64,000 bases of DNA, taken from contig NZ_CP049056.1 of NCBI RefSeq assembly GCF_011044155.1, forward strand, positions 310,001 to 374,000, read 5' to 3'. Of this stretch, positions 1 to 64,000 are shown piece by piece; position 1 is the stretch's first letter; every line of letters begins with the position of its first letter. The position numbers were made by a program, and so were the translations under genes. The notes below the pieces were generated by a model. It was not told the DNA's origin, ran no database searches, and saw only the letters and a list, made by a program, of their open reading frames with translations. This DNA comes from Pikeienuella piscinae. Lineage in GTDB: Bacteria; Pseudomonadota; Alphaproteobacteria; Rhodobacterales; Rhodobacteraceae.

Positions 1-90
1 CCGCCGAAATCCCTCTGTTATGGAAGCGCCGGATTTTCAGAGGCGGCGTTGCGGCCCGGCGCTCCGCCGGTTGCTGCGCCGCATCGGCGG

Positions 91-175
91 GCGGGCGTGG
101 TGGAACTGGCAGACACGCGAGATTTAGGTTCTCGTGCCGCAAGGCGTGGGGGTTCAAGTCCCTCCGCCCGCACCA
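91..175 (+). tRNA. tRNA-Leu (anticodon UAG)
   Basis: The 7-bp acceptor stem GCGGGCG (91-97) pairs with CGCCCGC (165-171), followed by discriminator A and an encoded CCA (173-175). The anticodon stem CGAGA/TCTCG encloses loop TTTAGGT with anticodon TAG (125-127), which reads CUA leucine codons. A long variable arm is present, as expected for a class II tRNA. The trigger factor gene starts only 42 bases downstream, so the two may share a transcript. Confidence 0.96.
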
Positions 176-217
176 CTTTCCGCGCCGCCCCATGTCGTAC
201 GAGATGATGAGGACGAA

Positions 218-1549
218 ATGCAGGTGACCGAAACGTTGGCCGAAGGCCTGAAGCGCGAATACGCGATGACCCTGGCCGCCTCCGACCTGGCGGAGAAGAT
301 GGACGCCAAGATCGACGCCGTGCGCGCCGATTTCCAGATGAAAGGCTTCCGCAAGGGCAAGGCGCCCAAGCCGCTGCTGAAAAAGATGTTCGGCAAGAAC
401 CTGATGGGCGAAGTGGTGGACGAGGCTGTGAACGAAGCGATGCGATCGCATTTCGACAGCTCTGGCGACACGCCTTCGCAGCAGCCTGAAGTCTCCATCA
501 CCAACGAGCGGTTCGACGAGGGCGACGATCTGAACGTCACCGTCAAGTATGAGCGCCTCCCAGATGTGCCGGATGCGGAGTTCGGCGAGATCAAGTTGAC
601 GCGGTTGATCGCGACCGTTGGCGATGCGGAAGTCGACGAGGCGGTGGCGAAGCTCGCGGAGCAGTCGCAGAGCTTCAGCCCGCGTGAAGAGGGCGCGAAG
701 GCCGAGGATGGCGACCAGGTCACGTTCGATTTTCTCGGCAAGGTCGATGGCGAGCCGTTCGAGGGCGGCGCTGCGGAGGATTATCCGTTGGTGCTGGGCT
801 CCGGCCAGTTCATCCCCGGCTTCGAGGAGCAGCTGGCCGGCGTCGTAGCCGGCGAGGAAAAAGCCGTCGAGGTCACCTTCCCGGCGGAATATGGCGTTGA
901 GGCGCTGGCGGGAAAACCGGCGGTCTTCGAGTGCAAGATCAAGGAGGTCGCGGCGCCGGCTCCGGCCGAGATCAACGACGAGATGGCGAAGAAATTCGGG
1001 CTGGATGATCTCGCCGCGCTCCGGGCCCAGATGAAGGAACGGCTTGAGGCCGAATACAAGGGCGCCGCGCGCCAGCTTCTGAAGCGGGAGCTTCTGGACG
1101 CGCTGGACGATGCGGTGAGTTTCGAGCTGCCCGAGGGGTTGGTGACGGCGGAGGCGAACGCCATCGCCCATCAACTCTGGCATGAGGAAAACCCCGACCA
1201 CAAGGGTCACGATCACCCGGAGATCGAACCGACCGACGAGCACAAGACTATCGCCGAGCGGCGTGTTCGTCTCGGGCTTCTCCTCGCGGAGGTCGGCAAG
1301 AAGGCCGAAATCGAGGTCAGCGAGGGTGAGCTCAATCAGGCGATCTTCCGCCAGGCCCAGCAGATGCCGGGGCAGGAAAAGGCGTTCTTCGATTATGTCC
1401 GGCAGAACCCGCAGATGCTGCAGCAGATGCGCGCGCCGATCTTCGAGGACAAGGTTGTCGATTATATCGTCGAGCTTGCCGATGTGACAGAGAAAGAGGT
1501 CACCAAGGCCGAGCTTGAGGCGGCGATCGAGGCGCTCGACGACGAGTAA
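218..1549 (+). CDS. tig: Trigger factor, ribosome-associated chaperone and peptidyl-prolyl isomerase
   Basis: This is the cytosolic chaperone that meets nascent chains at the ribosome exit tunnel. The protein has 443 residues, the usual family size. The N-terminal domain carries the ribosome-docking signature GFRKGKAP (residues 43-50). The FKBP-type isomerase domain lies at about 160-240 ([20 protein letters not shown], then [14 protein letters not shown]). A long helical C-terminal chaperone domain follows. I chose the ATG at 218 because an AGGA lies just upstream and homology starts there; the frame is open back to 134, but that would put the start inside the tRNA. The gene heads a quality-control block with clpP, clpX and lon. 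A strong hairpin terminator follows the stop. Confidence 0.97.
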
Positions 1550-1582
1550 GCCGCTGCCGACGGCCGCGCTGCCCTGTCCCAG

Positions 1583-1623
1583 TCCCCGCGCGCCGCGATA
1601 AGGCGCGCGGGGATTTCGCTTTT
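1583..1623 (+). terminator. Rho-independent terminator after tig
   Basis: A 12-bp perfect stem (1583-1594 with 1602-1613) closes a 7-base loop and is followed by the T-rich run TTTCGCTTTT. It separates tig from the globin lipoprotein gene. Confidence 0.85.
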
Positions 1624-1731
1624 CTGGCGAATTCCGCGCCCACAATGAAACTTTTCCGTGCTACTCTTCGAAATGCTATCGCGGCCGCTCCGGCCGCTGC
1701 CACCAAGCTTGTTATCGCCAGGGAAGGACAG

Positions 1732-2211
1732 ATGATGCGGATTGCGACACAACGGGGCTTTTGGATGAAGCCGGCGCTCGCGGGCGGCGTGCTCGCGGCG
1801 GCGCTGCTGCTCACAGCATGTGACAAAGACATGATGATGGAGCCGGAGGCTGCTTCGCCCTCGCTCTATCAGCGACTCGGCGAGAAGCCGGCGATCACCG
1901 CTGTGGTCGACCAGTTCGTCGCCAACGTCGCGGCGGACGCGCGCATCAATCAATATTTTGCCGGCGCCGACATCCCGCGTCTGAAGGCGATGCTCGTGGA
2001 TCAGATTTGCGAGGCGTCGGGTGGTCCCTGCGTCTACAAGGGCGGCGACATGAAGTCGGTTCATGACGGCATGGGTGTGACCGATGAAGCCTTCAACGCG
2101 CTCGTCGGCGATCTTGTCGCCGCGCTCGATCAGTTCAACGTGCCCGAGCAGGAGCAGAGCGAGCTTCTCGCCGTGCTTGGCGGCATGAAGGGCGATATCG
2201 TCGAAAGCTGA
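1732..2211 (+). CDS. Lipoprotein-anchored group 1 truncated hemoglobin
   Basis: The 159-residue protein begins with a signal peptide ending in the lipobox LLTAC, then has a truncated (2-over-2) globin domain starting at SLYQRLGEKPAI. The stretch SVHDGMGVTDEAFNAL matches the F-helix region of group 1 truncated hemoglobins, so its His is the likely proximal heme ligand. The distal B-helix tyrosine usual in this family appears to be Val (DQFVANV), so ligand binding may differ. Asp directly after the lipobox Cys would, by the E. coli rule, keep the protein in the inner membrane facing the periplasm. Start 1732 is supported by GGGAAGGA just upstream; a second ATG follows directly. Most truncated globins are cytosolic, so an exported one is unusual. 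The family call is firm; the role (O2, NO or peroxide chemistry) is unknown. Confidence 0.85.
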   Translation: MMRIATQRGFWMKPALAGGVLAAALLLTACDKDMMMEPEAASPSLYQRLGEKPAITAVVDQFVANVAADARINQYFAGADIPRLKAMLVDQICEASGGPCVYKGGDMKSVHDGMGVTDEAFNALVGDLVAALDQFNVPEQEQSELLAVLGGMKGDIVES

Positions 2212-2345
2212 CGGCGCCGCGGCGCGGCCCCGGCGCGCGGATTCGCGCGCCGGATGAATAGACCTGTCCCCCTCCTGGCGCGAGGGTGACGGGGCCGGTT
2301 CTTGCGTGAATATTCCGCAAGTTTGAGCGATCCCGTGGCCGGCTT

Positions 2346-2372
2346 CTTGAAGCGCCGGATGCGAGCCCATAA
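2346..2372 (+). promoter_or_regulatory. Candidate sigma32 (heat-shock) promoter of clpP
   Basis: CTTGAAG (2346-2352) and GCCCATAA (2365-2372) are separated by 12 bases. They resemble the RpoH consensus CTTGAAA-N11-15-CCCCATNT. The pair lies 34 bases upstream of the clpP start, a sensible distance, and clpP is a known heat-shock gene. Confidence 0.55.
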
Positions 2373-2405
2373 GACAGGGGGCGAGATCCATCGAAAGGCC
2401 CCCCG

Positions 2406-3035
2406 ATGAACGACCCGATCGAGACCTACATGAACACCCTCGTCCCGATGGTGGTCGAGCAGACCGCCCGCGGCGAACGGGCCTACGATATCTTTTCGCG
2501 GCTCCTGAAGGAGCGGATCATCTTCGTCTCTGGCCCGGTTCACGACGGAATGTCGACGCTGATCGTCGCGCAGCTTCTTTTCCTTGAAGCGGAGAATCCG
2601 AAAAAGGAAATTTCGATGTATATCAACAGTCCGGGCGGGGTGGTGACCTCCGGGCTCTCGATCTACGATACGATGCAATATATCCGCCCGAAGGTTTCGA
2701 CGCTCTGCGTCGGGCAGGCGGCGTCGATGGGCTCGCTCCTGCTTGCGGCCGGGGAGAAAGACATGCGCTTCACCCTGCCGAACAGCCGGATCATGGTTCA
2801 TCAGCCCTCCGGCGGCTTTCAGGGTCAGGCTTCCGACATCCAGATCCACGCCAAGGAGGTCCTGGAGCTGAAAGAGCGGCTCAACAACATCTACGTGAAG
2901 CACTGCGGCCAAGACTACGCGACCGTCGAAAAGGCGCTGGATCGCGATAATTTCATGACGGCGGAAAAGGCGAAGGACTGGGGGCTGGTGGACCAGATCG
3001 TCGATCAGCGCGACGCGCCGGACGCCAAGGCCTGA
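2406..3035 (+). CDS. clpP: ATP-dependent Clp protease proteolytic subunit
   Basis: Serine peptidase of 209 residues that forms the tetradecameric chamber used by ClpX or ClpA in the cytosol. All three catalytic residues are visible: Ser in GQAASMGS, His in NSRIMVHQP and Asp in ALDRDNFM. The glycine-rich oxyanion segment [11 protein letters not shown] is intact. The ATG at 2406 follows a purine-rich leader and a candidate heat-shock promoter. clpX follows 206 bases downstream, the usual partnership. Confidence 0.98.
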
Positions 3036-3091
3036 GCCGAGCCGGGGCGACCCCGTCCGGCGAGGCGCCGCTGCGCAGACGGAACGTGACA

Positions 3092-3211
3092 ATGCGCATG
3101 GTCCACGCCCTTGCTTCGGGTTTCAGGACCATGCACAACATGAGACATACGGGATTCGACGATGCGATCATTGACGCGATCTTTCGCAAAGTCCCGGCGG
3201 ATACGATCTGA
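3092..3211 (+). CDS. Possible 39-residue ORF in the clpP-clpX spacer
   Basis: The spacer holds an ATG frame of 39 codons (MRMVHALASG... ending KVPADTI) that stops just before a small hairpin ahead of clpX. A weak GGA sits about 10 bases upstream. I know of no family for it. It could be a leader peptide or chance; only conservation of the reading frame in relatives would decide. Confidence 0.2.
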   Translation: MRMVHALASGFRTMHNMRHTGFDDAIIDAIFRKVPADTI

Positions 3212-3212
3212 C

Positions 3213-3229
3213 GCCCCGATATTCGGGGC
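3213..3229 (+). promoter_or_regulatory. Hairpin in the clpX leader
   Basis: GCCCCGA-TAT-TCGGGGC is a perfect 7-bp inverted repeat with a 3-base loop. It ends one base before the clpX ribosome binding site (GGGAGAG) and has no T tract, so it is more likely a leader structure affecting clpX translation or mRNA ends than a terminator. Confidence 0.4.
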
Positions 3230-3241
3230 CGGGAGAGCCGA

Positions 3242-4513
3242 ATGAGCAAATCCGGAGGGACCGAGTCCAAGAACACGCTGTACTGTTCCTTCTGCGGCAA
3301 GAGCCAGCATGAGGTCAGGAAGCTGATCGCTGGGCCGACCGTCTTCATCTGCGATGAATGTGTCGAGCTCTGCATGGACATCATCCGTGAAGAGACCAAG
3401 TCGGGCCTCGTGAAATCCGCCGACGGCGTGCCGACGCCGCAGGATATCTGCGAGGTTCTGGACGATTATGTGATTGGTCAGAGCCGGGCGAAGCGGGTTC
3501 TCTCCGTCGCCGTCCACAACCATTACAAGCGCCTCAATCATTCGGCGAAATCGGGCGATGTCGAACTGGCGAAATCGAACATCCTGCTGATTGGCCCCAC
3601 GGGCTGCGGCAAGACGCTGCTGGCGCAGACGCTTGCGCGGATTCTCGATGTGCCGTTCACCATGGCGGACGCGACGACGCTGACCGAAGCCGGCTATGTC
3701 GGCGAGGATGTCGAGAACATCATCCTCAAGCTGTTGCAGAGCGCCGACTACAATGTCGAGCGCGCGCAGCGCGGCATCGTCTATATCGACGAAGTCGACA
3801 AGATCAGCCGCAAGTCGGACAACCCCTCGATCACGCGGGACGTGTCGGGCGAGGGCGTCCAGCAGGCGCTGCTGAAGATCATGGAGGGCACCGTGGCCTC
3901 CGTGCCGCCGCAGGGCGGACGCAAGCATCCGCAGCAGGAGTTCCTGCAAGTCGACACCACGAATATTCTTTTCATCTGCGGCGGCGCCTTCGCCGGGCTC
4001 GACAAGATCATCGCGCAGCGGGGCAGGGGCTCCGCCATGGGATTCGGCGCCGACGTTAAGATTTCCGAGGACCGCAAGACCGGCGAGCTTCTGACCGAAC
4101 TGGAGCCCGAGGATCTGTTGAAGTTTGGCCTGATCCCGGAATTCGTCGGCCGCCTGCCGGTGATCGCGACACTCGAAGATCTGGACGAAGAGGCGCTCGT
4201 CACCATTCTGTCCAAGCCGAAGAATGCGCTGGTGAAGCAGTATCAGCGGTTGTTCGAGATGGAGAGTTCGAAGCTGACCTTCACCGATGAGGCGCTGGCC
4301 GCCGTCGCGCGCAAGGCGATCGAGCGCAAGACCGGCGCGAGGGGACTGCGTTCGATCCTGGAGAACGTGCTTCTCGACACCATGTTCGATCTTCCCGCGC
4401 TTGACGGCGTGGCCGAGGTCGTGGTGAACGAAGAGGTGATCGACAAGGGCGCGCACCCCCTCATGATCTACGCGGAGAAAAAGCGCGGGGACGCGTCGGC
4501 GAGCGCATCCTGA
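3242..4513 (+). CDS. clpX: ClpX unfoldase, ATP-binding subunit of ClpXP
   Basis: AAA+ unfoldase of 423 residues that feeds substrates to ClpP. The N-terminal C4 zinc-binding domain is visible (YCSFCGKS, then [10 protein letters not shown], residues about 15-45). Walker A is [15 protein letters not shown] and Walker B is VYIDEVDKI. The pore loop region GYVGEDVE and sensor motifs ([19 protein letters not shown]) are present. The start has a good upstream GGGAGAG. It forms the quality-control block with clpP and lon. Confidence 0.98.
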
Positions 4514-4548
4514 CAGGCTTTCGCGGTGGTCTGAGCGCCTGCGCTTCG

Positions 4549-4577
4549 CTTGAAATCCACGCCGGCACGGTCCATTT
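4549..4577 (+). promoter_or_regulatory. Candidate sigma32 promoter of lon
   Basis: CTTGAAA (4549-4555) is followed after 14 bases by GTCCATTT (4570-4577), close to the RpoH consensus. It lies 82 bases upstream of the lon start. Downstream, GAGCTTGC and GCAAGCTC form an 8-bp inverted repeat in the leader. Confidence 0.6.
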
Positions 4578-4659
4578 CTAAAGCGACCCTGATAATGAGG
4601 GAGCTTGCACGACGCCGCCTGCGGGTCACGCAAGCTCGCCGTAACGAAAGAGCAGTTTC

Positions 4660-7071
4660 ATGACCGAACCGAAGACCGCGGTGACGACGCTTCCCGTTTT
4701 GCCGCTTCGCGACATTGTCGTCTTTCCGCATATGATCGTTCCGCTTTTCGTCGGCCGCGAAAAATCCGTGCGGGCGCTCGAAGCCGTGATGAAGGATGAC
4801 AGGTCGATTCTCCTCGCCTCGCAGCGAGACCCTTCGGAGGACGAACCCGGCGCTGACGAGATTTACGAAATCGGGTCGGTCGCAAATGTGCTTCAGCTTC
4901 TGAAACTTCCCGATGGCACCGTGAAGGTGCTGGTCGAAGGCAAGGCGCGCGCCCGTATCGAGGAGTTCACCGAGCGCGAGGAGTATTTCGAAGCGAAGGC
5001 GAGTGTGCTGGAGGAGAGTATCGGCGACCAGGACGCGGTCGACGCGCTTAGCCGCAACATCGCCGCCGAGTTCGAGAAATACGTCAAGCTGAACAAGAAC
5101 GTGCCGCAGGAGGCGGTAAGCACCGTCGGCCAGATCGAGGAGCCGGCGAAGCTCGCCGACACGATCGCCGGGCATCTCGGCGTGAAGCTCTCCGAGAAAC
5201 AGGCGTTGCTCGAGATCACCGATGTCGCCAAGCGGCTGGAGCGGATCTACGGGCTGATGCAGGGCGAGATCTCGGTGCTGCAGGTCGAGCGCAAGATCAA
5301 GACCCGCGTCAAGTCCCAGATGGAGAAGACGCAGCGCGAATACTACCTGAATGAGCAGATGAAGGCCATTCAGCGCGAGTTGGGCGATGGCGAGGATGGG
5401 CGCGACGACGCAAGCGAGTATCTGGAGCGGATCGAGGCGACCAAGCTCTCGAAGGAAGCCCACGAAAAGGCCATGGCCGAGCTGAAAAAGCTCAAGCAGA
5501 TGAGCCCGATGTCGGCCGAGGCGACCGTGGTGCGGAACTATCTCGACTGGATGCTTTCGATCCCGTGGGGGAAGAAAAGCCGGGTCAAGAAGGACCTCGC
5601 CAGGGCTGAGAAGATCCTCGATGACGATCATTACGGCCTCGAGAAGGTGAAGGAGCGGATGATCGAGTATCTCGCCGTCCAGCAACGCTCCGCCAAGCTG
5701 AAGGGCCCGATCCTTTGCCTCGTCGGCCCGCCTGGCGTCGGCAAGACGTCGCTCGGCAAGTCGGTCGCGCGGGCGACCGGGCGCGAGTTCATCCGCATCT
5801 CGCTCGGCGGCGTCCGGGACGAGGCGGAGATTCGTGGCCATCGGCGGACCTATATCGGCTCGATGCCCGGCAAGATCATCCAGTCGATGAAGAAGGCCAA
5901 GACGACCAACCCGCTTATCCTTCTCGACGAGATCGACAAGATGGGACAGGATTTCCGAGGCGATCCCGCCTCCGCGATGTTGGAGGTTCTGGACCCCGAG
6001 CAGAACTCCACCTTCGTCGACCACTATCTGGAGGTCGAATACGATCTCTCGAACGTGATGTTCCTGACCACGGCGAACACCTACAACATGCCGCGCCCGC
6101 TCCTGGACCGGATGGAGGTCATCCCGCTCGCCGGTTACACCGAGGACGAGAAGGTGGAAATCGCCAAGCGACATCTCCTCGAAAAGCAGATGAAGGGCCA
6201 CGGCCTGAAGAAGGGCGAGTTCACGCTGACCGACGAGGCGTTGATCGAGATCGTTCGCACCTATACCCGCGAGGCCGGCGTGCGGAATCTCGAGCGTGAG
6301 ATCGCCAAGCTTTGCAGGAAAGCTGTGACCTACATCGTGAAGGGAACTTACGACAAGGTCGTGGTGACGCCCGATATGCTCGAAGACATGCTCGGTGTCA
6401 GACGCTTCAAATTCGGTCTCGCCGAGAAGGAGGATCAGGTCGGTGTCGTCACCGGGCTGGCCTGGACCGAGGTTGGCGGCGATCTGCTGTCGATAGAGGC
6501 GCTGAAACTACCGGGCAAGGGCCGGATGAAGACTACTGGCAAGCTTGGCGATGTGATGAAGGAATCGATCGACGCTGCGTCCTCCTATGTCCGCAGCCAG
6601 GCGGTCAGTTATGGCGTGAAGCCGCCTGAGTTCGAGAAAATGGACATCCATGTCCACGTGCCGGAGGGCGCGACGCCGAAGGACGGTCCGTCGGCCGGTG
6701 TCGGCATGGTCACCTCCATCGTCTCGATGCTGACCGGCATTCCGGTGCGCCGCGACGTCGCGATGACCGGCGAGGTGACTCTGCGCGGCAACGTGCTGCC
6801 GATCGGCGGCCTGAAGGAGAAGTTGCTCGCCGCGCTGCGTGGTGGTGTGACGACCGTGCTGATCCCGAAGGACAACGTGAAAGATCTCCGCGACATCCCT
6901 GACAACGTTAAGAACGGGCTGGAGATTATCCCGGCGGAGACGGTGTCGGAGGTTCTGAAGGTCGCGCTCACCCGCGCGCCCGAGCCGATCGAGTGGGACG
7001 AAGTCGCCGAAGCCGCGGCGATGGCGACGAACGACGCGTCCTCGGAAGGCGGTAGCGTCGCCGCTCATTGA
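4660..7071 (+). CDS. lon: Lon ATP-dependent serine protease
   Basis: Cytosolic AAA+ protease of 803 residues, the usual length for LonA. The N-terminal substrate domain begins LPVLPLRDIVVFPHMIVPLF. Walker A is GPPGVGKT (residues 356-363) and Walker B is LILLDEIDKM. The C-terminal peptidase has the catalytic dyad Ser678 (KDGPSAG) and Lys721 (GGLKEKLL). It degrades misfolded and regulatory proteins. A heat-shock-type promoter lies upstream and a hairpin terminator directly downstream, so it is probably monocistronic. Confidence 0.98.
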   Translation: MTEPKTAVTTLPVLPLRDIVVFPHMIVPLFVGREKSVRALEAVMKDDRSILLASQRDPSEDEPGADEIYEIGSVANVLQLLKLPDGTVKVLVEGKARARIEEFTEREEYFEAKASVLEESIGDQDAVDALSRNIAAEFEKYVKLNKNVPQEAVSTVGQIEEPAKLADTIAGHLGVKLSEKQALLEITDVAKRLERIYGLMQGEISVLQVERKIKTRVKSQMEKTQREYYLNEQMKAIQRELGDGEDGRDDASEYLERIEATKLSKEAHEKAMAELKKLKQMSPMSAEATVVRNYLDWMLSIPWGKKSRVKKDLARAEKILDDDHYGLEKVKERMIEYLAVQQRSAKLKGPILCLVGPPGVGKTSLGKSVARATGREFIRISLGGVRDEAEIRGHRRTYIGSMPGKIIQSMKKAKTTNPLILLDEIDKMGQDFRGDPASAMLEVLDPEQNSTFVDHYLEVEYDLSNVMFLTTANTYNMPRPLLDRMEVIPLAGYTEDEKVEIAKRHLLEKQMKGHGLKKGEFTLTDEALIEIVRTYTREAGVRNLEREIAKLCRKAVTYIVKGTYDKVVVTPDMLEDMLGVRRFKFGLAEKEDQVGVVTGLAWTEVGGDLLSIEALKLPGKGRMKTTGKLGDVMKESIDAASSYVRSQAVSYGVKPPEFEKMDIHVHVPEGATPKDGPSAGVGMVTSIVSMLTGIPVRRDVAMTGEVTLRGNVLPIGGLKEKLLAALRGGVTTVLIPKDNVKDLRDIPDNVKNGLEIIPAETVSEVLKVALTRAPEPIEWDEVAEAAAMATNDASSEGGSVAAH

Positions 7072-7078
7072 AAGACCG

Positions 7079-7120
7079 CCGCCCCCGACGCGTAATCGGC
7101 GCCGGGGGCGGTTCACTTTC
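7079..7120 (+). terminator. Terminator after lon
   Basis: CCGCCCCCG (7079-7087) pairs with CGGGGGCGG (7103-7111), followed by a T-containing stretch (TTCACTTTC). It lies 8 bases after the lon stop. The rest of the spacer up to 7360 shows nothing recognisable. Confidence 0.7.
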
Positions 7121-7360
7121 GCCGCGCGATCCGCATACGATGGCGACTATCGGGTACAGCGCCGGAACTGGATTGATCGTCGTATATCCGTGGTTTCCGA
7201 CACGACTCATCGGTTCCTGTAAATCCGGATCATTCTCTCCAGGAGAAGGCGAATAGCGCCGTCCCCGATTCCCCTCCCCGTCGCGGGGACGGGATTGCGA
7301 AAATGCGAGAATGCGTTAAAGGGAGCGAACGGGCGCGCGCAGCGCCCGGTCCGGTTTCCC

Positions 7361-7436
<76 letters not shown>

Positions 7437-7700
7437 AGCCCACTTGAATATTATTGACATTCTGCGAAGCGTTCCACGGTTCACTGGATCTGCCCAGGTC
7501 CAAAGCCTCAGCCGCATCCTCAAGGTGTTCAGGCTTGCGCCGAGCGTAATCCTGTTCGGTGATCTGCGTGTTCGAATGACCGAGGAACTGGCTGACTTCT
7601 GAAATTGGGTGCCAGGCCGTCAGCTTCTTCACGGCGGCGGTGTGGCGTATCCGGTTGATGTTTGCGCTCGCCAATCCGTGATCGGGTCGAGTCGAAGCGC
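7437..7700 (-). pseudogene. Tyrosine recombinase (integrase) C-terminal remnant
   Basis: Reading leftwards from about 7690, the frame shows the C-terminal half of a phage-type integrase: RIRHTAAVKK (box with catalytic Arg and His), ISEVSQFLGHSNTQITEQDY with the LGH motif and the nucleophile Tyr, then a YARRKPEHLEDAAEAL-type tail. The N-terminal core-binding domain and the first catalytic Arg are missing; upstream of about 7700 homology stops. One motif residue near the RIRH box is altered (Asn where His is usual). The remnant points toward the adjacent tRNA-Val gene, the normal arrangement for int next to its attachment site. It cannot be active. Confidence 0.8.
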
Positions 7701-8100
7701 GCCGAATTGGGGGAGAACTGCCTTTCCCGCCCATCCCATCGTCGCCGCTTTCGAATTGGCCCCTGATGAGCGATGTAGCATTCCCTAATGTCGCTGACTG
7801 TCTTTCCGCGAGGGCGTGCGGTCTCACTGAGTTGGCGGTCGCGGGCTTCGGCTTCCGTTCAGGTGCGCACCTCAAGCTGACAACGCCTTTGACCTCCTGC
7901 CGCGGCCCGCTAGACGCAGTCGAGTCTCTTCCTCCGGGTCGTCTGCTGCAGTGATCACTGTCGAAGAAATGCGAACCGCGATGATTCGCGCTTTTTCAAT
8001 TTCCCAGAGTATATTAAGAATTACTGAGCAGGTTCAGTTATTTGAGTGAGGGTATCCGATTCTCACTTAGTCTTGTAGAAGTCGCACGATTGGAGCCAAC
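7701..8100. other. Decayed island sequence without a recognisable gene
   Basis: Between the integrase remnant and the first cargo gene I see only short frames with no motif. The last 120 bases are AT-richer and contain TATATT (8010-8015), and GGAG lies just before the ATG at 8101, so the cargo promoter is probably here. Confidence 0.4.
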
Positions 8101-8439
8101 ATGAACAACACCGAGACTCATGCCGCGACTCTGGATCCGGCGCCGCTGTCGTGGACGGCGCCCGGAACAGGCGATTCCTTCGCGATCTACGGGCTGATCA
8201 CGCTCCTTCTGATCGTCTTTCTGGTGATCTATCTCTACGCGGTCTTCGACCGATATGCTGAAGGCAAGGGCGAAGCGAGCCCTCTGCGCACGACCGTCCC
8301 GACCATGCTGTCAGTCGGGTTGGCCTACGACCTGTTGCCGCCGCTCGAAGGCGTCAATTTCCTTCTGCCGTTGTCGCTGATCGCCGCTGCCCTGACACGG
8401 GATATTGTCCTCTGGACGACAGAGAGTAGAGGGCGCTGA
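8101..8439 (+). CDS. Small inner-membrane protein paired with a membrane fusion protein
   Basis: The 112-residue protein has a polar N-terminus, a strong membrane segment (FAIYGLITLLLIVFLVIYLYAV cut at about residues 27-48) and a second hydrophobic stretch near the C-terminus (NFLLPLSLIAAAL). It ends one base before the next gene, an HlyD-type protein. The arrangement recalls the E. coli pairs yiaW-yiaV and yibI-yibH (small membrane protein plus membrane fusion protein), but sequence similarity to those is not obvious to me. Start 8101 has GGAG upstream. Function unknown; an accessory role in efflux is an inference from context. Confidence 0.75.
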   Translation: MNNTETHAATLDPAPLSWTAPGTGDSFAIYGLITLLLIVFLVIYLYAVFDRYAEGKGEASPLRTTVPTMLSVGLAYDLLPPLEGVNFLLPLSLIAAALTRDIVLWTTESRGR

Positions 8440-8440
8440 C

Positions 8441-9649
8441 ATGATCGAACTCATTCTGACCAGTTTCCCGCTTCTGATCCGTATCGCCTACCTTCGGTTC
8501 CGCCGCAAAGCGATAACGGTCTACAACGTCTATCGCGCCGTCTTCGTCTGGTTTCTGCTGTTTCTCGCCCTCGTCTTCACCATCGAGTATTATCACCCCG
8601 ACAGCGATTCCGGCATCGTGCCGTTCCGGATCGTTCCTGTCGTGGCCGAGAAGGGCGGAACCGTCACCAGTCTGCATGTGTCGGCGGGCCAACAGGTCAA
8701 ACCAGGCGATTTGCTCTTTACGGTCGAAGATTCAAGTGAGGTTGCGGCCGTCGCCGTCGCAGGTAGCGTGGTCGACGAGGCCGAGCAGCAAGTCGCCGTG
8801 GCCAAATCGCAATTGCAGGAAGCCCAGGCCGCGGTTTCTACCGCACAGGCGAAGTTGGATGAGGCCAACATCCAACTCTCCAACCAGCAAAAGCTGCGCG
8901 ATGAGAAATCGCCGGCCTTTGCGCTGGATCGCTATCTTCGCGCGCAGGACGAACAAAAGGAGCGCGCCGCCGACGTTTCCGAGGCTCAGGCTCGGCTGGC
9001 CACCGCCGAGCTGCAGGCGGACAAACTGGCGCCAGCGGAACTCGGAACCGCAAAGGCATCGCTCCAGCAGGCCCAGGTCGAACTGGACAAGACCCGGATC
9101 AGCGCAGCCGTCGCAGGCCGGATCGAACAATTGACGCTGAATGTTGGCGACCGTGCAGCGCAGGTTGCCCTCAATCCCGCAATGGTCATCGTGCCGGACC
9201 GGATGGAGGATGATCCGGCTGAGGTCGTCGCCGGATTCACCCAGGTCAATCGCTCGGTTCTGCATGTCGGCATGCCCGCCGAGGTCGCTTGCCAGAGCAA
9301 CATCAACAATGGAATGACCAATTCAGTCCTTCCCGCCCGGGTCGTGCGCATTCAGGACTCGATCGCAACGGGGCAGGTCGTGCCGACCGGAAAGCTCATC
9401 CAGCCATCCGATCGCGGTGGAAATGGTGATGTGGTGGTGCATCTGAGACTTGAGCACCCCGAACAGCAAGACCTGCTTGTCGACGGCAGCAGGTGCCTGG
9501 TTCAGGCCTATACGACGCGCATATCCGGGAGCCTCGCCGGGACGACGATGGGAGGTATCATCGAGGCGTGGGCAATTGAAAAAGCGATCATCATGCGAAT
9601 GAAGGTCTGGGTCATGCTTGCTGCCGGCGCAGGCCTTGGTGGGGGATAG
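8441..9649 (+). CDS. HlyD-family membrane fusion protein
   Basis: The 402-residue periplasmic adaptor starts with an N-terminal membrane anchor (VFVWFLLFLALVFTIEYY, about residues 28-47). The first lipoyl half follows (KGGTVTSLHVSAGQQVKPGD), then a long helical hairpin rich in Gln, Ala and Glu (about 105-215), and the second lipoyl half (RISAAVAGRIEQLTLNVGD). A beta-barrel region follows. The C-terminus has a further short hydrophobic stretch (IIMRMKVWVMLAAGAGLGGG). Such proteins bridge an inner-membrane pump to an outer-membrane channel. No pump or TolC gene lies nearby, so it may work with distant partners. It is cargo of the tRNA-Val island. Confidence 0.88.
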   Translation: MIELILTSFPLLIRIAYLRFRRKAITVYNVYRAVFVWFLLFLALVFTIEYYHPDSDSGIVPFRIVPVVAEKGGTVTSLHVSAGQQVKPGDLLFTVEDSSEVAAVAVAGSVVDEAEQQVAVAKSQLQEAQAAVSTAQAKLDEANIQLSNQQKLRDEKSPAFALDRYLRAQDEQKERAADVSEAQARLATAELQADKLAPAELGTAKASLQQAQVELDKTRISAAVAGRIEQLTLNVGDRAAQVALNPAMVIVPDRMEDDPAEVVAGFTQVNRSVLHVGMPAEVACQSNINNGMTNSVLPARVVRIQDSIATGQVVPTGKLIQPSDRGGNGDVVVHLRLEHPEQQDLLVDGSRCLVQAYTTRISGSLAGTTMGGIIEAWAIEKAIIMRMKVWVMLAAGAGLGGG

Positions 9650-9781
9650 GCATTTCGCGGGCGGACGGTGCCCAATTGGAAGGCGCGGCCGAAGGACGAC
9701 GGCCATTTTCCTCCTTGTCCACCAATGCTGATCGCAATGGCGGCGCTCAAATCTCGCTACCCTCACCCGCGGGATTAGCGG

Positions 9782-9950
9782 CTGGAACCGAGCGACGGCG
9801 AGCGGCGCATGGTGTAGCGCGGCATCAAGGCGGCGAGATCTCCGGTCACCAAAAGCCTCGACTTCAAGGCGACCCCAAAGCTCAACAAGATGCAGGTGCT
9901 CGAGCGCCCGATGCGAATGGATCGACCGGAGCGAGAACGTCACCGCGCTT
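9782..9950 (+). pseudogene. IstB-like (IS21 family helper ATPase) remnant
   Basis: Translation gives IKAARSPVTKSLDFKATPKLNKMQVLE, then after a frameshift ARCEWIDRSENVTAL. Together these match the N-terminal part of IstB proteins (KAARFPV-KSLD-FDFKAIPKLNKMQVLELARCEWIERRENV). An in-frame TAG precedes the match, a short deletion removes residues after KSLD, and the Walker A region is gone. This is a decayed insertion-sequence fragment inside the island, close to its distal end. Confidence 0.75.
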
Positions 9951-10149
9951 GTCATACCCCTCCTTTCTGTGCGCGATCCTCACTCACGCTTTCTGGTACG
10001 AGCCACCGTCGTATCGACGGATCATGGCCAAACACGAGGTGGTCGCTGGTTCACTGAACTTGTGTCGGCCGGAACAGGTTAAGAGAACGCCCATTTGGTT
10101 TTATATACAAATTATTCCCTTCAAATGATTACAGTAGTTTGTGAGTAGT

Positions 10150-10202
10150 CCGCTTCGTCTGAACCGAAGATGTCGGTGGCGCGAGCCCCTCACCGCCCGC
10201 CA
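10150..10202 (+). repeat. Degraded copy of tRNA-Val 3' end (distal attachment site)
   Basis: This is a gap-free 53-base match to 7384-7436 with 10 differences, covering anticodon arm, variable loop, T arm and acceptor 3' strand through CCA. Its loop reads TCTGAAC and no proper 5' half precedes it, so it is not a working tRNA. It defines the right end of a 2.7-kb element remnant. Confidence 0.75.
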
Positions 10203-10311
10203 GCGCCGTGCGCGATTTCGTGGTGAATCCGCGCCGTCGGCGCTTGACGCGCCCGCGCCTGCTCTCTAATAGGCACTCACCTCCGGCGGATGTTTCCGTC
10301 GGGCGGGGCGA

Positions 10312-10388
10312 GCGGTTGTAGCTCAGTTGGTTAGAGTGCCGGCCTGTCACGCCGGAGGTCGCGGGTTCGAGCCCCGTCAACCGCGCCA
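10312..10388 (+). tRNA. tRNA-Asp (anticodon GUC)
   Basis: Acceptor stem GCGGTTG (10312-10318) pairs with CAACCGC (10378-10384), followed by G and an encoded CCA. The anticodon stem GCCGG-type arm presents GTC in loop CCTGTCAC. T arm GGTTCGAGCC is regular. It lies between the island remnant and the nuo operon. Confidence 0.96.
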
Positions 10389-10500
10389 TCGCCCCGTCTC
10401 TCCGACAGTTCGAATAGTGGGCCGGATGCCTGGCCTTTGCAGCGGCGCCCCGTCGGCTGCGAGGAAGCTTGAATTGTCGCGATGGCGCTCCGTGGCTTTG

Positions 10501-10529
10501 TTGACCCCCCGTCCTCGCGAGAGTAGACA
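10501..10529 (+). promoter_or_regulatory. Candidate sigma70 promoter of the nuo operon
   Basis: TTGACC (10501-10506) and TAGACA (10524-10529) are spaced by exactly 17 bases, 53 bases upstream of nuoA. The -35 is good and the -10 is weak. It is the best match I found in the 193-base spacer. Confidence 0.35.
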
Positions 10530-10581
10530 CTGCCGTGGATGCGCTGCACTGCAAGATAGCGTCGGAGGCGAACGATTCATC

Positions 10582-10947
10582 ATGGACGAACTCTTGCGTG
10601 AATACCTGCCGATTCTAGTGTTTCTCGGCCTTGCGGTCGGGCTCGGGCTGGTGCTGATGCTCGCGGCGCTGGTTCTGGCGGTGCGCCGGCCGGACGCGGA
10701 GAAAATCTCCGCCTATGAATGCGGTTTCAACGCTTTCGATGATGCGCGCATGAAGTTCGACGTGCGATTCTATCTGGTGGCGATCCTCTTCATCATCTTC
10801 GACCTGGAGGTCGCCTTCCTCTTTCCTTGGGCGACCAGCTTCCAGGATGTCGGCGTGTTTGGGTTCTGGTCCATGCTTGTCTTTCTCGGCGTCTTGACCG
10901 TCGGGTTCGCCTATGAATGGAAGAAAGGGGCGCTGGAATGGCAGTGA
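10582..10947 (+). CDS. nuoA: NADH-quinone oxidoreductase subunit A
   Basis: Membrane subunit of complex I, 121 residues with three membrane segments ([59 protein letters not shown]). The family signature [20 protein letters not shown] loop between helices 1 and 2 is intact. GGAGG lies 13 bases upstream of the ATG at 10582. It is the first gene of the nuo operon and overlaps nuoB by 10 bases. Confidence 0.96.
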
Positions 10948-11597
10948 GCGGCAAGCCTGCGACCGGGGCGGTCGTGAGACCGCAGGGCGCGGAGGTCGCG
11001 CATCCGGACGCGCAGAGCGTCGCCGCCGGTGGCGGCGTCATCGTTCCGGCTTCGACGCCGGCGCAACATATGGCGCCGGGCGCGGCGAGCGCCGGAGCGG
11101 ACAAGGACGTGCTCGCCGGACATATCTCGACCGAGTTGTCAGACAAGGGGTATCTGCTCACCTCGGCGGAAGATCTTGTGAACTGGGCGCGCACCGGTTC
11201 GCTCTTCTGGATGACCTTCGGCCTCGCCTGCTGCGCCGTGGAGATGATGCATACCTCGATGCCGCGCTATGATGTCGAGCGGTTCGGCTTCGCCCCGCGC
11301 GCCAGCCCGCGTCAGTCCGATGTGATGATCGTTGCGGGCACGTTGACGAACAAGATGGCCCCGGCGCTCCGCAAGGTCTACGACCAGATGCCTGAGCCGC
11401 GTTACGTGATCTCCATGGGGTCCTGCGCCAATGGCGGCGGCTATTACCACTACAGCTATTCCGTCGTCAGGGGATGCGACCGGGTCGTGCCCGTGGACAT
11501 CTACGTGCCTGGCTGTCCGCCAACGGCGGAGGCGCTGCTTTATGGCATCCTTCAGCTGCAGAAGAAAATTCGCCGCACCGGGACCATCGTGCGCTAG
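10938..11597 (+). CDS. nuoB: NADH-quinone oxidoreductase subunit B (cluster N2)
   Basis: This 219-residue subunit carries the terminal [4Fe-4S] cluster N2 that passes electrons to quinone. Ligands are visible as the tandem Cys98-Cys99 ([12 protein letters not shown]), Cys163 ([10 protein letters not shown]) and Cys193 ([12 protein letters not shown]). The first 55 or so residues are an Ala/Pro/Gly-rich extension absent from E. coli NuoB; the ATG at 10938, overlapping nuoA, is preferred since it gives translational coupling, but a shorter start cannot be excluded. Confidence 0.96.
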
Positions 11598-11606
11598 GAG
11601 AGAGAG

Positions 11607-12212
11607 ATGAGCGAAGCTCTCGTTGAGCTCAGCGAACTGATCGAAGCGGCGAAGGGCGATCTTGTCTCTTCGAGCGCGATCGAGAATGACGAACTGACGC
11701 TGGAGACGACGCCAGGAGCGATTGTCGAACTTCTGAAATATCTGAAGAGCAACGGCGCCTGCCAGTTCACTACTCTGGTCGATCTTTCCGGGGTGGACTA
11801 TCCGGGCCGCGAAAAGCGGTTCGATATCGTCTATCACCTGCTCTCCATGCGCCAGAATCAGCGCATCCGGATTCGGCTCGCCGTCGGCGAGACTGAATTC
11901 GTTCCGTCATGCGTTGAGATCTATCCGTCCGCCGACTGGTACGAGCGGGAGGTTTTCGACATGTACGGAGTGATGTTCTCCGGTCATCCCGACCTGCGCC
12001 GCATCCTCACCGACTACGGGTTTCGCGGGCATCCCTTGCGCAAGGACTTCCCGACCACAGGCTATGTCGAAGTGCGCTACGACGAAGAGCAGAAGCGCGT
12101 CGTCTATGAGCCGGTGTCATTGGTTCAGGACTATCGGCTCTTCGATTTCATGAGCCCGTGGGAAGGCGCCGAGTACATCCTGCCAGGCGACGAGAAGAAG
12201 GAGGCGTCGTAA
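11607..12212 (+). CDS. nuoC: NADH-quinone oxidoreductase subunit C
   Basis: Peripheral-arm subunit of 201 residues (30-kDa type), separate from NuoD as in most alphaproteobacteria rather than fused as in E. coli. The signature [20 protein letters not shown] and [12 protein letters not shown] are intact. AGGAGAGAG precedes the ATG. The stop codon shares a base with the nuoD start (TAATG). Confidence 0.96.
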
Positions 12213-13417
12213 TGGACGGCGACGTCATGACCGCGGAGCAGCGCATCCGCAATTTCAACATCAACTTCGGGCCGCAGCACCCTGCGGCGCATGGCGTTCT
12301 TCGGTTGGTTCTGGAACTGGACGGCGAGATTGTCGACCGGGTGGACCCGCATATCGGCCTCCTGCATCGCGGCACCGAGAAGCTGATGGAGAGCCGCACC
12401 TATCTGCAGAATCTGCCATATTTCGATCGGCTCGATTACGTCGCTCCAATGAACCAGGAGCATGCCTGGTGCCTCGCCATCGAGAAGCTGACGAAGGTCG
12501 AGGTCCCGCGTCGCGGCTCGCTGATCCGGATTCTCTATTCCGAAATCGGGCGCATTCTCAATCACCTGCTCAATGTCACCACGCAGGCGATGGATGTCGG
12601 CGCGCTGACCCCCCCGCTCTGGGGCTTCGAAGAGCGTGAGAAATTGATGGTGTTCTATGAGCGGGCCTGCGGCGCGCGGCTGCATTCCGCCTATTTCCGC
12701 CCTGGCGGCGTTCACTTGGACCTGACGCCGGAACTCTGCGACGACATCTGGCAGTGGACGGAGGAATTTCCGCAGGTTCTGGACGACATCGAACTCTTGC
12801 TGACCGAGAATCGCATTTTCAAGCAGCGCAATGTCGATATCGGCGTCGTCAGTATCGAGGATGCGCAGGCGCTCGGGTTTTCTGGCGTGATGGTGCGCGG
12901 GTCCGGCTGGTCATGGGATCTGCGCCGCGCGCAGCCTTATGAGCTCTACAGCGAATTTGATTTCATGATCCCGGTGGGGAAGAATGGCGATTGCTTCGAC
13001 CGCTATCTCTGCCGCATCGAAGAGATGCGCGAGAGCACAAAGATCATCCGCCAGGCGCTTGAGAAGATGGATCAATGCAAGGGTGAGCCTGTTGTAACCC
13101 GAGATGGCAAGATCGCGCCGCCGAGGCGCGCCGAGATGAAGCGTTCGATGGAGGCGCTCATCCATCACTTCAAGCTCTATACCGAAGGTTTCCATGTGCC
13201 GGAGGGCGAGGTTTACGCCTGCGTCGAGGCGCCCAAAGGCGAGTTCGGCGTCTATCTGGTTTCTGACGGCGGCAACAAGCCCTACAGGGCCAAGCTGCGC
13301 GCGCCGGGCTTTCCGCATCTCGCGGCTATGGACCATATCTGCAAAGGCCATCAGCTTGCGGATGTGAGCGCTATTCTCGGGTCGTTGGACGTGGTTTTCG
13401 GGGAGATCGACAGGTGA
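12212..13417 (+). CDS. nuoD: NADH-quinone oxidoreductase subunit D
   Basis: This is the 49-kDa-type subunit of 401 residues that builds the quinone pocket with NuoB. The start region [20 protein letters not shown], with the quinone-site His, is intact, as are [14 protein letters not shown] and the C-terminal DVVFGEIDR. Start 12212 overlaps the nuoC stop. The last bases overlap the GTG of the next small frame. Confidence 0.97.
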
Positions 13418-13710
13418 AAGTCCAGAAACTCGCCGTCGCGATGCTGTTCGCCGCTGTCGTCGTCCCCGGGACGGCGCTCGCGCAGGATCGCGGTTTTGAG
13501 CCGGAGCGTCGCGCGCTCTTCATTTCGATACTCGAGAACAATGGGTGCAAGTTCCACAATCTCGCGCCTGATCCGACGACCATGAAGCAGATTGAGGCGA
13601 ATGATTTCCTGCGCGATGAGCTCCGCGCCATCGTGTTCGATATTCTCGAGTCCGGCGACGGTGTTCGAGAGGGTGAGTTGCTTGTCCTTCAGACCGACGA
13701 GTGCGTCTGA
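13414..13710 (+). CDS. Small exported protein encoded in the nuo operon
   Basis: The 98-residue product starts with GTG overlapping the nuoD stop (GTGA). It has a signal peptide ([17 protein letters not shown], cleavage about residue 23) and a short mature part with two cysteines (NNGCKFHNL and TDECV). Its stop overlaps the nuoE ATG (TGATG). Such tight coupling argues that it is a real gene. The Paracoccus complex I cluster is known to contain unidentified frames between subunits; this is probably one of that kind. Function unknown; a periplasmic location is inferred from the signal peptide. Confidence 0.78.
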
Positions 13711-14768
13711 TGCTGCGTCGGCTTCACCACACTCAGCCCGAGAGCTTTGCGTTCACGCCCGAGAATCAGAAGTGGGCCGAGGCGCAGATCGCCAAATACC
13801 CGGAAGGGCGGCAAGCCTCCGCCGTTATTCCGATCTTGTGGCGCGCGCAGGAGCAGGAAGGCTGGATCACCCGACCGATCATCGAGACCGTGGCGAAAAT
13901 GCTCGGGATGGCCGATATCCGGGTGCTTGAGGTCGTGACCTTCTATTTCATGTTCCAGATGCAGCCGGTCGGCTCTGTCGCTCATTTTCAGGTTTGCGGC
14001 ACGCTTTCGTGCTTGATTTGCGGCGCGGAGGATCTGATCGCGGTCTGCCGTGAGAAGATCGCGCCGAATCCGCATGAACTGTCCGCTGACGGGAAGTTTT
14101 CTTGGGAGGAGGTCGAGTGCCTCGGTGCCTGCTCGAATGCGCCGATGGCGCAGATCGGGAAGGATTACTACGAGGATCTGACGGCGGAGCGCTTCGCGGA
14201 AATCATCGACGAGTTCGCGGCCGGGAAAGTCCCGACACCCGGTCCGCAGAACGGGCGCTATGCGTCGGAGCCAATCACCGGGTTGACCTCTCTGAAGATA
14301 CCGGAAGCGGAGCGTGTCGCGGAGAACGCGTCAAGAGAACTGGCGCGTGTTCTCGGCGACACCAATATGCGGATCACCGACGGGCGCGGAACTGGCCGGC
14401 CCAGTGGCGGGAACCCGGACGCCGCGCCCGAAAGCGCGCCGCGCAGGGCCGCGGAGGAAGCGAAACCCGCCTCCGAGCCGACCGAGCCAAAGGCGCCGCA
14501 AGAAGCGATGGCGGATGCCGCGGCGCCCGGAGACGGGCCGGAACTGCTGAAGGCCGCGCGCGAAGGGCATGCCGATGACTTGAAGAGAATCAAGGGAGTA
14601 GGGCCGAAGCTTGAGACACTCTTGAACCAGATCGGCGTCTTTCATTTCGATCAGATCGCCGCCTGGACAGACAACGACGTCGCCTGGATTGATGGACAGT
14701 TGAATTTCAAGGGTCGGGTCGAGCGTGAAGGCTGGATCGAGCAGGCCCGAAAGCTGGCTGCCGAATAG
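13710..14768 (+). CDS. nuoE: NADH-quinone oxidoreductase subunit E with C-terminal extension
   Basis: The 24-kDa-type subunit holds [2Fe-2S] cluster N1a through Cys96, Cys101 (VCGTLSC), Cys137 and Cys141 (VECLGACSN). The product has 352 residues, about twice the usual length. After residue 190 comes a Pro/Ala/Glu-rich linker, then a compact C-terminal module beginning [18 protein letters not shown], a helix-hairpin-helix-like motif, ending [11 protein letters not shown]. Similar tails occur in Rhodobacteraceae NuoE proteins as far as I know. The ATG at 13710 overlaps the upstream stop. Confidence 0.95.
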
Positions 14769-14786
14769 GCGCAAGAGGAGAGTGAC

Positions 14787-15254
14787 GTGAGCACTGGAAT
14801 CTGCAGACCGGTCTGCTATGCGGCTGCGGTCGTGATCGCCGCCGTGCTCGCGTCGCTCATCTCCGGCGCGGTGTTCTCGCTTTGGGGCATCGTTCTTTTC
14901 GTTCTGATCGGCGCGGGGGTCGGGCATTTCTTGCCGAAACTGGCTTGCGGGGGCGGCGATCGCGCGACAGCGCCGGCGCGCCCTGCGGCCCCGGTGACCG
15001 ACCTGCAGTCGGCGGCGACGCCGGAGAGGGCTCCGAGCGCGCCAGAGCCGGTTGGGCCGACCGTTGCGGCGCCCGCGGCGCCGGGCGCTCACTGGTCGAC
15101 GGGCGTGGCGGCGGATAGCGGGCGAAAGGGTGTCGGCGGCGGGCAATCGGGCTTGAAACCCTCGACCCTGCTGACGGAAGAGGCGACTTTGCGCGATGGC
15201 GTCGGCGCCTGGCGTTACAGCGCGCCGGCGGTCCTCGCCGGAGTGAAGGCATGA
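14787..15254 (+). CDS. Membrane-anchored Ala/Pro-rich protein in the nuo operon
   Basis: The 155-residue product starts with GTG after a good AGAGGAGAG. Residues about 8-50 form two hydrophobic segments ([21 protein letters not shown] and [18 protein letters not shown]). The remainder is rich in Ala, Pro and Gly with low complexity and ends in a short ordered-looking tail. It sits between nuoE and nuoF, a position where related clusters carry an unidentified frame. No function can be assigned. Confidence 0.7.
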
Positions 15255-15309
15255 AGGCGCCGGCCGCGGGTTCATCACCCCTGCCGATGCGTGCGCGAGG
15301 AAAGACCTG

Positions 15310-16605
<1,296 letters not shown>

Positions 16606-16609
16606 GGCG

Positions 16610-16786
16610 ATGTGCATGGGCGACAACCCATATCAGCTGCGCCTGATGATGCGCGAAAGCGCGGAGCGGACGGCGGGCGTCGAAGCGGTGGATTTCATGC
16701 CCGCGCGGGGCGCGCTGGCGCGGCTTATGCGGGCGCTGAAGGATTTGACCGCCGGCGCGCCGGCGGCGAGCGAGGTTAATCGATGA
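16610..16786 (+). CDS. 58-residue accessory frame between nuoF and nuoG
   Basis: ATG 16610 lies 4 bases after the nuoF stop, and the frame ends in an ATGA overlap with nuoG. The product begins [17 protein letters not shown] and ends in a basic helix ([15 protein letters not shown]). A second in-frame ATG at 16616 is possible. No signal peptide or membrane segment. Coupled overlap on the 3' side supports translation. Function unknown. Confidence 0.6.
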
Positions 16787-18804
16787 GCGATCTTCGTAAA
16801 CTCAAGGTCGACGGGATCGAGATGGAGGTCGATGGGGCGATGACGCTCCTTCAGGCCTGCGAGGAGGCGGGGAAAGAGATTCCGCGCTTCTGCTACCATG
16901 AACGCCTTTCGATTGCCGGCAATTGCCGGATGTGTCTGATCGAGGTCAAGGGCGGGCCGCCCAAGCCCGTCGCGTCCTGCGCGATGCAGGTCCGCGACAT
17001 GCGCCCGGGCCCGGACGGCGAGCCGCCGGAGGTTTTCACCAACACGCCGATGGTGAAGAAGGCGCGTGAAGGGGTGATGGAGTTCCTGCTTATCAACCAC
17101 CCGCTGGACTGCCCGATCTGTGATCAGGGCGGGGAGTGCGACCTTCAGGATCAGGCGATGGCTTACGGCGTCGATTTCTCCCGCTTCCGGGAGCCGAAGC
17201 GCTCCGTCGCCGATCCCGATCTCGGCCCGCTCGTCGGCACGCAGATGACGCGCTGCATCTCCTGCACCCGCTGCGTGCGCTATACGACCGAGGTCGCGGG
17301 CATCACGCAGATGGGCCAGACCGGACGGGGCGAAGACGCCGAGATCACGACCTATCTCGAGGCGGCGCTCGAGAGCGAAATGCAGGGCAATGTCGTCGAT
17401 CTCTGCCCGGTCGGCGCGCTCACCAACAAGCCCTACGCCTTCAACGCCCGGCCTTGGGAGCTGACCAAGACCGAAAGTATCGACGTGATGGACGCGCTCG
17501 GCTCCAACATTCGCGTCGATACGCGCGGCCGCGAAGTGATGCGCATTCTGCCGCGGAACCATGACGACGTGAACGAGGAGTGGATCGCGGACAAGACGCG
17601 TCATATCTGTGACGGGCTGCGCCGGCAGCGGCTCGACAAGCCCTATATCCGCGAGAACGGCAGGCTCCGCCCGGCAGGATGGGGCGAGGCGCTCGCAAAA
17701 GCCGCCGAAGCGATGAAGGGCGGAAAGCTCGCCGCGCTCGCCGGCGACCTGGCGCCGGTCGAGGCGATCTGGAGCCTGAAAGGGCTGGTCGAAGGGCTGG
17801 GCGGGTCGGCCGAATGCCGCACCGACGGCGCGGCGCTGCCGATCGGAAACCGCTCCGGTTATGTCGGCTCCGCATCGATCGCGGATATCGACAGCGCCGA
17901 GATGATTTTGCTCGTCGGGACCAATCCGCGGATCGAGGCGCCGGTGCTGAATGCGCGTATCCGCAAGGCCTGGATCAATGGCGCGGAGGTCGCGCTGATC
18001 GGAAAGGCGGTCGATCTGACCTATGAATACTACCATGCGGGGGCCGGGCCGGAGACCCTGAGCCAGATGATCGCCGATGGCGTCTCGGACGAGACCAAGG
18101 CGAAAAAGACCCTGGTCATCGTCGGGCAGGGTGCGCTCGCGCGTGCGGATGGCGCGGCGGTGCTCGGCGCGGCGATGAAGATGGCGGATGTATCCGGCTC
18201 CGGGCTCCTCGTGCTTCACACCGCCGCTTCGCGGGTCGGGGCGATGGATGTCGGTTTCGCCGTCGAGGGAGGGATGGAGGCGGCGCTGGCTGACGCCGAG
18301 GTCGTGTATAATCTTGGGGCCGATGAAGTCGACGCGCCGGATGCCGCCTTCGTCATCTATCAGGGCAGCCATGGCGACCGCGGCGCGCATCGGGCCGATG
18401 TGATCCTGCCCGGGGCCGCTTATACCGAGCAGTCGGGGCTTTTCGTGAACACCGAAGGCCGCGTGCAGATGGCGTATCGCGCCGGCTTCCCGCCCGGCGA
18501 AGCGAAGGAGGACTGGGCGATTCTGCGAGCGCTTTCCGCGGAGCTTGGCGCGACACAGCGTTGGAACAACCTCGCCGCGCTCCGCTCGGCGCTCTTTGAG
18601 GCGCATCCGCATTTCGCGCGGATCGACGCGATCGAGCCTTGCGACTGGACGCCGGTTCCGACGGGGGAGATGGACGGCGCCCCGCTCGAGACGCCGATCC
18701 GAGACCATTATCTCACCAACCCGATCGCGCGCGCTTCAGCGATCATGGCCGAACTCTCGCGCTTGGCGAAGCAACGGGCGGCGACGCGGATGGCGGCGGA
18801 ATGA
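16783..18804 (+). CDS. nuoG: NADH-quinone oxidoreductase subunit G
   Basis: The 75-kDa-type subunit, 673 residues, is the short form seen in alphaproteobacteria and mitochondria (E. coli has about 900). Visible ligands: [2Fe-2S] N1b Cys37, Cys48, Cys51, Cys66; N5 His106, Cys110, Cys113, Cys119 ([15 protein letters not shown]); N4 Cys158, Cys161, Cys164, Cys208. The extra N7 cluster of the long forms is absent. The rest is a molybdopterin-oxidoreductase-like fold without a cofactor. Its stop overlaps the next ATG (ATGA). Confidence 0.97.
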
Positions 18805-19223
18805 TCCGCGCCGCCTTCTTCTCCGCCCTGACGGCGGCGGCGCTCGCCGGTTGCGCCGCGCCGCGGGCCGAGGCGCCCGCGCCGACGCCGCCCGTCGCGC
18901 CGGGGCTGACCGTGACCGACGCCGCCGCGGGCGTCATCCGGGTGGCGGGTTCGGCCGTCGACGAGGACGCGCTGGCGGCGCATCACTGCGCCGCGGCGAA
19001 ACATGCGCGGGCCGCGGGCGCGGGCGCGCTCGAATGGGTCGGAGGCGTCGCCAAACGGGACGCGATCGGCGACGGCGTGGACGCGGATCTCGTTTATCAG
19101 ACGATGGCGACCGCCGGCGCGCCGGTGAAAGGCGCGCCGCCGGCGGAGGGCCGCGCGGCGGCGGTCGAAGACTGGCTCATCTACTGCGATGAAGCGGGCG
19201 TTGCACGGGAAGGCGAAGCGTAA
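18801..19223 (+). CDS. Putative lipoprotein encoded in the nuo operon
   Basis: The 140-residue product begins [18 protein letters not shown], a short signal peptide with lipobox LAGC, followed by a Pro/Ala-rich linker and a small acidic domain with two cysteines (AHHCAAAKH and LIYCDEAG). It overlaps nuoG by 4 bases and nuoH by 1 base. An exported lipoprotein in the middle of a complex I operon is unexpected; a role in assembly is only a guess. Ala follows the lipobox Cys, so there is no inner-membrane retention signal of the E. coli kind. Confidence 0.75.
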
Positions 19224-20251
19224 TGGATTTTTTCGACACCCAGGCGGGCATTTTCCTGATCATCCTGGCGCAATGCCTTGTAGTGACGGTCTCATTGCTC
19301 GTCAGCCTCGCGTTTCTTCTCTACATGGACCGCAAGGTCTGGGCGGCGGTGCAGCTTCGGCGCGGCCCGAACGTCGTCGGGCCGTTCGGACTCTTGCAGA
19401 GCTTCGCGGACTTCCTGAAATTCATCATGAAGGAAATTGTCGTCCCGGCGGGCGCGGACAAGGTGGTGTTCCTGTTGGCGCCGCTCGCGACCTTCGTGCT
19501 GGCGGCGATCGGCTGGGCGGTAATCCCCTTCGCCGACGGCTGGGTGATCTCGGACCTCAATGTCGGCATCCTCTACATCTTCGCGATCTCTTCGCTCGGC
19601 GTATACGGCGTCATCATGGGTGGTTGGGCGTCGAACTCGAAATATCCTTTTCTCGGCGGGCTGCGCTCTGCGGCGCAGATGGTCTCCTATGAGGTCTCGA
19701 TCGGCTTCATCATCGTCGGAGTGCTGATCTCGACCGGTTCGCTGAACCTTTCGGAGATCGTCCGTGCGCAGGATGGCGGGCTCGGTTTCCTGAACTGGTA
19801 CTGGTTGCCGCATCTGCCGATGGTGGTGCTCTTCTTCGTCTCGGCGCTGGCGGAGACGAACCGGCCGCCTTTCGATCTGCCCGAGGCGGAATCGGAACTC
19901 GTCGCCGGTTATCAGGTGGAGTATTCCTCCACGCCTTATCTCCTGTTCATGATCGGGGAGTACATGAACATCGTGCTGATGTGCGCGATGACGACGATCC
20001 TTTTCTTCGGAGGCTGGCTTTCACCGGTTCCGTTCCTGCCGGACGGCGTTCTGTGGTTCGTCCTCAAGGTGGTGTTCTTCTTCTTCATGTTCGCGATGGT
20101 GAAGGCGATCGTGCCGCGCTATCGCTACGATCAGCTGATGCGGATCGGCTGGAAGGTGTTCCTGCCGCTTTCGCTCGGCTGGATCGTGCTGGTCGCGGGA
20201 TTCGCGCAGTTCGGCGTGCCGGGCTACGCTCGCTGGGCCGTGGGGGGCTGA
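19223..20251 (+). CDS. nuoH: NADH-quinone oxidoreductase subunit H
   Basis: Membrane subunit of 342 residues with eight to nine membrane segments that forms the quinone chamber entrance. Signatures [25 protein letters not shown] (shortened here: [16 protein letters not shown]) and [20 protein letters not shown], the conserved acidic loop, are intact. The start overlaps the preceding stop (TAATG). Confidence 0.97.
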
Positions 20252-20254
20252 GGC

Positions 20255-20389
20255 GTGCGGTTCATTTACCCCTCCTTCATGACGAACGAGAATCCCGCGG
20301 AGCGGGTTTACCTTTGCGATGAGATGCGCGAGACAGCGGGCGCGCGGCGGGTTCGCGCTGTGCAGCCCGAACCGATGGAGGCGTCATGA
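20255..20389 (+). CDS. 44-residue accessory frame between nuoH and nuoI
   Basis: A GTG at 20255, three bases after the nuoH stop, opens a 44-codon frame (start [20 protein letters not shown], end QPEPMEAS) whose stop overlaps the nuoI ATG as ATGA. It fills the whole nuoH-nuoI gap. There is no clear Shine-Dalgarno, but re-initiation after nuoH is plausible. The overlap pattern matches the other accessory frames of this operon. Function unknown. Confidence 0.5.
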
Positions 20390-20877
20390 GCATCCCGTTC
20401 GACAGGGCGTTCTGGTATTTTCTGCTGACCGACATCTTCATCGGCTTCAAGGTGGGCTTCAAGTACTTCCTGAAGCCCAAGGCGACGCTGAACTATCCCT
20501 TTGAGAAAGGGGCGCTTTCGCCGCGTTTCCGGGGCGAGCACGCGCTGCGGCGTTATCCGAACGGTGAAGAGCGCTGCATCGCCTGCAAGCTCTGCGAAGC
20601 GATCTGCCCGGCACAGGCCATCACCATCGAGGCGGAGCCGCGCGCGGACGGTTCGCGGCGCACCACGAAATACGACATCGACATGACGAAATGCATCTAT
20701 TGCGGCTTCTGCCAGGAGGCCTGCCCAGTGGACGCCATCGTCGAGGGCCCGAATTTCGAGTTCGCCACCGAGACGCGGGAGGAGCTTTTCTACAACAAGG
20801 AGAAGCTTCTGGAGAATGGCGACCGTTGGGAGCGCGAGATTGCGCGGAATATCGAACTTGACGCGGCTTATCGCTGA
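20386..20877 (+). CDS. nuoI: NADH-quinone oxidoreductase subunit I
   Basis: The 163-residue TYKY-type subunit carries two [4Fe-4S] clusters, N6a and N6b. Ligands are Cys64, 67, 70, 74 ([11 protein letters not shown]) and Cys103, 106, 109, 113 ([11 protein letters not shown]). An N-terminal amphipathic helix docks it to the membrane arm. Confidence 0.98.
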
Positions 20878-20898
20878 CGCGAGCGAGAGGGGACCATC

Positions 20899-21513
20899 AT
20901 GGCGCTGACCGCCATCGCATTCTACGTCTTCGCCACGGTCACCGTGGCCGCCGGGCTTCTGGTCACGCTGGCGCGCAACCCGGTGCACTCGGTGTTGTGG
21001 CTCATCCTCGCGTTCTTCTCCACGGCTGGCCTGTTCGTTCTGATGGGCGCGGAGTTCATCGCAATGGTGATGGTCTTCGTCTATGTCGGCGCGGTCGCGG
21101 TGCTTTTCCTCTTCGTGGTGATGATGCTGGATGTTGATTTCGCCGAGCTGAAGAAGGGAGTGGCGGATTTTCTGCCTCTCGGGGTGATGATCGGCGTCGT
21201 TCTTCTGGTGGAACTCGGCCTCGTGATCGGTCAATGGCTGATCGCGCCGCAAGCTCCGGTGCAACGAATGGCGGAGACGCCGGCCTCCGATCAGGTGGAG
21301 AACACCGTCGCGCTCGGTCGTCTGATCTATACCGATTACGTCTATCTCTTCCAGGCCGCCGGGCTGGTCCTCTTCGTGGCGATGATCGGCGCCATCGTGC
21401 TGACGATGCGCCATCGCGAAGAGGTCAAGCGCCAAGACGTAACCGGACAGATGTGGCGGCGGCGCGAAGAGGCGGTTGAACTGCGCGATGTGAAACCGGG
21501 GCAGGGGATCTAG
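20899..21513 (+). CDS. nuoJ: NADH-quinone oxidoreductase subunit J
   Basis: Membrane subunit of 204 residues with five predicted membrane segments. The conserved stretch [20 protein letters not shown] and the [19 protein letters not shown] pi-bulge helix are intact. GAGAGGGGA precedes the ATG. It is followed 3 bases later by nuoK. Confidence 0.96.
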
Positions 21514-21516
21514 GCG

Positions 21517-21825
21517 ATGGAGATCGGACTTTCAAACTACCTGACCGTCGCGGCGATCCTGTTCGTCACCGGCATTTTCGGGATTTTTCTCAACCGCAAG
21601 AACATCATCATCATCCTGATGTCGATCGAGCTGATGTTGTTGGCGGTCAACATCAACCTGGTGGCGTTTTCGGCGCATCTTGGCGATCTGGTTGGCCAGA
21701 TCTTCGCGCTCTTCGTGCTGACCGTCGCGGCCGCGGAGGCAGCGATCGGGCTCGCCATCCTTGTCTGCTTCTTCCGCAATCGCGGCTCGATCGCGGTCGA
21801 AGACGTCAACGTGATGAAGGGCTGA
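21517..21825 (+). CDS. nuoK: NADH-quinone oxidoreductase subunit K
   Basis: Small three-helix membrane subunit of 102 residues. The two membrane glutamates used in proton transfer lie in [15 protein letters not shown] and [15 protein letters not shown]. Start ATG 21517 gives [16 protein letters not shown], the expected N-terminus. Confidence 0.97.
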
Positions 21826-21829
21826 GCCG

Positions 21830-23767
21830 TTGTTCCAGATCATACTCTTCGCTCCGCTGCTCGGCGCGCTGGTCGCAGGGCTTTTCGGTCGCGCGATCGG
21901 CGAGAAGATGGCGATGGCGATACCGACAGCGCTTCTGTTTCTCACCGCTCTGCTCTCATGGATCGTGTTTTTCACGCATACCGGCGAGGCGGGTGCGACG
22001 TTCCCGCTCTTTCGCTGGTTCGATTCCGGCGCGCTCGTCGCCGACTGGGCGATCCGAGTCGATACGCTGACGTGCGTGATGCTGGTCGTCGTCACCACGG
22101 TTTCATCGCTCGTTCACCTCTATTCCATCGGCTACATGGAGGAGGATCGCTCCAAGGCGCGGTTTTTCGCCTATCTCAGCTTCTTCACCTTCGCGATGCT
22201 GATGCTGGTGACCTCGGACAATCTTCTCCAGATGTTCTTCGGCTGGGAGGGGGTGGGTGTCGCCTCCTATTTCCTGATCGGATTCTGGCATCACAAGCCC
22301 TCCGCGAACGCGGCGGCGATCAAGGCTTTCATCGTCAACCGGGTGGGTGATTTTGGCTTCTTGCTTGGGATTTTCGGCCTGTTCTTCATGGTCGACAGTA
22401 TCGCCTTCGACGACGTGTTCGCCGCGGCGCCGGTGCTCGCTGAGAGCACGATCGGTTTCGTCGGCATGGACCTCAATGCGGCGGAACTGCTCTGCTTCCT
22501 GCTTTTCATCGGCGCGATGGGGAAATCGGCGCAGTTCCTGCTTCACACCTGGCTGCCGGACGCGATGGAGGGGCCGACGCCAGTCTCGGCGCTGATCCAC
22601 GCCGCGACCATGGTTACGGCGGGCGTGTTTCTCGTCTGCCGGATGTCGCCGCTGATGGAATTCGCGCCGAGCACGCTGATCTTCATCACCGTGATCGGCG
22701 CCACGACGGCGTTCTTCGCCGCGACCGTCGGATTGGTGCAGACCGATATCAAGCGAGTGATCGCCTATTCGACCTGCTCGCAGCTCGGCTACATGTTCGC
22801 GGCGGCCGGGGTCGGCGCGTATGAGGCGGCGATGTTCCACCTCTTCACCCACGCCTTCTTCAAGGCGCTGCTTTTCCTCGGCGCCGGTTCGGTTATCCAT
22901 GCGATGCATCACGAGCAGGACATGCGCCATTACGGTGGGCTGCGGAAGAAGATCCCGCTCACCTACTGGATGATGATGGCCGGCACGCTTGCGATCACCG
23001 GTGTCGGTATTCCGCTGACCGGGATCGGTTTCGCCGGGTTCCTTTCCAAGGACGCGATAATCGAGAGCGTCTTCGCGGGCGAGGGTATGAGCTATGCGTT
23101 CGTGCTGCTTGTCGTCGCGGCGGCGATGACGTCGTTCTATTCATGGCGACTGATCTTCCTCACCTTCTTTGGCGAAACACGCGCGGACGCGCATACCTAC
23201 GATCACGCGCATGAGAGCCCGAACGTGATGATGATCCCGCTCTATGTGCTTGCATTCGGCGCAGTCGTCGCGGGCATGGTGTTCTACGGTGACTTCTTCG
23301 GCCATCACGAGAATGAGTTCTGGGCTGGCGCGATCTTCTCGGGCGAGCACAATCACGTCGTCCATGACGCGCACGGGGTCTCCTGGCTGGTAAAGGCCTC
23401 GCCCTTCTTCGCCATGCTGATCGGCTTCGTCATCGCTTATGTCATGTATATCCTCAGACCCGGTTCCGCCGAGGCGCTGGCTCGCCAGCAGAGGCCGCTC
23501 TACCTCTTCCTTCTCAACAAGTGGTATTTCGACGAGATCTACGATTTCATCTTCGTGCGGTTCGCGAAGTGGCTCGGGCGCTTTCTCTGGAGGCGCGGTG
23601 ACGGCAACGTGATCGACGGGGCCGTCAATGGGTTGGCGCTTGGGGTGGTGCCGTTCTTCACCGGGCTCGCGGGGCGGGCGCAATCTGGCTTCGTCTTCCA
23701 TTACGCCTTCGCGATGATCCTCGGAATCTGCGCGATCATCACCTGGTATACGGTCGTCGGAGGCTGA
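21830..23767 (+). CDS. nuoL: NADH-quinone oxidoreductase subunit L (antiporter-like)
   Basis: This 645-residue antiporter-like subunit is the distal proton pump with its long lateral helix. The start appears to be TTG at 21830, preceded by AAGGG at good spacing inside the nuoK end; no ATG fits the N-terminus [17 protein letters not shown]. Signatures include [16 protein letters not shown], the [26 protein letters not shown] segment ([20 protein letters not shown]) and the Lys/Glu pairs of the channel. Confidence 0.96.
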
Positions 23768-25299
23768 TGATGCTGCCCTATCTCTCCATCATCACCTTCC
23801 TGCCGCTCATTGGCGCGCTGATCATCCTGTTGTTGGTGAAGGGCGACAGCGGGCAGGCGGTGCAGAACGCGCGCTGGACGGCGATCTTCACAACCGTGTT
23901 CACTTTCGTTCTGTCGCTGCCGGTCCTGATCGGCTTCGATCCGACCGACACCGGCTTTCAATTCGTTGAGGAGCGCGCCTGGCTAGGCGCGTTGGCCTAT
24001 CGGGTCGGCGTGGACGGCATCTCGATCGGCTTCGTGATGCTGACGACATTCCTGATGCCGCTGGTGATAGCGGCCTCCTGGAAAGTCGAGACGCGGGTGA
24101 AGGAGTACATGATCGCCTTCCTCGTGCTGGAGACGCTGATGATCGGCGTATTCGTCTCGCTGGATATGATCCTCTTTTACTTGTTCTTCGAGGGCGGGCT
24201 CATTCCGATGTTTCTCATCATCGGAATATGGGGCGGCAAGGACAGGGTTTACGCCTCCTTCAAGTTCTTTCTTTACACGCTCCTCGGCTCACTACTGATG
24301 TTGATCGCGATGATAGCGATGTATTGGGACGCGGGAACCACGGATATCAAGGAGCTGTTGATTCACAGCTTCGACTCCGCGCCGATCGAGATACTCGGCT
24401 GGAACATACTCGGTGGTTTCCAGACGCTGCTATGGCTCGCCTTCTTCGCTTCGTTTGCGGTGAAGATGCCGATGTGGCCGGTGCACACCTGGCTGCCGGA
24501 CGCGCATGTGCAGGCGCCGACCGCGGGGTCCGTCGTGCTGGCGTCGATCCTGTTGAAAATGGGCGGCTACGGCTTCCTGCGCTTCAGCCTGCCGATGTTC
24601 CCGGTGGCGTCCGAACTGATGGCTGATTTCGTATTCCTCCTCTCGGCTATCGCCATCGTCTATACGTCGCTGGTCGCGCTGATGCAGGAGGACATGAAGA
24701 AGCTGATCGCCTATTCCTCCGTCGCGCATATGGGTTTCGTCACGATGGGGATATTCGCGGCGAACCGGCAGGGGGTCGATGGCGCAATCTTCCAGATGAT
24801 CAGCCACGGATTCATCTCCGGCGCGCTCTTTCTTTGCGTCGGAGTGATCTACGACCGGATGCACACGCGAGAAATCGCCGCCTATGGCGGACTTGTGGTC
24901 CGCATGCCGATCTACGCCGCCGTGTTCATGCTCTTCACCATGGGGAATGTCGGGCTGCCGGGCACTTCGGGTTTCGTCGGGGAATTCCTGACGCTGGTCG
25001 GGGTGTTCCAGGTCTCGACCTGGACCGCGTTCTTCGCGGCGACGGGCGTCATCCTCTCCGCCGCGTACGCGCTCTGGCTCTATCGGCGCATCGTCTTTGG
25101 CGAACTGATCAAGGAGAGTCTGAAGAATATCAAGGACCTAAGCCGGCGAGAAACGGCGATCTTTGCTCCGCTCGTGATCGGCACGATCGTCCTCGGCGTC
25201 TATCCCAGCCTCCTGACCGATCTTTTCGGCCATTCGGTCGACGCGCTTCTCGCGAATATCGACGCCGCGCGCGACAACTTCAACCTGGCCATGAAGTGA
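23767..25299 (+). CDS. nuoM: NADH-quinone oxidoreductase subunit M (antiporter-like)
   Basis: Antiporter-like membrane subunit of 510 residues. Conserved elements include [17 protein letters not shown] with the channel Glu, [20 protein letters not shown] and [14 protein letters not shown]. The first ATG shares a base with the nuoL stop (TGATG); a second ATG follows directly. Confidence 0.97.
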
Positions 25300-25306
25300 G
25301 ACACTG

Positions 25307-26752
25307 ATGACCGGCGCAGATTTCGACCTCGTCCTGCCGGAGATTATTCTGGCGCTCGGCTCCATGGGCCTTCTGATGTTCGGCACGTTCGGCGGCGGAG
25401 ATGAGCGCGCCGGGACGGTCAACTGGTTGATGGCGGGCCTGATGACCCTGCTCGCCGCGATAATCGCGGTCGACCCGGGCTCCGGCGTCGCCTTTGGCGG
25501 CGCCTATGTGGCCGACGCGTTCTCAAATTTCGCCAAGGTGCTCATCCTGCTCTCGGCGGCGGTGGTGCTGGTGCTGTCGCGCGACTTTCTAGTGCGGCGC
25601 GGCCTGATGAAGTTCGAGTTTCCCGTGCTGATCGGCCTCGCGGTCACGGGCATGATGATGATGGTCTCGTCGGGCGATCTGATGAGCCTCTATATGGGGT
25701 TGGAGCTGCAATCGCTTGCGCTCTACGTCGTCGCCGCGTTTCGGCGGGACAGCCTGAAATCGACCGAGGCCGGGCTCAAGTATTTCGTTCTTGGCGCATT
25801 GTCCTCTGGTCTTCTGCTCTATGGGGCGTCCCTGGTCTATGGTTATACCGGCTCGACGAATTTCACGCGGATCGCCGCGGTGGTCGCGGCGGAGGAAGTT
25901 TCGCTCGGTCTGATCTTCGGTATTTCCTTTCTCGCCGCAGGCATGGCTTTCAAGATGTCCGCGGCGCCTTTCCACATGTGGACGCCGGACGTTTATGAGG
26001 GATCGCCCACCCCGGTCACCACGTTCTTCGCCACTTCGCCGAAGATCGCGGCCGGCGTGCTTTTCGCCCGCGTGATGTATGACGCCTTTGGCGATGCGAC
26101 CGAGGCCTGGCGGCAGATTATCGTCTTCATCTCGCTCGTCTCGATGTTCTGGGGCGCATTTGCGGGGATCGGACAGACCGATATCAAGCGGCTCATGGCC
26201 TATTCCTCGATCGGCCATATGGGCTTCGCGTTGATCGGTCTCGCGGCCGGGACGGTAGACGGGGCGGAAGCGCTGCTGATCTACCTGGCGATCTACCTCA
26301 TCATGACGCTTGGTGTATTTGCGTTCATCCTGTCGATGGAGCGTGGCGGGCGGCCCGTGACGCGGATCGACGATTTCTGCGGCCTCTCCAAAAATTCTCC
26401 GGGGCAGGCGATGGCGCTGGCGGCGCTCTTGTTCTCGCTGGCTGGAATTCCGCCGCTCGCCGGATTCTTTGGTAAGTATTTCGTCTTCGTCGCTGCGGTC
26501 GACGCCGGGCTTGCGCCGCTTGCGCTCGCCGGTGTGGTCGCCTCCGTGATCGGCGCGTTCTATTACCTACGGATCATCAAGTTGATGTATTTCGACGAAG
26601 TGGATCAGCCGCTCGACGGGCGGCTTCTGGCTTCGCATCGATTGACGCTTGGCTTCTGCGCGTTGGCGATGACGATCGGTTGGCTGCCGTTCATGGACGG
26701 GTTCGGGCTGATCGAGGCGAGCAGGGCCGCCGCCGAAGCGCTCGTCCGTTAG
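25307..26752 (+). CDS. nuoN: NADH-quinone oxidoreductase subunit N (antiporter-like)
   Basis: Third antiporter-like subunit, 481 residues, with about 14 membrane segments. Signatures include YMGLELQSLALYVVAAFRRD, FHMWTPDVYEGSPTPVTTFF and YSSIGHMGFALIGLAAG. It closes the structural nuo genes. birA begins at the very next base after its stop. Confidence 0.97.
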   Translation: MTGADFDLVLPEIILALGSMGLLMFGTFGGGDERAGTVNWLMAGLMTLLAAIIAVDPGSGVAFGGAYVADAFSNFAKVLILLSAAVVLVLSRDFLVRRGLMKFEFPVLIGLAVTGMMMMVSSGDLMSLYMGLELQSLALYVVAAFRRDSLKSTEAGLKYFVLGALSSGLLLYGASLVYGYTGSTNFTRIAAVVAAEEVSLGLIFGISFLAAGMAFKMSAAPFHMWTPDVYEGSPTPVTTFFATSPKIAAGVLFARVMYDAFGDATEAWRQIIVFISLVSMFWGAFAGIGQTDIKRLMAYSSIGHMGFALIGLAAGTVDGAEALLIYLAIYLIMTLGVFAFILSMERGGRPVTRIDDFCGLSKNSPGQAMALAALLFSLAGIPPLAGFFGKYFVFVAAVDAGLAPLALAGVVASVIGAFYYLRIIKLMYFDEVDQPLDGRLLASHRLTLGFCALAMTIGWLPFMDGFGLIEASRAAAEALVR

Positions 26753-27508
26753 ATGCGACCGGGCCTGGCCGTCGTATGGCCGCATGGCGTGGGACTCGTC
26801 GTTCTCGACGAGATCGACAGCACCAACGAGGAGGCCCGCCGTCGCGCTCTGGCGGGCGCCGAGACGCCGTTGTGGATCAGGGCCAGACGGCAGGTCGCCG
26901 GGCGCGGGCGTCAGGGCCGCGTCTGGACCGAAGGCGACGGTAATCTTTACGCGACGCTCCTGATGCGCCCTGGGATGCCGGCATCCGGGAGCGCGCTTCT
27001 CTCATTCGCCGCATGTATCGCCGTGGCCGAGTTCTTTGAGGCGCATGGTGGACGCGCGGCCTTGAAATGGCCGAACGATCCGCTCCTTGGCTGCGGCAAG
27101 GCCGCCGGCGTGCTGCTTGAGAGCGCGGGGCGCGCGGGAAAACTCGATTGGCTCGCCATTGGCGTCGGCGTCAATCTGGTCAGCGCGCCAGCCGCAGACG
27201 GCGCCAGTTCGCACCCGCCAACGAGTTTGCTCGAAGAGGCGGGGGTGCGGGTTTCAGCGGAGGACGCGCTCACATCGATCGCGGCCCGGCTCGCATACTG
27301 GGCTTCGCTCCTTGCTGCTGAAGGTTTCGCGCCGATCCGGGAAGCGTGGCTGGCGCGCGCCGCGCGACTCGGAGAGAGGATCGAGGCGCGGACCCCGCGC
27401 GAGAACGTCACCGGCGTATTCGAGGATGTGGACGTTGAGGGCGCGCTCGTGCTCGGAACCGCGAATGGCCGGCGGAGAATTCACGCCGCCGATATCTATT
27501 TCCGCTGA
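26753..27508 (+). CDS. birA: Biotin--[acetyl-CoA-carboxylase] ligase, catalytic domain only
   Basis: The 251-residue enzyme activates biotin to biotinyl-AMP and attaches it to the biotin carboxyl carrier protein. The biotin/ATP loop GRGRQGRVW and LKWPNDPLL with GKAAGVLLES are intact. There is no N-terminal winged helix, so unlike E. coli BirA it should not be a repressor. A birA-like frame at the end of the complex I cluster is also known in Paracoccus. It starts directly after the nuoN stop without a spacer. Confidence 0.94.
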   Translation: MRPGLAVVWPHGVGLVVLDEIDSTNEEARRRALAGAETPLWIRARRQVAGRGRQGRVWTEGDGNLYATLLMRPGMPASGSALLSFAACIAVAEFFEAHGGRAALKWPNDPLLGCGKAAGVLLESAGRAGKLDWLAIGVGVNLVSAPAADGASSHPPTSLLEEAGVRVSAEDALTSIAARLAYWASLLAAEGFAPIREAWLARAARLGERIEARTPRENVTGVFEDVDVEGALVLGTANGRRRIHAADIYFR

Positions 27509-27521
27509 CAGGAGCGCTTTC

Positions 27522-28292
27522 ATGCTTCTCGCAATCGACGCCGGGAACACCAATACCGTCTTCGCGGTGTTCGATGGGGACCGCCTGCTTACCGCCATGC
27601 GATGCTCGACATACGGGCCGCGCACGTCAGACGAGTATTTCGTCTGGCTCAACAGGCTGATGGACCATCATGGCGTGCCGCTGGAGGCGATCACGGATGC
27701 GATCATCGCAACAGTCGTGCCGCAGACGCTTTTTAATCTGAAGCGCCTCTGCCGCGAGTTCTTCAAGTGTGAGCCGCTTGTCGTGGGTGAGCCGAACTGC
27801 GCGCTCGGCGTGAAGATCAAGGTCAAACGCGAGCGCGAGGTCGGCGCCGACCGACTGGTCAACACCGTCGGCGCATTCGACGCGTATGGGCCCAACCTGA
27901 TCATCGTGGATTTCGGCACCGCGACGACATTCGACGTAGTGGATTTCGAGGGCGCCTATGCCGGTGGGCTGATCGTTCCGGGTGTGAATCTGTCTCTCAA
28001 GGCCCTACATGAGGCGGCGGCGAAGCTGCCGAATGTCGATATAGCGAAACCGCAGCAGGTGGTGGGGACCGATACCGAGAGCTGTATGCAATCGGGCGTC
28101 TACTGGGGCTATGTCAGCCTCATCGAAGGCGTGTGCAAACGGGTGTCTGAAGAAATTGGCGTACCGATGACGGTGATCGCGACGGGCGGTCTTTCCCCCT
28201 TGATGGCTGAGGGAACGCTGGCGATTGATCATGTGGACGGGGACCTGACTATGCGGGGGCTCGTCAAAATCTATAAGGAAAACAGACCCTAA
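27522..28292 (+). CDS. coaX: Type III pantothenate kinase
   Basis: First enzyme of coenzyme A synthesis from pantothenate, 256 residues, ASKHA fold. The phosphate-binding DAGNTNTVFAVF lies at residues 6-17, with GADRLVN and DFGTATTFDVV further on. AGGAGCG precedes the ATG at 27522. The next gene begins on the base after its stop. Confidence 0.95.
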   Translation: MLLAIDAGNTNTVFAVFDGDRLLTAMRCSTYGPRTSDEYFVWLNRLMDHHGVPLEAITDAIIATVVPQTLFNLKRLCREFFKCEPLVVGEPNCALGVKIKVKREREVGADRLVNTVGAFDAYGPNLIIVDFGTATTFDVVDFEGAYAGGLIVPGVNLSLKALHEAAAKLPNVDIAKPQQVVGTDTESCMQSGVYWGYVSLIEGVCKRVSEEIGVPMTVIATGGLSPLMAEGTLAIDHVDGDLTMRGLVKIYKENRP

Positions 28293-29969
28293 ATGATTGA
28301 TAATGCGAATCTCGTCTATGTCGCTCTTGGCGGCGCGGGCGAAATCGGAATGAACATGTACCTCTATGGTCATGGTCCGGTGAAAGACCGGCGCTGGATC
28401 ATGGTGGATTGCGGCGTATCTTTTGGAGACATGGACACGTCGCCGGGCGTCGATCTGGTTATGCCGGATATCAGATTCGTCGAGGAGATCGGAGACCGGC
28501 TCGAGGCGGTATTCATCACCCATGCGCACGAGGACCATATCGGCGCGCTCGGTCGGCTCTGGCCGAAAATTCGCGCACCCTTCGTCGCCGCGCCACTTTT
28601 CACCGCCGAGATCGCGCGGAGGAAGCTCTCTGAGGTCGGGCGCTCGCCGCAGGTGGTGAAGACCGCGAAATGGGACACGCCGATCGAGGCGGGGCCTTTC
28701 CGGGTCTCCTTCCTGCCGGTCACCCATTCGATTCCTGACCCGGCGATGCTGCTCATAGAGACCCCGGCGGGCCGGCTGGTTCACACCGGCGACTTTAAGA
28801 TCGACCCCGACCCGGTGATCGGCCGGCCGACCGACATGGCGCGTCTGCGCGAGATCGGCGACGAAGGCCTGCTGGCGCTGATGTGCGATTCAACGAACAT
28901 CTTCGAGGATGGTGAGGCCGGTGGCGAGCAGCCGCTCCGCCCGCATCTGAAGCGTCTGATCAAGAGCGCGAAGGGGGCCGTCGCCGCGACGACATTCGCC
29001 TCCAATGTCGCGCGCCTCAAGACGCTGGCGGAAGTCGCAACCGAGTGCGGGCGCTCCGTCGTCGTCGCCGGTCGCGCGATGCAAAGGATGATCGAGACCG
29101 CGGTCGAAACCGGCGCGTTGAAAGGCTTTCCGCCGATCGTCGGCGATGACAGGGCTCGCGATATTCCGGCCGAGAATCTCTTCTACCTGATTACGGGAAG
29201 CCAAGGCGAAGGCCGCGCCGCGCTCGCCCGCATCGCCACGGGCAGCCATCCAACCGTGAAGCTGAAAAGCGGTGATCTCGTCCTCTTTTCCTCGAAAACC
29301 ATTCCGGGGAACGAGAAGGAGGTCTATCGGCTTTACAATCTGCTTTCCGAACAGGGAATCGACGTGGTCGACGATGACATGGAGCCGATCCATGTCTCCG
29401 GCCACGGTCAGCGCGAAGATATCCAGCAGATCTATCGGGCGCTTCGTCCGCAGGTCGCCGCTCCGATTCATGGAGAGCATCGCCACCTGGTGGAGCACGC
29501 GATGCTGGCGAAAGGATGGGGCGCCGCCTCCATCGTCGCGCCGAACGGGACCATCGTTGGCCTGGATCTCAATCAGCCGCAGGTGGTCGGACATGTGGAG
29601 ACCGGACGCGTCTATCTCGATGGCGAGATGCTGGTCGGCGCGCTGGACGGGGTGATCCGCGCGCGCTTGAAACTGGCACGCCAGGGCCATGTCGCGGTCA
29701 GCCTCGTGATTGATGAAGCTGGCGAGCTTTTCGCCGACCCGCGGGTCAGGACAGAAGGCCTGCCGGTCAAGGGGCGCAATGGCGAAGAAATCGCCGCTCT
29801 GATCGGCGATCGCGTCGATGCGGCGATCGGCGGCGCGTCAAAGCGTGAGTTGCGCTCCGACGACCGCATCGCCGAACTCGCGGAGCGCGTCGCGCGGAAA
29901 GCGGCGATGGAGGCGTGGGGCAAGAAGCCGGTCGCGAGCGTCCTGGTGACGCGGCTTGAAGCAGAATAG
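28293..29969 (+). CDS. rnj: Ribonuclease J
   Basis: Metallo-beta-lactamase/beta-CASP ribonuclease of 558 residues with 5' exonuclease and endonuclease activity in RNA turnover and rRNA maturation. The zinc motif HAHEDHIG has His77, His79, Asp81, His82; further ligands occur in LPVTHSIPD and HTGDFKID. The beta-CASP part shows CDSTNIFEDG and HVSGHGQREDIQ. It abuts coaX, as is common in alphaproteobacteria. Confidence 0.95.
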   Translation: MIDNANLVYVALGGAGEIGMNMYLYGHGPVKDRRWIMVDCGVSFGDMDTSPGVDLVMPDIRFVEEIGDRLEAVFITHAHEDHIGALGRLWPKIRAPFVAAPLFTAEIARRKLSEVGRSPQVVKTAKWDTPIEAGPFRVSFLPVTHSIPDPAMLLIETPAGRLVHTGDFKIDPDPVIGRPTDMARLREIGDEGLLALMCDSTNIFEDGEAGGEQPLRPHLKRLIKSAKGAVAATTFASNVARLKTLAEVATECGRSVVVAGRAMQRMIETAVETGALKGFPPIVGDDRARDIPAENLFYLITGSQGEGRAALARIATGSHPTVKLKSGDLVLFSSKTIPGNEKEVYRLYNLLSEQGIDVVDDDMEPIHVSGHGQREDIQQIYRALRPQVAAPIHGEHRHLVEHAMLAKGWGAASIVAPNGTIVGLDLNQPQVVGHVETGRVYLDGEMLVGALDGVIRARLKLARQGHVAVSLVIDEAGELFADPRVRTEGLPVKGRNGEEIAALIGDRVDAAIGGASKRELRSDDRIAELAERVARKAAMEAWGKKPVASVLVTRLEAE

Positions 29970-30116
29970 ACCAGATAAAATGGGCGGGCGCGGAATGCGC
30001 CTGATCACGCACTGCTCCGCCGCCGGCGGCTCACCCCGTGAGCGCTTCTGGCGATTGGCGCGGCCCTACACGTCAATCGCTCTGTCGCCGCTGAAGGCGC
30101 GCCGGCCCGCTGCGGC

Positions 30117-31682
30117 TTACGCCGCAGCCTCGTCGTTGTTGGTCTTATCGCTCGACTTGGTTCGCGTCGATTTCAGTTTCGGCAGCGGGATCGACATGAA
30201 GGCGGGCATATGGTCGCCAAGCCCCTTCACCGGCGCGCCATCGCCATTGTTGCGCTGAGCGGCGTTGCTATTGCGCAGACCGCCGCCTGACTCTCGCCGC
30301 CGCTGGTTCTGTTTCGGCGCCGCCTGTTCGGCCTGCTGTTCGCGCTTCGGTTCATTTTTCTGCGCGGCTGGCGGCTGTTCCGTCGCAGGCGCCGCTGCAG
30401 ATTCGGCTTCGACGCTGCGGGCCTCTTCGGTTTCGGAACCGTTTCGCCGTGACTCGTCGCGCCGTGGCCGTCGTGCGCGCCGGTTGTTCTCACCGCGTGG
30501 TTCGGGGCGCGGTTTGCGCCCTACGCGAACGGCGTCCGCTGGCGGGGGCGTCCGATCGATCTTCGTCTCAATCAGCTCTTCGATCTTGTCGAGATATTTC
30601 GTTTCATGCGGCAGACAGAGCGTCAGCGCGTCGCCGGCGCGCCCCGCACGGCCCGTCCTCCCGATACGGTGGACGTAGTCCTCGGAGTGGATCGGAACGT
30701 CGAAATTGAAGACATGGGAGACGATGGGAATGTCGAGCCCGCGCGCCGCCACATCCGACGCGACGAGAATCCTCAACTCGTTGGCGCGGAAAGCGTCCAG
30801 CGTCCGCATTCGCACCTTCTGGTCGAGATCGCCATGGATGGGCGCAGCGTTGTAGCCGTGCTTCGAGAGGCTCTTCGCGACGATGTCGACATTCGACTTA
30901 CGATTGCAAAATACGATGGCGTTGGTCAGCTTCTCGCCTTCGGCGTCGATCAACGCGCGAAGAAGATCGCGTTTTTCGCTATCCGCCGCCTCTTTGGACG
31001 AGGCTTTCCACTCGATGACGCGCTGAGAGATATTTTCGCCCGTCGTCGCCTGCCGCGCCACCTCAATCCGCACCGGATTATGTAGGAACTCCTGAGTCAA
31101 TCGCGTGATTTCCGGCGGCATCGTGGCGGAGAAGAAAAGGGTCTGCCGCGTGAAGGGCGTGAGTTTGAAGATGCGTTCGATATCGGGAATGAAGCCCATG
31201 TCGAGCATCCGGTCGGCCTCATCCACCACCATGATCTCGATCCCGGTGAGCATCAGTTTGCCCCGTTCGAAATGGTCGAGAAGCCGACCCGGCGTCGCGA
31301 TCAGAACGTCGACGCCGCGGTCGATCAGCTTGTCCTGATCCTTGAAGCTGACGCCGCCGATCAGCAGCGCCATGGTGAGTTTGTGATACTTGCCGTAGAT
31401 CTCGAAATTCTCGGCCACCTGCGCCGCCAGTTCACGCGTCGGGCAGAGAACGAGGCTGCGCGGCATACGCGCCCGCGCCCGACCCTGCGCCAGGATCGTG
31501 ATCATCGGCAGCGTGAAGGCGGCGGTCTTGCCGGTGCCGGTTTGGGCGATGCCGAGCACGTCCTTCGCCATCAGCGCATGCGGGATCGCCTGCTCCTGGA
31601 TCGGCGTTGGCGTGTCGTAGCCGGCCTCAAGGATAGCCTGATAGACTTTCGGATCGAGATTAAGTTCTGAGAAGGAAGTCAT
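30117..31682 (-). CDS. DEAD-box RNA helicase, RhlE-like
   Basis: ATP-dependent RNA helicase of 521 residues. Q motif region at the N-terminus (FSELNLDP, GYDTPTPIQEQAIP), Walker A AQTGTGKT, motif Ia PTRELAAQ, DEAD box VVDEADRMLDMGF, SAT in FFSATMP, and motif VI HRIGRTGRAG are all present. After about residue 385 the protein becomes a long disordered tail rich in Arg, Glu, Gln and Asn, ending KSSDKTNNDEAAA, likely for RNA binding. Start 31682 follows AAAGGG; the frame stays open further upstream but without a better site. Confidence 0.95.
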   Translation of the reverse strand: MTSFSELNLDPKVYQAILEAGYDTPTPIQEQAIPHALMAKDVLGIAQTGTGKTAAFTLPMITILAQGRARARMPRSLVLCPTRELAAQVAENFEIYGKYHKLTMALLIGGVSFKDQDKLIDRGVDVLIATPGRLLDHFERGKLMLTGIEIMVVDEADRMLDMGFIPDIERIFKLTPFTRQTLFFSATMPPEITRLTQEFLHNPVRIEVARQATTGENISQRVIEWKASSKEAADSEKRDLLRALIDAEGEKLTNAIVFCNRKSNVDIVAKSLSKHGYNAAPIHGDLDQKVRMRTLDAFRANELRILVASDVAARGLDIPIVSHVFNFDVPIHSEDYVHRIGRTGRAGRAGDALTLCLPHETKYLDKIEELIETKIDRTPPPADAVRVGRKPRPEPRGENNRRARRPRRDESRRNGSETEEARSVEAESAAAPATEQPPAAQKNEPKREQQAEQAAPKQNQRRRESGGGLRNSNAAQRNNGDGAPVKGLGDHMPAFMSIPLPKLKSTRTKSSDKTNNDEAAA

Positions 31683-31847
31683 AGGACCCTTTCGCGTTGT
31701 TTGGCGGTCTGATGGCCGCCTGTTCAACGCGGCCCTGAGCGTCCATATTGACGCTCTTCCTTATGTGCGTTGCAAAATAGACAGACGTGTCCGAAAGTCA
31801 ATCGGAGCGTAGGCGGCGCGCTGTCGCGGACAAATCGGAGATTGGCG

Positions 31848-32612
31848 ATGCGAATACTGAGGTCATCCGCAGTCTTTTTTGTTTTGATTTGTATGGGATT
31901 CGCCGCCGAGACGCAGGAGATCTGCGAAGGATTCGGGCCGCAATCGCCGCGCGACATCTCGACGAAGGCGGGGCAGAATACGAAAGCCTTCGCTCTCGCG
32001 CCGTCGGCCGCCAGCCTCAACCTCTGCAATATCCATACGCACACACAGGCCGAGCATCGCGGACCCGGATTCGCGTATGCCTCGGGTGCGGGCGGATTTC
32101 GCTGTAATGGATCGGACGCGCTGACTGCGGCGGAGCGCGCGCCGCTCAAGGGCGCCTATAAGGGTGCGGCCCCGGGCGACACGGTTGAGGTGCATTGGGT
32201 CTACTCTTCATGTGACGTCATGCCGGGAGAGGGGCTCGCCGCCTGCGCGCCGCAGACCTGCGCCGAGCCGCAAATTCGCGTTGAGGCGCAGGTGTTCCTG
32301 CTGGTGAACGACCCTGAGGCCCTCGATTTCGGCGACTATGCCTACGCGGCCAACCGCGTGGGGCGGCCACAACCGAAAGCTTTGCCCGATGGCGGTGTTC
32401 CGGTGATCTATGCCGGCTCGACCACCGGGCCGGCCTATTCCGCGTCGATATGTTCGCCACTTCACGTGACCTGGAGCGTCAGGCCGGATTGCGTCAAGCT
32501 CGACATCGCCTCTCTTCATCGCTGGGCGGAGGCGAATGTCTTCAACGAGACCAAATCGCATGGCGTCCGAGCGCTGGTTACGGCCCCCGCGCTCCTCTCG
32601 CCGATCGAGTAA
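31848..32612 (+). CDS. Secreted delta-class carbonic anhydrase
   Basis: The 254-residue product has a signal peptide (SAVFFVLICMGFAAETQ, about residues 8-24). The mature start ICEGFGPQSPRDI and the metal-site stretch LCNIHTHTQAEHRGPGF match what I know of the delta-class carbonic anhydrase family (first described from diatoms, with bacterial homologues). The histidines in that stretch are the likely zinc ligands. Several cysteines suggest disulfides, consistent with export. It would interconvert CO2 and bicarbonate in the periplasm. It is divergent from the helicase gene, and CGGAG precedes its ATG. Other upstream starts exist but would place the signal peptide internally. Confidence 0.82.
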   Translation: MRILRSSAVFFVLICMGFAAETQEICEGFGPQSPRDISTKAGQNTKAFALAPSAASLNLCNIHTHTQAEHRGPGFAYASGAGGFRCNGSDALTAAERAPLKGAYKGAAPGDTVEVHWVYSSCDVMPGEGLAACAPQTCAEPQIRVEAQVFLLVNDPEALDFGDYAYAANRVGRPQPKALPDGGVPVIYAGSTTGPAYSASICSPLHVTWSVRPDCVKLDIASLHRWAEANVFNETKSHGVRALVTAPALLSPIE

Positions 32613-32682
32613 CACGATACTTTGCTGTTGCGGCGCGTTGCGCTGGTTGCTCCAACGTGAACGGCGAGCGGGATGATCGGGG

Positions 32683-33183
32683 CTATTCCTGTTGCTTCGC
32701 GAACGCGTCCGGCCGCGTCTCCCGCGCCATCGCATCAAGAACGGCGTTGGCGAGACCCGGCTCCTTTCCCTCGGGGAAAAACGCGCGCGCAACGTCCACA
32801 TATTCGGTGATTATCACCTTGGGCGGGGTTTTTCGCTCCTCGAGAAGTTCGGCGCCGGCGGCGCGGAAGAGGGCGCGGAGCGTGGCGTCGATACGGCCGA
32901 GCGGCCATTTCTCGACCAGAATGCGGTCGGTGGTCTGGTCGATCTCGATCTGTCGGGCGAGCGCGTGTTTCAGCAGCCGGCGGAAAAGTGCGATATCAGC
33001 GTCGTGGTACTGTGCGCCGTCGATCTCCATGCCGATGCGGTGCGCTTCGAACTGGTTGCGGACCGTGACCATGGGCTGGCCGGAAAGCTCCATCTGATAG
33101 AGCGCCTGCACCGCGGCGAGGCGCGCGGCGGAGCGCATTCGGCGGCGATCTTCACCCTTCGGGGCCTGAACCTCCCGCGACAT
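32683..33183 (-). CDS. nusB: Transcription antitermination factor NusB
   Basis: RNA-binding protein of 166 residues that joins NusE/S10 on boxA of rRNA leaders. The helical core SAARLAAVQALYQMELSG and the C-terminal PPKVIITEYVDVARAFF are typical. It begins on the base after the ribH stop, and ribH-nusB is a very common pair. Confidence 0.95.
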   Translation of the reverse strand: MSREVQAPKGEDRRRMRSAARLAAVQALYQMELSGQPMVTVRNQFEAHRIGMEIDGAQYHDADIALFRRLLKHALARQIEIDQTTDRILVEKWPLGRIDATLRALFRAAGAELLEERKTPPKVIITEYVDVARAFFPEGKEPGLANAVLDAMARETRPDAFAKQQE

Positions 33184-33717
33184 TCAGACTCCTCCGATCA
33201 CAGGGTCGCCGGCGAGGCGTATGTCGCCCTTTCCGGTCGCGGGGGCGGCGAAGCGCCGTTTGAGGGCGAGGAGATGCAGCGCCGCCTCGGCTGCGCCGCC
33301 GCCCTTGTTCATGCATGCCGGATCGGCCCTGACGACCGCCTGAGCGTGGGTTTCCACGGTGAGGATGCCGTTGCCGAGGCAGAGCCCGCGCTCGACGCCG
33401 AGCAGCGTGAGAGCGCGAGAGCTGTCATTGCAGACGGTCTCGTAATGTGTCGTCTCGCCCCGGATCACACAGCCGAGCGCGACAAATGCGGAAAAGCGCC
33501 GCTCCGCGAGCCGGATGGCGATGGGAATCTCCAGCGCGCCCGGAACCTCAGCCAGCTCGTGTTTCGCACCCGCGGCGTCCAGCGCCGCGCGGGCGCCGGC
33601 GATCAGCATGTCGGCGATGTCGCGATAGAAGGGCGCGGCGACGATCAGGATGCGCGGCGCGTCGTCAAAACGCGGTGGCGCGAGGGCGATGCGGTCTTCG
33701 GTCGACGCCATGTTCAT
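33184..33717 (-). CDS. ribH: 6,7-dimethyl-8-ribityllumazine synthase
   Basis: Penultimate enzyme of riboflavin synthesis, 177 residues; forms icosahedral or pentameric shells. Visible are FYRDIADMLI, VPGALEIPIAI, GCVIRGETTHYETVCND with the catalytic His, and GILTVET. The N-terminus is some 15 residues longer than average. Start 33717 gives an ATGA overlap with the upstream gene; an internal ATG at 33711 is possible. Confidence 0.95.
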   Translation of the reverse strand: MNMASTEDRIALAPPRFDDAPRILIVAAPFYRDIADMLIAGARAALDAAGAKHELAEVPGALEIPIAIRLAERRFSAFVALGCVIRGETTHYETVCNDSSRALTLLGVERGLCLGNGILTVETHAQAVVRADPACMNKGGGAAEAALHLLALKRRFAAPATGKGDIRLAGDPVIGGV

Positions 33718-34832
33718 TCCTTCCAATTCGGAATCGCTCTGACGCCGGTGATCGAGAGTCCGTATGCTTCGAGGCCCACGACCTCCGGTTTTGGCGAGTT
33801 TGTCAGGAGCGTCATCTCACCGACTCCAAGCGCGGCGAGAATCTGCGCGCCGACGCCATATTGCTTGAGCCGCTTCGGCGCGTCGTGCGGGGCGTTGTTC
33901 AGCCGCGCGGAGACGAGATTGGGCGACATGTCGCGCAGAAGGACGAGCGCGCCGCAACCCTCTTCGGCGATCGCCGCCATCGCGGAGGGCGCCTGGCGCC
34001 AGTGGCCGCCGGCAAGCGCGAGCACGTCTTCGAGGGGATCGAGCTGGTGCATCCGCACCAGAGTCGGCGCACCCGGCGTGATTTCGCCCTTCACCAGCGC
34101 GATATGCTCTGTTCCGTTCGCGGTGTCGCGAAAAACGCGGAGAGCCCATTGGCCGCCGATTTCGGATTCGATATGCGTCGACGCGACTTCGCGGACGAGG
34201 TTATCGTGCCGACGCCGCCAGGCGATCAGGTCGCTGATTGTGCCGATCTTGAGATTGTGGCGCTGCGCGAAGGCGACCAGGTCGGGCAGGCGCGCCATCG
34301 ACCCGTCATCGTTCATGATCTCGCAGATGACGCCGGAAGGGTTGAGCCCGGCGATCCGCGCCACGTCGACCGCCGCTTCGGTATGACCGGCGCGGACGAG
34401 AACGCCGCCCGTCTTGGCGCGGAGCGGAAACACATGGCCAGGCGTGGCGATATCGGCGGGGCCGGAGGCCGAGTCGATGGCGACAGCAATGGTTCGCGCG
34501 CGGTCATGCGCGGAAATTCCGGTCGTCACGCCCTCGCGGGCCTCTATCGACACGGTGAAGGCGGTTTCGTGGCGCGACTGGTTCTGCGCGCTCATCAGGT
34601 TCAGGCCGAGCTTGTCCAGCCGTTCCGCCGTCATCGCGAGGCAGATCAATCCGCGCCCGTGCGTCGCCATGAAATTCACCGCGTCCGGCGTCGCCATCTG
34701 GCCGGGAATGACGAGATCGCCCTCATTCTCGCGGTCCTCGTGATCGACGAGGATGAACATGCGGCCGTTGCGCGCCTCCTCGATGATCTCCTCGGTCGGC
34801 GAGATCGCTTCGCTGTAGCTCTCTTCGGTCAT
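33714..34832 (-). CDS. ribB: 3,4-dihydroxy-2-butanone-4-phosphate synthase with degenerate GTP cyclohydrolase II-like domain
   Basis: The 372-residue protein has a complete RibB domain (residues about 10-210): DHEDRENEGDLV, ATHGRGLICLAM, RAGHTEAAVDVARIAG and the Glu in CEIMNDDG. The C-terminal half has the GTP cyclohydrolase II position but lacks the zinc cysteine motif and the RQEGRG-type catalytic segment; instead it reads LVRMHQLDPLEDVLALAGG. This matches the RibBX-type variant described in proteobacteria, in which only RibB is active. A separate RibA must then be encoded elsewhere. It leads the ribBX-ribH-nusB operon. Confidence 0.92.
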   Translation of the reverse strand: MTEESYSEAISPTEEIIEEARNGRMFILVDHEDRENEGDLVIPGQMATPDAVNFMATHGRGLICLAMTAERLDKLGLNLMSAQNQSRHETAFTVSIEAREGVTTGISAHDRARTIAVAIDSASGPADIATPGHVFPLRAKTGGVLVRAGHTEAAVDVARIAGLNPSGVICEIMNDDGSMARLPDLVAFAQRHNLKIGTISDLIAWRRRHDNLVREVASTHIESEIGGQWALRVFRDTANGTEHIALVKGEITPGAPTLVRMHQLDPLEDVLALAGGHWRQAPSAMAAIAEEGCGALVLLRDMSPNLVSARLNNAPHDAPKRLKQYGVGAQILAALGVGEMTLLTNSPKPEVVGLEAYGLSITGVRAIPNWKE

Positions 34833-34950
34833 GTCGCGTCCGGTCCTTGCGCTCCCGGCGCCAAATACCGCGCGACGCGGAGAAAGACCAGCGGCGAGCG
34901 CGACGTTCCGGCTTGACGGCCGGATCGTCGCAACCGACCTTCGACCGTGA

Positions 34951-37266
<2,316 letters not shown>

Positions 37267-37267
37267 G

Positions 37268-39379
37268 ATGGTGACGAAGCCTTCGCAGTCGCCGGGCCGA
37301 CCGGAGGTTCTCTGGCCGCTCTTCGCCGAAATCGCCAGCCTGCCGGGAATTGGCGAGAAGACCGCGAAGCTCTACGCCAAGCTCGGTGCGACGCGGCCGC
37401 GCGACCTTCTCTTCACCGCGCCGACCGGGGTGATCGACCGGCGCATCCGTCCCTCCATCGCCGGCGCTGCGCTCGATGAAGTGGCGACAGTGGAGGTCGA
37501 GGTCGGCGCGCATCACCCGCCGAACGCAAAGGGCCGACCCTACCGCGTGATGGTGCGCGACGCGGGGGCGGAGTTCATCCTCACCTTCTTTCGCGCGCAT
37601 GAAGACTGGTTGCGCCGGACTCTGCCGACCGGCCAGCGGCGCGTCGTCTCCGGCAAGGTGGAGATTTTCGACGGCGTCATGCAGATGACGCACCCCGATC
37701 ATGTGTTGACCACGGCGGAGGCGGAGGCGTTGCCGCCGTTTGAGCCCGTCTACCCGCTCACTGCCGGTTTGGGGCAGCGCCAGGTGGCGAAGGCGGTCGC
37801 TGCGGCGCTCGCGCTGGCGCCGGCGCTTCCCGAATGGCTGGACCCGCCCCTGAAGGCGCGTGAGGGCTGGCCGGACTGGCGGGACGCGCTCGGCGTGCTT
37901 CATGCGCCGGACGGGCGAATGGCGCTCTCGCATTCTTCCCCGGCGCGCCGGCGGCTCGCCTATGACGAGGTGCTGGCGCACGCGCTGACTCTGGCGCTGG
38001 CCCGGGCGCGGATGCGGCGCGGGCGGGGGCGGGCGTCCAGCGGCGACCGCCGGCTCCGCGACCGGCTGCTGGCGGCGCTTCCCTATTCGCCGACCGGAGC
38101 GCAGTCGCGCGCCGCGGCCGAAATCGAGGCGGATATGGGGGCGTCGGACCGGATGCTCAGGCTCCTGCAGGGGGATGTCGGCGCCGGCAAGACGCTGGTC
38201 GCGATGCTCGCGCTGCTGACCGCGGTGGAGGCGGGCGGGCAGGGCGCGCTGATGGCGCCGACGGAGATCCTGGCGCGCCAGCATTTCGCGTCTCTCTCCC
38301 CGTTGGCGGAGGCGGCGGGCGTTCGGCTGGCGCTGTTGACCGGGCGGGACAAGGGTGGCGCGCGCGCGGCGAAGCTAACCGCCCTGACGGCCGGTGAGAC
38401 GGATATTCTGATCGGCACTCACGCGCTTTTCCAGAAGGGCGTGGAATTCGCCGATCTGCGCCTCGTCGTCGTCGACGAGCAGCACCGGTTCGGCGTTCGC
38501 CAGCGGATCGAACTGACGCAGAAGGGCGCAGGGGTGGATGTCCTCTCGATGACCGCGACGCCGATCCCGCGCACTTTGGCGCTGGCGAGCCATGGCGACA
38601 TGGATATCTCGGTGCTTGATGAGAAACCGCCGGGGCGCCAGCCCATTGAGACGCGGATGATCAACGCCGATCGACTTGACGATGTGGTCGCGCGGCTTCG
38701 CGCCGCGGTGGCGGCGGGGCGGCGGGCCTATTGGGTCTGTCCGCTGGTCGAGGAGAGCGCCGCGTCCGACATGGTCGCCGCGGAAGATCGCGCCGCCGCG
38801 CTGCGCATCGCGCTCGGCTCCGAGAACGTGGCGCTGGTTCATGGCCAGATGCCGCCGGCCGAGAAGGACTCGGCGATGGCCGCTTTCGCCTCGGGCGCGG
38901 TTCAGGTGCTGGTCGCGACAACGGTGATCGAGGTTGGGGTCGACGTGCCGGAGGCGACGATCATGGTGATCGAGCAGGCCGAGCGCTTCGGGCTCGCGCA
39001 GCTTCACCAGCTTCGCGGGCGGGTCGGCAGGGGTGGGGAGGCGTCGACCTGCCTCCTCCTCTATCGCGGTCCGCTTGGCGACGCCGCGCGCGCGCGCCTC
39101 TCGGTGCTTCGTGAAACAGAGGACGGGTTTCGCATCGCGGAGGAGGATCTGAAGCTCCGCGGCGCCGGAGATCTCCTTGGCACCGCCCAGTCCGGTCTGC
39201 CCGAGTTCCGAATCGCGGATCTGGAGGCCGACGGCGCGTTGATGCGCATCGCGCAATCTGATGCGCGCCTGGTGCTGGAGCGCGAGCCCCGTCTGGACGG
39301 CGCGCGCGGTGAAGCGCTGCGTGTTCTGCTTTATCTGCACGACCGCGATGCGACGATCCGTTACCTGGACGGCGCCTGA
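37268..39379 (+). CDS. recG: RecG ATP-dependent DNA helicase
   Basis: Branch-migrating helicase of 703 residues that reverses stalled forks. The wedge/OB domain occupies the first 230 residues. Walker A is LLQGDVGAGKTLVAM and motif II is VVVDEQHRFGVRQ (DEQH in place of DEAH). TMTATPIPRTLALASHGDMD, LHQLRGRVGRGG and the C-terminal TRG-like element follow. ATG lies one base after the ligA stop, so it is translationally linked to ligA. A LexA box begins 12 bases after its stop. Confidence 0.96.
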   Translation: MVTKPSQSPGRPEVLWPLFAEIASLPGIGEKTAKLYAKLGATRPRDLLFTAPTGVIDRRIRPSIAGAALDEVATVEVEVGAHHPPNAKGRPYRVMVRDAGAEFILTFFRAHEDWLRRTLPTGQRRVVSGKVEIFDGVMQMTHPDHVLTTAEAEALPPFEPVYPLTAGLGQRQVAKAVAAALALAPALPEWLDPPLKAREGWPDWRDALGVLHAPDGRMALSHSSPARRRLAYDEVLAHALTLALARARMRRGRGRASSGDRRLRDRLLAALPYSPTGAQSRAAAEIEADMGASDRMLRLLQGDVGAGKTLVAMLALLTAVEAGGQGALMAPTEILARQHFASLSPLAEAAGVRLALLTGRDKGGARAAKLTALTAGETDILIGTHALFQKGVEFADLRLVVVDEQHRFGVRQRIELTQKGAGVDVLSMTATPIPRTLALASHGDMDISVLDEKPPGRQPIETRMINADRLDDVVARLRAAVAAGRRAYWVCPLVEESAASDMVAAEDRAAALRIALGSENVALVHGQMPPAEKDSAMAAFASGAVQVLVATTVIEVGVDVPEATIMVIEQAERFGLAQLHQLRGRVGRGGEASTCLLLYRGPLGDAARARLSVLRETEDGFRIAEEDLKLRGAGDLLGTAQSGLPEFRIADLEADGALMRIAQSDARLVLEREPRLDGARGEALRVLLYLHDRDATIRYLDGA

Positions 39380-39390
39380 CGGTCATTAAT

Positions 39391-39434
39391 GTTCGAGTAA
39401 TGTTCTTGACATTGGGGCGATAAAGAGAACAAAT
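39391..39434 (+). promoter_or_regulatory. LexA (SOS) box overlapping a sigma70 promoter
   Basis: GTTC-GAGTAAT-GTTC (39391-39405) is a perfect GTTC-N7-GTTC direct repeat, the alphaproteobacterial LexA operator. It ends immediately before a perfect -35 TTGACA (39406-39411); 17 bases on, ACAAAT (39429-39434) can serve as -10. Repressor bound here would block the promoter. The only gene before the next terminator is the microprotein at 39482. Confidence 0.8.
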
Positions 39435-39481
39435 AGGGATCAGAACACGTATTATGCAACCTAAAGCAGAAAGATTCCATC

Positions 39482-39610
39482 ATGAGCGCGGTAGGCAGAC
39501 TGATCGAACTCGCAGCCGCCCGTCCGGGAGAGGCCCTTGCCGATGTGCTTGGTCTTGCGGCGATCTGCGTGATGGTTTTCGTTGGTTTCGCGGCGACCGC
39601 GTTCGCCTGA
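39482..39610 (+). CDS. SOS-regulated 42-residue membrane microprotein
   Basis: The frame encodes 42 residues: an N-terminal amphipathic part (MSAVGRLIELAAARPGEALA) and one membrane segment (DVLGLAAICVMVFVGFAA) reaching almost to the C-terminus. An AGAAAG lies 8-10 bases upstream of the ATG. It sits between a LexA-box promoter and a strong terminator and has no partner gene. In Caulobacter, SidA is a similarly small, LexA-controlled inner-membrane inhibitor of cell division; this protein may play a like part, but that is inference from regulation and topology, not from sequence similarity. Confidence 0.7.
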   Translation: MSAVGRLIELAAARPGEALADVLGLAAICVMVFVGFAATAFA

Positions 39611-39715
39611 ACGTCGGATCCCTTCCTTTCTGTCTGCGCGCTTATTCTCTCTGCGCGCTGACCCGTTCCTCGCGTTCTGTCCCGCGAAGGCCGGTGGTGG
39701 ACGCCGATGTCGACT

Positions 39716-39752
39716 GGCGCCGCGGTTCGTACGCCGCGGCGCCTTTTTCTTT
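39716..39752 (+). terminator. Strong rho-independent terminator
   Basis: GGCGCCGCGG (39716-39725) pairs perfectly with CCGCGGCGCC (39734-39743) around an 8-base loop, followed by TTTTTCTTT. It ends the microprotein transcript. On the other strand no T tract follows, so it acts mainly rightward. Confidence 0.9.
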
Positions 39753-39793
39753 GGATCAGAGTGAGCGCGCCGTTTCGCGCCACGGTGACAGCG

Positions 39794-40720
39794 TCAACCG
39801 ACGACTTCGAAAAGAGCGAGGATATTGCGTTGAATCGGCAGAAAATTGTCGTCGGAAGCGATAAACAGATAGGTCCGGTCGGCTTCGCGCCAGAGCGCTA
39901 CGCTCTCGATGTTGTCGATATCCGTTTCCGCGCCGAAATCGAGCAGCGTCTCCTCTTCGAGCGGCGCCGCGCCGTCGCCCCAACGAAACCGTCGCAACCG
40001 AAAGCGAAATCCCCTGAAGACTGAGAACGCCCGTTCCGTCACATAGAGCCAGCCGTCAGGCCCAAAATCGGCGCCGGTTGGGCGATAGGAGCCGCGCCGC
40101 GGAATGGTCTTCGTCTTCCACCCTTCGCGTCCATCGATCCAGATCGTGAAGACGGCGCCGGAGTCGCCCTCTCCGATGGCCCAAAGCTGACCGTCGACGT
40201 CGCGGGCAAGGGCTTCGATCCCCCTGTTCTTGCTGAAATGCGCCCATTCGGGATGCTGGATCCGGGCCCGTGTAGGCCCGCCGGGCTGGTCAAACGCCAG
40301 GATCCTGTGCCGACCTTCATAAGAGACCCAGAGCCGGCCGGATTCGGGATCGCGCGCCAGACCCTCGGCGTCGCGGGCGCCGCCGGGAAGGGGGCTCCCC
40401 TCGGCGTCAAGCATCCGGGCGGCGATGATCGACTCTACGCCGACGAGCCGCCCATTCTCGATCTGGAGCGCGATACGAAACCAGTCTCCGGTGTCGGAGA
40501 TCGCGATTGCGACGCCGGGCCCCTCCATAGCCAGGCCGGAGAGGCCGCCAAACCAGCGTTCTGGCGGGCTTATCGCCACGGCGCCGCGAAAGATCAGCGG
40601 GCCCCCCGCCGGCGTCGCAAGTTGCATCGACCGGCTTTTCGGCGCGGTCGGCGGTGTGAAGCCGTCCGCCAGCGCTGGCGCGGCGGCGAGAAGCGCCGCG
40701 ACGACGAGAGGTTTGATCAT
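39794..40720 (-). CDS. Exported esterase-like/phytase-family beta-propeller protein
   Basis: The 308-residue product has a signal peptide (VVAALLAAAPALADG) and a repetitive beta-propeller-like body with motifs such as FGGLSGLAMEG, DAEGLARDPESGRLWVSYEG, GIEALARDVDGQLWAIGEG and DNIESVALW. This pattern is typical of the 'esterase-like activity of phytase' family found in alphaproteobacterial genomes. The substrate is unknown. It follows mepA with an ATGA overlap, so the two exported proteins are co-translated. Confidence 0.8.
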   Translation of the reverse strand: MIKPLVVAALLAAAPALADGFTPPTAPKSRSMQLATPAGGPLIFRGAVAISPPERWFGGLSGLAMEGPGVAIAISDTGDWFRIALQIENGRLVGVESIIAARMLDAEGSPLPGGARDAEGLARDPESGRLWVSYEGRHRILAFDQPGGPTRARIQHPEWAHFSKNRGIEALARDVDGQLWAIGEGDSGAVFTIWIDGREGWKTKTIPRRGSYRPTGADFGPDGWLYVTERAFSVFRGFRFRLRRFRWGDGAAPLEEETLLDFGAETDIDNIESVALWREADRTYLFIASDDNFLPIQRNILALFEVVG

Positions 40721-41577
40721 TTGGCGTTAAGCACCGCGGCGCAGGCAGAGGGCAGATCGGCGAGCGTGAGTTCGCGTCGGGGCTTCGGTTTGGGAGCGTC
40801 GGGTGCGGGCTTCGGGTTCAACGCCTCGTCCGAGAACCACCAGGCGAGCGTCTCGTCGCATCCGTCGCCAGCTGGGGGCGGAGCCTGATCCGTGCAGGCC
40901 GGCGCGCCCTTAGGACAAGTAAGCCGGACATGAAAATGTTCGTCGTGCCCCCACCATGGCCGAATTTTTCTCAGCCAGAGCCGGTCGCCCCCCACGTCGC
41001 GGCAAAGCTGGTCCTTGATCGCGGCGTTGACGAATATCCGCGCCACGGCGTCATCTTCGGCCGCCGCTTGCAGCAACGCCGCATGGCGCGGGGTCCATGC
41101 GTCGTTGACGCTGCGCCGGTCTGCTCTGACGACGGAGAAGGAGCCAAGCTTGCTCCGCTCCGCGCGCGTCAATTCGCGCGCGTAACCGGGCCGCATCCAT
41201 ATGTCGACATCGAGCCCGATCTGGTGCGAAGCGTGCCCTGAAAGCATCGGCCCGCCGCGCGGTTGGCTGAGATCGCCGACAAGGACGCCGTCCCAGCCGA
41301 TGCTTTGCGCCGCCGCGCCGAGGCGGGCCACGAAAGCGACCAGTTCAGGATGGCCCCAGTTGCGGTTGCGCTCCAGCCTCATAGCTTGCCAACCAGGCCC
41401 GGTAGTGGGGAGCATGACGCCGCCTGCGAGACACCCATTGGCGTAGGAGCCGACGGGCGCCGCCGCCATCGAAGTCGCGGGCGCGGCGCGCGCGCCGAAC
41501 AGCCGTTTCGCGGGTTCCGCCGAAGCCAGACTCGTAAGGGTCGCGAGGGCGGCGAAACCGATCGCCAGTGTTTTCAT
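40717..41577 (-). CDS. mepA: Penicillin-insensitive murein endopeptidase
   Basis: Periplasmic LAS-type metallopeptidase of 286 residues that cuts D-Ala-mDAP cross-links in peptidoglycan. A signal peptide opens the protein (AIGFAALATLTSLASAEP). Zinc and catalytic motifs are seen in MLSGHASHQIGLDVDIW and WWGHDEHFHVRLTCP. GGGAG lies upstream of the ATG. The 41578-41843 spacer to the right holds only a weak 51-codon frame (41717-41872) that I do not support. Confidence 0.93.
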   Translation of the reverse strand: MKTLAIGFAALATLTSLASAEPAKRLFGARAAPATSMAAAPVGSYANGCLAGGVMLPTTGPGWQAMRLERNRNWGHPELVAFVARLGAAAQSIGWDGVLVGDLSQPRGGPMLSGHASHQIGLDVDIWMRPGYARELTRAERSKLGSFSVVRADRRSVNDAWTPRHAALLQAAAEDDAVARIFVNAAIKDQLCRDVGGDRLWLRKIRPWWGHDEHFHVRLTCPKGAPACTDQAPPPAGDGCDETLAWWFSDEALNPKPAPDAPKPKPRRELTLADLPSACAAVLNAK

Positions 41578-41843
41578 GCTGCACCAACTCCCGGTGATAC
41601 TCCGCCCGTCAGCTTAGCGATTGCCGGCCCGGCTGAACATACGTCCGCGGACATAGAATTCGCGCCGTGATCAAGGCGTGATCGTCCTCAATCAACCCTC
41701 CCGGAACAATCGAAACATGGACCCAGCGCGGGATCTGATTTATCACGCAGACGCGGACGGTTACGGTCCGATTGTCTGCGTAGCCGAGAGTGTCGTCGAC
41801 AAATACGATCCGGTCACGCCTGCAGATATGTTACGGAAGTGTC

Positions 41844-43247
41844 ATGAACGTCTCCGGAGTGCGACCGATTGAAAAGAAGCGTCTAGCGCCATTGGCCGTT
41901 GTACTGTTGGTTTCGTTTGTAATCCCAGCTAATTTCCAGATCGGAACGCTGTATCTGACGCCGTCGCGGATTGTAATTTTGTGTGTTTTTCCATTCCTAT
42001 TTATCAAATTATTTTCGGGAGCATATGGAAGGATAATTATTAACGATATACTGTTGCTGGTTTTCATTTTGTGGATGTTGACGGCGATGCTTATCAACAA
42101 TCCGGATCTTGCGATTGTTTTTGTGGGGCTTCAGACGCTGTCAATATATGGCGGATATATGGTTGCACGCGCGACGATCCGAAGCGCGGACGATTTTCGA
42201 GCATTCGTCAGGTTTTTCGGGGTCATTGTTATATTCTTTCTTCCCTTCGCATTTTATGAATCCATAACGTCGCAGTTCATTATTCCGAAAATAATATCCG
42301 CCATTCCGGGGATATCCAGCATTTCGGATGTTAACTATGAAAGGCGACTGGGGCTTGATCGCGCCCAGGTTGTATTTTCACATCCAATTCATTTCGGGTT
42401 CTACTGCTCAATGCTCGTTGGCCTTTATTATGTCTGTCTTTCGGGCGTGACGACCAATGCAAAGCGCTTAGTTGTGGTTATGGTTTGTCTTACGAATTGT
42501 GTGCTTTCCGTTTCGAGTGGACCTTTGCTTTCCGCCCTCATCCAAATCGGTTTGATTGCATACGGGAAGATTACCTACAGCATCGAGAAGCAATGGAAGC
42601 TGCTTATGGGCGGCTTGGCGGCGCTTTATATTGCTCTCGAAATCTATTCGACCTATCCGGCTCTCTATGAAATCTCCAAACGCTTGGCGCTTAATTCCGC
42701 GACAGCGCAGAACCGCTACCTGATCTTTGAATATGGCTCAATTCAGGTCGGAAAGACGCCCTGGTTCGGGGTCGGCCTAAATGATTGGGAGAGGCCATTC
42801 TGGATGAAGGAGAGCATAGACAACCAATGGATGCTGGTCGCTGTTCAATTTGGGCTTCCCGCGTTTATTCTGTTGTTGTGCGTTTTTCTCAACAGCTTGA
42901 TCCGCGCCGGCGGCGGCAAGTTCAAGAGGGGGTCCGATCTCTATAATATCCGGTTGGGGTGGAATATCGTGCTGATCAGCATCATGCTGACGCTTGCGAC
43001 CGTCGCCCTGTTCGGTGAAGTGATTTCGATGACGTTTTTTGTTCTCGGGGCGGGCGCGTTCCTTTTCTACGCGCGCGAGGACGATGCGGTGACGAGCGCG
43101 CCCGTCGCAAACCCGCCAAAGCGTAGGGTGATCCTGGGCGATGGCGACTTCGAAGATGAAGACGACGGCGCCTCGCAAAGCGGGTCCTCGACCGCCGCTG
43201 CGCGCGGCGGGCCGTCCCTGACGGGTGGACGGACGCTACTCCGGTGA
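41844..43247 (+). CDS. O-antigen ligase/polymerase-like membrane protein
   Basis: The 467-residue protein has about ten to eleven membrane segments and a long periplasmic loop before the last ones, with AQNRYLIFEYGSIQVGKTPWFGVGLNDW. This matches the Wzy_C/O-antigen-ligase superfamily, which joins or polymerises surface glycans. After about residue 410 a disordered acidic and Ser/Gly-rich cytosolic tail follows. Start 41844 has GGAAG upstream. The first kilobase is clearly AT-richer, with codons such as ATA, TTA and TTT that neighbours avoid, suggesting acquisition by transfer. No glycosyltransferase or flippase gene is nearby, so the glycan is unknown. Confidence 0.78.
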   Translation: MNVSGVRPIEKKRLAPLAVVLLVSFVIPANFQIGTLYLTPSRIVILCVFPFLFIKLFSGAYGRIIINDILLLVFILWMLTAMLINNPDLAIVFVGLQTLSIYGGYMVARATIRSADDFRAFVRFFGVIVIFFLPFAFYESITSQFIIPKIISAIPGISSISDVNYERRLGLDRAQVVFSHPIHFGFYCSMLVGLYYVCLSGVTTNAKRLVVVMVCLTNCVLSVSSGPLLSALIQIGLIAYGKITYSIEKQWKLLMGGLAALYIALEIYSTYPALYEISKRLALNSATAQNRYLIFEYGSIQVGKTPWFGVGLNDWERPFWMKESIDNQWMLVAVQFGLPAFILLLCVFLNSLIRAGGGKFKRGSDLYNIRLGWNIVLISIMLTLATVALFGEVISMTFFVLGAGAFLFYAREDDAVTSAPVANPPKRRVILGDGDFEDEDDGASQSGSSTAAARGGPSLTGGRTLLR

Positions 43248-43347
43248 CGTTCATGGTGCGCGCGCGTCGCTTCCCTTCGGGAAGGTGTTGACAGTGTCGA
43301 TCCGTTCCTAGCGTTCTGACCACCAAATTCTCAACGAAGGAGAACTC

Positions 43348-44298
43348 ATGTCGTTGCCCCCGATTTTCGGCTCTCTTCGCCTGCCCGTCGTCGGCGCGCC
43401 GATGTTCATCATTTCCAATCCGAAACTGGTGATTGCGCAGTGCAAGGCTGGAATAGTCGGCGCGATGCCGGCGCTGAATGCACGGCCGGCCGAGTTGCTG
43501 GAGGTCTGGCTGAAGGAGATCACGGAGGAACTGGACAGGCATAACCAGGCGAACCCCGACAATCCCGCGGCGCCCTATGCCATCAATCAGATCGTTCATC
43601 GCTCCAATGATCGACTGATGCGCGATATCGATATCTGCATGAAATATCGTGTGCCGATCACGATCACCTCGCTCGGCGCGCGCGAGGAGGTGAACGAGGC
43701 GATGCATTCGGTCGGCGGCGTCACCCTTCACGACGTGATCAACGACAAGTTCGCGCGCAAGGCGGTCGAGAAGGGCGCCGACGGGCTGATCGCGGTGGCC
43801 TGGGGCGCGGGCGGGCACGCGGGCACGCTTTCGCCCTTCGCGCTGGTGCAGTCGATCCGGTCATGGTTCGATGGGCCGCTTCTTCTCTCCGGTTCGATCG
43901 CGACGGGCGGCGCGGTGCTGGCGACGCAGGCGATGGGCGCCGACCTCGCCTATATCGGTTCGCCATTCATCGCGACGACGGAGGCGCGGGCGCCGGACGA
44001 GCAGAAGCAGGCGGTCGTCGACGCGAACGGCGAGGACATCGTCTACACGAATCTCTTCACCGGCGTTCACGGGAACTACCTGCGGCGCAGCATCGAGAAT
44101 GCGGGACTCGACCCTGACGATCTGCCCGCCTCCGACCCCTCGAAGATGAGCTTCGGCTCGGGCAGGACCAAGGCGTGGAAGGACATCTGGGGCTGCGGGC
44201 AGGGGGTCGGCGCGATCGACCGTGTGCAGGACGCCGCCGAACTGATCGGGCGGATCGCGGCGGAGTACGATGCCGCGAAGGCGCGTCTGGCGGCGTGA
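43348..44298 (+). CDS. Nitronate monooxygenase-family flavoprotein
   Basis: FMN-dependent TIM-barrel enzyme of 316 residues of the 2-nitropropane dioxygenase/nitronate monooxygenase family, which detoxifies alkyl nitronates such as propionate-3-nitronate. Seen are the N-terminal LPVVGAPMFIISNPKLVIAQCKAGI, the WGAGGHAGTLSPFALVQ flavin/His segment, and LLLSGSIATGGAVLATQAMGADLAYIGSPF. AAGGAG precedes the ATG, and a TTGACA lies at 43288-43293. Its stop overlaps the GTG of the next gene. Confidence 0.9.
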   Translation: MSLPPIFGSLRLPVVGAPMFIISNPKLVIAQCKAGIVGAMPALNARPAELLEVWLKEITEELDRHNQANPDNPAAPYAINQIVHRSNDRLMRDIDICMKYRVPITITSLGAREEVNEAMHSVGGVTLHDVINDKFARKAVEKGADGLIAVAWGAGGHAGTLSPFALVQSIRSWFDGPLLLSGSIATGGAVLATQAMGADLAYIGSPFIATTEARAPDEQKQAVVDANGEDIVYTNLFTGVHGNYLRRSIENAGLDPDDLPASDPSKMSFGSGRTKAWKDIWGCGQGVGAIDRVQDAAELIGRIAAEYDAAKARLAA

Positions 44299-45431
44299 CC
44301 CTGTTCGACAGCGGCCGCCTCGCCCTGATAGACGCGCGGCTCGAAAGCCGGGTCGCGGCCGGCGATTACGAGCGGCTCGAATGGGCGTTCGGCGATGCGT
44401 CCGGCGTCGTGCATCGCGGCGCGACCGAGGCGGCGGCGTCGCTCTATCGTATCTATTAGATGGCCAAGCCGATCGTTTCGGTTATCGCGCTTCAACTGGT
44501 CGAGGAGGGGCGGCTACAGCTTTTCCATCCGGTCACGCGCTACCTGCCGGCGTTCGAGGCGCCGCTGGCGTTCACCCAGACCGGGCCGAGGCGCGCTGGC
44601 CGACGGATGCTGGTATATCATCTGATGACGCATACCGCAGAGCTTTCCTATGGTTTCATGGGCGACGCCACCGGCGCGATGATGAACGCGGCGAGGGTCC
44701 ACGCCGATGCTTCCGTGACGCTTGGCGAGGAAGCGAAGAGAATCGCCAGGATTCCGCTTCAGTTCGAGCCGGGGTCGCGCTTTCTCTATTCGGTTGCGAC
44801 CGATGTCCTCGGCGCGCTGATCGAGGAGGTCGAGGGCGCGCCGCTCGGTGAGATCGTCGCGAAGCGGGTGACGGGGCCGCTTGGGATGAACGAGACCTCC
44901 TTCTGCCCCGGCGCGGCGGCGGAAGGACGGGTCGCGCCGCTGGTGGGCGGGGTGGATGGCGGGCTGCTATCCTCGAAGGAGTTCGCCACGACATATCCGC
45001 ATGACATGCCGGGATTCGCGCGCGGTGGGCACGGGCTGTTCTCCACGCTCGAGGACTCCGCGCGCTTCGCCGGCGCGCTGTTGCTGGACGCGCGGGGTGG
45101 GGGCGCGCCGCGCTTGTTGTCGCAGGCGACGCTGGCGCATGCCACGCGGAACCATTGCGCCGGCGTGATGCCGATAGGGATCGAATTGCCGCCGAACTCG
45201 GTCAATTCCGGTCCTTGGGGGCAGGGATTCGGGCTTGGCTTCGCAGTGAGCCAGCCGGGCGGGCCGCTGGTGAGCCGGCCGGAGGCCTTCGGCTGGTCCG
45301 GCGCGGCGGAGACCTGGTTCACGGTCGATCCAGCTTCCGATCTCTTTGTGGTTCTGATGGCGCAGAATTTCAACTGGCCGGGCGCGTCCTTCGATCTCCA
45401 GAACATGGCCTACGCCGCGCTGACGGAGTGA
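44295..45431 (+). pseudogene. Class C beta-lactamase-family serine hydrolase interrupted by an amber codon at the catalytic serine
   Basis: The frame starts with GTG overlapping the previous stop and runs in one unbroken phase to 45431 (378 codons), except for TAG at 44457-44459. The context is SLYRIY-stop-MAKPIVSVIALQLVEEGRL. In the family this reads RIYSMTKPIVS, so the stop replaces the nucleophile of the SxxK motif; TCG to TAG needs a single change. The Lys, the second motif in RFLYSVATDVLG and the late FGWSGAAETWF segment are intact. Either it is a very recent pseudogene, a sequencing error, or the codon is read through. An ATG follows the stop, but a product from there would lack the serine. 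Confidence 0.85.
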
Positions 45432-45474
45432 GGGCCGCTGGACGCGGCCCGGTCACTCCTCCATATCATCGCGG

Positions 45475-47709
45475 ATGAAAGATATTCCCACCAAGAACGA
45501 AATTCTCGACTGGGTTCGCGATAATCCGGGGCGAGCTTCGAAACGCGACATCGCCCGGGCGTTCAATATCAAGGGCGCGGGGCGGATCGAGCTGAAGCGT
45601 ATGATCCGCGAGATGCGCGACGAAGGCGTATTGAAAAAGGGCGGGCGCAAGACCTTCCGTGGCGACGGGGCCCTGCCGCCGGTGGGCATGCTTTCGGTGA
45701 TCGGGACGGGCGATGGCGGCGATCTTTTCGCCAAGCCTGAGTCGTGGGAGGATGAGACCCCGCCGCCGCGCATCATCGTCGTGGAGAAGAAGGGCGATCC
45801 GGCGCTGACGAGAGGCGACCGGCTGCTGGCGCGGCTCATCGCGAGCCAGACGGAGGATGGTCTCTACGAGGCCCGGATGATCCGCAAGATCGCCGGGGGC
45901 GCCCGACGGGCTCTCGGCATTTATCGCGCCGAGGACGGGGAGGGGCGCCTCGTTCCCATCGATCGCAAGCAGGATGAAATGATCCTGGTTGACTCGGACG
46001 ACGCCCGCGATGGCGAACTAGTGGAGGTGGAGACGCTGCCCGGCCCGCGTTTCGGTCTGCGGCGCGCGAAGGTGGTGGAGCGGCTGGGCGACCCCGGAGC
46101 GGCGCGCAGCGTCTCGCTTATCGCGGTTCACGCGCATGGAATTCCGACCGAGTTTCCCGAAGCGGCGCTTCGCGAAGCGGAGGCGGCGAAGCCGGTGAGG
46201 GGGCTGAAGGGGCGTGAGGATCTCCGCCATCTGCCGCTCATCACCATCGACCCCGCCGATGCGCGCGACCATGACGATGCGGTCTGCGCGGAGCCGGACC
46301 CGGACCGTGAGGACGGCTGGGTCGTCTGGGTCGCCATCGCCGATGTCGCGCATTACGTCCGGCCCGGCTCGGCGCTGGATCGAGAGGCGAGAAAGCGCGG
46401 CAACTCGACTTATTTCCCGGACCGGGTCGTGCCGATGCTTCCCGATTCCCTGTCTGGCGACCTCTGTTCGCTCCACGAGGGCGCTGACCGGCCTTGCATC
46501 GCGGCGCGGATGGTCCTCGGCCCGGACGGCGGGATGCGGGGGCATTCCTTTCATCGCGGACTGATGCGCTCTCCTGCCGCGCTGACCTATGAGCGGGTGC
46601 AGGCGGCGATGGACGGCGCGCCGGATGAGGGGATCGCGCCGCTGGTCGAGTCGGTGCTGAAACCGCTCTACGGCGCGTTCAAAGCCGCCTGGCTGGCGCG
46701 CGAGCGCAGGGCGCCGCTGCATCTCGAGCTTCCCGAGCGCCGGATCGAGCTGTCGGAAACGGGCGAGGTCACCGCGGTCCGGGTTCGCGAGCGGCTGGCG
46801 GCGCACAAGCTGATCGAGGAGTTCATGATCCTCGCCAATGTCGCCGCCGCCGAGACGCTGGAGAAGAAGCGTCGGCCCTTCCTCTATCGCGCGCATGAGG
46901 AGCCGAACCCGTTGAAGTTGGACGCGCTTCGCACGCTCGCGGAGGAGGCGGGGTACCGGCTGGCGAAAGGGCAGGTGCTTCAGACGCGGCATCTGAACGC
47001 GCTTCTCGACGCCGCCGCCGGCACTCCCGATGCCGAATTGATCAATCTCTCGGTTCTCAGATCGCAGACGCAGGCCTATTACGCGCCGGAAAATTTCGGT
47101 CATTTCGGGCTTTCGCTGAGATCTTATGCGCATTTCACCTCGCCGATCCGGCGTTACGCCGACCTGATCGTCCACCGGGCTCTGATCGCGGCGCATGGCT
47201 GGGGTGATGACGGCCAGACGATGGAGGAGGCGGCGGATCTCGGAGGGATCGCCGAGCATATTTCGATGACCGAGCGCCGTTCGATGGACGCCGAGCGCGA
47301 CACGGTGGACCGCTATCTTTCCGCCTATCTCGCGGATCGCATAGGGGCGGAGTTCGACGGCCGCGTCTCCGGCGTCGCCCGGTTCGGACTGTTCGTGAAG
47401 CTGGACGAGAGCGGCGCCGACGGGCTGGTGCCGATCTCCTCTCTTGGCGCGGAGTATTTCCGGTATGACGAAGCGCGGGCGGCGCTCGTCGGCGAGAAGA
47501 CCGGCAAGACGATCACCATGGGGGCCCGCGCCCGGGTCAGGCTGGCGGAGGCCGCGCCGCTGACCGGCGGGCTGCTTTTCGAATTGCTGGACGCCGAGGG
47601 TTTCGGCAAGCCGGCCCGCGCCGCATCGCGCGGCGGGGCGCCGAAACGACGGCTCGGCCAGGCCAGGGCGAAGCGCGCCAAGCTCGCCAAGAAGACACGG
47701 CGCCGCTGA
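45475..47709 (+). CDS. rnr: Ribonuclease R
   Basis: Processive 3'-5' exoribonuclease of 744 residues that digests structured RNA. An N-terminal winged-helix/cold-shock region is followed by the RNB domain with the metal-binding acidic cluster TIDPADARDHDDAV, the SRVAHYV-like WVAIADVAHYVRPG, and LRSYAHFTSPIRRYADLIVH. A C-terminal S1 domain (FDGRVSGVARFGLFVKLDE) and a basic tail (RAKRAKLAKKTRRR) complete it. All expected domains are present. Confidence 0.95.
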   Translation: MKDIPTKNEILDWVRDNPGRASKRDIARAFNIKGAGRIELKRMIREMRDEGVLKKGGRKTFRGDGALPPVGMLSVIGTGDGGDLFAKPESWEDETPPPRIIVVEKKGDPALTRGDRLLARLIASQTEDGLYEARMIRKIAGGARRALGIYRAEDGEGRLVPIDRKQDEMILVDSDDARDGELVEVETLPGPRFGLRRAKVVERLGDPGAARSVSLIAVHAHGIPTEFPEAALREAEAAKPVRGLKGREDLRHLPLITIDPADARDHDDAVCAEPDPDREDGWVVWVAIADVAHYVRPGSALDREARKRGNSTYFPDRVVPMLPDSLSGDLCSLHEGADRPCIAARMVLGPDGGMRGHSFHRGLMRSPAALTYERVQAAMDGAPDEGIAPLVESVLKPLYGAFKAAWLARERRAPLHLELPERRIELSETGEVTAVRVRERLAAHKLIEEFMILANVAAAETLEKKRRPFLYRAHEEPNPLKLDALRTLAEEAGYRLAKGQVLQTRHLNALLDAAAGTPDAELINLSVLRSQTQAYYAPENFGHFGLSLRSYAHFTSPIRRYADLIVHRALIAAHGWGDDGQTMEEAADLGGIAEHISMTERRSMDAERDTVDRYLSAYLADRIGAEFDGRVSGVARFGLFVKLDESGADGLVPISSLGAEYFRYDEARAALVGEKTGKTITMGARARVRLAEAAPLTGGLLFELLDAEGFGKPARAASRGGAPKRRLGQARAKRAKLAKKTRRR

Positions 47710-47743
47710 GCCGTCGCCCGTTCGCCACGCTTGCCGGCTCAGC

Positions 47744-47758
47744 GTTCTTCTTTCATTC
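47744..47758 (+). promoter_or_regulatory. Imperfect LexA box upstream of imuA
   Basis: GTTC-TTCTTTC-ATTC (47744-47758) differs in one base from the GTTC-N7-GTTC operator, and a further GTTC lies two bases on (47761-47764). It is 37 bases before the imuA start, where an SOS operator is expected for this cassette. Confidence 0.5.
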
Positions 47759-47794
47759 TTGTTCTTCCCTGCGACGAGATGTGAGTGAACGGAT

Positions 47795-48355
47795 TTGCAG
47801 ACGCCTGATCTTTTCCAAGGCTGTTTTCCGCTTCGGGCGGGACGCGCGCATGAGATTTGCGGGGCGGGCGCCCGCGGGTTTGCGGCGATTCTCGGCGGAA
47901 TGCGCGAAGGGTGCGTCCTCTGGCTTGTCGAGGACCGGCGGCGCGAGCGGGTGAATCCGCTGGGGCTCGCCCGTTTCTGTGATCCCCGCACGGTGCTTCT
48001 GGCCGGGGCGGGCGGCCATATCGAGATGCTGGCGATGGCCGAGGAGGCCTTGCGCTCGGGCGCGGTCGGGACTGTGGTGGCGGAGACGCGCGCGCCGCTG
48101 GATCTAACGGCGGGCCGGCGGTTGCAACTGGCGGCGGAGGCGGGCGGGGCGCTGGGGATGTTCCTGATCGCCGAGGGCATGGGCAGCAACGCCGCCGAGA
48201 CGCGCTGGCTTTGCGAGCCGCAGTTCGACCCCGACGACTCGACATGCTGGCGCTGGCGTCTTAGAAAGAACAAATCAGGAACATTAGGATCTTGGACGGT
48301 TCGCTGGGATGAGCAGGCGCATCGCATCGCTATGGTTTCCGCGACTGGCGAGTGA
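47795..48355 (+). CDS. imuA: ImuA-type mutagenesis cassette protein
   Basis: RecA-like accessory protein of translesion synthesis, 186 residues. Recognisable parts are AHEICGAGARGFAAILGG, LLAGAGGHIEMLAMAEEALRSGAVGTVVAE and the conserved end RLRKNKSGTLGSW. The start seems to be TTG at 47795, since a stop lies three codons upstream in frame and the N-terminus PDLFQGCFPLRAGRAHE fits the family. It overlaps imuB by 47 bases. Codons 159-169 are strikingly AT-rich and contain a LexA box. Confidence 0.88.
   Translation: MQTPDLFQGCFPLRAGRAHEICGAGARGFAAILGGMREGCVLWLVEDRRRERVNPLGLARFCDPRTVLLAGAGGHIEMLAMAEEALRSGAVGTVVAETRAPLDLTAGRRLQLAAEAGGALGMFLIAEGMGSNAAETRWLCEPQFDPDDSTCWRWRLRKNKSGTLGSWTVRWDEQAHRIAMVSATGE
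48268..48282 (+). promoter_or_regulatory. Perfect LexA box inside the imuA 3' end
   Basis: GAAC-AAATCAG-GAAC is a perfect GAAC-N7-GAAC operator, 27 bases before the imuB ATG. It lies in imuA codons CTT AGA AAG AAC AAA TCA GGA ACA TTA GGA TCT, a run of codons rare in this GC-rich sequence. It may control imuB-dnaE2 separately from imuA or strengthen repression of the whole cassette. Confidence 0.65.
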
Positions 48356-49799
48356 ACGGCGTCTGCGAGACCGGCCAACGACCGGCCCATTCGCGATCGT
48401 CTGGAAAGAAGGCAACGCAGAGCGGGTCTATTGCCCGAACCCGGCGGCCGAAGCGGAGGGTCTATACCGGGGGCAGGGGGTCGCCGACGCCCGCGCGCTC
48501 TGTCCCGATCTCTGCGTCGAAGAGGTCGATCCGGTGGCGGATCGCCGGTTTCTGCTGAATCTCGCCCGTTGGGCCGGGCGCTACTGTCCCTGGGTGGGTC
48601 TGGAGGGCGATGACGGGCTGGTGATGGACATTTCCGGCTCGACCCATCTTTTTGGCGGCGAAACGGCGCTGGCGGATGATATGCGCGCCGCGCTGACGAA
48701 AGCCGGACTCAGCGTCCGGATCGGGCTCGCCGATACGCGCGGCGCCGCGTGGGCGCTGGCGCGGTTCGCCGAAGGGCGCGCGGCGCCGGGAGAGGCGGCG
48801 TTGCGTCTCGCAGAGCTTCCCGTCGCGGCTCTGCGGCTGGATCAGAAGACCTGCGCAAGCCTGAACCGGGTGGGGGTGAGGACCATCGACGCCCTTGCGG
48901 ACCTGCCGCGCCCCACGGTGACGCGCCGTTTCGGCGCCGGTCCACTCCTCCGGCTCGATCAGGCTCTGGGCCGGCAGCCGGAAGAAGTCTCGCCACTCCC
49001 CGAGCCGAAGGTCTTCCAGGTCCGCCTGACGCTGCCGGAGCCGATCGGCCTTAGCCGCGACGTCATGGCGGCGCTGGAGAGAATGCTGGAGCGGCTTTGC
49101 AGCCAACTCGAGGCGCGGGAGAAGGGCGCGCGCGTCCTTCATCTCACCCTGCGGCGGGTCGATCGGGCGAGCAGCCGGATCGAATTGCGCCTGGCGCGCG
49201 CCATGCGCGATGCGGGGCGGATTCTGGCCCTCTACGAGAAGCATGTCGAAAAGATCGATGCGGGGTTCGGGATCGACCAGCTCCGTCTTGAGGCTGTTCA
49301 GGTCGATAATGCGCCCGCCGCCCAAATCAGCCAGTGCGGCGCGCCAGAAGACGCCCGGATCGCCGGGGCGGATGACGGGCTGGCCGACCTGATCACCCGC
49401 CTCGGCGCTCGTGTCGGGCTGGAGAAGATCATCCGTTTCCTGCCCGCCGAAAGCCATATTCCCGAGCGCGGATTCATCACCGCCTGCGCCGCCTATAGCG
49501 AACCCGCCGCGACCTGGCCGGCGTTTTCGCCGCCCCGGCCGTTGGTGATGTTCCCGCCGGAACCCATCGGGGCGAAGGGGAGCGCGCCGCCGAAGCGTTT
49601 TCGCTGGCGTGCGATGACGCTGACCACCGCGCGGGCGACCGGACCGGAACGGATCGCCCCGGAATGGTGGCTGGACGATCCGGCCTGGCGCTCGGGCCTG
49701 CGCGATTACTGGCGGGTGGAGACGCGGGAGGGCCGACGGCTCTGGCTGTTTCATACACCGCAGAACCCCGCCTGGTTCGCGCAGGGGGAATTCGCGTGA
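48309..49799 (+). CDS. imuB: ImuB, catalytically inactive Y-family polymerase homologue
   Basis: The 496-residue protein has the Y-family fold but lacks the catalytic acids: the N-terminal DxD-type site reads SLWFPRLASERRL, and the later SIDE-type site reads GLVMDISGSTHLFGG with only one acid. Known ImuB proteins serve as a hub linking DnaE2, ImuA and the sliding clamp. It lies in the standard imuA-imuB-dnaE2 order, overlapping imuA by 47 bases and dnaE2 by 4. Confidence 0.93.
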   Translation: MSRRIASLWFPRLASERRLRDRPTTGPFAIVWKEGNAERVYCPNPAAEAEGLYRGQGVADARALCPDLCVEEVDPVADRRFLLNLARWAGRYCPWVGLEGDDGLVMDISGSTHLFGGETALADDMRAALTKAGLSVRIGLADTRGAAWALARFAEGRAAPGEAALRLAELPVAALRLDQKTCASLNRVGVRTIDALADLPRPTVTRRFGAGPLLRLDQALGRQPEEVSPLPEPKVFQVRLTLPEPIGLSRDVMAALERMLERLCSQLEAREKGARVLHLTLRRVDRASSRIELRLARAMRDAGRILALYEKHVEKIDAGFGIDQLRLEAVQVDNAPAAQISQCGAPEDARIAGADDGLADLITRLGARVGLEKIIRFLPAESHIPERGFITACAAYSEPAATWPAFSPPRPLVMFPPEPIGAKGSAPPKRFRWRAMTLTTARATGPERIAPEWWLDDPAWRSGLRDYWRVETREGRRLWLFHTPQNPAWFAQGEFA

Positions 49800-52700
49800 G
49801 CTACGCCGAACTTTGCGTCACCTCGAATTTCACCTTTCTCACCGGCGCCTCGCATCCGGAGGAGCTGGTGATGCGCGCCGCCGAACTGGGGCTGGAGGCG
49901 ATCGCGATCACCGATCATAATTCGCTGGCGGGCGTGGTGCGGGCCTATTCCGCGCTGAAGGAGTTGGCGCGCGGGGCCGGGGGCGGACTCAGAATCCGGT
50001 CGCAGACCCGGATCGACCCCAGCAGCCGGCAGGACAGAGGCGGGGGTGACGGGCTCACGCGGCCCGAAGCGCCGCGCCTGCCGCGCCTGATCGTGGGCGC
50101 AAGGTTGGTTCTGCGAGACGGCGGCGTCGACTGGATCGTCCTGCCGACCGACCGGGCGGCCTACGCCCGGCTGACGCGCCTCCTGACCCTTGGCAAGCGG
50201 CGGGCGGAGAAGGGCCGGTGCGATCTCGACAGCGCCGACATGCTGGAGGGCTGCGTCGGGATGATCCTGATCGCCCTGCCGCGCAAGGGGCTGCGCGGCG
50301 TTCGCGGGCCTGTCCGGGCGATGGCCGAGCGCTTTCCGGGGAACGTCTTTCTTGGCGCCGCGCCGCGCTATGACGGCCGCGATCAGGCGCGCTTCGACGC
50401 CTGCGCCCGGCTGGCCGCCGACGTGGCGGCGCCGATGGTCACGCTTGGCGATGTCCTGATGCATCACGCCCGGCGCCGGCGCCTGGCGGATGTGCTGACC
50501 TGCATGCGCGAACATCTCACGATCGACGGGATTGGCGTTCGGGCGTTGGCGAACGCCGAGCGCCGCCTCAAGACGCCGGGGGAGATGGCCAAGCTCTTTC
50601 GCAACCATCCCGCTGCAATCCGCCGCACGGTCGAGATCGCGGGTCGCTGCGGATTCAGCCTGGACGAGCTCTCCTATGAATATCCGGACGAGATCGTCGG
50701 AAGCGAGACGCCGCAGGCCCGGCTCGCCCGCCTGACTGAGGAAGGGTTGCGCCACCGCTATCCGCAGGGTGTTTCTGAACGTATCCGCGCCCTGGTCCGC
50801 AAGGAGCTCGCAATTGTCGAGAAGCTGGGCTTCGCCGCCTATTTCCTGACGGTCCACGACATCGTCGTCCATGCGCGCGGCCTTGGTATCCTCTGCCAGG
50901 GGCGGGGATCGGCGGCGAATTCGATCATTTGCTACGCGCTCGGCATCACCGAAGTCGGCCCCGAGACCATAGCCATGGTCTTTGAGCGTTTCATGTCCGA
51001 ACAGCGCGGCGAACCGCCCGATATCGACGTCGATTTCGAACATGAGCGCCGGGAGGAGGTCATCCAGCATATCTATGAGCATTACGGTCGAGCGCGCGCC
51101 GGGCTCTGCGCCACGGTGATCCATTTCCGTTCCCGCGCCGCGATCCGCGAAGTCGGCAAGGTCATGGGACTGAGCCAGGATATCGTCGCCGCGCTCTCTG
51201 GCCGCACCTGGGGCTGGTCCGACGAAGGCGTCGACGAGGCGCAGATCCGCGAGGTCGGCCTCGACCCTTCCGACCGGCGCCTCGTCCAGACGCTTGAGAT
51301 GATCCGGGAGATCATCGGCTTTCCCCGGCATCTCTCGCAGCATGTAGGCGGTTTCGTGATCACCAGGGGGCGGCTGGACGAGCTCTGCCCGATCGAGAAC
51401 GCCGCGATGGAGGACCGCACGGTCATCGAATGGGACAAGGACGATATCGACGCGCTCGGCATTCTGAAGATCGACGTGCTGTCGCTGGGGATGCTGACCT
51501 GCATCCGCAAATGCTTCGACCTGATCGCCGAACATGACGGCGAGCGTCTTTCCATCGCCGCCATTCCGCAGGATGACGAGGCGACCTATGACATGCTCTG
51601 CGAGGCGGATGCGATCGGCGTCTTTCAGGTGGAGAGCCGGGCGCAGATGAATTTCCTGCCCCGCATGCGACCGCGCGAATTCTATGATCTGGTGATCGAG
51701 GTCGCCATCGTCCGCCCCGGCCCGATTCAGGGCGGCATGGTGCAACCTTATATCAAGCGACGGCGGAAGAAGGAAAAGGTCTCATTTCCGTCTCGGGAGC
51801 TTGAAGACGTTCTCGGCAAGACTCTCGGCGTGCCGCTCTTTCAGGAACAGGCGATGCAGATCGCCGTGGTCGCCGCCGGCTTCACGCCGGAGGAGGCCGA
51901 CCGCTTGCGCCGTTCCCTCGCCACCTTTCGGCGCATGGGAACGATCGGGGAGTTCAGGGACCGGTTCGTCGCCGGTATGCTGGAGCGCGGTTACAAGCCG
52001 GATTTCGCGGCGCGCTGTTTCTCGCAGATCGAGGGTTTCGCCGATTACGGCTTTCCTGAAAGTCACGCCGCCAGCTTCGCGATGCTCGCCTATGTCTCCG
52101 CTTGGCTGAAGCATCATCACCCCGCCGCTTTCGCCTGCGCGCTCCTCAATGCGCAGCCGATGGGGTTTTACGCTCCGGCGCAGATCGTGCGGGATGTCCG
52201 CGAGCATCGGATCGAGGTACGCCCGATCTGCGTCAACGCCAGCCAGTGGGACAACACGCTGGAGCGTCGGACCGACGGCGCGCTCGCGCTGCGGCTCGGC
52301 TTTCGACAGATCAAGGGATTTCGGAAGGAGGACGCGGACTGGATCGTAGCGGCGCGGGGTAACGGATATCCGGATCCGGAAAGCCTCTGGCTCAGGGCCG
52401 GGACGGCGCCGGCGGCTCTCGAAAAACTGGCGGACGCCGACGCTTTCGCCCGTCTCGGCCTGTCGCGCCGGAAAGCGCTCTGGCGGGTCAAGGCGATCCG
52501 CGGCGCGCGGCCGCTGCTGCTCTTCGACGACAGGATCGACGGCGAGGGCGTTCGCGAGCCCGATGTCGCGCTGCCGGCCATGCGTCTCGGGGAAGAGGTG
52601 ATCGAGGATTATCTCTCGATGCGCCTCAGCCTCAGGGCGCACCCGATGGAACTGTTGCGCCCCGCCTTGCCCGGTCTCACCCCGCATGCCGAATTGCAGG

Positions 52701-53110
52701 AGGCTTCGCGGCGGGATGTCGCCGTCTGCGGGCTCGTCATCACCCGCCAGCGGCCGGGAACGGCCTCGGGGGTGATTTTCATCACACTGGAGGACGAGAC
52801 AGGAATCAGCAATGTCGTAGTCTGGCCGAAGGTTTATGAACAGTTTCGCCGGGCGATTATCGCCGGGCGATTGCTGCGCGTGGCCGGGCGGCTGGAGCGC
52901 GAGGGGATCGTCGTCCATCTGATCGCGAGAACGGTCGAGGACCTTTCCGATCGACTTTCCCGGCTGGGAGAGGCGATGAACGGGACGCCGGAGGCGAAGC
53001 GCGGGCGCCCTGACCCAACCCTCCGAGCTTCGATGGGCTCTCGAGCTTCTCCGGCGCGCCATCCGCGCGAACAATCCAGAAAGTTGTTTCCGAGTCGGGA
53101 CTTTCACTGA
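49796..53110 (+). CDS. dnaE2: Error-prone DNA polymerase DnaE2
   Basis: C-family polymerase of 1104 residues that carries out damage-induced translesion synthesis. The PHP domain opens the protein (SYAELCVTSNFTFLTGASHPEEL). The polymerase acids are in GEPPDIDVDFEHERREEV, with GVPLFQEQAMQIA, GFADYGFPESHAASFAMLAY and a C-terminal OB fold (VAVCGLVITRQRPGTASGVIF). GTG at 49796 overlaps the imuB stop (GTGA) and gives the conserved N-terminus. Confidence 0.96.
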   Translation: MSYAELCVTSNFTFLTGASHPEELVMRAAELGLEAIAITDHNSLAGVVRAYSALKELARGAGGGLRIRSQTRIDPSSRQDRGGGDGLTRPEAPRLPRLIVGARLVLRDGGVDWIVLPTDRAAYARLTRLLTLGKRRAEKGRCDLDSADMLEGCVGMILIALPRKGLRGVRGPVRAMAERFPGNVFLGAAPRYDGRDQARFDACARLAADVAAPMVTLGDVLMHHARRRRLADVLTCMREHLTIDGIGVRALANAERRLKTPGEMAKLFRNHPAAIRRTVEIAGRCGFSLDELSYEYPDEIVGSETPQARLARLTEEGLRHRYPQGVSERIRALVRKELAIVEKLGFAAYFLTVHDIVVHARGLGILCQGRGSAANSIICYALGITEVGPETIAMVFERFMSEQRGEPPDIDVDFEHERREEVIQHIYEHYGRARAGLCATVIHFRSRAAIREVGKVMGLSQDIVAALSGRTWGWSDEGVDEAQIREVGLDPSDRRLVQTLEMIREIIGFPRHLSQHVGGFVITRGRLDELCPIENAAMEDRTVIEWDKDDIDALGILKIDVLSLGMLTCIRKCFDLIAEHDGERLSIAAIPQDDEATYDMLCEADAIGVFQVESRAQMNFLPRMRPREFYDLVIEVAIVRPGPIQGGMVQPYIKRRRKKEKVSFPSRELEDVLGKTLGVPLFQEQAMQIAVVAAGFTPEEADRLRRSLATFRRMGTIGEFRDRFVAGMLERGYKPDFAARCFSQIEGFADYGFPESHAASFAMLAYVSAWLKHHHPAAFACALLNAQPMGFYAPAQIVRDVREHRIEVRPICVNASQWDNTLERRTDGALALRLGFRQIKGFRKEDADWIVAARGNGYPDPESLWLRAGTAPAALEKLADADAFARLGLSRRKALWRVKAIRGARPLLLFDDRIDGEGVREPDVALPAMRLGEEVIEDYLSMRLSLRAHPMELLRPALPGLTPHAELQEASRRDVAVCGLVITRQRPGTASGVIFITLEDETGISNVVVWPKVYEQFRRAIIAGRLLRVAGRLEREGIVVHLIARTVEDLSDRLSRLGEAMNGTPEAKRGRPDPTLRASMGSRASPARHPREQSRKLFPSRDFH

Positions 53111-53247
53111 CGAGGTTCGACCATGCCCTGAATCGGCCCGGACCAGGGAATCTTGGCGTCGCGCAATTCAGCCTGCGTCGAGGCCGCCACGCGAACCGGT
53201 CGCGCCGTGAGAGAACTTTCATCTCTATGTCGCGTCAGGTCATTCAT
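53104..53247 (-). CDS. Possible 47-residue protein convergent with dnaE2
   Basis: On the minus strand an ATG at 53247, with GGAG eight bases upstream, opens a 47-codon frame (MNDLTRHRDESSLTARPV... ending WSGPIQGMVEPRQ) that ends inside the last codons of dnaE2. TTGACT and an AT-rich TACATT lie upstream on the same strand at promoter spacing. I know no family for it. Good ribosome binding site and promoter raise it above chance, but it is short. Confidence 0.35.
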   Translation of the reverse strand: MNDLTRHRDESSLTARPVRVAASTQAELRDAKIPWSGPIQGMVEPRQ

Positions 53248-53267
53248 TCAAATGGCTCCATTCTGGA

Positions 53268-53294
53268 AATAATACACCAAAATAATGTATAATA
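53268..53294 (+). promoter_or_regulatory. AT-rich inverted repeat and promoter ahead of the first GntR gene
   Basis: ATAATACA (53269-53276) and TGTATAAT (53286-53293) form a near-perfect inverted repeat and include a consensus -10 TATAAT (53288-53293), with TGGAAA 18 bases upstream. The position suits an autoregulatory GntR operator. The surrounding 53248-53491 stretch is AT-rich and otherwise empty. Confidence 0.4.
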
Positions 53295-53491
53295 AATCGG
53301 ATGTTAGTCAACAAACCGCCCTATTTATCTCTACAATGAAACTTTGCAGTGGACGGATTCGTGCAATAATATCTCTCTCGGATTTGAACGGATAGAGAAC
53401 TGGCTCGTTTCTTTCTCATTGGAGCGTATCGGCGTCGCAATACGACTATCAGCGCGCCCGGCTCGTGAACGGCAAGCGGGGACTGTCAGAA

Positions 53492-54160
53492 ATGTCTATG
53501 CCGACAAAAGCTCGATCCAGGGGCGGCGATCTAATCGAAGCGATCCGTCTGAAAATTCTTCTTCATGAACTCAGACCCGGCGACGGCATTTCCGAGGACG
53601 CCCTGGCGGAAGAGTTCGGCGTTTCCCGCACGCCGATCCGTGAGGCGATCATCACACTTCAGGCCGATCGGCTGGTCACGCTGGAGAGGAATTACGGCGC
53701 CTATGTCGCCGCCGACTCGCTCGGCGCGTTCAAGTCGTATCTCGAGGCGGCGATCTTGATCCAGAGTCAGACTCTGGCGCTTGCGGCGAAGCGCCGGACC
53801 GAACGGAATCTCGCCAGATTGGCCGAGATTCTGGAGGAGGCGAAGGCCCATCAGGCGTCCGAAGCCTCCATTCCGCGCATACTCGCCTGCCGCCAGTTCA
53901 TGTTCGAACTCGCGCGGGCTTCACAAAATCCCCTGCTTGCGGAACAGGCGCGGCGCATGATCGATCTTCACATCTTTTTTCGCGTTGGGCTGGCTCGCGC
54001 GCTTGCGCCGATGCAACTCGATCAAGTCATGGTCGAACCGCTCGATGATTACTATTCCCTGCTTGAGCTCGTCCGAGAGCGGGACGATGAGGGAATGCGC
54101 GCCGCCGTCGGTCGACGTTTCACGACCACCCGCCAACTGATGCTTCGCGCGCTCGGATAG
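53492..54160 (+). CDS. GntR-family transcriptional regulator (FCD/FadR-like)
   Basis: The 222-residue protein has the GntR winged helix at residues about 15-75 (LIEAIRLKILLHELRPGD, EEFGVSRTPIREAIITLQADRLV) and an all-helical FCD ligand domain behind it. A GTG at 53465 could add nine residues; the ATG at 53492 is closer to the domain and preferred. FCD regulators usually sense organic acids or their CoA esters. It lies upstream of a second GntR gene and an acid uptake operon. Ligand unknown. Confidence 0.88.
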   Translation: MSMPTKARSRGGDLIEAIRLKILLHELRPGDGISEDALAEEFGVSRTPIREAIITLQADRLVTLERNYGAYVAADSLGAFKSYLEAAILIQSQTLALAAKRRTERNLARLAEILEEAKAHQASEASIPRILACRQFMFELARASQNPLLAEQARRMIDLHIFFRVGLARALAPMQLDQVMVEPLDDYYSLLELVRERDDEGMRAAVGRRFTTTRQLMLRALG

Positions 54161-54322
54161 AGCGGTTCGCATCCGATCTACGTGGAATGTCGCGTGCGCA
54201 GGCGCGCGCGAGCGGCGCCCGTATGTCCCCGGTTCGGGGCGTCAACGCGGGAGATCGCGGCCCTTGTTCCACATGTTCGCGTTCTCCCGGCCGCGTGCTT
54301 CAAGCCGGCGCTGAGATTACGG

Positions 54323-54649
54323 TCACGCGATATCGGGATTGCGCTTGTCCTCGCGCGTCGACAGGCTGCCGCGGAGTTGCGGCGCGTCGTCTCTGCGCGC
54401 GCGGGATCGCGTCAGCGCCCTTGCGAGAGAAGCGAGTCCGAGAAACAGAAGATTTCCAAACATCCAGACGATCAGAAGCGATGAGACGACGCCGTAGCCG
54501 GCGTCCACGAGAATCCAGGCGACGACAGACGACAATGCAATGGTGATGACGGCGACGCCAAGCGCTCTTTCCCTGGAGCCTCTGCGAATCGCTTCGACCT
54601 CACTGTCGTCGGCGTTGACGCTTTCGCTGAGTTTTTCGGCAACCATCAT
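54323..54649 (-). CDS. Small two-helix membrane protein
   Basis: The 108-residue protein has two membrane segments (ALGVAVITIALSSVVAWILV and VVSSLLIVWMFGNLLFLGLA) between charged ends; the C-terminus is basic and polar. GAGGAG precedes the double ATG at ideal spacing, which supports it as real despite no recognised family. It is alone between two GntR genes on the opposite strand. Function unknown. Confidence 0.65.
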   Translation of the reverse strand: MMVAEKLSESVNADDSEVEAIRRGSRERALGVAVITIALSSVVAWILVDAGYGVVSSLLIVWMFGNLLFLGLASLARALTRSRARRDDAPQLRGSLSTREDKRNPDIA

Positions 54650-55002
54650 TCACTCCTCGTTCGGAGGTAGTCACAAACGCCGATCGATTCCGGGTTGCAG
54701 ACTTCCCCACAGCAGCCAGCCGAAGAGGCCAGCCTTTCACCATCACTCACATTGCATGATAATCTTAAGCGATAATTGGCTCCGCCCTGCAACCATAGGA
54801 GTGGATGTTTCGCCTATTAGGTGTATGTTAACCAAAAATGCACCCCTTGCGCGATAAATATACTCATTGTATAATGCTATGCGGCTGCCACGCACATTGA
54901 TGGAAAGGTCTTGAGCCGGACGGCGAATTCTGATCTGCGGCCGCGGCCGCGTCACTCGATCCAGCCAGAATCGCTGTGGAGCGGCCGCGCTTCCACAATT
55001 GA
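54650..55002. other. Divergent AT-rich spacer
   Basis: This 353-base spacer has no gene. It holds the ribosome binding site of the small membrane protein at its left edge and the promoter of the second GntR gene at 54847-54875. The right part has a GC-rich stretch with repeated GCGGCCGC-like words. Confidence 0.5.
54847..54875 (+). promoter_or_regulatory. Promoter and small palindrome ahead of the second GntR gene
   Basis: TTGCGC (54847-54852) and a perfect TATAAT (54870-54875) are 17 bases apart. TATAC-TCATT-GTATA (54859-54873) is a perfect inverted repeat overlapping the -10. The octamer TGTATAAT also occurs at the first GntR promoter. Confidence 0.5.
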
Positions 55003-55656
55003 ATGAGCCAAATGCGACGACATGAAATCATTGAAGCGATCCGCGTCAAGATTCTGACGCATGATCTGCGTCCGGGAGAAAGCGTGCCGGAAGAAGCGCT
55101 GGCGGAGGAATTCTCCGTTTCGCGCACGCCGATCCGCGAAGCGCTCGCCGCGTTGGAGGTTCTGGGCTTCGTGACGATCGAGGCGAACAAGGGCGCGCGC
55201 GTTTCCGTCTATTCGATCGACGGTATCCGACAATTCTTCGAGGCGGCGGAGCCGATCTATCTCAGCGTCTACCGGATCGCCACCGAGCGCAGAACCGAGT
55301 CCGATCTGGAGATGCTCGAAAAGGTGCTGACGATCATCGAGACGCTCACCCCCGACGGCGACGTCCATTCGCGCATAATGGCCTACCGCGCCTACATGAA
55401 CAGCCTGGCGGGCATCGCCGCCAATCCGTTCCTGATTTCAGTCACCGATCGGCTGATCGACTATCATATTTTCCTGCGGCGCGGCATCGTGGACACGCTT
55501 ACATCCAGCGAGCTCAGGCGCGCCGCGCAGGTGAACTACGATCATTATCGCCTCATCAACGACGGCGTCCTCGCCGCCGACGCCGAAGCTGTATGCGCCG
55601 CCGTTATCGAACGGCTGCGCAGCTCGAAAACGTTCCTGCTCGAAAATCTGCTCTGA
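55003..55656 (+). CDS. GntR-family transcriptional regulator (FCD/FadR-like)
   Basis: FCD-type GntR protein of 217 residues. The winged helix is at residues 5-70 (HEIIEAIRVKILTHDLRPGE, EEFSVSRTPIREALAALEVLGFV), followed by a helical FCD domain (HSRIMAYRAYMNSLAGIAANPFL). It clearly resembles the regulator at 53492 in sequence and length, so the two are probably paralogues. It is convergent with the CoA ligase and liv-type operon, its most likely target. Confidence 0.88.
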   Translation: MSQMRRHEIIEAIRVKILTHDLRPGESVPEEALAEEFSVSRTPIREALAALEVLGFVTIEANKGARVSVYSIDGIRQFFEAAEPIYLSVYRIATERRTESDLEMLEKVLTIIETLTPDGDVHSRIMAYRAYMNSLAGIAANPFLISVTDRLIDYHIFLRRGIVDTLTSSELRRAAQVNYDHYRLINDGVLAADAEAVCAAVIERLRSSKTFLLENLL

Positions 55657-55712
55657 AGGCGTTGCGCCATCCAGCCATTCGCCGTTCGTCGATGCGCGCC
55701 AGGCGGGTCGCC

Positions 55713-57278
55713 TTATCGGTCTGTCGTCGCGGCTCTCTCTCTGAGCGTCTGCTTCATGACCTTGCCGTTGGCGTTTCGCGGCAAGGGTTCGGTCACGAAG
55801 GTGAACACGTCCGGCGTCTTGTAGTCCGAGAGCCGCTCCCGGCAGAAGTCGCGAAGCTGCTCCGCTTTCGCGGACGCGTCGGATAGCAGGACGAACGCGT
55901 GGGTTTTTTCGCCGAGAATGGGATCCGGTCGCGGCACTACGGCGACTTCCGCGACGGCGGGATGAAAGGCGAGCGCGTTCTCGACCTCGGCGGAATAGAT
56001 CTTGTAACCGCCGCGATTGATGAGGTCCTTCAGACGGTCGTGAATCTGGAGGAATCCCGCTTCGCTCATGCTCCCCACATCGCCGGATCGCCAGTAGCCG
56101 CCGTGAAAACTCTCGGCCGTCTTGTCTGGCATCCGCCAGTAACCAGGCACGATCATCGGCCCGCCGATCCAGACTTCGCCCGATGCGCCCGGCGGAACTT
56201 CACGCCCCTCCGGGTCCATGATGCGGATATCCGCGCAGGGGACCGGAGCGCCGACGCTGGCGGGTCGCTCGATCTGGCCGCCGAGGGGCATGATCGTCGC
56301 CGGCGACGTCGTTTCCGTCGCTCCGTAAGCCTGCGCAAGAACCAGTCCAGGGACGGCCGCGCCGAGCCGCTCGATGGTGGCGACCGGCATCGGAGCGCCG
56401 CCGAAAGCGCCGACCCGCCAGGCGGAAAGGTCATGCTCGGCGAGATTGGCCCGGAGAAGGAGGAGATTGTACATCGCCGGCACCATGACGGTGAAGCTCA
56501 TCCGTTCCGCCGCCGCGAGCGCCAGGAACGCCTCCGCCTCGAACCTCTCCTGCATGACGACGGCGCCGCCGACGCAGAGCGGGGCGAATACGCCGGCGAT
56601 CAGGCCGGTGACATGGCTCGCCGGCACCGCAACGATCGTACGATCCTCCGGCCCGAGCGCGAACGCATCACGATAGGCGAGGCTGGAGTGGACGATGTTG
56701 AGATGGGTGAGCATCGCGCCCTTCGGCCGGCCGGTCGTGCCCGAAGTGTAGAGAATGACAGCCACGTCTTCCTCTGCGGCCTCGTGCGCGGGAATTGCGT
56801 CGCCGGCCGCCAGCGCGTCAAACCCTTCCGGGCCCGCGTCGCCGATCAGCGCGCGGCCCGCGCCATCCGGAAGAAGCGCTTCGAGTCCATCGTCCACAAT
56901 CGTCAGATTCGCACCCGCGTCGTTGAGGATATATTCCGTCTCCGGCGCCGAAGAGCGCACCGGGATCGGCACCGCGATGGCGCCGGCGCGGATGATTCCG
57001 AGAAGGCCGGCGACGAATCGCCAGCGGTTGCGGACGATCAGGCCGACGCGGTCCCCGGGCGCGATTCCGCGGCGGGCGAGGCCGGCGGCGAGCGAGCCGA
57101 CGTAATTGTCGAGTTCGGTGTGCGAAAGCCGGATCTCGCCATCGACGAGGGCGTCGCGCGCGGGATTTGCCGCAGCGGCCGCGGCGAGCATGGCTCCGAT
57201 GTTCGCAGGTCGCTCAATGAAGCAGCGCACGACGCGGTCGCCGAAATGCGCCTCGGCCCGCAGCCCTTTCATGGTCAC
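55713..57278 (-). CDS. AMP-forming acyl-CoA ligase
   Basis: Adenylate-forming enzyme of 521 residues that activates a carboxylic acid with ATP and CoA. Motifs: ILYTSGTTGRPKGAMLTH (P-loop-like A3), AYGATETTSPATIMP (A5), YWRSGDVGSMSEAGFLQIHDR (A7) and the catalytic Lys in RNANGKVMKQTLRE (A10). It is the last gene of an ABC importer operon, so its substrate is probably the imported acid. GTG at 57278 overlaps the upstream stop; ATG 57272 is an alternative start. Confidence 0.92.
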   Translation of the reverse strand: MTMKGLRAEAHFGDRVVRCFIERPANIGAMLAAAAAANPARDALVDGEIRLSHTELDNYVGSLAAGLARRGIAPGDRVGLIVRNRWRFVAGLLGIIRAGAIAVPIPVRSSAPETEYILNDAGANLTIVDDGLEALLPDGAGRALIGDAGPEGFDALAAGDAIPAHEAAEEDVAVILYTSGTTGRPKGAMLTHLNIVHSSLAYRDAFALGPEDRTIVAVPASHVTGLIAGVFAPLCVGGAVVMQERFEAEAFLALAAAERMSFTVMVPAMYNLLLLRANLAEHDLSAWRVGAFGGAPMPVATIERLGAAVPGLVLAQAYGATETTSPATIMPLGGQIERPASVGAPVPCADIRIMDPEGREVPPGASGEVWIGGPMIVPGYWRMPDKTAESFHGGYWRSGDVGSMSEAGFLQIHDRLKDLINRGGYKIYSAEVENALAFHPAVAEVAVVPRPDPILGEKTHAFVLLSDASAKAEQLRDFCRERLSDYKTPDVFTFVTEPLPRNANGKVMKQTLRERAATTDR

Positions 57279-57925
57279 GCCTCGGCTTTCATGTTCGCCC
57301 CGCGCTCGATTCCCCAGACCCGGTCGAGCATGGTTTCCGAATGGCTGAGCTCAGACATCGACATGACGATCGAGAGCCGTTCCGATTTCAGCGCTGAAAT
57401 CACTTCGGACAGCCGCTGCGCCAGCGCCGGCGCGACGCCTTCGAACGGTTCGTCCAGAAGAAGGAGCCGCGAGCCGACCGTCAGCGCGCGCCCGAGCGCG
57501 GCGAGTTTCTGCTGGCCGCCCGAAAGGAGGAGCGCCTTTCGTCCCGCCATCTCTTTCAGCTCCGGCATTACCTCGTAAACGAATCGAAGCCGGGCCGCGC
57601 CATCAACGCCCGGCGTCACCCATGTCGGGAGGAGAATGTTCTCCTCTACCGTGAGATCGGGAATGAGGCCGCGCGTTTCCGGCATGTAGCCGGCGCCCAG
57701 AGCGGAGCGCTTGTGAATCTCCGTCTTCGCCATGCTGACGCCATCCAATTCGATCGAGCCGCCGGTGAGCTTCGCAAGGCCCATGATGGCGCGCATCACT
57801 GTCGTCTTTCCGGCGCCATTGCGTCCGGCGAGACCGATCATGGCGCCGGGCGGAACCTCCATCGTGAAGCCGCGCACCGCTTCGACCGATCCGATCCGGA
57901 CGTGGATATCGTGAAGCTTCAGCAT
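57275..57925 (-). CDS. livF: Branched-chain-type ABC transporter ATP-binding protein (LivF-like)
   Basis: Cytosolic ATPase of 216 residues. Walker A GRNGAGKTTVM, signature LLSGGQQKL and Walker B LLLLDEPFEG are intact. The usual LivF start MLKLHDIHVRIGSVEAVRG is reached from ATG 57925 with GGTGAG upstream; the frame is open further back but without homology. It pairs with the LivG-like ATPase four bases upstream. Confidence 0.92.
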   Translation of the reverse strand: MLKLHDIHVRIGSVEAVRGFTMEVPPGAMIGLAGRNGAGKTTVMRAIMGLAKLTGGSIELDGVSMAKTEIHKRSALGAGYMPETRGLIPDLTVEENILLPTWVTPGVDGAARLRFVYEVMPELKEMAGRKALLLSGGQQKLAALGRALTVGSRLLLLDEPFEGVAPALAQRLSEVISALKSERLSIVMSMSELSHSETMLDRVWGIERGANMKAEA

Positions 57926-57929
57926 CGGC

Positions 57930-58682
57930 TCACCTTCGCGTTCCGGTGACGTATTTCTGCACGGCGGAATCGGCGAGCACTTCGCCAGGGGCGTCGTCGG
58001 CGATGATCTCGCCGGAATAGAACGCCAGCACACGGTCGGCGTAGCGGGTGACGATGTCCATGTCGTGCTCGACGAAAATCACCGCCGCCTGCTCGCCTTC
58101 GAGCGCCGCCATCACCCGGTCCATCAACGGGAATTTCTCCTCCGACGCGACGCCCGACGTCGGTTCGTCCAGCAGCAGCACGCGCGGGCGCACGGCAAGC
58201 GCCATGGCGATGTCGATCAGCTTCCGCACCCCGCCCGGCAGCTCGTTCACCGGCTGGTCCGCGTATTCCTCGAGGCCGAATCGCGCCAGCACCGCCGCGG
58301 CGCCGTCCAGCGTTTCGGGGCGCCGCGCGGGCCGAAAGAACCGGGGTTTTCCGCCGGTGGCGATTTCAGCCGAGACGAGAAGATTCTCGCTTGGCGTCAT
58401 CGTTTCGCAAAGCTGCGGGATCTGGAAGGAGCGGCAGACGCCCGCGCGCGTGATTCGTCGCGGCGCAAGACCGGTGATATCCTTGCCGTCGAGAAGAACC
58501 TGGCCCGCATCCGGCTTCAGCCAGCCGGTGACCATGTTTACGAAGGTTGTTTTCCCCGCCCCGTTGGCGCCGATCAGCGAAAGCCGCGCGGCGGGCAGGA
58601 CGGAGACGTCGATATCCTTCGCCGCGACAACCGCGCCGAATGACTTCTGCAGCCCTCTGGCTTCGAGCACGGCCGCGCTCAT
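57930..58682 (-). CDS. livG: Branched-chain-type ABC transporter ATP-binding protein (LivG-like)
   Basis: The 250-residue ATPase has Walker A GANGAGKTTFVNM, a slightly unusual signature ELPGGVRKLIDIAMAL, and Walker B VLLLDEPTSGVA, followed by a switch His in FVEHDMDIV. The start overlaps the permease stop (ATGA). Confidence 0.92.
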   Translation of the reverse strand: MSAAVLEARGLQKSFGAVVAAKDIDVSVLPAARLSLIGANGAGKTTFVNMVTGWLKPDAGQVLLDGKDITGLAPRRITRAGVCRSFQIPQLCETMTPSENLLVSAEIATGGKPRFFRPARRPETLDGAAAVLARFGLEEYADQPVNELPGGVRKLIDIAMALAVRPRVLLLDEPTSGVASEEKFPLMDRVMAALEGEQAAVIFVEHDMDIVTRYADRVLAFYSGEIIADDAPGEVLADSAVQKYVTGTRR

Positions 58683-59632
58683 TTGGGTTCCTCCCTGGCG
58701 CCGCCTCCGCGCCGTCCGGCCCAGAGAGAGCCGAAGCCGCGCGGCAGGAAGACGATGACCACGAGCAGGAAGAGGCCGAGCGAAAGCTGCCAGCTTTCTG
58801 GAAAATATTGTCCGGAGAACGACCTGACCAACTCGGTTATCAGCGCCGCGCCAAAGACCGCGATCACCGAGGCGTAACCGCCGAGGATGGCGATGAACAC
58901 GACCTCGCCCGAAGTTGTCCAGTAGCTGAAATACGGGTCGATATGCCCAAGCGCGAACCCGTTCAACGCGCCGCCCAGCCCGGCGAGCGCCCCGGCGACG
59001 ATCACATTGCGCTGGGTCACCGTGAAGACGGAAGCGCCGAGATATTCGACGCGCAGCTCATTTTCCCGCGACGCGAGCGCGATGAGGCCCGGCCCGCTGT
59101 CGAAGTAGAGCCGGCATAATGCGGCCGCAAGCGCCGCTGCGACGACTGCGGCGGCGAAAAGCGCGTAGTCGGCCTTCGCGACGCCGGGCGTCCAGCCGAA
59201 GAAACTGGGGCTGGCGACGTTGAACCCGTCGGAGCCGCCGATCGCCGTCACCTTCGCGAGGACGCCGTAAAGCACCATGGAGAGCGCCATCGTCAGCATC
59301 GCGAAGAAGATGCCGCGATAGCGCGAGATCAGCGGAGAGATGGCGGCGGCGGCGAGGCCGCCGGCCAGCGCGCCCGCGAATAGCAGGATCGCGACATCCG
59401 TCACCTCGAGTCGATTGGAGATGAGCCCGGAAACATAGGCGCCTGCGCAATAGTAGAGCCCTTGGCCGAAGCTCACGAGGCCGCCGCGCATCAGCGCGAC
59501 GATTCCGAGTGCGACGAGGCCGAAGCCGATCGCCTTGGTCACCGTGAAGAGTAGCCAGTCCGGTGCAACGAGGCCGAGCGCGATCAGCGCCAGCGCGCCG
59601 AGCGCCGCGATGGTAAAGACGCGCGCGCTCAT
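58679..59632 (-). CDS. livM: Branched-chain-type ABC transporter permease (LivM-like)
   Basis: The 317-residue permease has eight to nine membrane segments, including the family stretch GLVSFGQGLYYCAGAYVSGLI shortened here to GLVSFGQGLYYCAGAY, and the coupling region ASRENELRVEYLGASVFTV. ATGA overlap on both sides. It forms the membrane channel with the LivH-like protein. Confidence 0.93.
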   Translation of the reverse strand: MSARVFTIAALGALALIALGLVAPDWLLFTVTKAIGFGLVALGIVALMRGGLVSFGQGLYYCAGAYVSGLISNRLEVTDVAILLFAGALAGGLAAAAISPLISRYRGIFFAMLTMALSMVLYGVLAKVTAIGGSDGFNVASPSFFGWTPGVAKADYALFAAAVVAAALAAALCRLYFDSGPGLIALASRENELRVEYLGASVFTVTQRNVIVAGALAGLGGALNGFALGHIDPYFSYWTTSGEVVFIAILGGYASVIAVFGAALITELVRSFSGQYFPESWQLSLGLFLLVVIVFLPRGFGSLWAGRRGGGAREEPK

Positions 59633-60525
59633 ATCTTCCGCGCCTTGACGGGGGTGAACAGCCCTTCCGGGCGGAAGATCAGCACCGCGACCATCACGAG
59701 GTAAATGATGAAAATCTCTGCTTCCGGGAACTCATAAACTGCGAAGGAGCGGGCGAGGCCGACGATCAGCGCGCCGATCGCCGCGCCAGGTATCGAGCCG
59801 AGCCCGCCAATGATGACGACAGCGAAGCTGACGATGATGACCGAGACGCTGATGCCCGGCTGCACCGAAATCAGGGGCGCGGTGAATGCGCCCCCGAGCG
59901 CCGCCAGAAAAACGCCGAGCCCGAACGCGAGGAGATAGACGCGGGCGATATTGACCCCCATCGCCTGACTCACCTCCGGCTCGTTGATCACCGCGAGGGT
60001 GATCTTGCCGATCCGCGTACGATTGAGTCCGAACCAGACGCCGAACCCGCAGATCAGCGCGAGCCCCATGAGCGCCAGATCATAGCCGACATAGAAGAGC
60101 GACCCGAGTTCGACATTGCCGAGCAGGTTGCGCGGTTCAAAGACGTAATAGGGGTCGACGCCGAAGATCATCTTGGTCACGTCCTCCAGCATCAGAAAGA
60201 TCGCGTAGGTGATGAGAAGAACCAGGACTTCGTCCTTGCCATAGAAAAAGCGCAGCAACCCGCGCTCGATCACGGGCGCGACGATCACCGCCACGGCGAG
60301 CGCCGCGATGAACATCGCCACAAGGCTGAACCAGCCGCCGAGTCCCCAGCCCGAAAAGGCTGAGACCGCGACCGCCGCGCCATAGGAGCCAAGCGCATAG
60401 AGCCCGCCATGTGCGAAATTGAGAATGCGCAAAACGCCGAAGACCAGCGTCAACCCAAGCGCAACGATGAAAAGCCACGACGCGTAGATCAGCCCGTCGA
60501 TGATGATCGTGAGTGCGAGGTCCAT
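59629..60525 (-). CDS. livH: Branched-chain-type ABC transporter permease (LivH-like)
   Basis: Permease of 298 residues with about eight membrane segments. LGLTLVFGVLRILNFAHGGLY (key part VLRILNFAHGGLYALG) and the coupling loop VNEPEVSQAMGVN are typical of LivH. The GTG/ATG region at 60525 follows a long hairpin that separates it from the binding-protein gene. Confidence 0.93.
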   Translation of the reverse strand: MDLALTIIIDGLIYASWLFIVALGLTLVFGVLRILNFAHGGLYALGSYGAAVAVSAFSGWGLGGWFSLVAMFIAALAVAVIVAPVIERGLLRFFYGKDEVLVLLITYAIFLMLEDVTKMIFGVDPYYVFEPRNLLGNVELGSLFYVGYDLALMGLALICGFGVWFGLNRTRIGKITLAVINEPEVSQAMGVNIARVYLLAFGLGVFLAALGGAFTAPLISVQPGISVSVIIVSFAVVIIGGLGSIPGAAIGALIVGLARSFAVYEFPEAEIFIIYLVMVAVLIFRPEGLFTPVKARKI

Positions 60526-60561
60526 GTGACTCCCGGTTTCCGCCGCAAGGTGACGAATGGA

Positions 60562-60591
60562 CCACGCCGCGCTGGTTGTGGCGCGGCGTGG
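60562..60591 (-). promoter_or_regulatory. Hairpin between binding-protein and permease genes
   Basis: CCACGCCGCGC (60562-60572) and GCGCGGCGTGG (60581-60591) form a perfect 11-bp inverted repeat with an 8-base loop. No T tract follows on either strand. In binding-protein operons such hairpins protect the upstream message and lower read-through into the permease genes. Confidence 0.6.
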
Positions 60592-60616
60592 AAGAACGGT
60601 TCAGTTCAGATCGTTT

Positions 60617-61918
60617 CTATTCGCACTCGGCTTCGGGGAACCCGGCTTCGATCCATTCGATCCCCTTCATGTCGGCCGGCGGATTCACGCAGCGGGCGGG
60701 GAAGCGGATTATGTCGCCGAGGACGATGTGACCATCGTCATTCTTCATCGAACGGCCGAAACCAATCGGCTGGATCGCCTGGTGGCCGTTGCCGTTCACC
60801 ATCTCGATCCTGCCGCCCGGGCTTTCCCAGCTCGACCCTTTCATCGCAGCCGCCAGCTCTTCCGAGTTCGGCTTCTTGCCGCCATTGGCCTCCATCGCCC
60901 GTTCGACCGCGAGTTTCAGGCCGAGAAGCGCCTGAGCCATGCGATAGGGCGCCTGAACCGGCATGACGTCATAGGCATCGGTGTAGATCTTCCACCACCA
61001 GTCGTTCAACTCGGATTTCGGCGCCATGAACCCGTAGGCGCCGCGGGCGCCGACAATCACGCCTTCGGGGAAGTTGTCGCCGAGCGGCGGCAGCGAGTGG
61101 TCGCCGGCGGAAAGCGCGACCTGGCTCCGCTGGAAGAGCCCGCGCGGCAGCGCCTGAAGGATCATGGCCTGAAGATCACCGCCCCAGAGCGACGTATGGA
61201 CGACGTCCGCGCGGCGTTGCATGAGTGCCGAGATTTCGGTGCCGTACTGGCCGGCGCCGAAAGCCGGGAAAAGTTCGGCTGTGACTGTCGCGTCGGGATA
61301 GATCTGCCCCATCGCCGCCTTGAAGTCGGCCCAGCTGTCATGGCCCCAGGCGTAGTCCTGGTTGATGCCGGAATAGGTCTCGATATCGACTCCCGTCGCT
61401 TTCAGGTAGCGAACGAGCCCGACATTGTCCTGAGTCGCGTGGGCGGCGGTGCGGAAGACGTACTCATAGTCCGCGTCCTCGAAAATCCGCGGGGTGCCGC
61501 AATCGTAGAGGATGGTGAACTGCTTCAGCTCTTCGGCCACCGGCGCCACCGCGAGACAGTCGCCCGAGCCGACATAGCCGACGACGACGTCGACATTCTC
61601 ACGCTGCACGAGATTGCGATATTCCTGCACCTGCGTGGTGGCGCCGCCGGCCTCGTCGATGACGACAGGCTCGATCACCAGGCCGCCGAAACCCTTCTTG
61701 TCGTAGGGAGCGGGCGCCTCGCCCGCGTTCATCTTCTCGACAAGTATCTTACCGCCATCCCACGCGGGCACGCCGAAGCTCTGCGCGGCCTGGCCGGAAA
61801 GGAAAGTGACGATGCCGACCTTGAATGTTTCCTGCGCCGAAACCGGGCCGGATAGGCAGATTGCGGCGCCCATCGCCAGCGCCGCGGCGAAGCCGCAGCG
61901 GTCAATCGTATTCTTCAT
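60617..61918 (-). CDS. Periplasmic binding protein of the branched-chain-type ABC importer
   Basis: The 433-residue protein begins with a signal peptide (AALAMGAAICLSGPVSAQ) and has the two-lobed peripla_BP fold (ETFKVGIVTFLSGQAAQSFG, GATTQVQEYRNLVQRENVDVVVG). Two extra cysteine pairs are visible (SGDCLAV, YDCGTPR; and ARCVNPP, EAECE), suggesting disulfides. GGGAGGAG precedes the ATG. It is the first gene of the operon. The presence of an acyl-CoA ligase as last gene suggests an aromatic, alicyclic or fatty acid ligand rather than an amino acid; that is inference. Confidence 0.9.
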   Translation of the reverse strand: MKNTIDRCGFAAALAMGAAICLSGPVSAQETFKVGIVTFLSGQAAQSFGVPAWDGGKILVEKMNAGEAPAPYDKKGFGGLVIEPVVIDEAGGATTQVQEYRNLVQRENVDVVVGYVGSGDCLAVAPVAEELKQFTILYDCGTPRIFEDADYEYVFRTAAHATQDNVGLVRYLKATGVDIETYSGINQDYAWGHDSWADFKAAMGQIYPDATVTAELFPAFGAGQYGTEISALMQRRADVVHTSLWGGDLQAMILQALPRGLFQRSQVALSAGDHSLPPLGDNFPEGVIVGARGAYGFMAPKSELNDWWWKIYTDAYDVMPVQAPYRMAQALLGLKLAVERAMEANGGKKPNSEELAAAMKGSSWESPGGRIEMVNGNGHQAIQPIGFGRSMKNDDGHIVLGDIIRFPARCVNPPADMKGIEWIEAGFPEAECE

Positions 61919-62540
61919 TCGGTGACTCCTCCCATTTGGGATCCGAGCTTGCGAGACTCGCCGCCGGATTTCCCATTTATCGTGTTCACAATATGCGCCG
62001 CCGTCTCCGCGTCAACTCGCTAGGGCTCCCGATGAATTCATTGCGCCTCACTGCTGCTCTCGAAGCGGAATCCTTTCAGACGTCTGGTTTTCCCTTAGTG
62101 CGACTCTATGGATAGCTGTTCGGATATCCGGATTATTCTTAGCGCCGTTTTGTGCGGTTTGACGTCGCATCGACGCAGCTGCTCGTTCCGTGTTGATATT
62201 CTTCCCAAGGACGCGATCTTCCAGCGCGATAGCGGCGCAAATGCGTCGAGCGTCCTGCGCATTCGAGTGGCGCATCGCCGCCTTCATCAAGGCGGCGCGC
62301 GCGCGCCCGAAAATGACAGTTATGGTGAGCTTTCGGGCGCCGGGAAACCGGCGAGGGGGCGCCAGTTGCGGAATGAAACGTGCGCGCGAAAGACAAAATG
62401 CATGGAAGTCGCGGGCTGTTCATGTTTGCATGAGGGACGGAATACGCAAATTGTTCGGCCCGAGTCTGGCGGCGCAGAGTGTGATTCAATCGTCGCGTGT
62501 GCTGGAACTGGACGAATTTACTAGTGGAGGTATGACTACC
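61919..62540. other. Divergent regulatory spacer without a supported gene
   Basis: These 622 bases separate two divergent binding-protein genes. I see an inverted repeat GCGCCCGAAA/TTTCGGGCGC (62303-62312 and 62331-62340, 18-base loop), AT-richer patches near 61970 and 62130, and only weak short frames. Promoters of both genes must lie here. Confidence 0.5.
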
Positions 62541-64000
62541 ATGAAAATCAAACCGGAACTCATGCACCGGCTTGCGGACGCGGCGCGGACCGGAAAGCTC
62601 TCACGCCGCAGCTTCATGAGGAACGCGACCGCGGCCGGCGTGACCGCGGCGACTGCGACGGGGCTCTGGACGACTCACGCGAGCGCAGAGCCGAAAAGAG
62701 GCGGGACGTTCCGGTGGGGGATCCATGACGGCAACACGTCCGACACGCATGACCCCGGCACGTATGTGACGCGTCAGCAGATCTATCTCGCGCACCAGTA
62801 TCGCAGCTATCTGACGATGATCAATTCCGACAACACGCTGGGCCCCGATCTGGCTACGGAATGGAGCGCGACTCCGGACGCCGCCGAATGGACGTTCAAG
62901 ATCAACGACAAGGCCAGCTTCCATAGCGGCAAGGCGCTGACGGCCGAAGATGTGGTCGCGTCGATCAACCATCACAGGGGCGACAAGACGACGTCCGCCG
63001 CAAAGGCGCTGCTGACCGACGTCACTGACGTCGTCGCCGACGACGCGCATACAGTCACGATCAAGCTCGGGCGCGGCAACGCCGATCTGCCCTGGCTGAT
63101 GACGGACTACCACCTCGCGATCTGCCCGGCCAACGCCGACGGCTCGATCGACTGGCAGTCCGGCGACGGCAGCGGCCCCTACAAGATCGAAAGCGGCGAA
63201 TTTGGCGTGCGCTGGGAACTCAGCCGGTTCGACGGGTGGCATGGCGAGGGGGCGTATTTCGACGCCGTCGTGATGCTCGTTCTCAATGACCCGAACGCGC
63301 GGCAGACCGCGCTGGTGACGGGTGATGTCGACTGCGTGTCGCTTGTCGAGCTGAAGACGCTGGCGCTGCTGCAGCGCTCGCCGAATATCGAGGTCGATAA
63401 CGTGCCCTCCGGCGCGGCGATCACCATGCCGATGTTCTGCGACACCCCGCCATTCGACGATGTGAATGTGCGGATGGCGCTCAAGCTTGCGATCGACCGT
63501 CAGGAGATCATCGACAAGATCGCCTTTGGCGCGGCGACCATGGGCAACGATTTCCATCTTGCGCCGGTGCAGCCCTTCTTCCCCGCGGACATTCCGCAGC
63601 GCGAATACGATCCCGATCAGGCGAAATCCCTGCTCAAGAAGGCCGGGGCGGAAGGCGTGTCGGTCAAGATCCACACCGCCGACAGCGTCTTTTCCGGCGC
63701 GGTCGACATGTGCGTCCTATACGCCGAGCAGGCGCGGGCGGCGGGAATCAACATCGAAGTCGTGCGCGAGCCGAGCGATGGCTATTATTCCGATGTCTGG
63801 CTCAAGAAAGCGTTCACCGCGGTCTCGTGGGGGGCGCGGCCGACGCCGGACGTGATGTTTACGCTCGCCTACAAGTCCGACGCGGCGTGGAACGAGAGCC
63901 ATTGGCAGAACGAGCGGTTCAACGAATTGCTGCTTGTCGCCAAGGCCGAGCTGGACGAAGCGAAGCGCGCCGAGATGTATCACGAGATGTGCATGCTGAT
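62541..64000 (+). CDS. Family 5 (dipeptide/oligopeptide-type) solute-binding protein, Tat-exported, 3' end outside window
   Basis: The frame runs open to the window edge (486 codons seen). The N-terminus carries a twin-arginine signal (LSRRSFMRNAT, Arg22-Arg23, then a hydrophobic Ala/Thr-rich stretch). The mature part has family 5 features: RGGTFRWGIHDGNTSDTHDP, LGPDLATEWSATPDAAEWTF, SFHSGKALTAEDVVASINHH and GSGPYKIE. GGAGG lies 10 bases before ATG 62541; an in-frame ATG at 62532 is too close to it. Such proteins feed peptides, opines or nickel-type ligands to Dpp-like importers, whose permeases would follow beyond the window. Ligand unknown. Confidence 0.9.
   Translation, partial: MKIKPELMHRLADAARTGKLSRRSFMRNATAAGVTAATATGLWTTHASAEPKRGGTFRWGIHDGNTSDTHDPGTYVTRQQIYLAHQYRSYLTMINSDNTLGPDLATEWSATPDAAEWTFKINDKASFHSGKALTAEDVVASINHHRGDKTTSAAKALLTDVTDVVADDAHTVTIKLGRGNADLPWLMTDYHLAICPANADGSIDWQSGDGSGPYKIESGEFGVRWELSRFDGWHGEGAYFDAVVMLVLNDPNARQTALVTGDVDCVSLVELKTLALLQRSPNIEVDNVPSGAAITMPMFCDTPPFDDVNVRMALKLAIDRQEIIDKIAFGAATMGNDFHLAPVQPFFPADIPQREYDPDQAKSLLKKAGAEGVSVKIHTADSVFSGAVDMCVLYAEQARAAGINIEVVREPSDGYYSDVWLKKAFTAVSWGARPTPDVMFTLAYKSDAAWNESHWQNERFNELLLVAKAELDEAKRAEMYHEMCML

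Follow-up and report, generated by a model that had tools for sequence, protein, structure and literature searches.

Organization of the locus

In the 64,000-nucleotide stretch of the Pikeienuella piscinae genome analyzed here (the window), recG is followed on the same strand by a short unit consisting of a LexA operator, promoter-like elements, a 42-codon open reading frame for a predicted membrane microprotein, and an intrinsic terminator. The features of the locus, in window coordinates, are the following:

37268..39379, + strand: recG (NCBIfam RecG, 1086.5 bits)
39391..39405, + strand: LexA operator GTTC-N7-GTTC, GTTCGAGTAATGTTC, adjoining the -35 element
39406..39411, + strand: -35 element TTGACA (mostly TTTACA or TTGAC in relatives)
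39427..39441, + strand: second, inverted LexA-like element GAACAAATAGGGATC, overlying the putative -10 element
39429-39434, + strand: putative -10 element ACAAAT, separated from the -35 element by a 17-nt spacer
39465..39478, + strand: weak ribosome-binding region, AGCAGAAAGA, mostly stronger in relatives
39482..39610, + strand: microprotein open reading frame, ATG start, 42 codons, stop codon included in the coordinates
39608..39752, + strand: 3'UTR, counted from the stop codon, a reduced version of the structured RNA found in relatives
39668..39690, + strand: hairpin in the predicted fold, with CUGUCC (39677-39682) in its 8-nt loop
39716..39752, + strand: intrinsic terminator, 11 pairs (10 G-C) and a T tract

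The perfect operator abutting TTGACA, the 17-nt spacer, and ACAAAT had been reported in a preliminary description of this locus and are all present, as is the 42-codon frame with one predicted membrane segment. The hairpin with a T tract, described there as a stem of 10 GC pairs, is an intrinsic terminator, but its stem (39716-39743, followed by TTTTTCTTT) has 11 pairs. The statement that nothing else is present in the unit has to be given up, in view of the second LexA-like element and of a conserved structured RNA in the 3'UTR of many relatives. The 42-residue query found a single copy of the microprotein in its own genome. We read the locus as an SOS unit of one gene that is repressed by LexA and keeps its place behind recG throughout a single family, which we take to be the Rhodobacteraceae.

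Statistics within the window are weak. The LexA box pattern occurs three times against 1.96 expected, i.e., at chance level, and terminator-like sites within 38900-40300 number 3 against 1.6 expected. A consensus scan called no sigma-70 promoter in the same interval, because ACAAAT is a poor -10 element. Conservation of position, box, and frame across the family is decisive, and the sequence evidence that lifts the unit beyond chance, which is strong, is comparative.

Distribution and genomic context of the microprotein gene

A search of 41 genomes (own included) with the 42-residue query gave matches at E<=1 in 17 genomes, among which eight loci (own included) combine a short frame with a perfect LexA box; by eye, all eight short frames lie after an apparent RecG C-terminus. 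The remaining matches in these 17 genomes had no box nearby and were dropped. A first profile, built from seven sequences, matched 227/295 genomes of the family at E<=0.01. Its 30 best rows were represented by 29 examined loci (L026-L054) and a thirtieth (L003) seen among the query-search loci; the RecG motif RGRVGRG and a perfect LexA box (within 260 nt) were found upstream in 29/29 of these best loci. A second profile (39 sequences) matched 283/292 genomes and 110/112 genera of the order at E<=0.01, a threshold at which a few of the matches are expected to be due to chance. The nine unmatched genomes include four of genus g565, whose members either match weakly (E about 5e-4 to 3e-3) or do not match at all, and two of genus g40; since other members of both genera do match weakly, some of the nine probably reflect divergence rather than absence. 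Among 387 genomes of the class, the second profile at E<=0.003 produced eight matches, namely 6/6 genomes of the own family and 2/381 others. Both non-family matches are weak and are embedded in longer frames (245 and 298 residues), and no credible relative outside the family was found among the 381 class genomes.

The promoter was also used as a query in its own right. A pattern that described the operator and promoter sequences of relatives, and left out the coding region altogether, was used to scan 84,980 genomes and yielded at least 118 stretches and at least 80 loci. Among the 80 loci listed, recG precedes in 79 (tblastn) and the microprotein follows in 77, the exceptions being loci whose sequence ends too early (L166 for recG; L115, L163, and L173 for the microprotein). 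The box is present in these loci by construction; the finding is that the promoter leads to the microprotein gene. Where the genomes that share this promoter and gene are named, the names include Ruegeria, Roseovarius, Paracoccus, Sulfitobacter, and Rhodobacter, all of which we take to be members of the Rhodobacteraceae; others are labelled Rhodobacteraceae, Rhodobacterales, or Alphaproteobacteria bacterium. The placement behind recG noted in the preliminary description thus extends to the best profile loci and the listed promoter-pattern loci: recG stands before the unit in every relative with enough sequence to see. According to the available part of a comparative regulon paper, recG of some alphaproteobacteria appears LexA-regulated (PMC3323433), which might reflect the microprotein neighborhood; recG is absent from the main text of the Dinoroseobacter LexA paper (PMC6473078).

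A phage search with the microprotein gave no match, and a plasmid search gave one, a probable relative in Pseudorhodobacter turbinis (NZ_CP039965.1, 332599-332709; 48.6% identity, E 7e-3). This 1.58-Mb record is filed as a plasmid and is perhaps a chromid.

LexA-type operators in the host genome

Exact matches to the LexA box number 138 in the 4.37-Mb genome, versus 48 for a reversed control pattern, and the stricter box GTTCN5ATGTTC has 16 matches versus 3 for the control. Matches to the SOS box thus often arise by chance, which counts against reading function from the box alone. Apart from the microprotein unit, five of the 16 strict matches precede lexA, recA, tag, pcrA/uvrD, and mreB, and several of the other ten fall inside long frames. 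Judged by these sites, the microprotein box is part of the LexA code used by the host organism. The box upstream of mreB, GTTCTGTTAATGTTC, lies just before the gene (C1:400341-400355 of the own genome); SOS control of this rod-shape gene would be unusual.

The window itself contains further SOS-type features:

48268: box GAACAAATCAGGAAC (GAAC-N7-GAAC), directly before a DinB-like gene
48309-49799: DinB-like gene, read as imuB (library match to DNA polymerase IV, below the cut-off)
49664-53110: dnaE2, error-prone polymerase, following imuB

We read the DinB-like gene as imuB. The box, imuB, and dnaE2 form a second SOS unit about 9 kb from the microprotein unit, with no room for imuA between the box and imuB.

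In 90/109 loci, a distance of 23 nt separates the second element of the microprotein promoter from the first box, which it follows. Its second half is CAAC in 90/109 and GAAC in 5/109, which gives the family form GAAC-N7-CAAC, and the element of the window is a weaker version of it. The first GAAC was required by the fetch pattern for 77/109 loci, the second half and the exact place being free to vary; the other 32 loci, fetched without the promoter pattern, also show GAAC. Because the imuB operator shares this form, we interpret the second element as a putative inverted LexA site over the -10 element, to which LexA would bind. Upstream of recA in the own genome, an imperfect ATTCCCAATTTGTTC is followed, in the direction of recA, by a perfect GAACATTAAGTGAAC. 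A GTTC-type site followed by a GAAC-type site may be a wider form of SOS promoter in this lineage. For the division inhibitor family SulA (PF03846), the best place in the genome scored 18.1 bits, below the 23.1 cut-off, and the 3.1-kb locus of that place contains no LexA-type box.

Selection, form, and annotation of the microprotein

The microprotein frame is under purifying selection. In 27 disjoint equal-length pairs, drawn from 109 sequences and chosen by nucleotide identity alone, pN/pS is 0.30 in the reading frame, with pN<pS in 27/27 pairs; the two shifted frames give 1.33 and 2.29 (pN<pS in 5/27 and 1/27). An added protein-identity filter left the result similar (33 pairs, pN/pS 0.35, pN<pS in 32/33). 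Conservation of frame and LexA box and a synonymous bias, which the preliminary description had put forward as checks, are thus all evident in the relatives.

Most members of the set of 109 (72) have 40 residues, the range being 34-50. Two Paracoccus members (L101, L145) have an apparent inner ATG start, which gives about 31 residues and removes most of the N-terminal helix, and the two weakest proteins among the promoter-pattern loci listed (15.0 and 18.4 bits) are likewise from Paracoccus. A [DE]-x-x-G motif is found in 109/109 members (D-x-x-G in the protein of the window), and 103/109 combine a hydrophobic residue with P close to their end, the protein of the window not being one of them. 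The number of K and R residues is higher on the N side of the membrane stretch than on the C side in 109/109; beyond the best 19-residue membrane stretch there is no charged residue, and the C-terminus lies at most 7 residues past it. For the protein of the window, AlphaFold2 places helices at residues 3-13 and 15-41 (pLDDT 89.8, pTM 0.50); no solved structure was found. The predicted form is a single-pass membrane protein, N-in/C-out, with a charged N-terminal helix, D-x-x-G, and a membrane helix that would run to the C-terminus.

Searches of family libraries with 31 members showed no match of any member to a Pfam or PADLOC family at E<=1, and NCBIfam and PHROG gave a small number of weak matches with no consistent pattern (0.011 at best for NCBIfam, in one member; 0.0029 at best for PHROG, in 2/31 members). 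By these comparisons, no Pfam or NCBIfam model describes the microprotein. In a search of the open-licence literature, which leaves out most subscription papers, no description of the gene or of its RNA was found. Overall, the sequence comparisons support the microprotein as a real, conserved, LexA-boxed family of predicted membrane proteins.

A structured RNA in the 3'UTR of many relatives

Terminator-like ends are found in 90/107 regions downstream of the microprotein, versus 10/107 after shuffling. Between the stop codon and the terminator, TGCCTG occurs in 90/107 regions (9.8 shuffled) and CTGTCC in 78/107 (12.3 shuffled; reverse complement 2/107), so that both motifs recur on one strand only. 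When its final 42 nt are removed, the region has a more stable fold than shuffles of its letters (mean z -2.19; n=97, 15 shuffles each) and forms a multiloop of at least three branches in 58/97 cases versus 20.7 expected. The C-rich motifs are more often unpaired (0.73 versus 0.39), the value being higher in 89/92.

Alignment of 78 diverse 3'UTRs by MAFFT and RNAalifold recovered little beyond the terminator; more was recovered with a seed of closely similar sequences (A5) and with a covariance model. The model, R1, was built from 8 sequences and has matches at E<=1 in 93/99 sources, the weakest being chance matches. Of the 66 sources that reached E<=1e-9, the covariation alignment used 62, the 8 seeds included; the four left out were L154 (cut), L148 (a near-duplicate of L054), L167, and L151. 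In this alignment, 27/34 pairs show two-sided changes versus 19.8 shuffled, and the cells with two-sided changes number 255 versus 57.6 shuffled and 32-55 in slid controls. Since the alignment leans towards model R1, a duplex-swap test of the closing helix matters, in which the strands were anchored by flanking sequence with no fitted alignment: native duplexes average -18.8 kcal/mol versus -13.3 kcal/mol for swapped ones and are better in 81/89 cases.

In 61 family genomes, R1 with strict filters identified 33 places in 32 genomes, and 32 of these 33 sit at most about 110 nt behind the microprotein. Coordinates placed 22 of them; the other 11 were fetched, and the microprotein frame was found directly upstream in 10, with a perfect box in 9/10 and the RecG motif in 9/10 (in L250, the motif was not seen in the short stretch examined). 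The last of the 11 belongs to G085, which has two places, and is the weaker one. Four of the genomes with these 11 places (G005, G021, G085, G088) have no match to the first protein profile. Rfam 15 gave 0 matches over the gathering threshold in 10 loci; the weak E-value matches to Ysr141, TB11Cs4H1, sX13, and ncS54 were rejected as far below the gathering scores. The available parts of two surveys of structured RNAs (PMC2864571, PMC8632094) name other Rhodobacterales motifs and not the microprotein 3'UTR RNA. On this comparative evidence, many relatives carry a conserved, covarying multi-hairpin RNA in the 3'UTR.

R1 matches neither the 3'UTR of the window nor, under strict filters, any other place in its genome, and the only R1 match in the window at E<=1 (27311) falls among the chance matches. 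The 3'UTR of the window keeps the hairpin at 39668-39690, whose CUGUCC has an unpaired probability of 1.0, and the terminator; by eye, two congeners (L002, L003) are without even that CUGUCC-hairpin pattern. Since the microprotein is near-universal and the RNA is not, the protein appears to be the more indispensable part.

Complementarity between the 3'UTR RNA and the ftsZ start

The DinR sRNA of Klebsiella, which comes from the 3' end of a LexA-controlled small-protein mRNA, has been shown experimentally to silence ftsZ, as stated in the available part of the report (PMC10907235), and ftsZ was for this reason examined before other targets. The sample consisted of 20 genomes chosen for carrying the RNA (loci L253-L272), the genome of the window not being among them. 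Six motifs were tested at the outset in a 150-nt region that includes the ftsZ start. There, GGACAG occurs in 14/20 genomes versus 1.0 shuffled and is strongly enriched, GGACAGG and GGGACAG are slightly enriched (3 and 2 of 20), and CAGGCA, CAGGCAG, and GAGGCA are hardly enriched or not at all (2, 1, and 1 of 20); ACAGGC was noticed only afterwards. Within the 26 nt before the start, GGACAG is present in 11/20 genomes, the full 12-mer ACAGGCGGACAG in 10/20, and ACAGGCGGA, which continues with CAG in 10 ftsZ starts, in 19/20. Across the 20 ftsZ loci, there are 19 instances of ACAGGCGGA at 3-9 nt before an ATG; in 1.26 million bases of recG loci (both strands counted), it has 6 occurrences in all and never takes this position. 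As a ribosome-binding region of ftsZ, this sequence is unusual in 19/20 genomes. It is likely to be a regulatory target whatever its partner.

On the RNA side, CUGUCC and GCCUGU are the exact complements of GGACAG and ACAGGC. CUGUCC occurs in 16 of the 20 RNAs and GCCUGU in 12, at least one of them in 18 and neither in 2. A complementarity score between each RNA and the ftsZ start of its own genome reaches 68, versus 25.3 for shuffled starts (sd 6.8, maximum 45) and 53.5 when RNA and ftsZ partners are swapped (p 0.005). With accessibility included, the values are -242.9 for own, -93.9 (sd 21) for shuffled, and -221.2 for swapped partners (p 0.022). Without genomes G046 and G006, the swap advantage disappears (p 0.39); these two genomes are the informative ones, their variants being GGATTACGA at ftsZ with TCGTAATCC in the RNA, and GGATAG at ftsZ with CTATCC in the RNA. 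In a larger set of 63 RNAs, the majority ftsZ start has a mean score of 3.30 versus 1.13 for the starts of own neighboring genes, a heuristic set of control starts, and ftsZ beats the mean of own controls in 52/62 RNAs and not in 10. At the level of sequence, complementarity between the RNA and the ftsZ start is well supported, and co-variation between them is only suggestive.

The fold could instead be a stability or processing element only, its match to ftsZ arising by coincidence because one motif is rich in C and the other in G. We consider this a serious possibility, somewhat short of an even chance. It would account for the dependence of the compensatory signal on two genomes, for the 33/195 neighboring-gene starts that score as well as ftsZ when each is taken one by one with its own RNA, and for the persistence of the microprotein in genomes with a reduced RNA or with none found. 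A coincidence is harder to reconcile with motifs that are strand-specific (the 78/107 of CTGTCC against 2/107 for its reverse complement) and mostly unpaired, and with the averages over 16 RNAs, in which only 3/195 control starts reach the ftsZ score and the other 192 are outranked.

Functional interpretation

We propose that the unit may be an SOS division checkpoint, acting through the membrane microprotein and perhaps through the RNA against ftsZ, and we regard the chances of this reading as even. What the sequences show is the gene, its operator, selection on the coding frame, the topology pattern, the structure of the RNA, and its complementarity to ftsZ. SOS induction of the unit is a prediction that we consider almost certain: LexA would repress it, and upon DNA damage RecA would trigger LexA cleavage and thereby free the promoter. 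A short mRNA ending at its own terminator would be made, and the protein of about 40 residues would insert in the inner membrane with one helix, its positive N-terminal helix inside and almost nothing outside. By analogy, the microprotein would delay division by binding the septal wall machinery in the membrane (FtsW/FtsI/FtsN, as SidA), a block for which the arguments are about evenly balanced. In many relatives, the 3'UTR motifs CUGUCC/GCCUGU would pair with the ftsZ start and lower FtsZ synthesis, as in the case of Klebsiella DinR; such silencing is conceivable and at present rather doubtful. A dual-function transcript is a tentative and somewhat unlikely extension of the checkpoint: the near-universal microprotein would stall the divisome, and the covarying multi-loop RNA that many species carry would silence ftsZ at its start.

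Several known systems resemble the proposed checkpoint; their properties are given here as described in the available parts of the cited papers. SidA of Caulobacter crescentus is a LexA-controlled inner-membrane protein of 29 residues that blocks division (PMC4211646). The microprotein is likewise a LexA-boxed, very small predicted inner-membrane protein of an alphaproteobacterium (about 31-50 residues), and its shortened Paracoccus members are close to SidA in size. Unlike SidA, with which it was compared by description only, it is restricted to a single bacterial family, has a constant place behind recG, is often accompanied by an RNA, and carries an extra N-terminal helix with D-x-x-G; division inhibition was shown for SidA and is proposed for the microprotein. 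YneA of Bacillus binds FtsW TM7, and SosA, SidA, and ChiZ are predicted to act at FtsW (PMC13396833); SosA of Staphylococcus is another SOS-induced small membrane division inhibitor (PMC6851548). The microprotein is similar to YneA and SosA in its SOS box, small size, and predicted membrane helix, whereas YneA needs a periplasmic LysM domain and the microprotein ends at most 7 residues past the membrane stretch. As with DinR, the RNA forms the 3' end of a LexA-boxed small-protein gene and is complementary to the ftsZ start, here from sequence alone; it is, however, a different RNA in a different host gene and lineage, its motif is often repeated, and its fold covaries.

Microproteins often tune membrane partners. 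The microprotein could accordingly be an SOS regulator of another membrane protein (a transporter, a protease, or a respiratory or rod complex) rather than of the divisome, and the LexA-type box before mreB in the same genome is in line with such a role. We nevertheless find it unlikely, given that the complementarity to ftsZ points to division and that, in the available parts of the reports, the LexA-controlled membrane proteins with known partners (SidA, YneA, and SosA) act on division (PMC4211646, PMC13396833, PMC6851548).

LexA-controlled single-helix peptides can also be toxins, which counts against the checkpoint. TisB and DinQ of E. coli are described, in the available text, as SOS-controlled small membrane peptides that are toxins with antisense RNA (PMC8145889, PMC3567139), and a toxin of this type would depolarize the membrane and favor dormancy under the control of an RNA antitoxin. 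The microprotein belongs to the same size class, with a LexA box, a single helix, and a promoter with two LexA-like elements. In contrast to TisB and DinQ, no antisense antitoxin was seen at the unit, one simple scan having called no antisense promoter there. No charge follows the helix, and K and R residues prevail on its N side in 109/109 members. A Hok-like control, pairing the 3'UTR with its own start region, showed no native advantage over swapped or shuffled sequences (native -24.96, swapped -25.30, shuffled -25.81; n=91). We consider a toxin quite improbable. Finally, a chance frame behind a chance box, as the chance-level box frequency in the window might suggest, is refuted because selection is frame-specific, and it is also at odds with the conserved distribution, the recG synteny, and the conserved box.

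Members of the Rhodobacteraceae are abundant marine bacteria and carry gene transfer agents. The literature searched yielded no description of how these bacteria (Ruegeria, Roseovarius, Paracoccus, Rhodobacter, and others) hold division after damage. The microprotein gene of the proposed checkpoint, matched in 283/292 genomes of the order and outside the family models searched, offers a ready target for this question. Together, the covarying 3'UTR and its complementarity to ftsZ make a two-level checkpoint directly testable: if it is real, one SOS transcript would block division at two levels.
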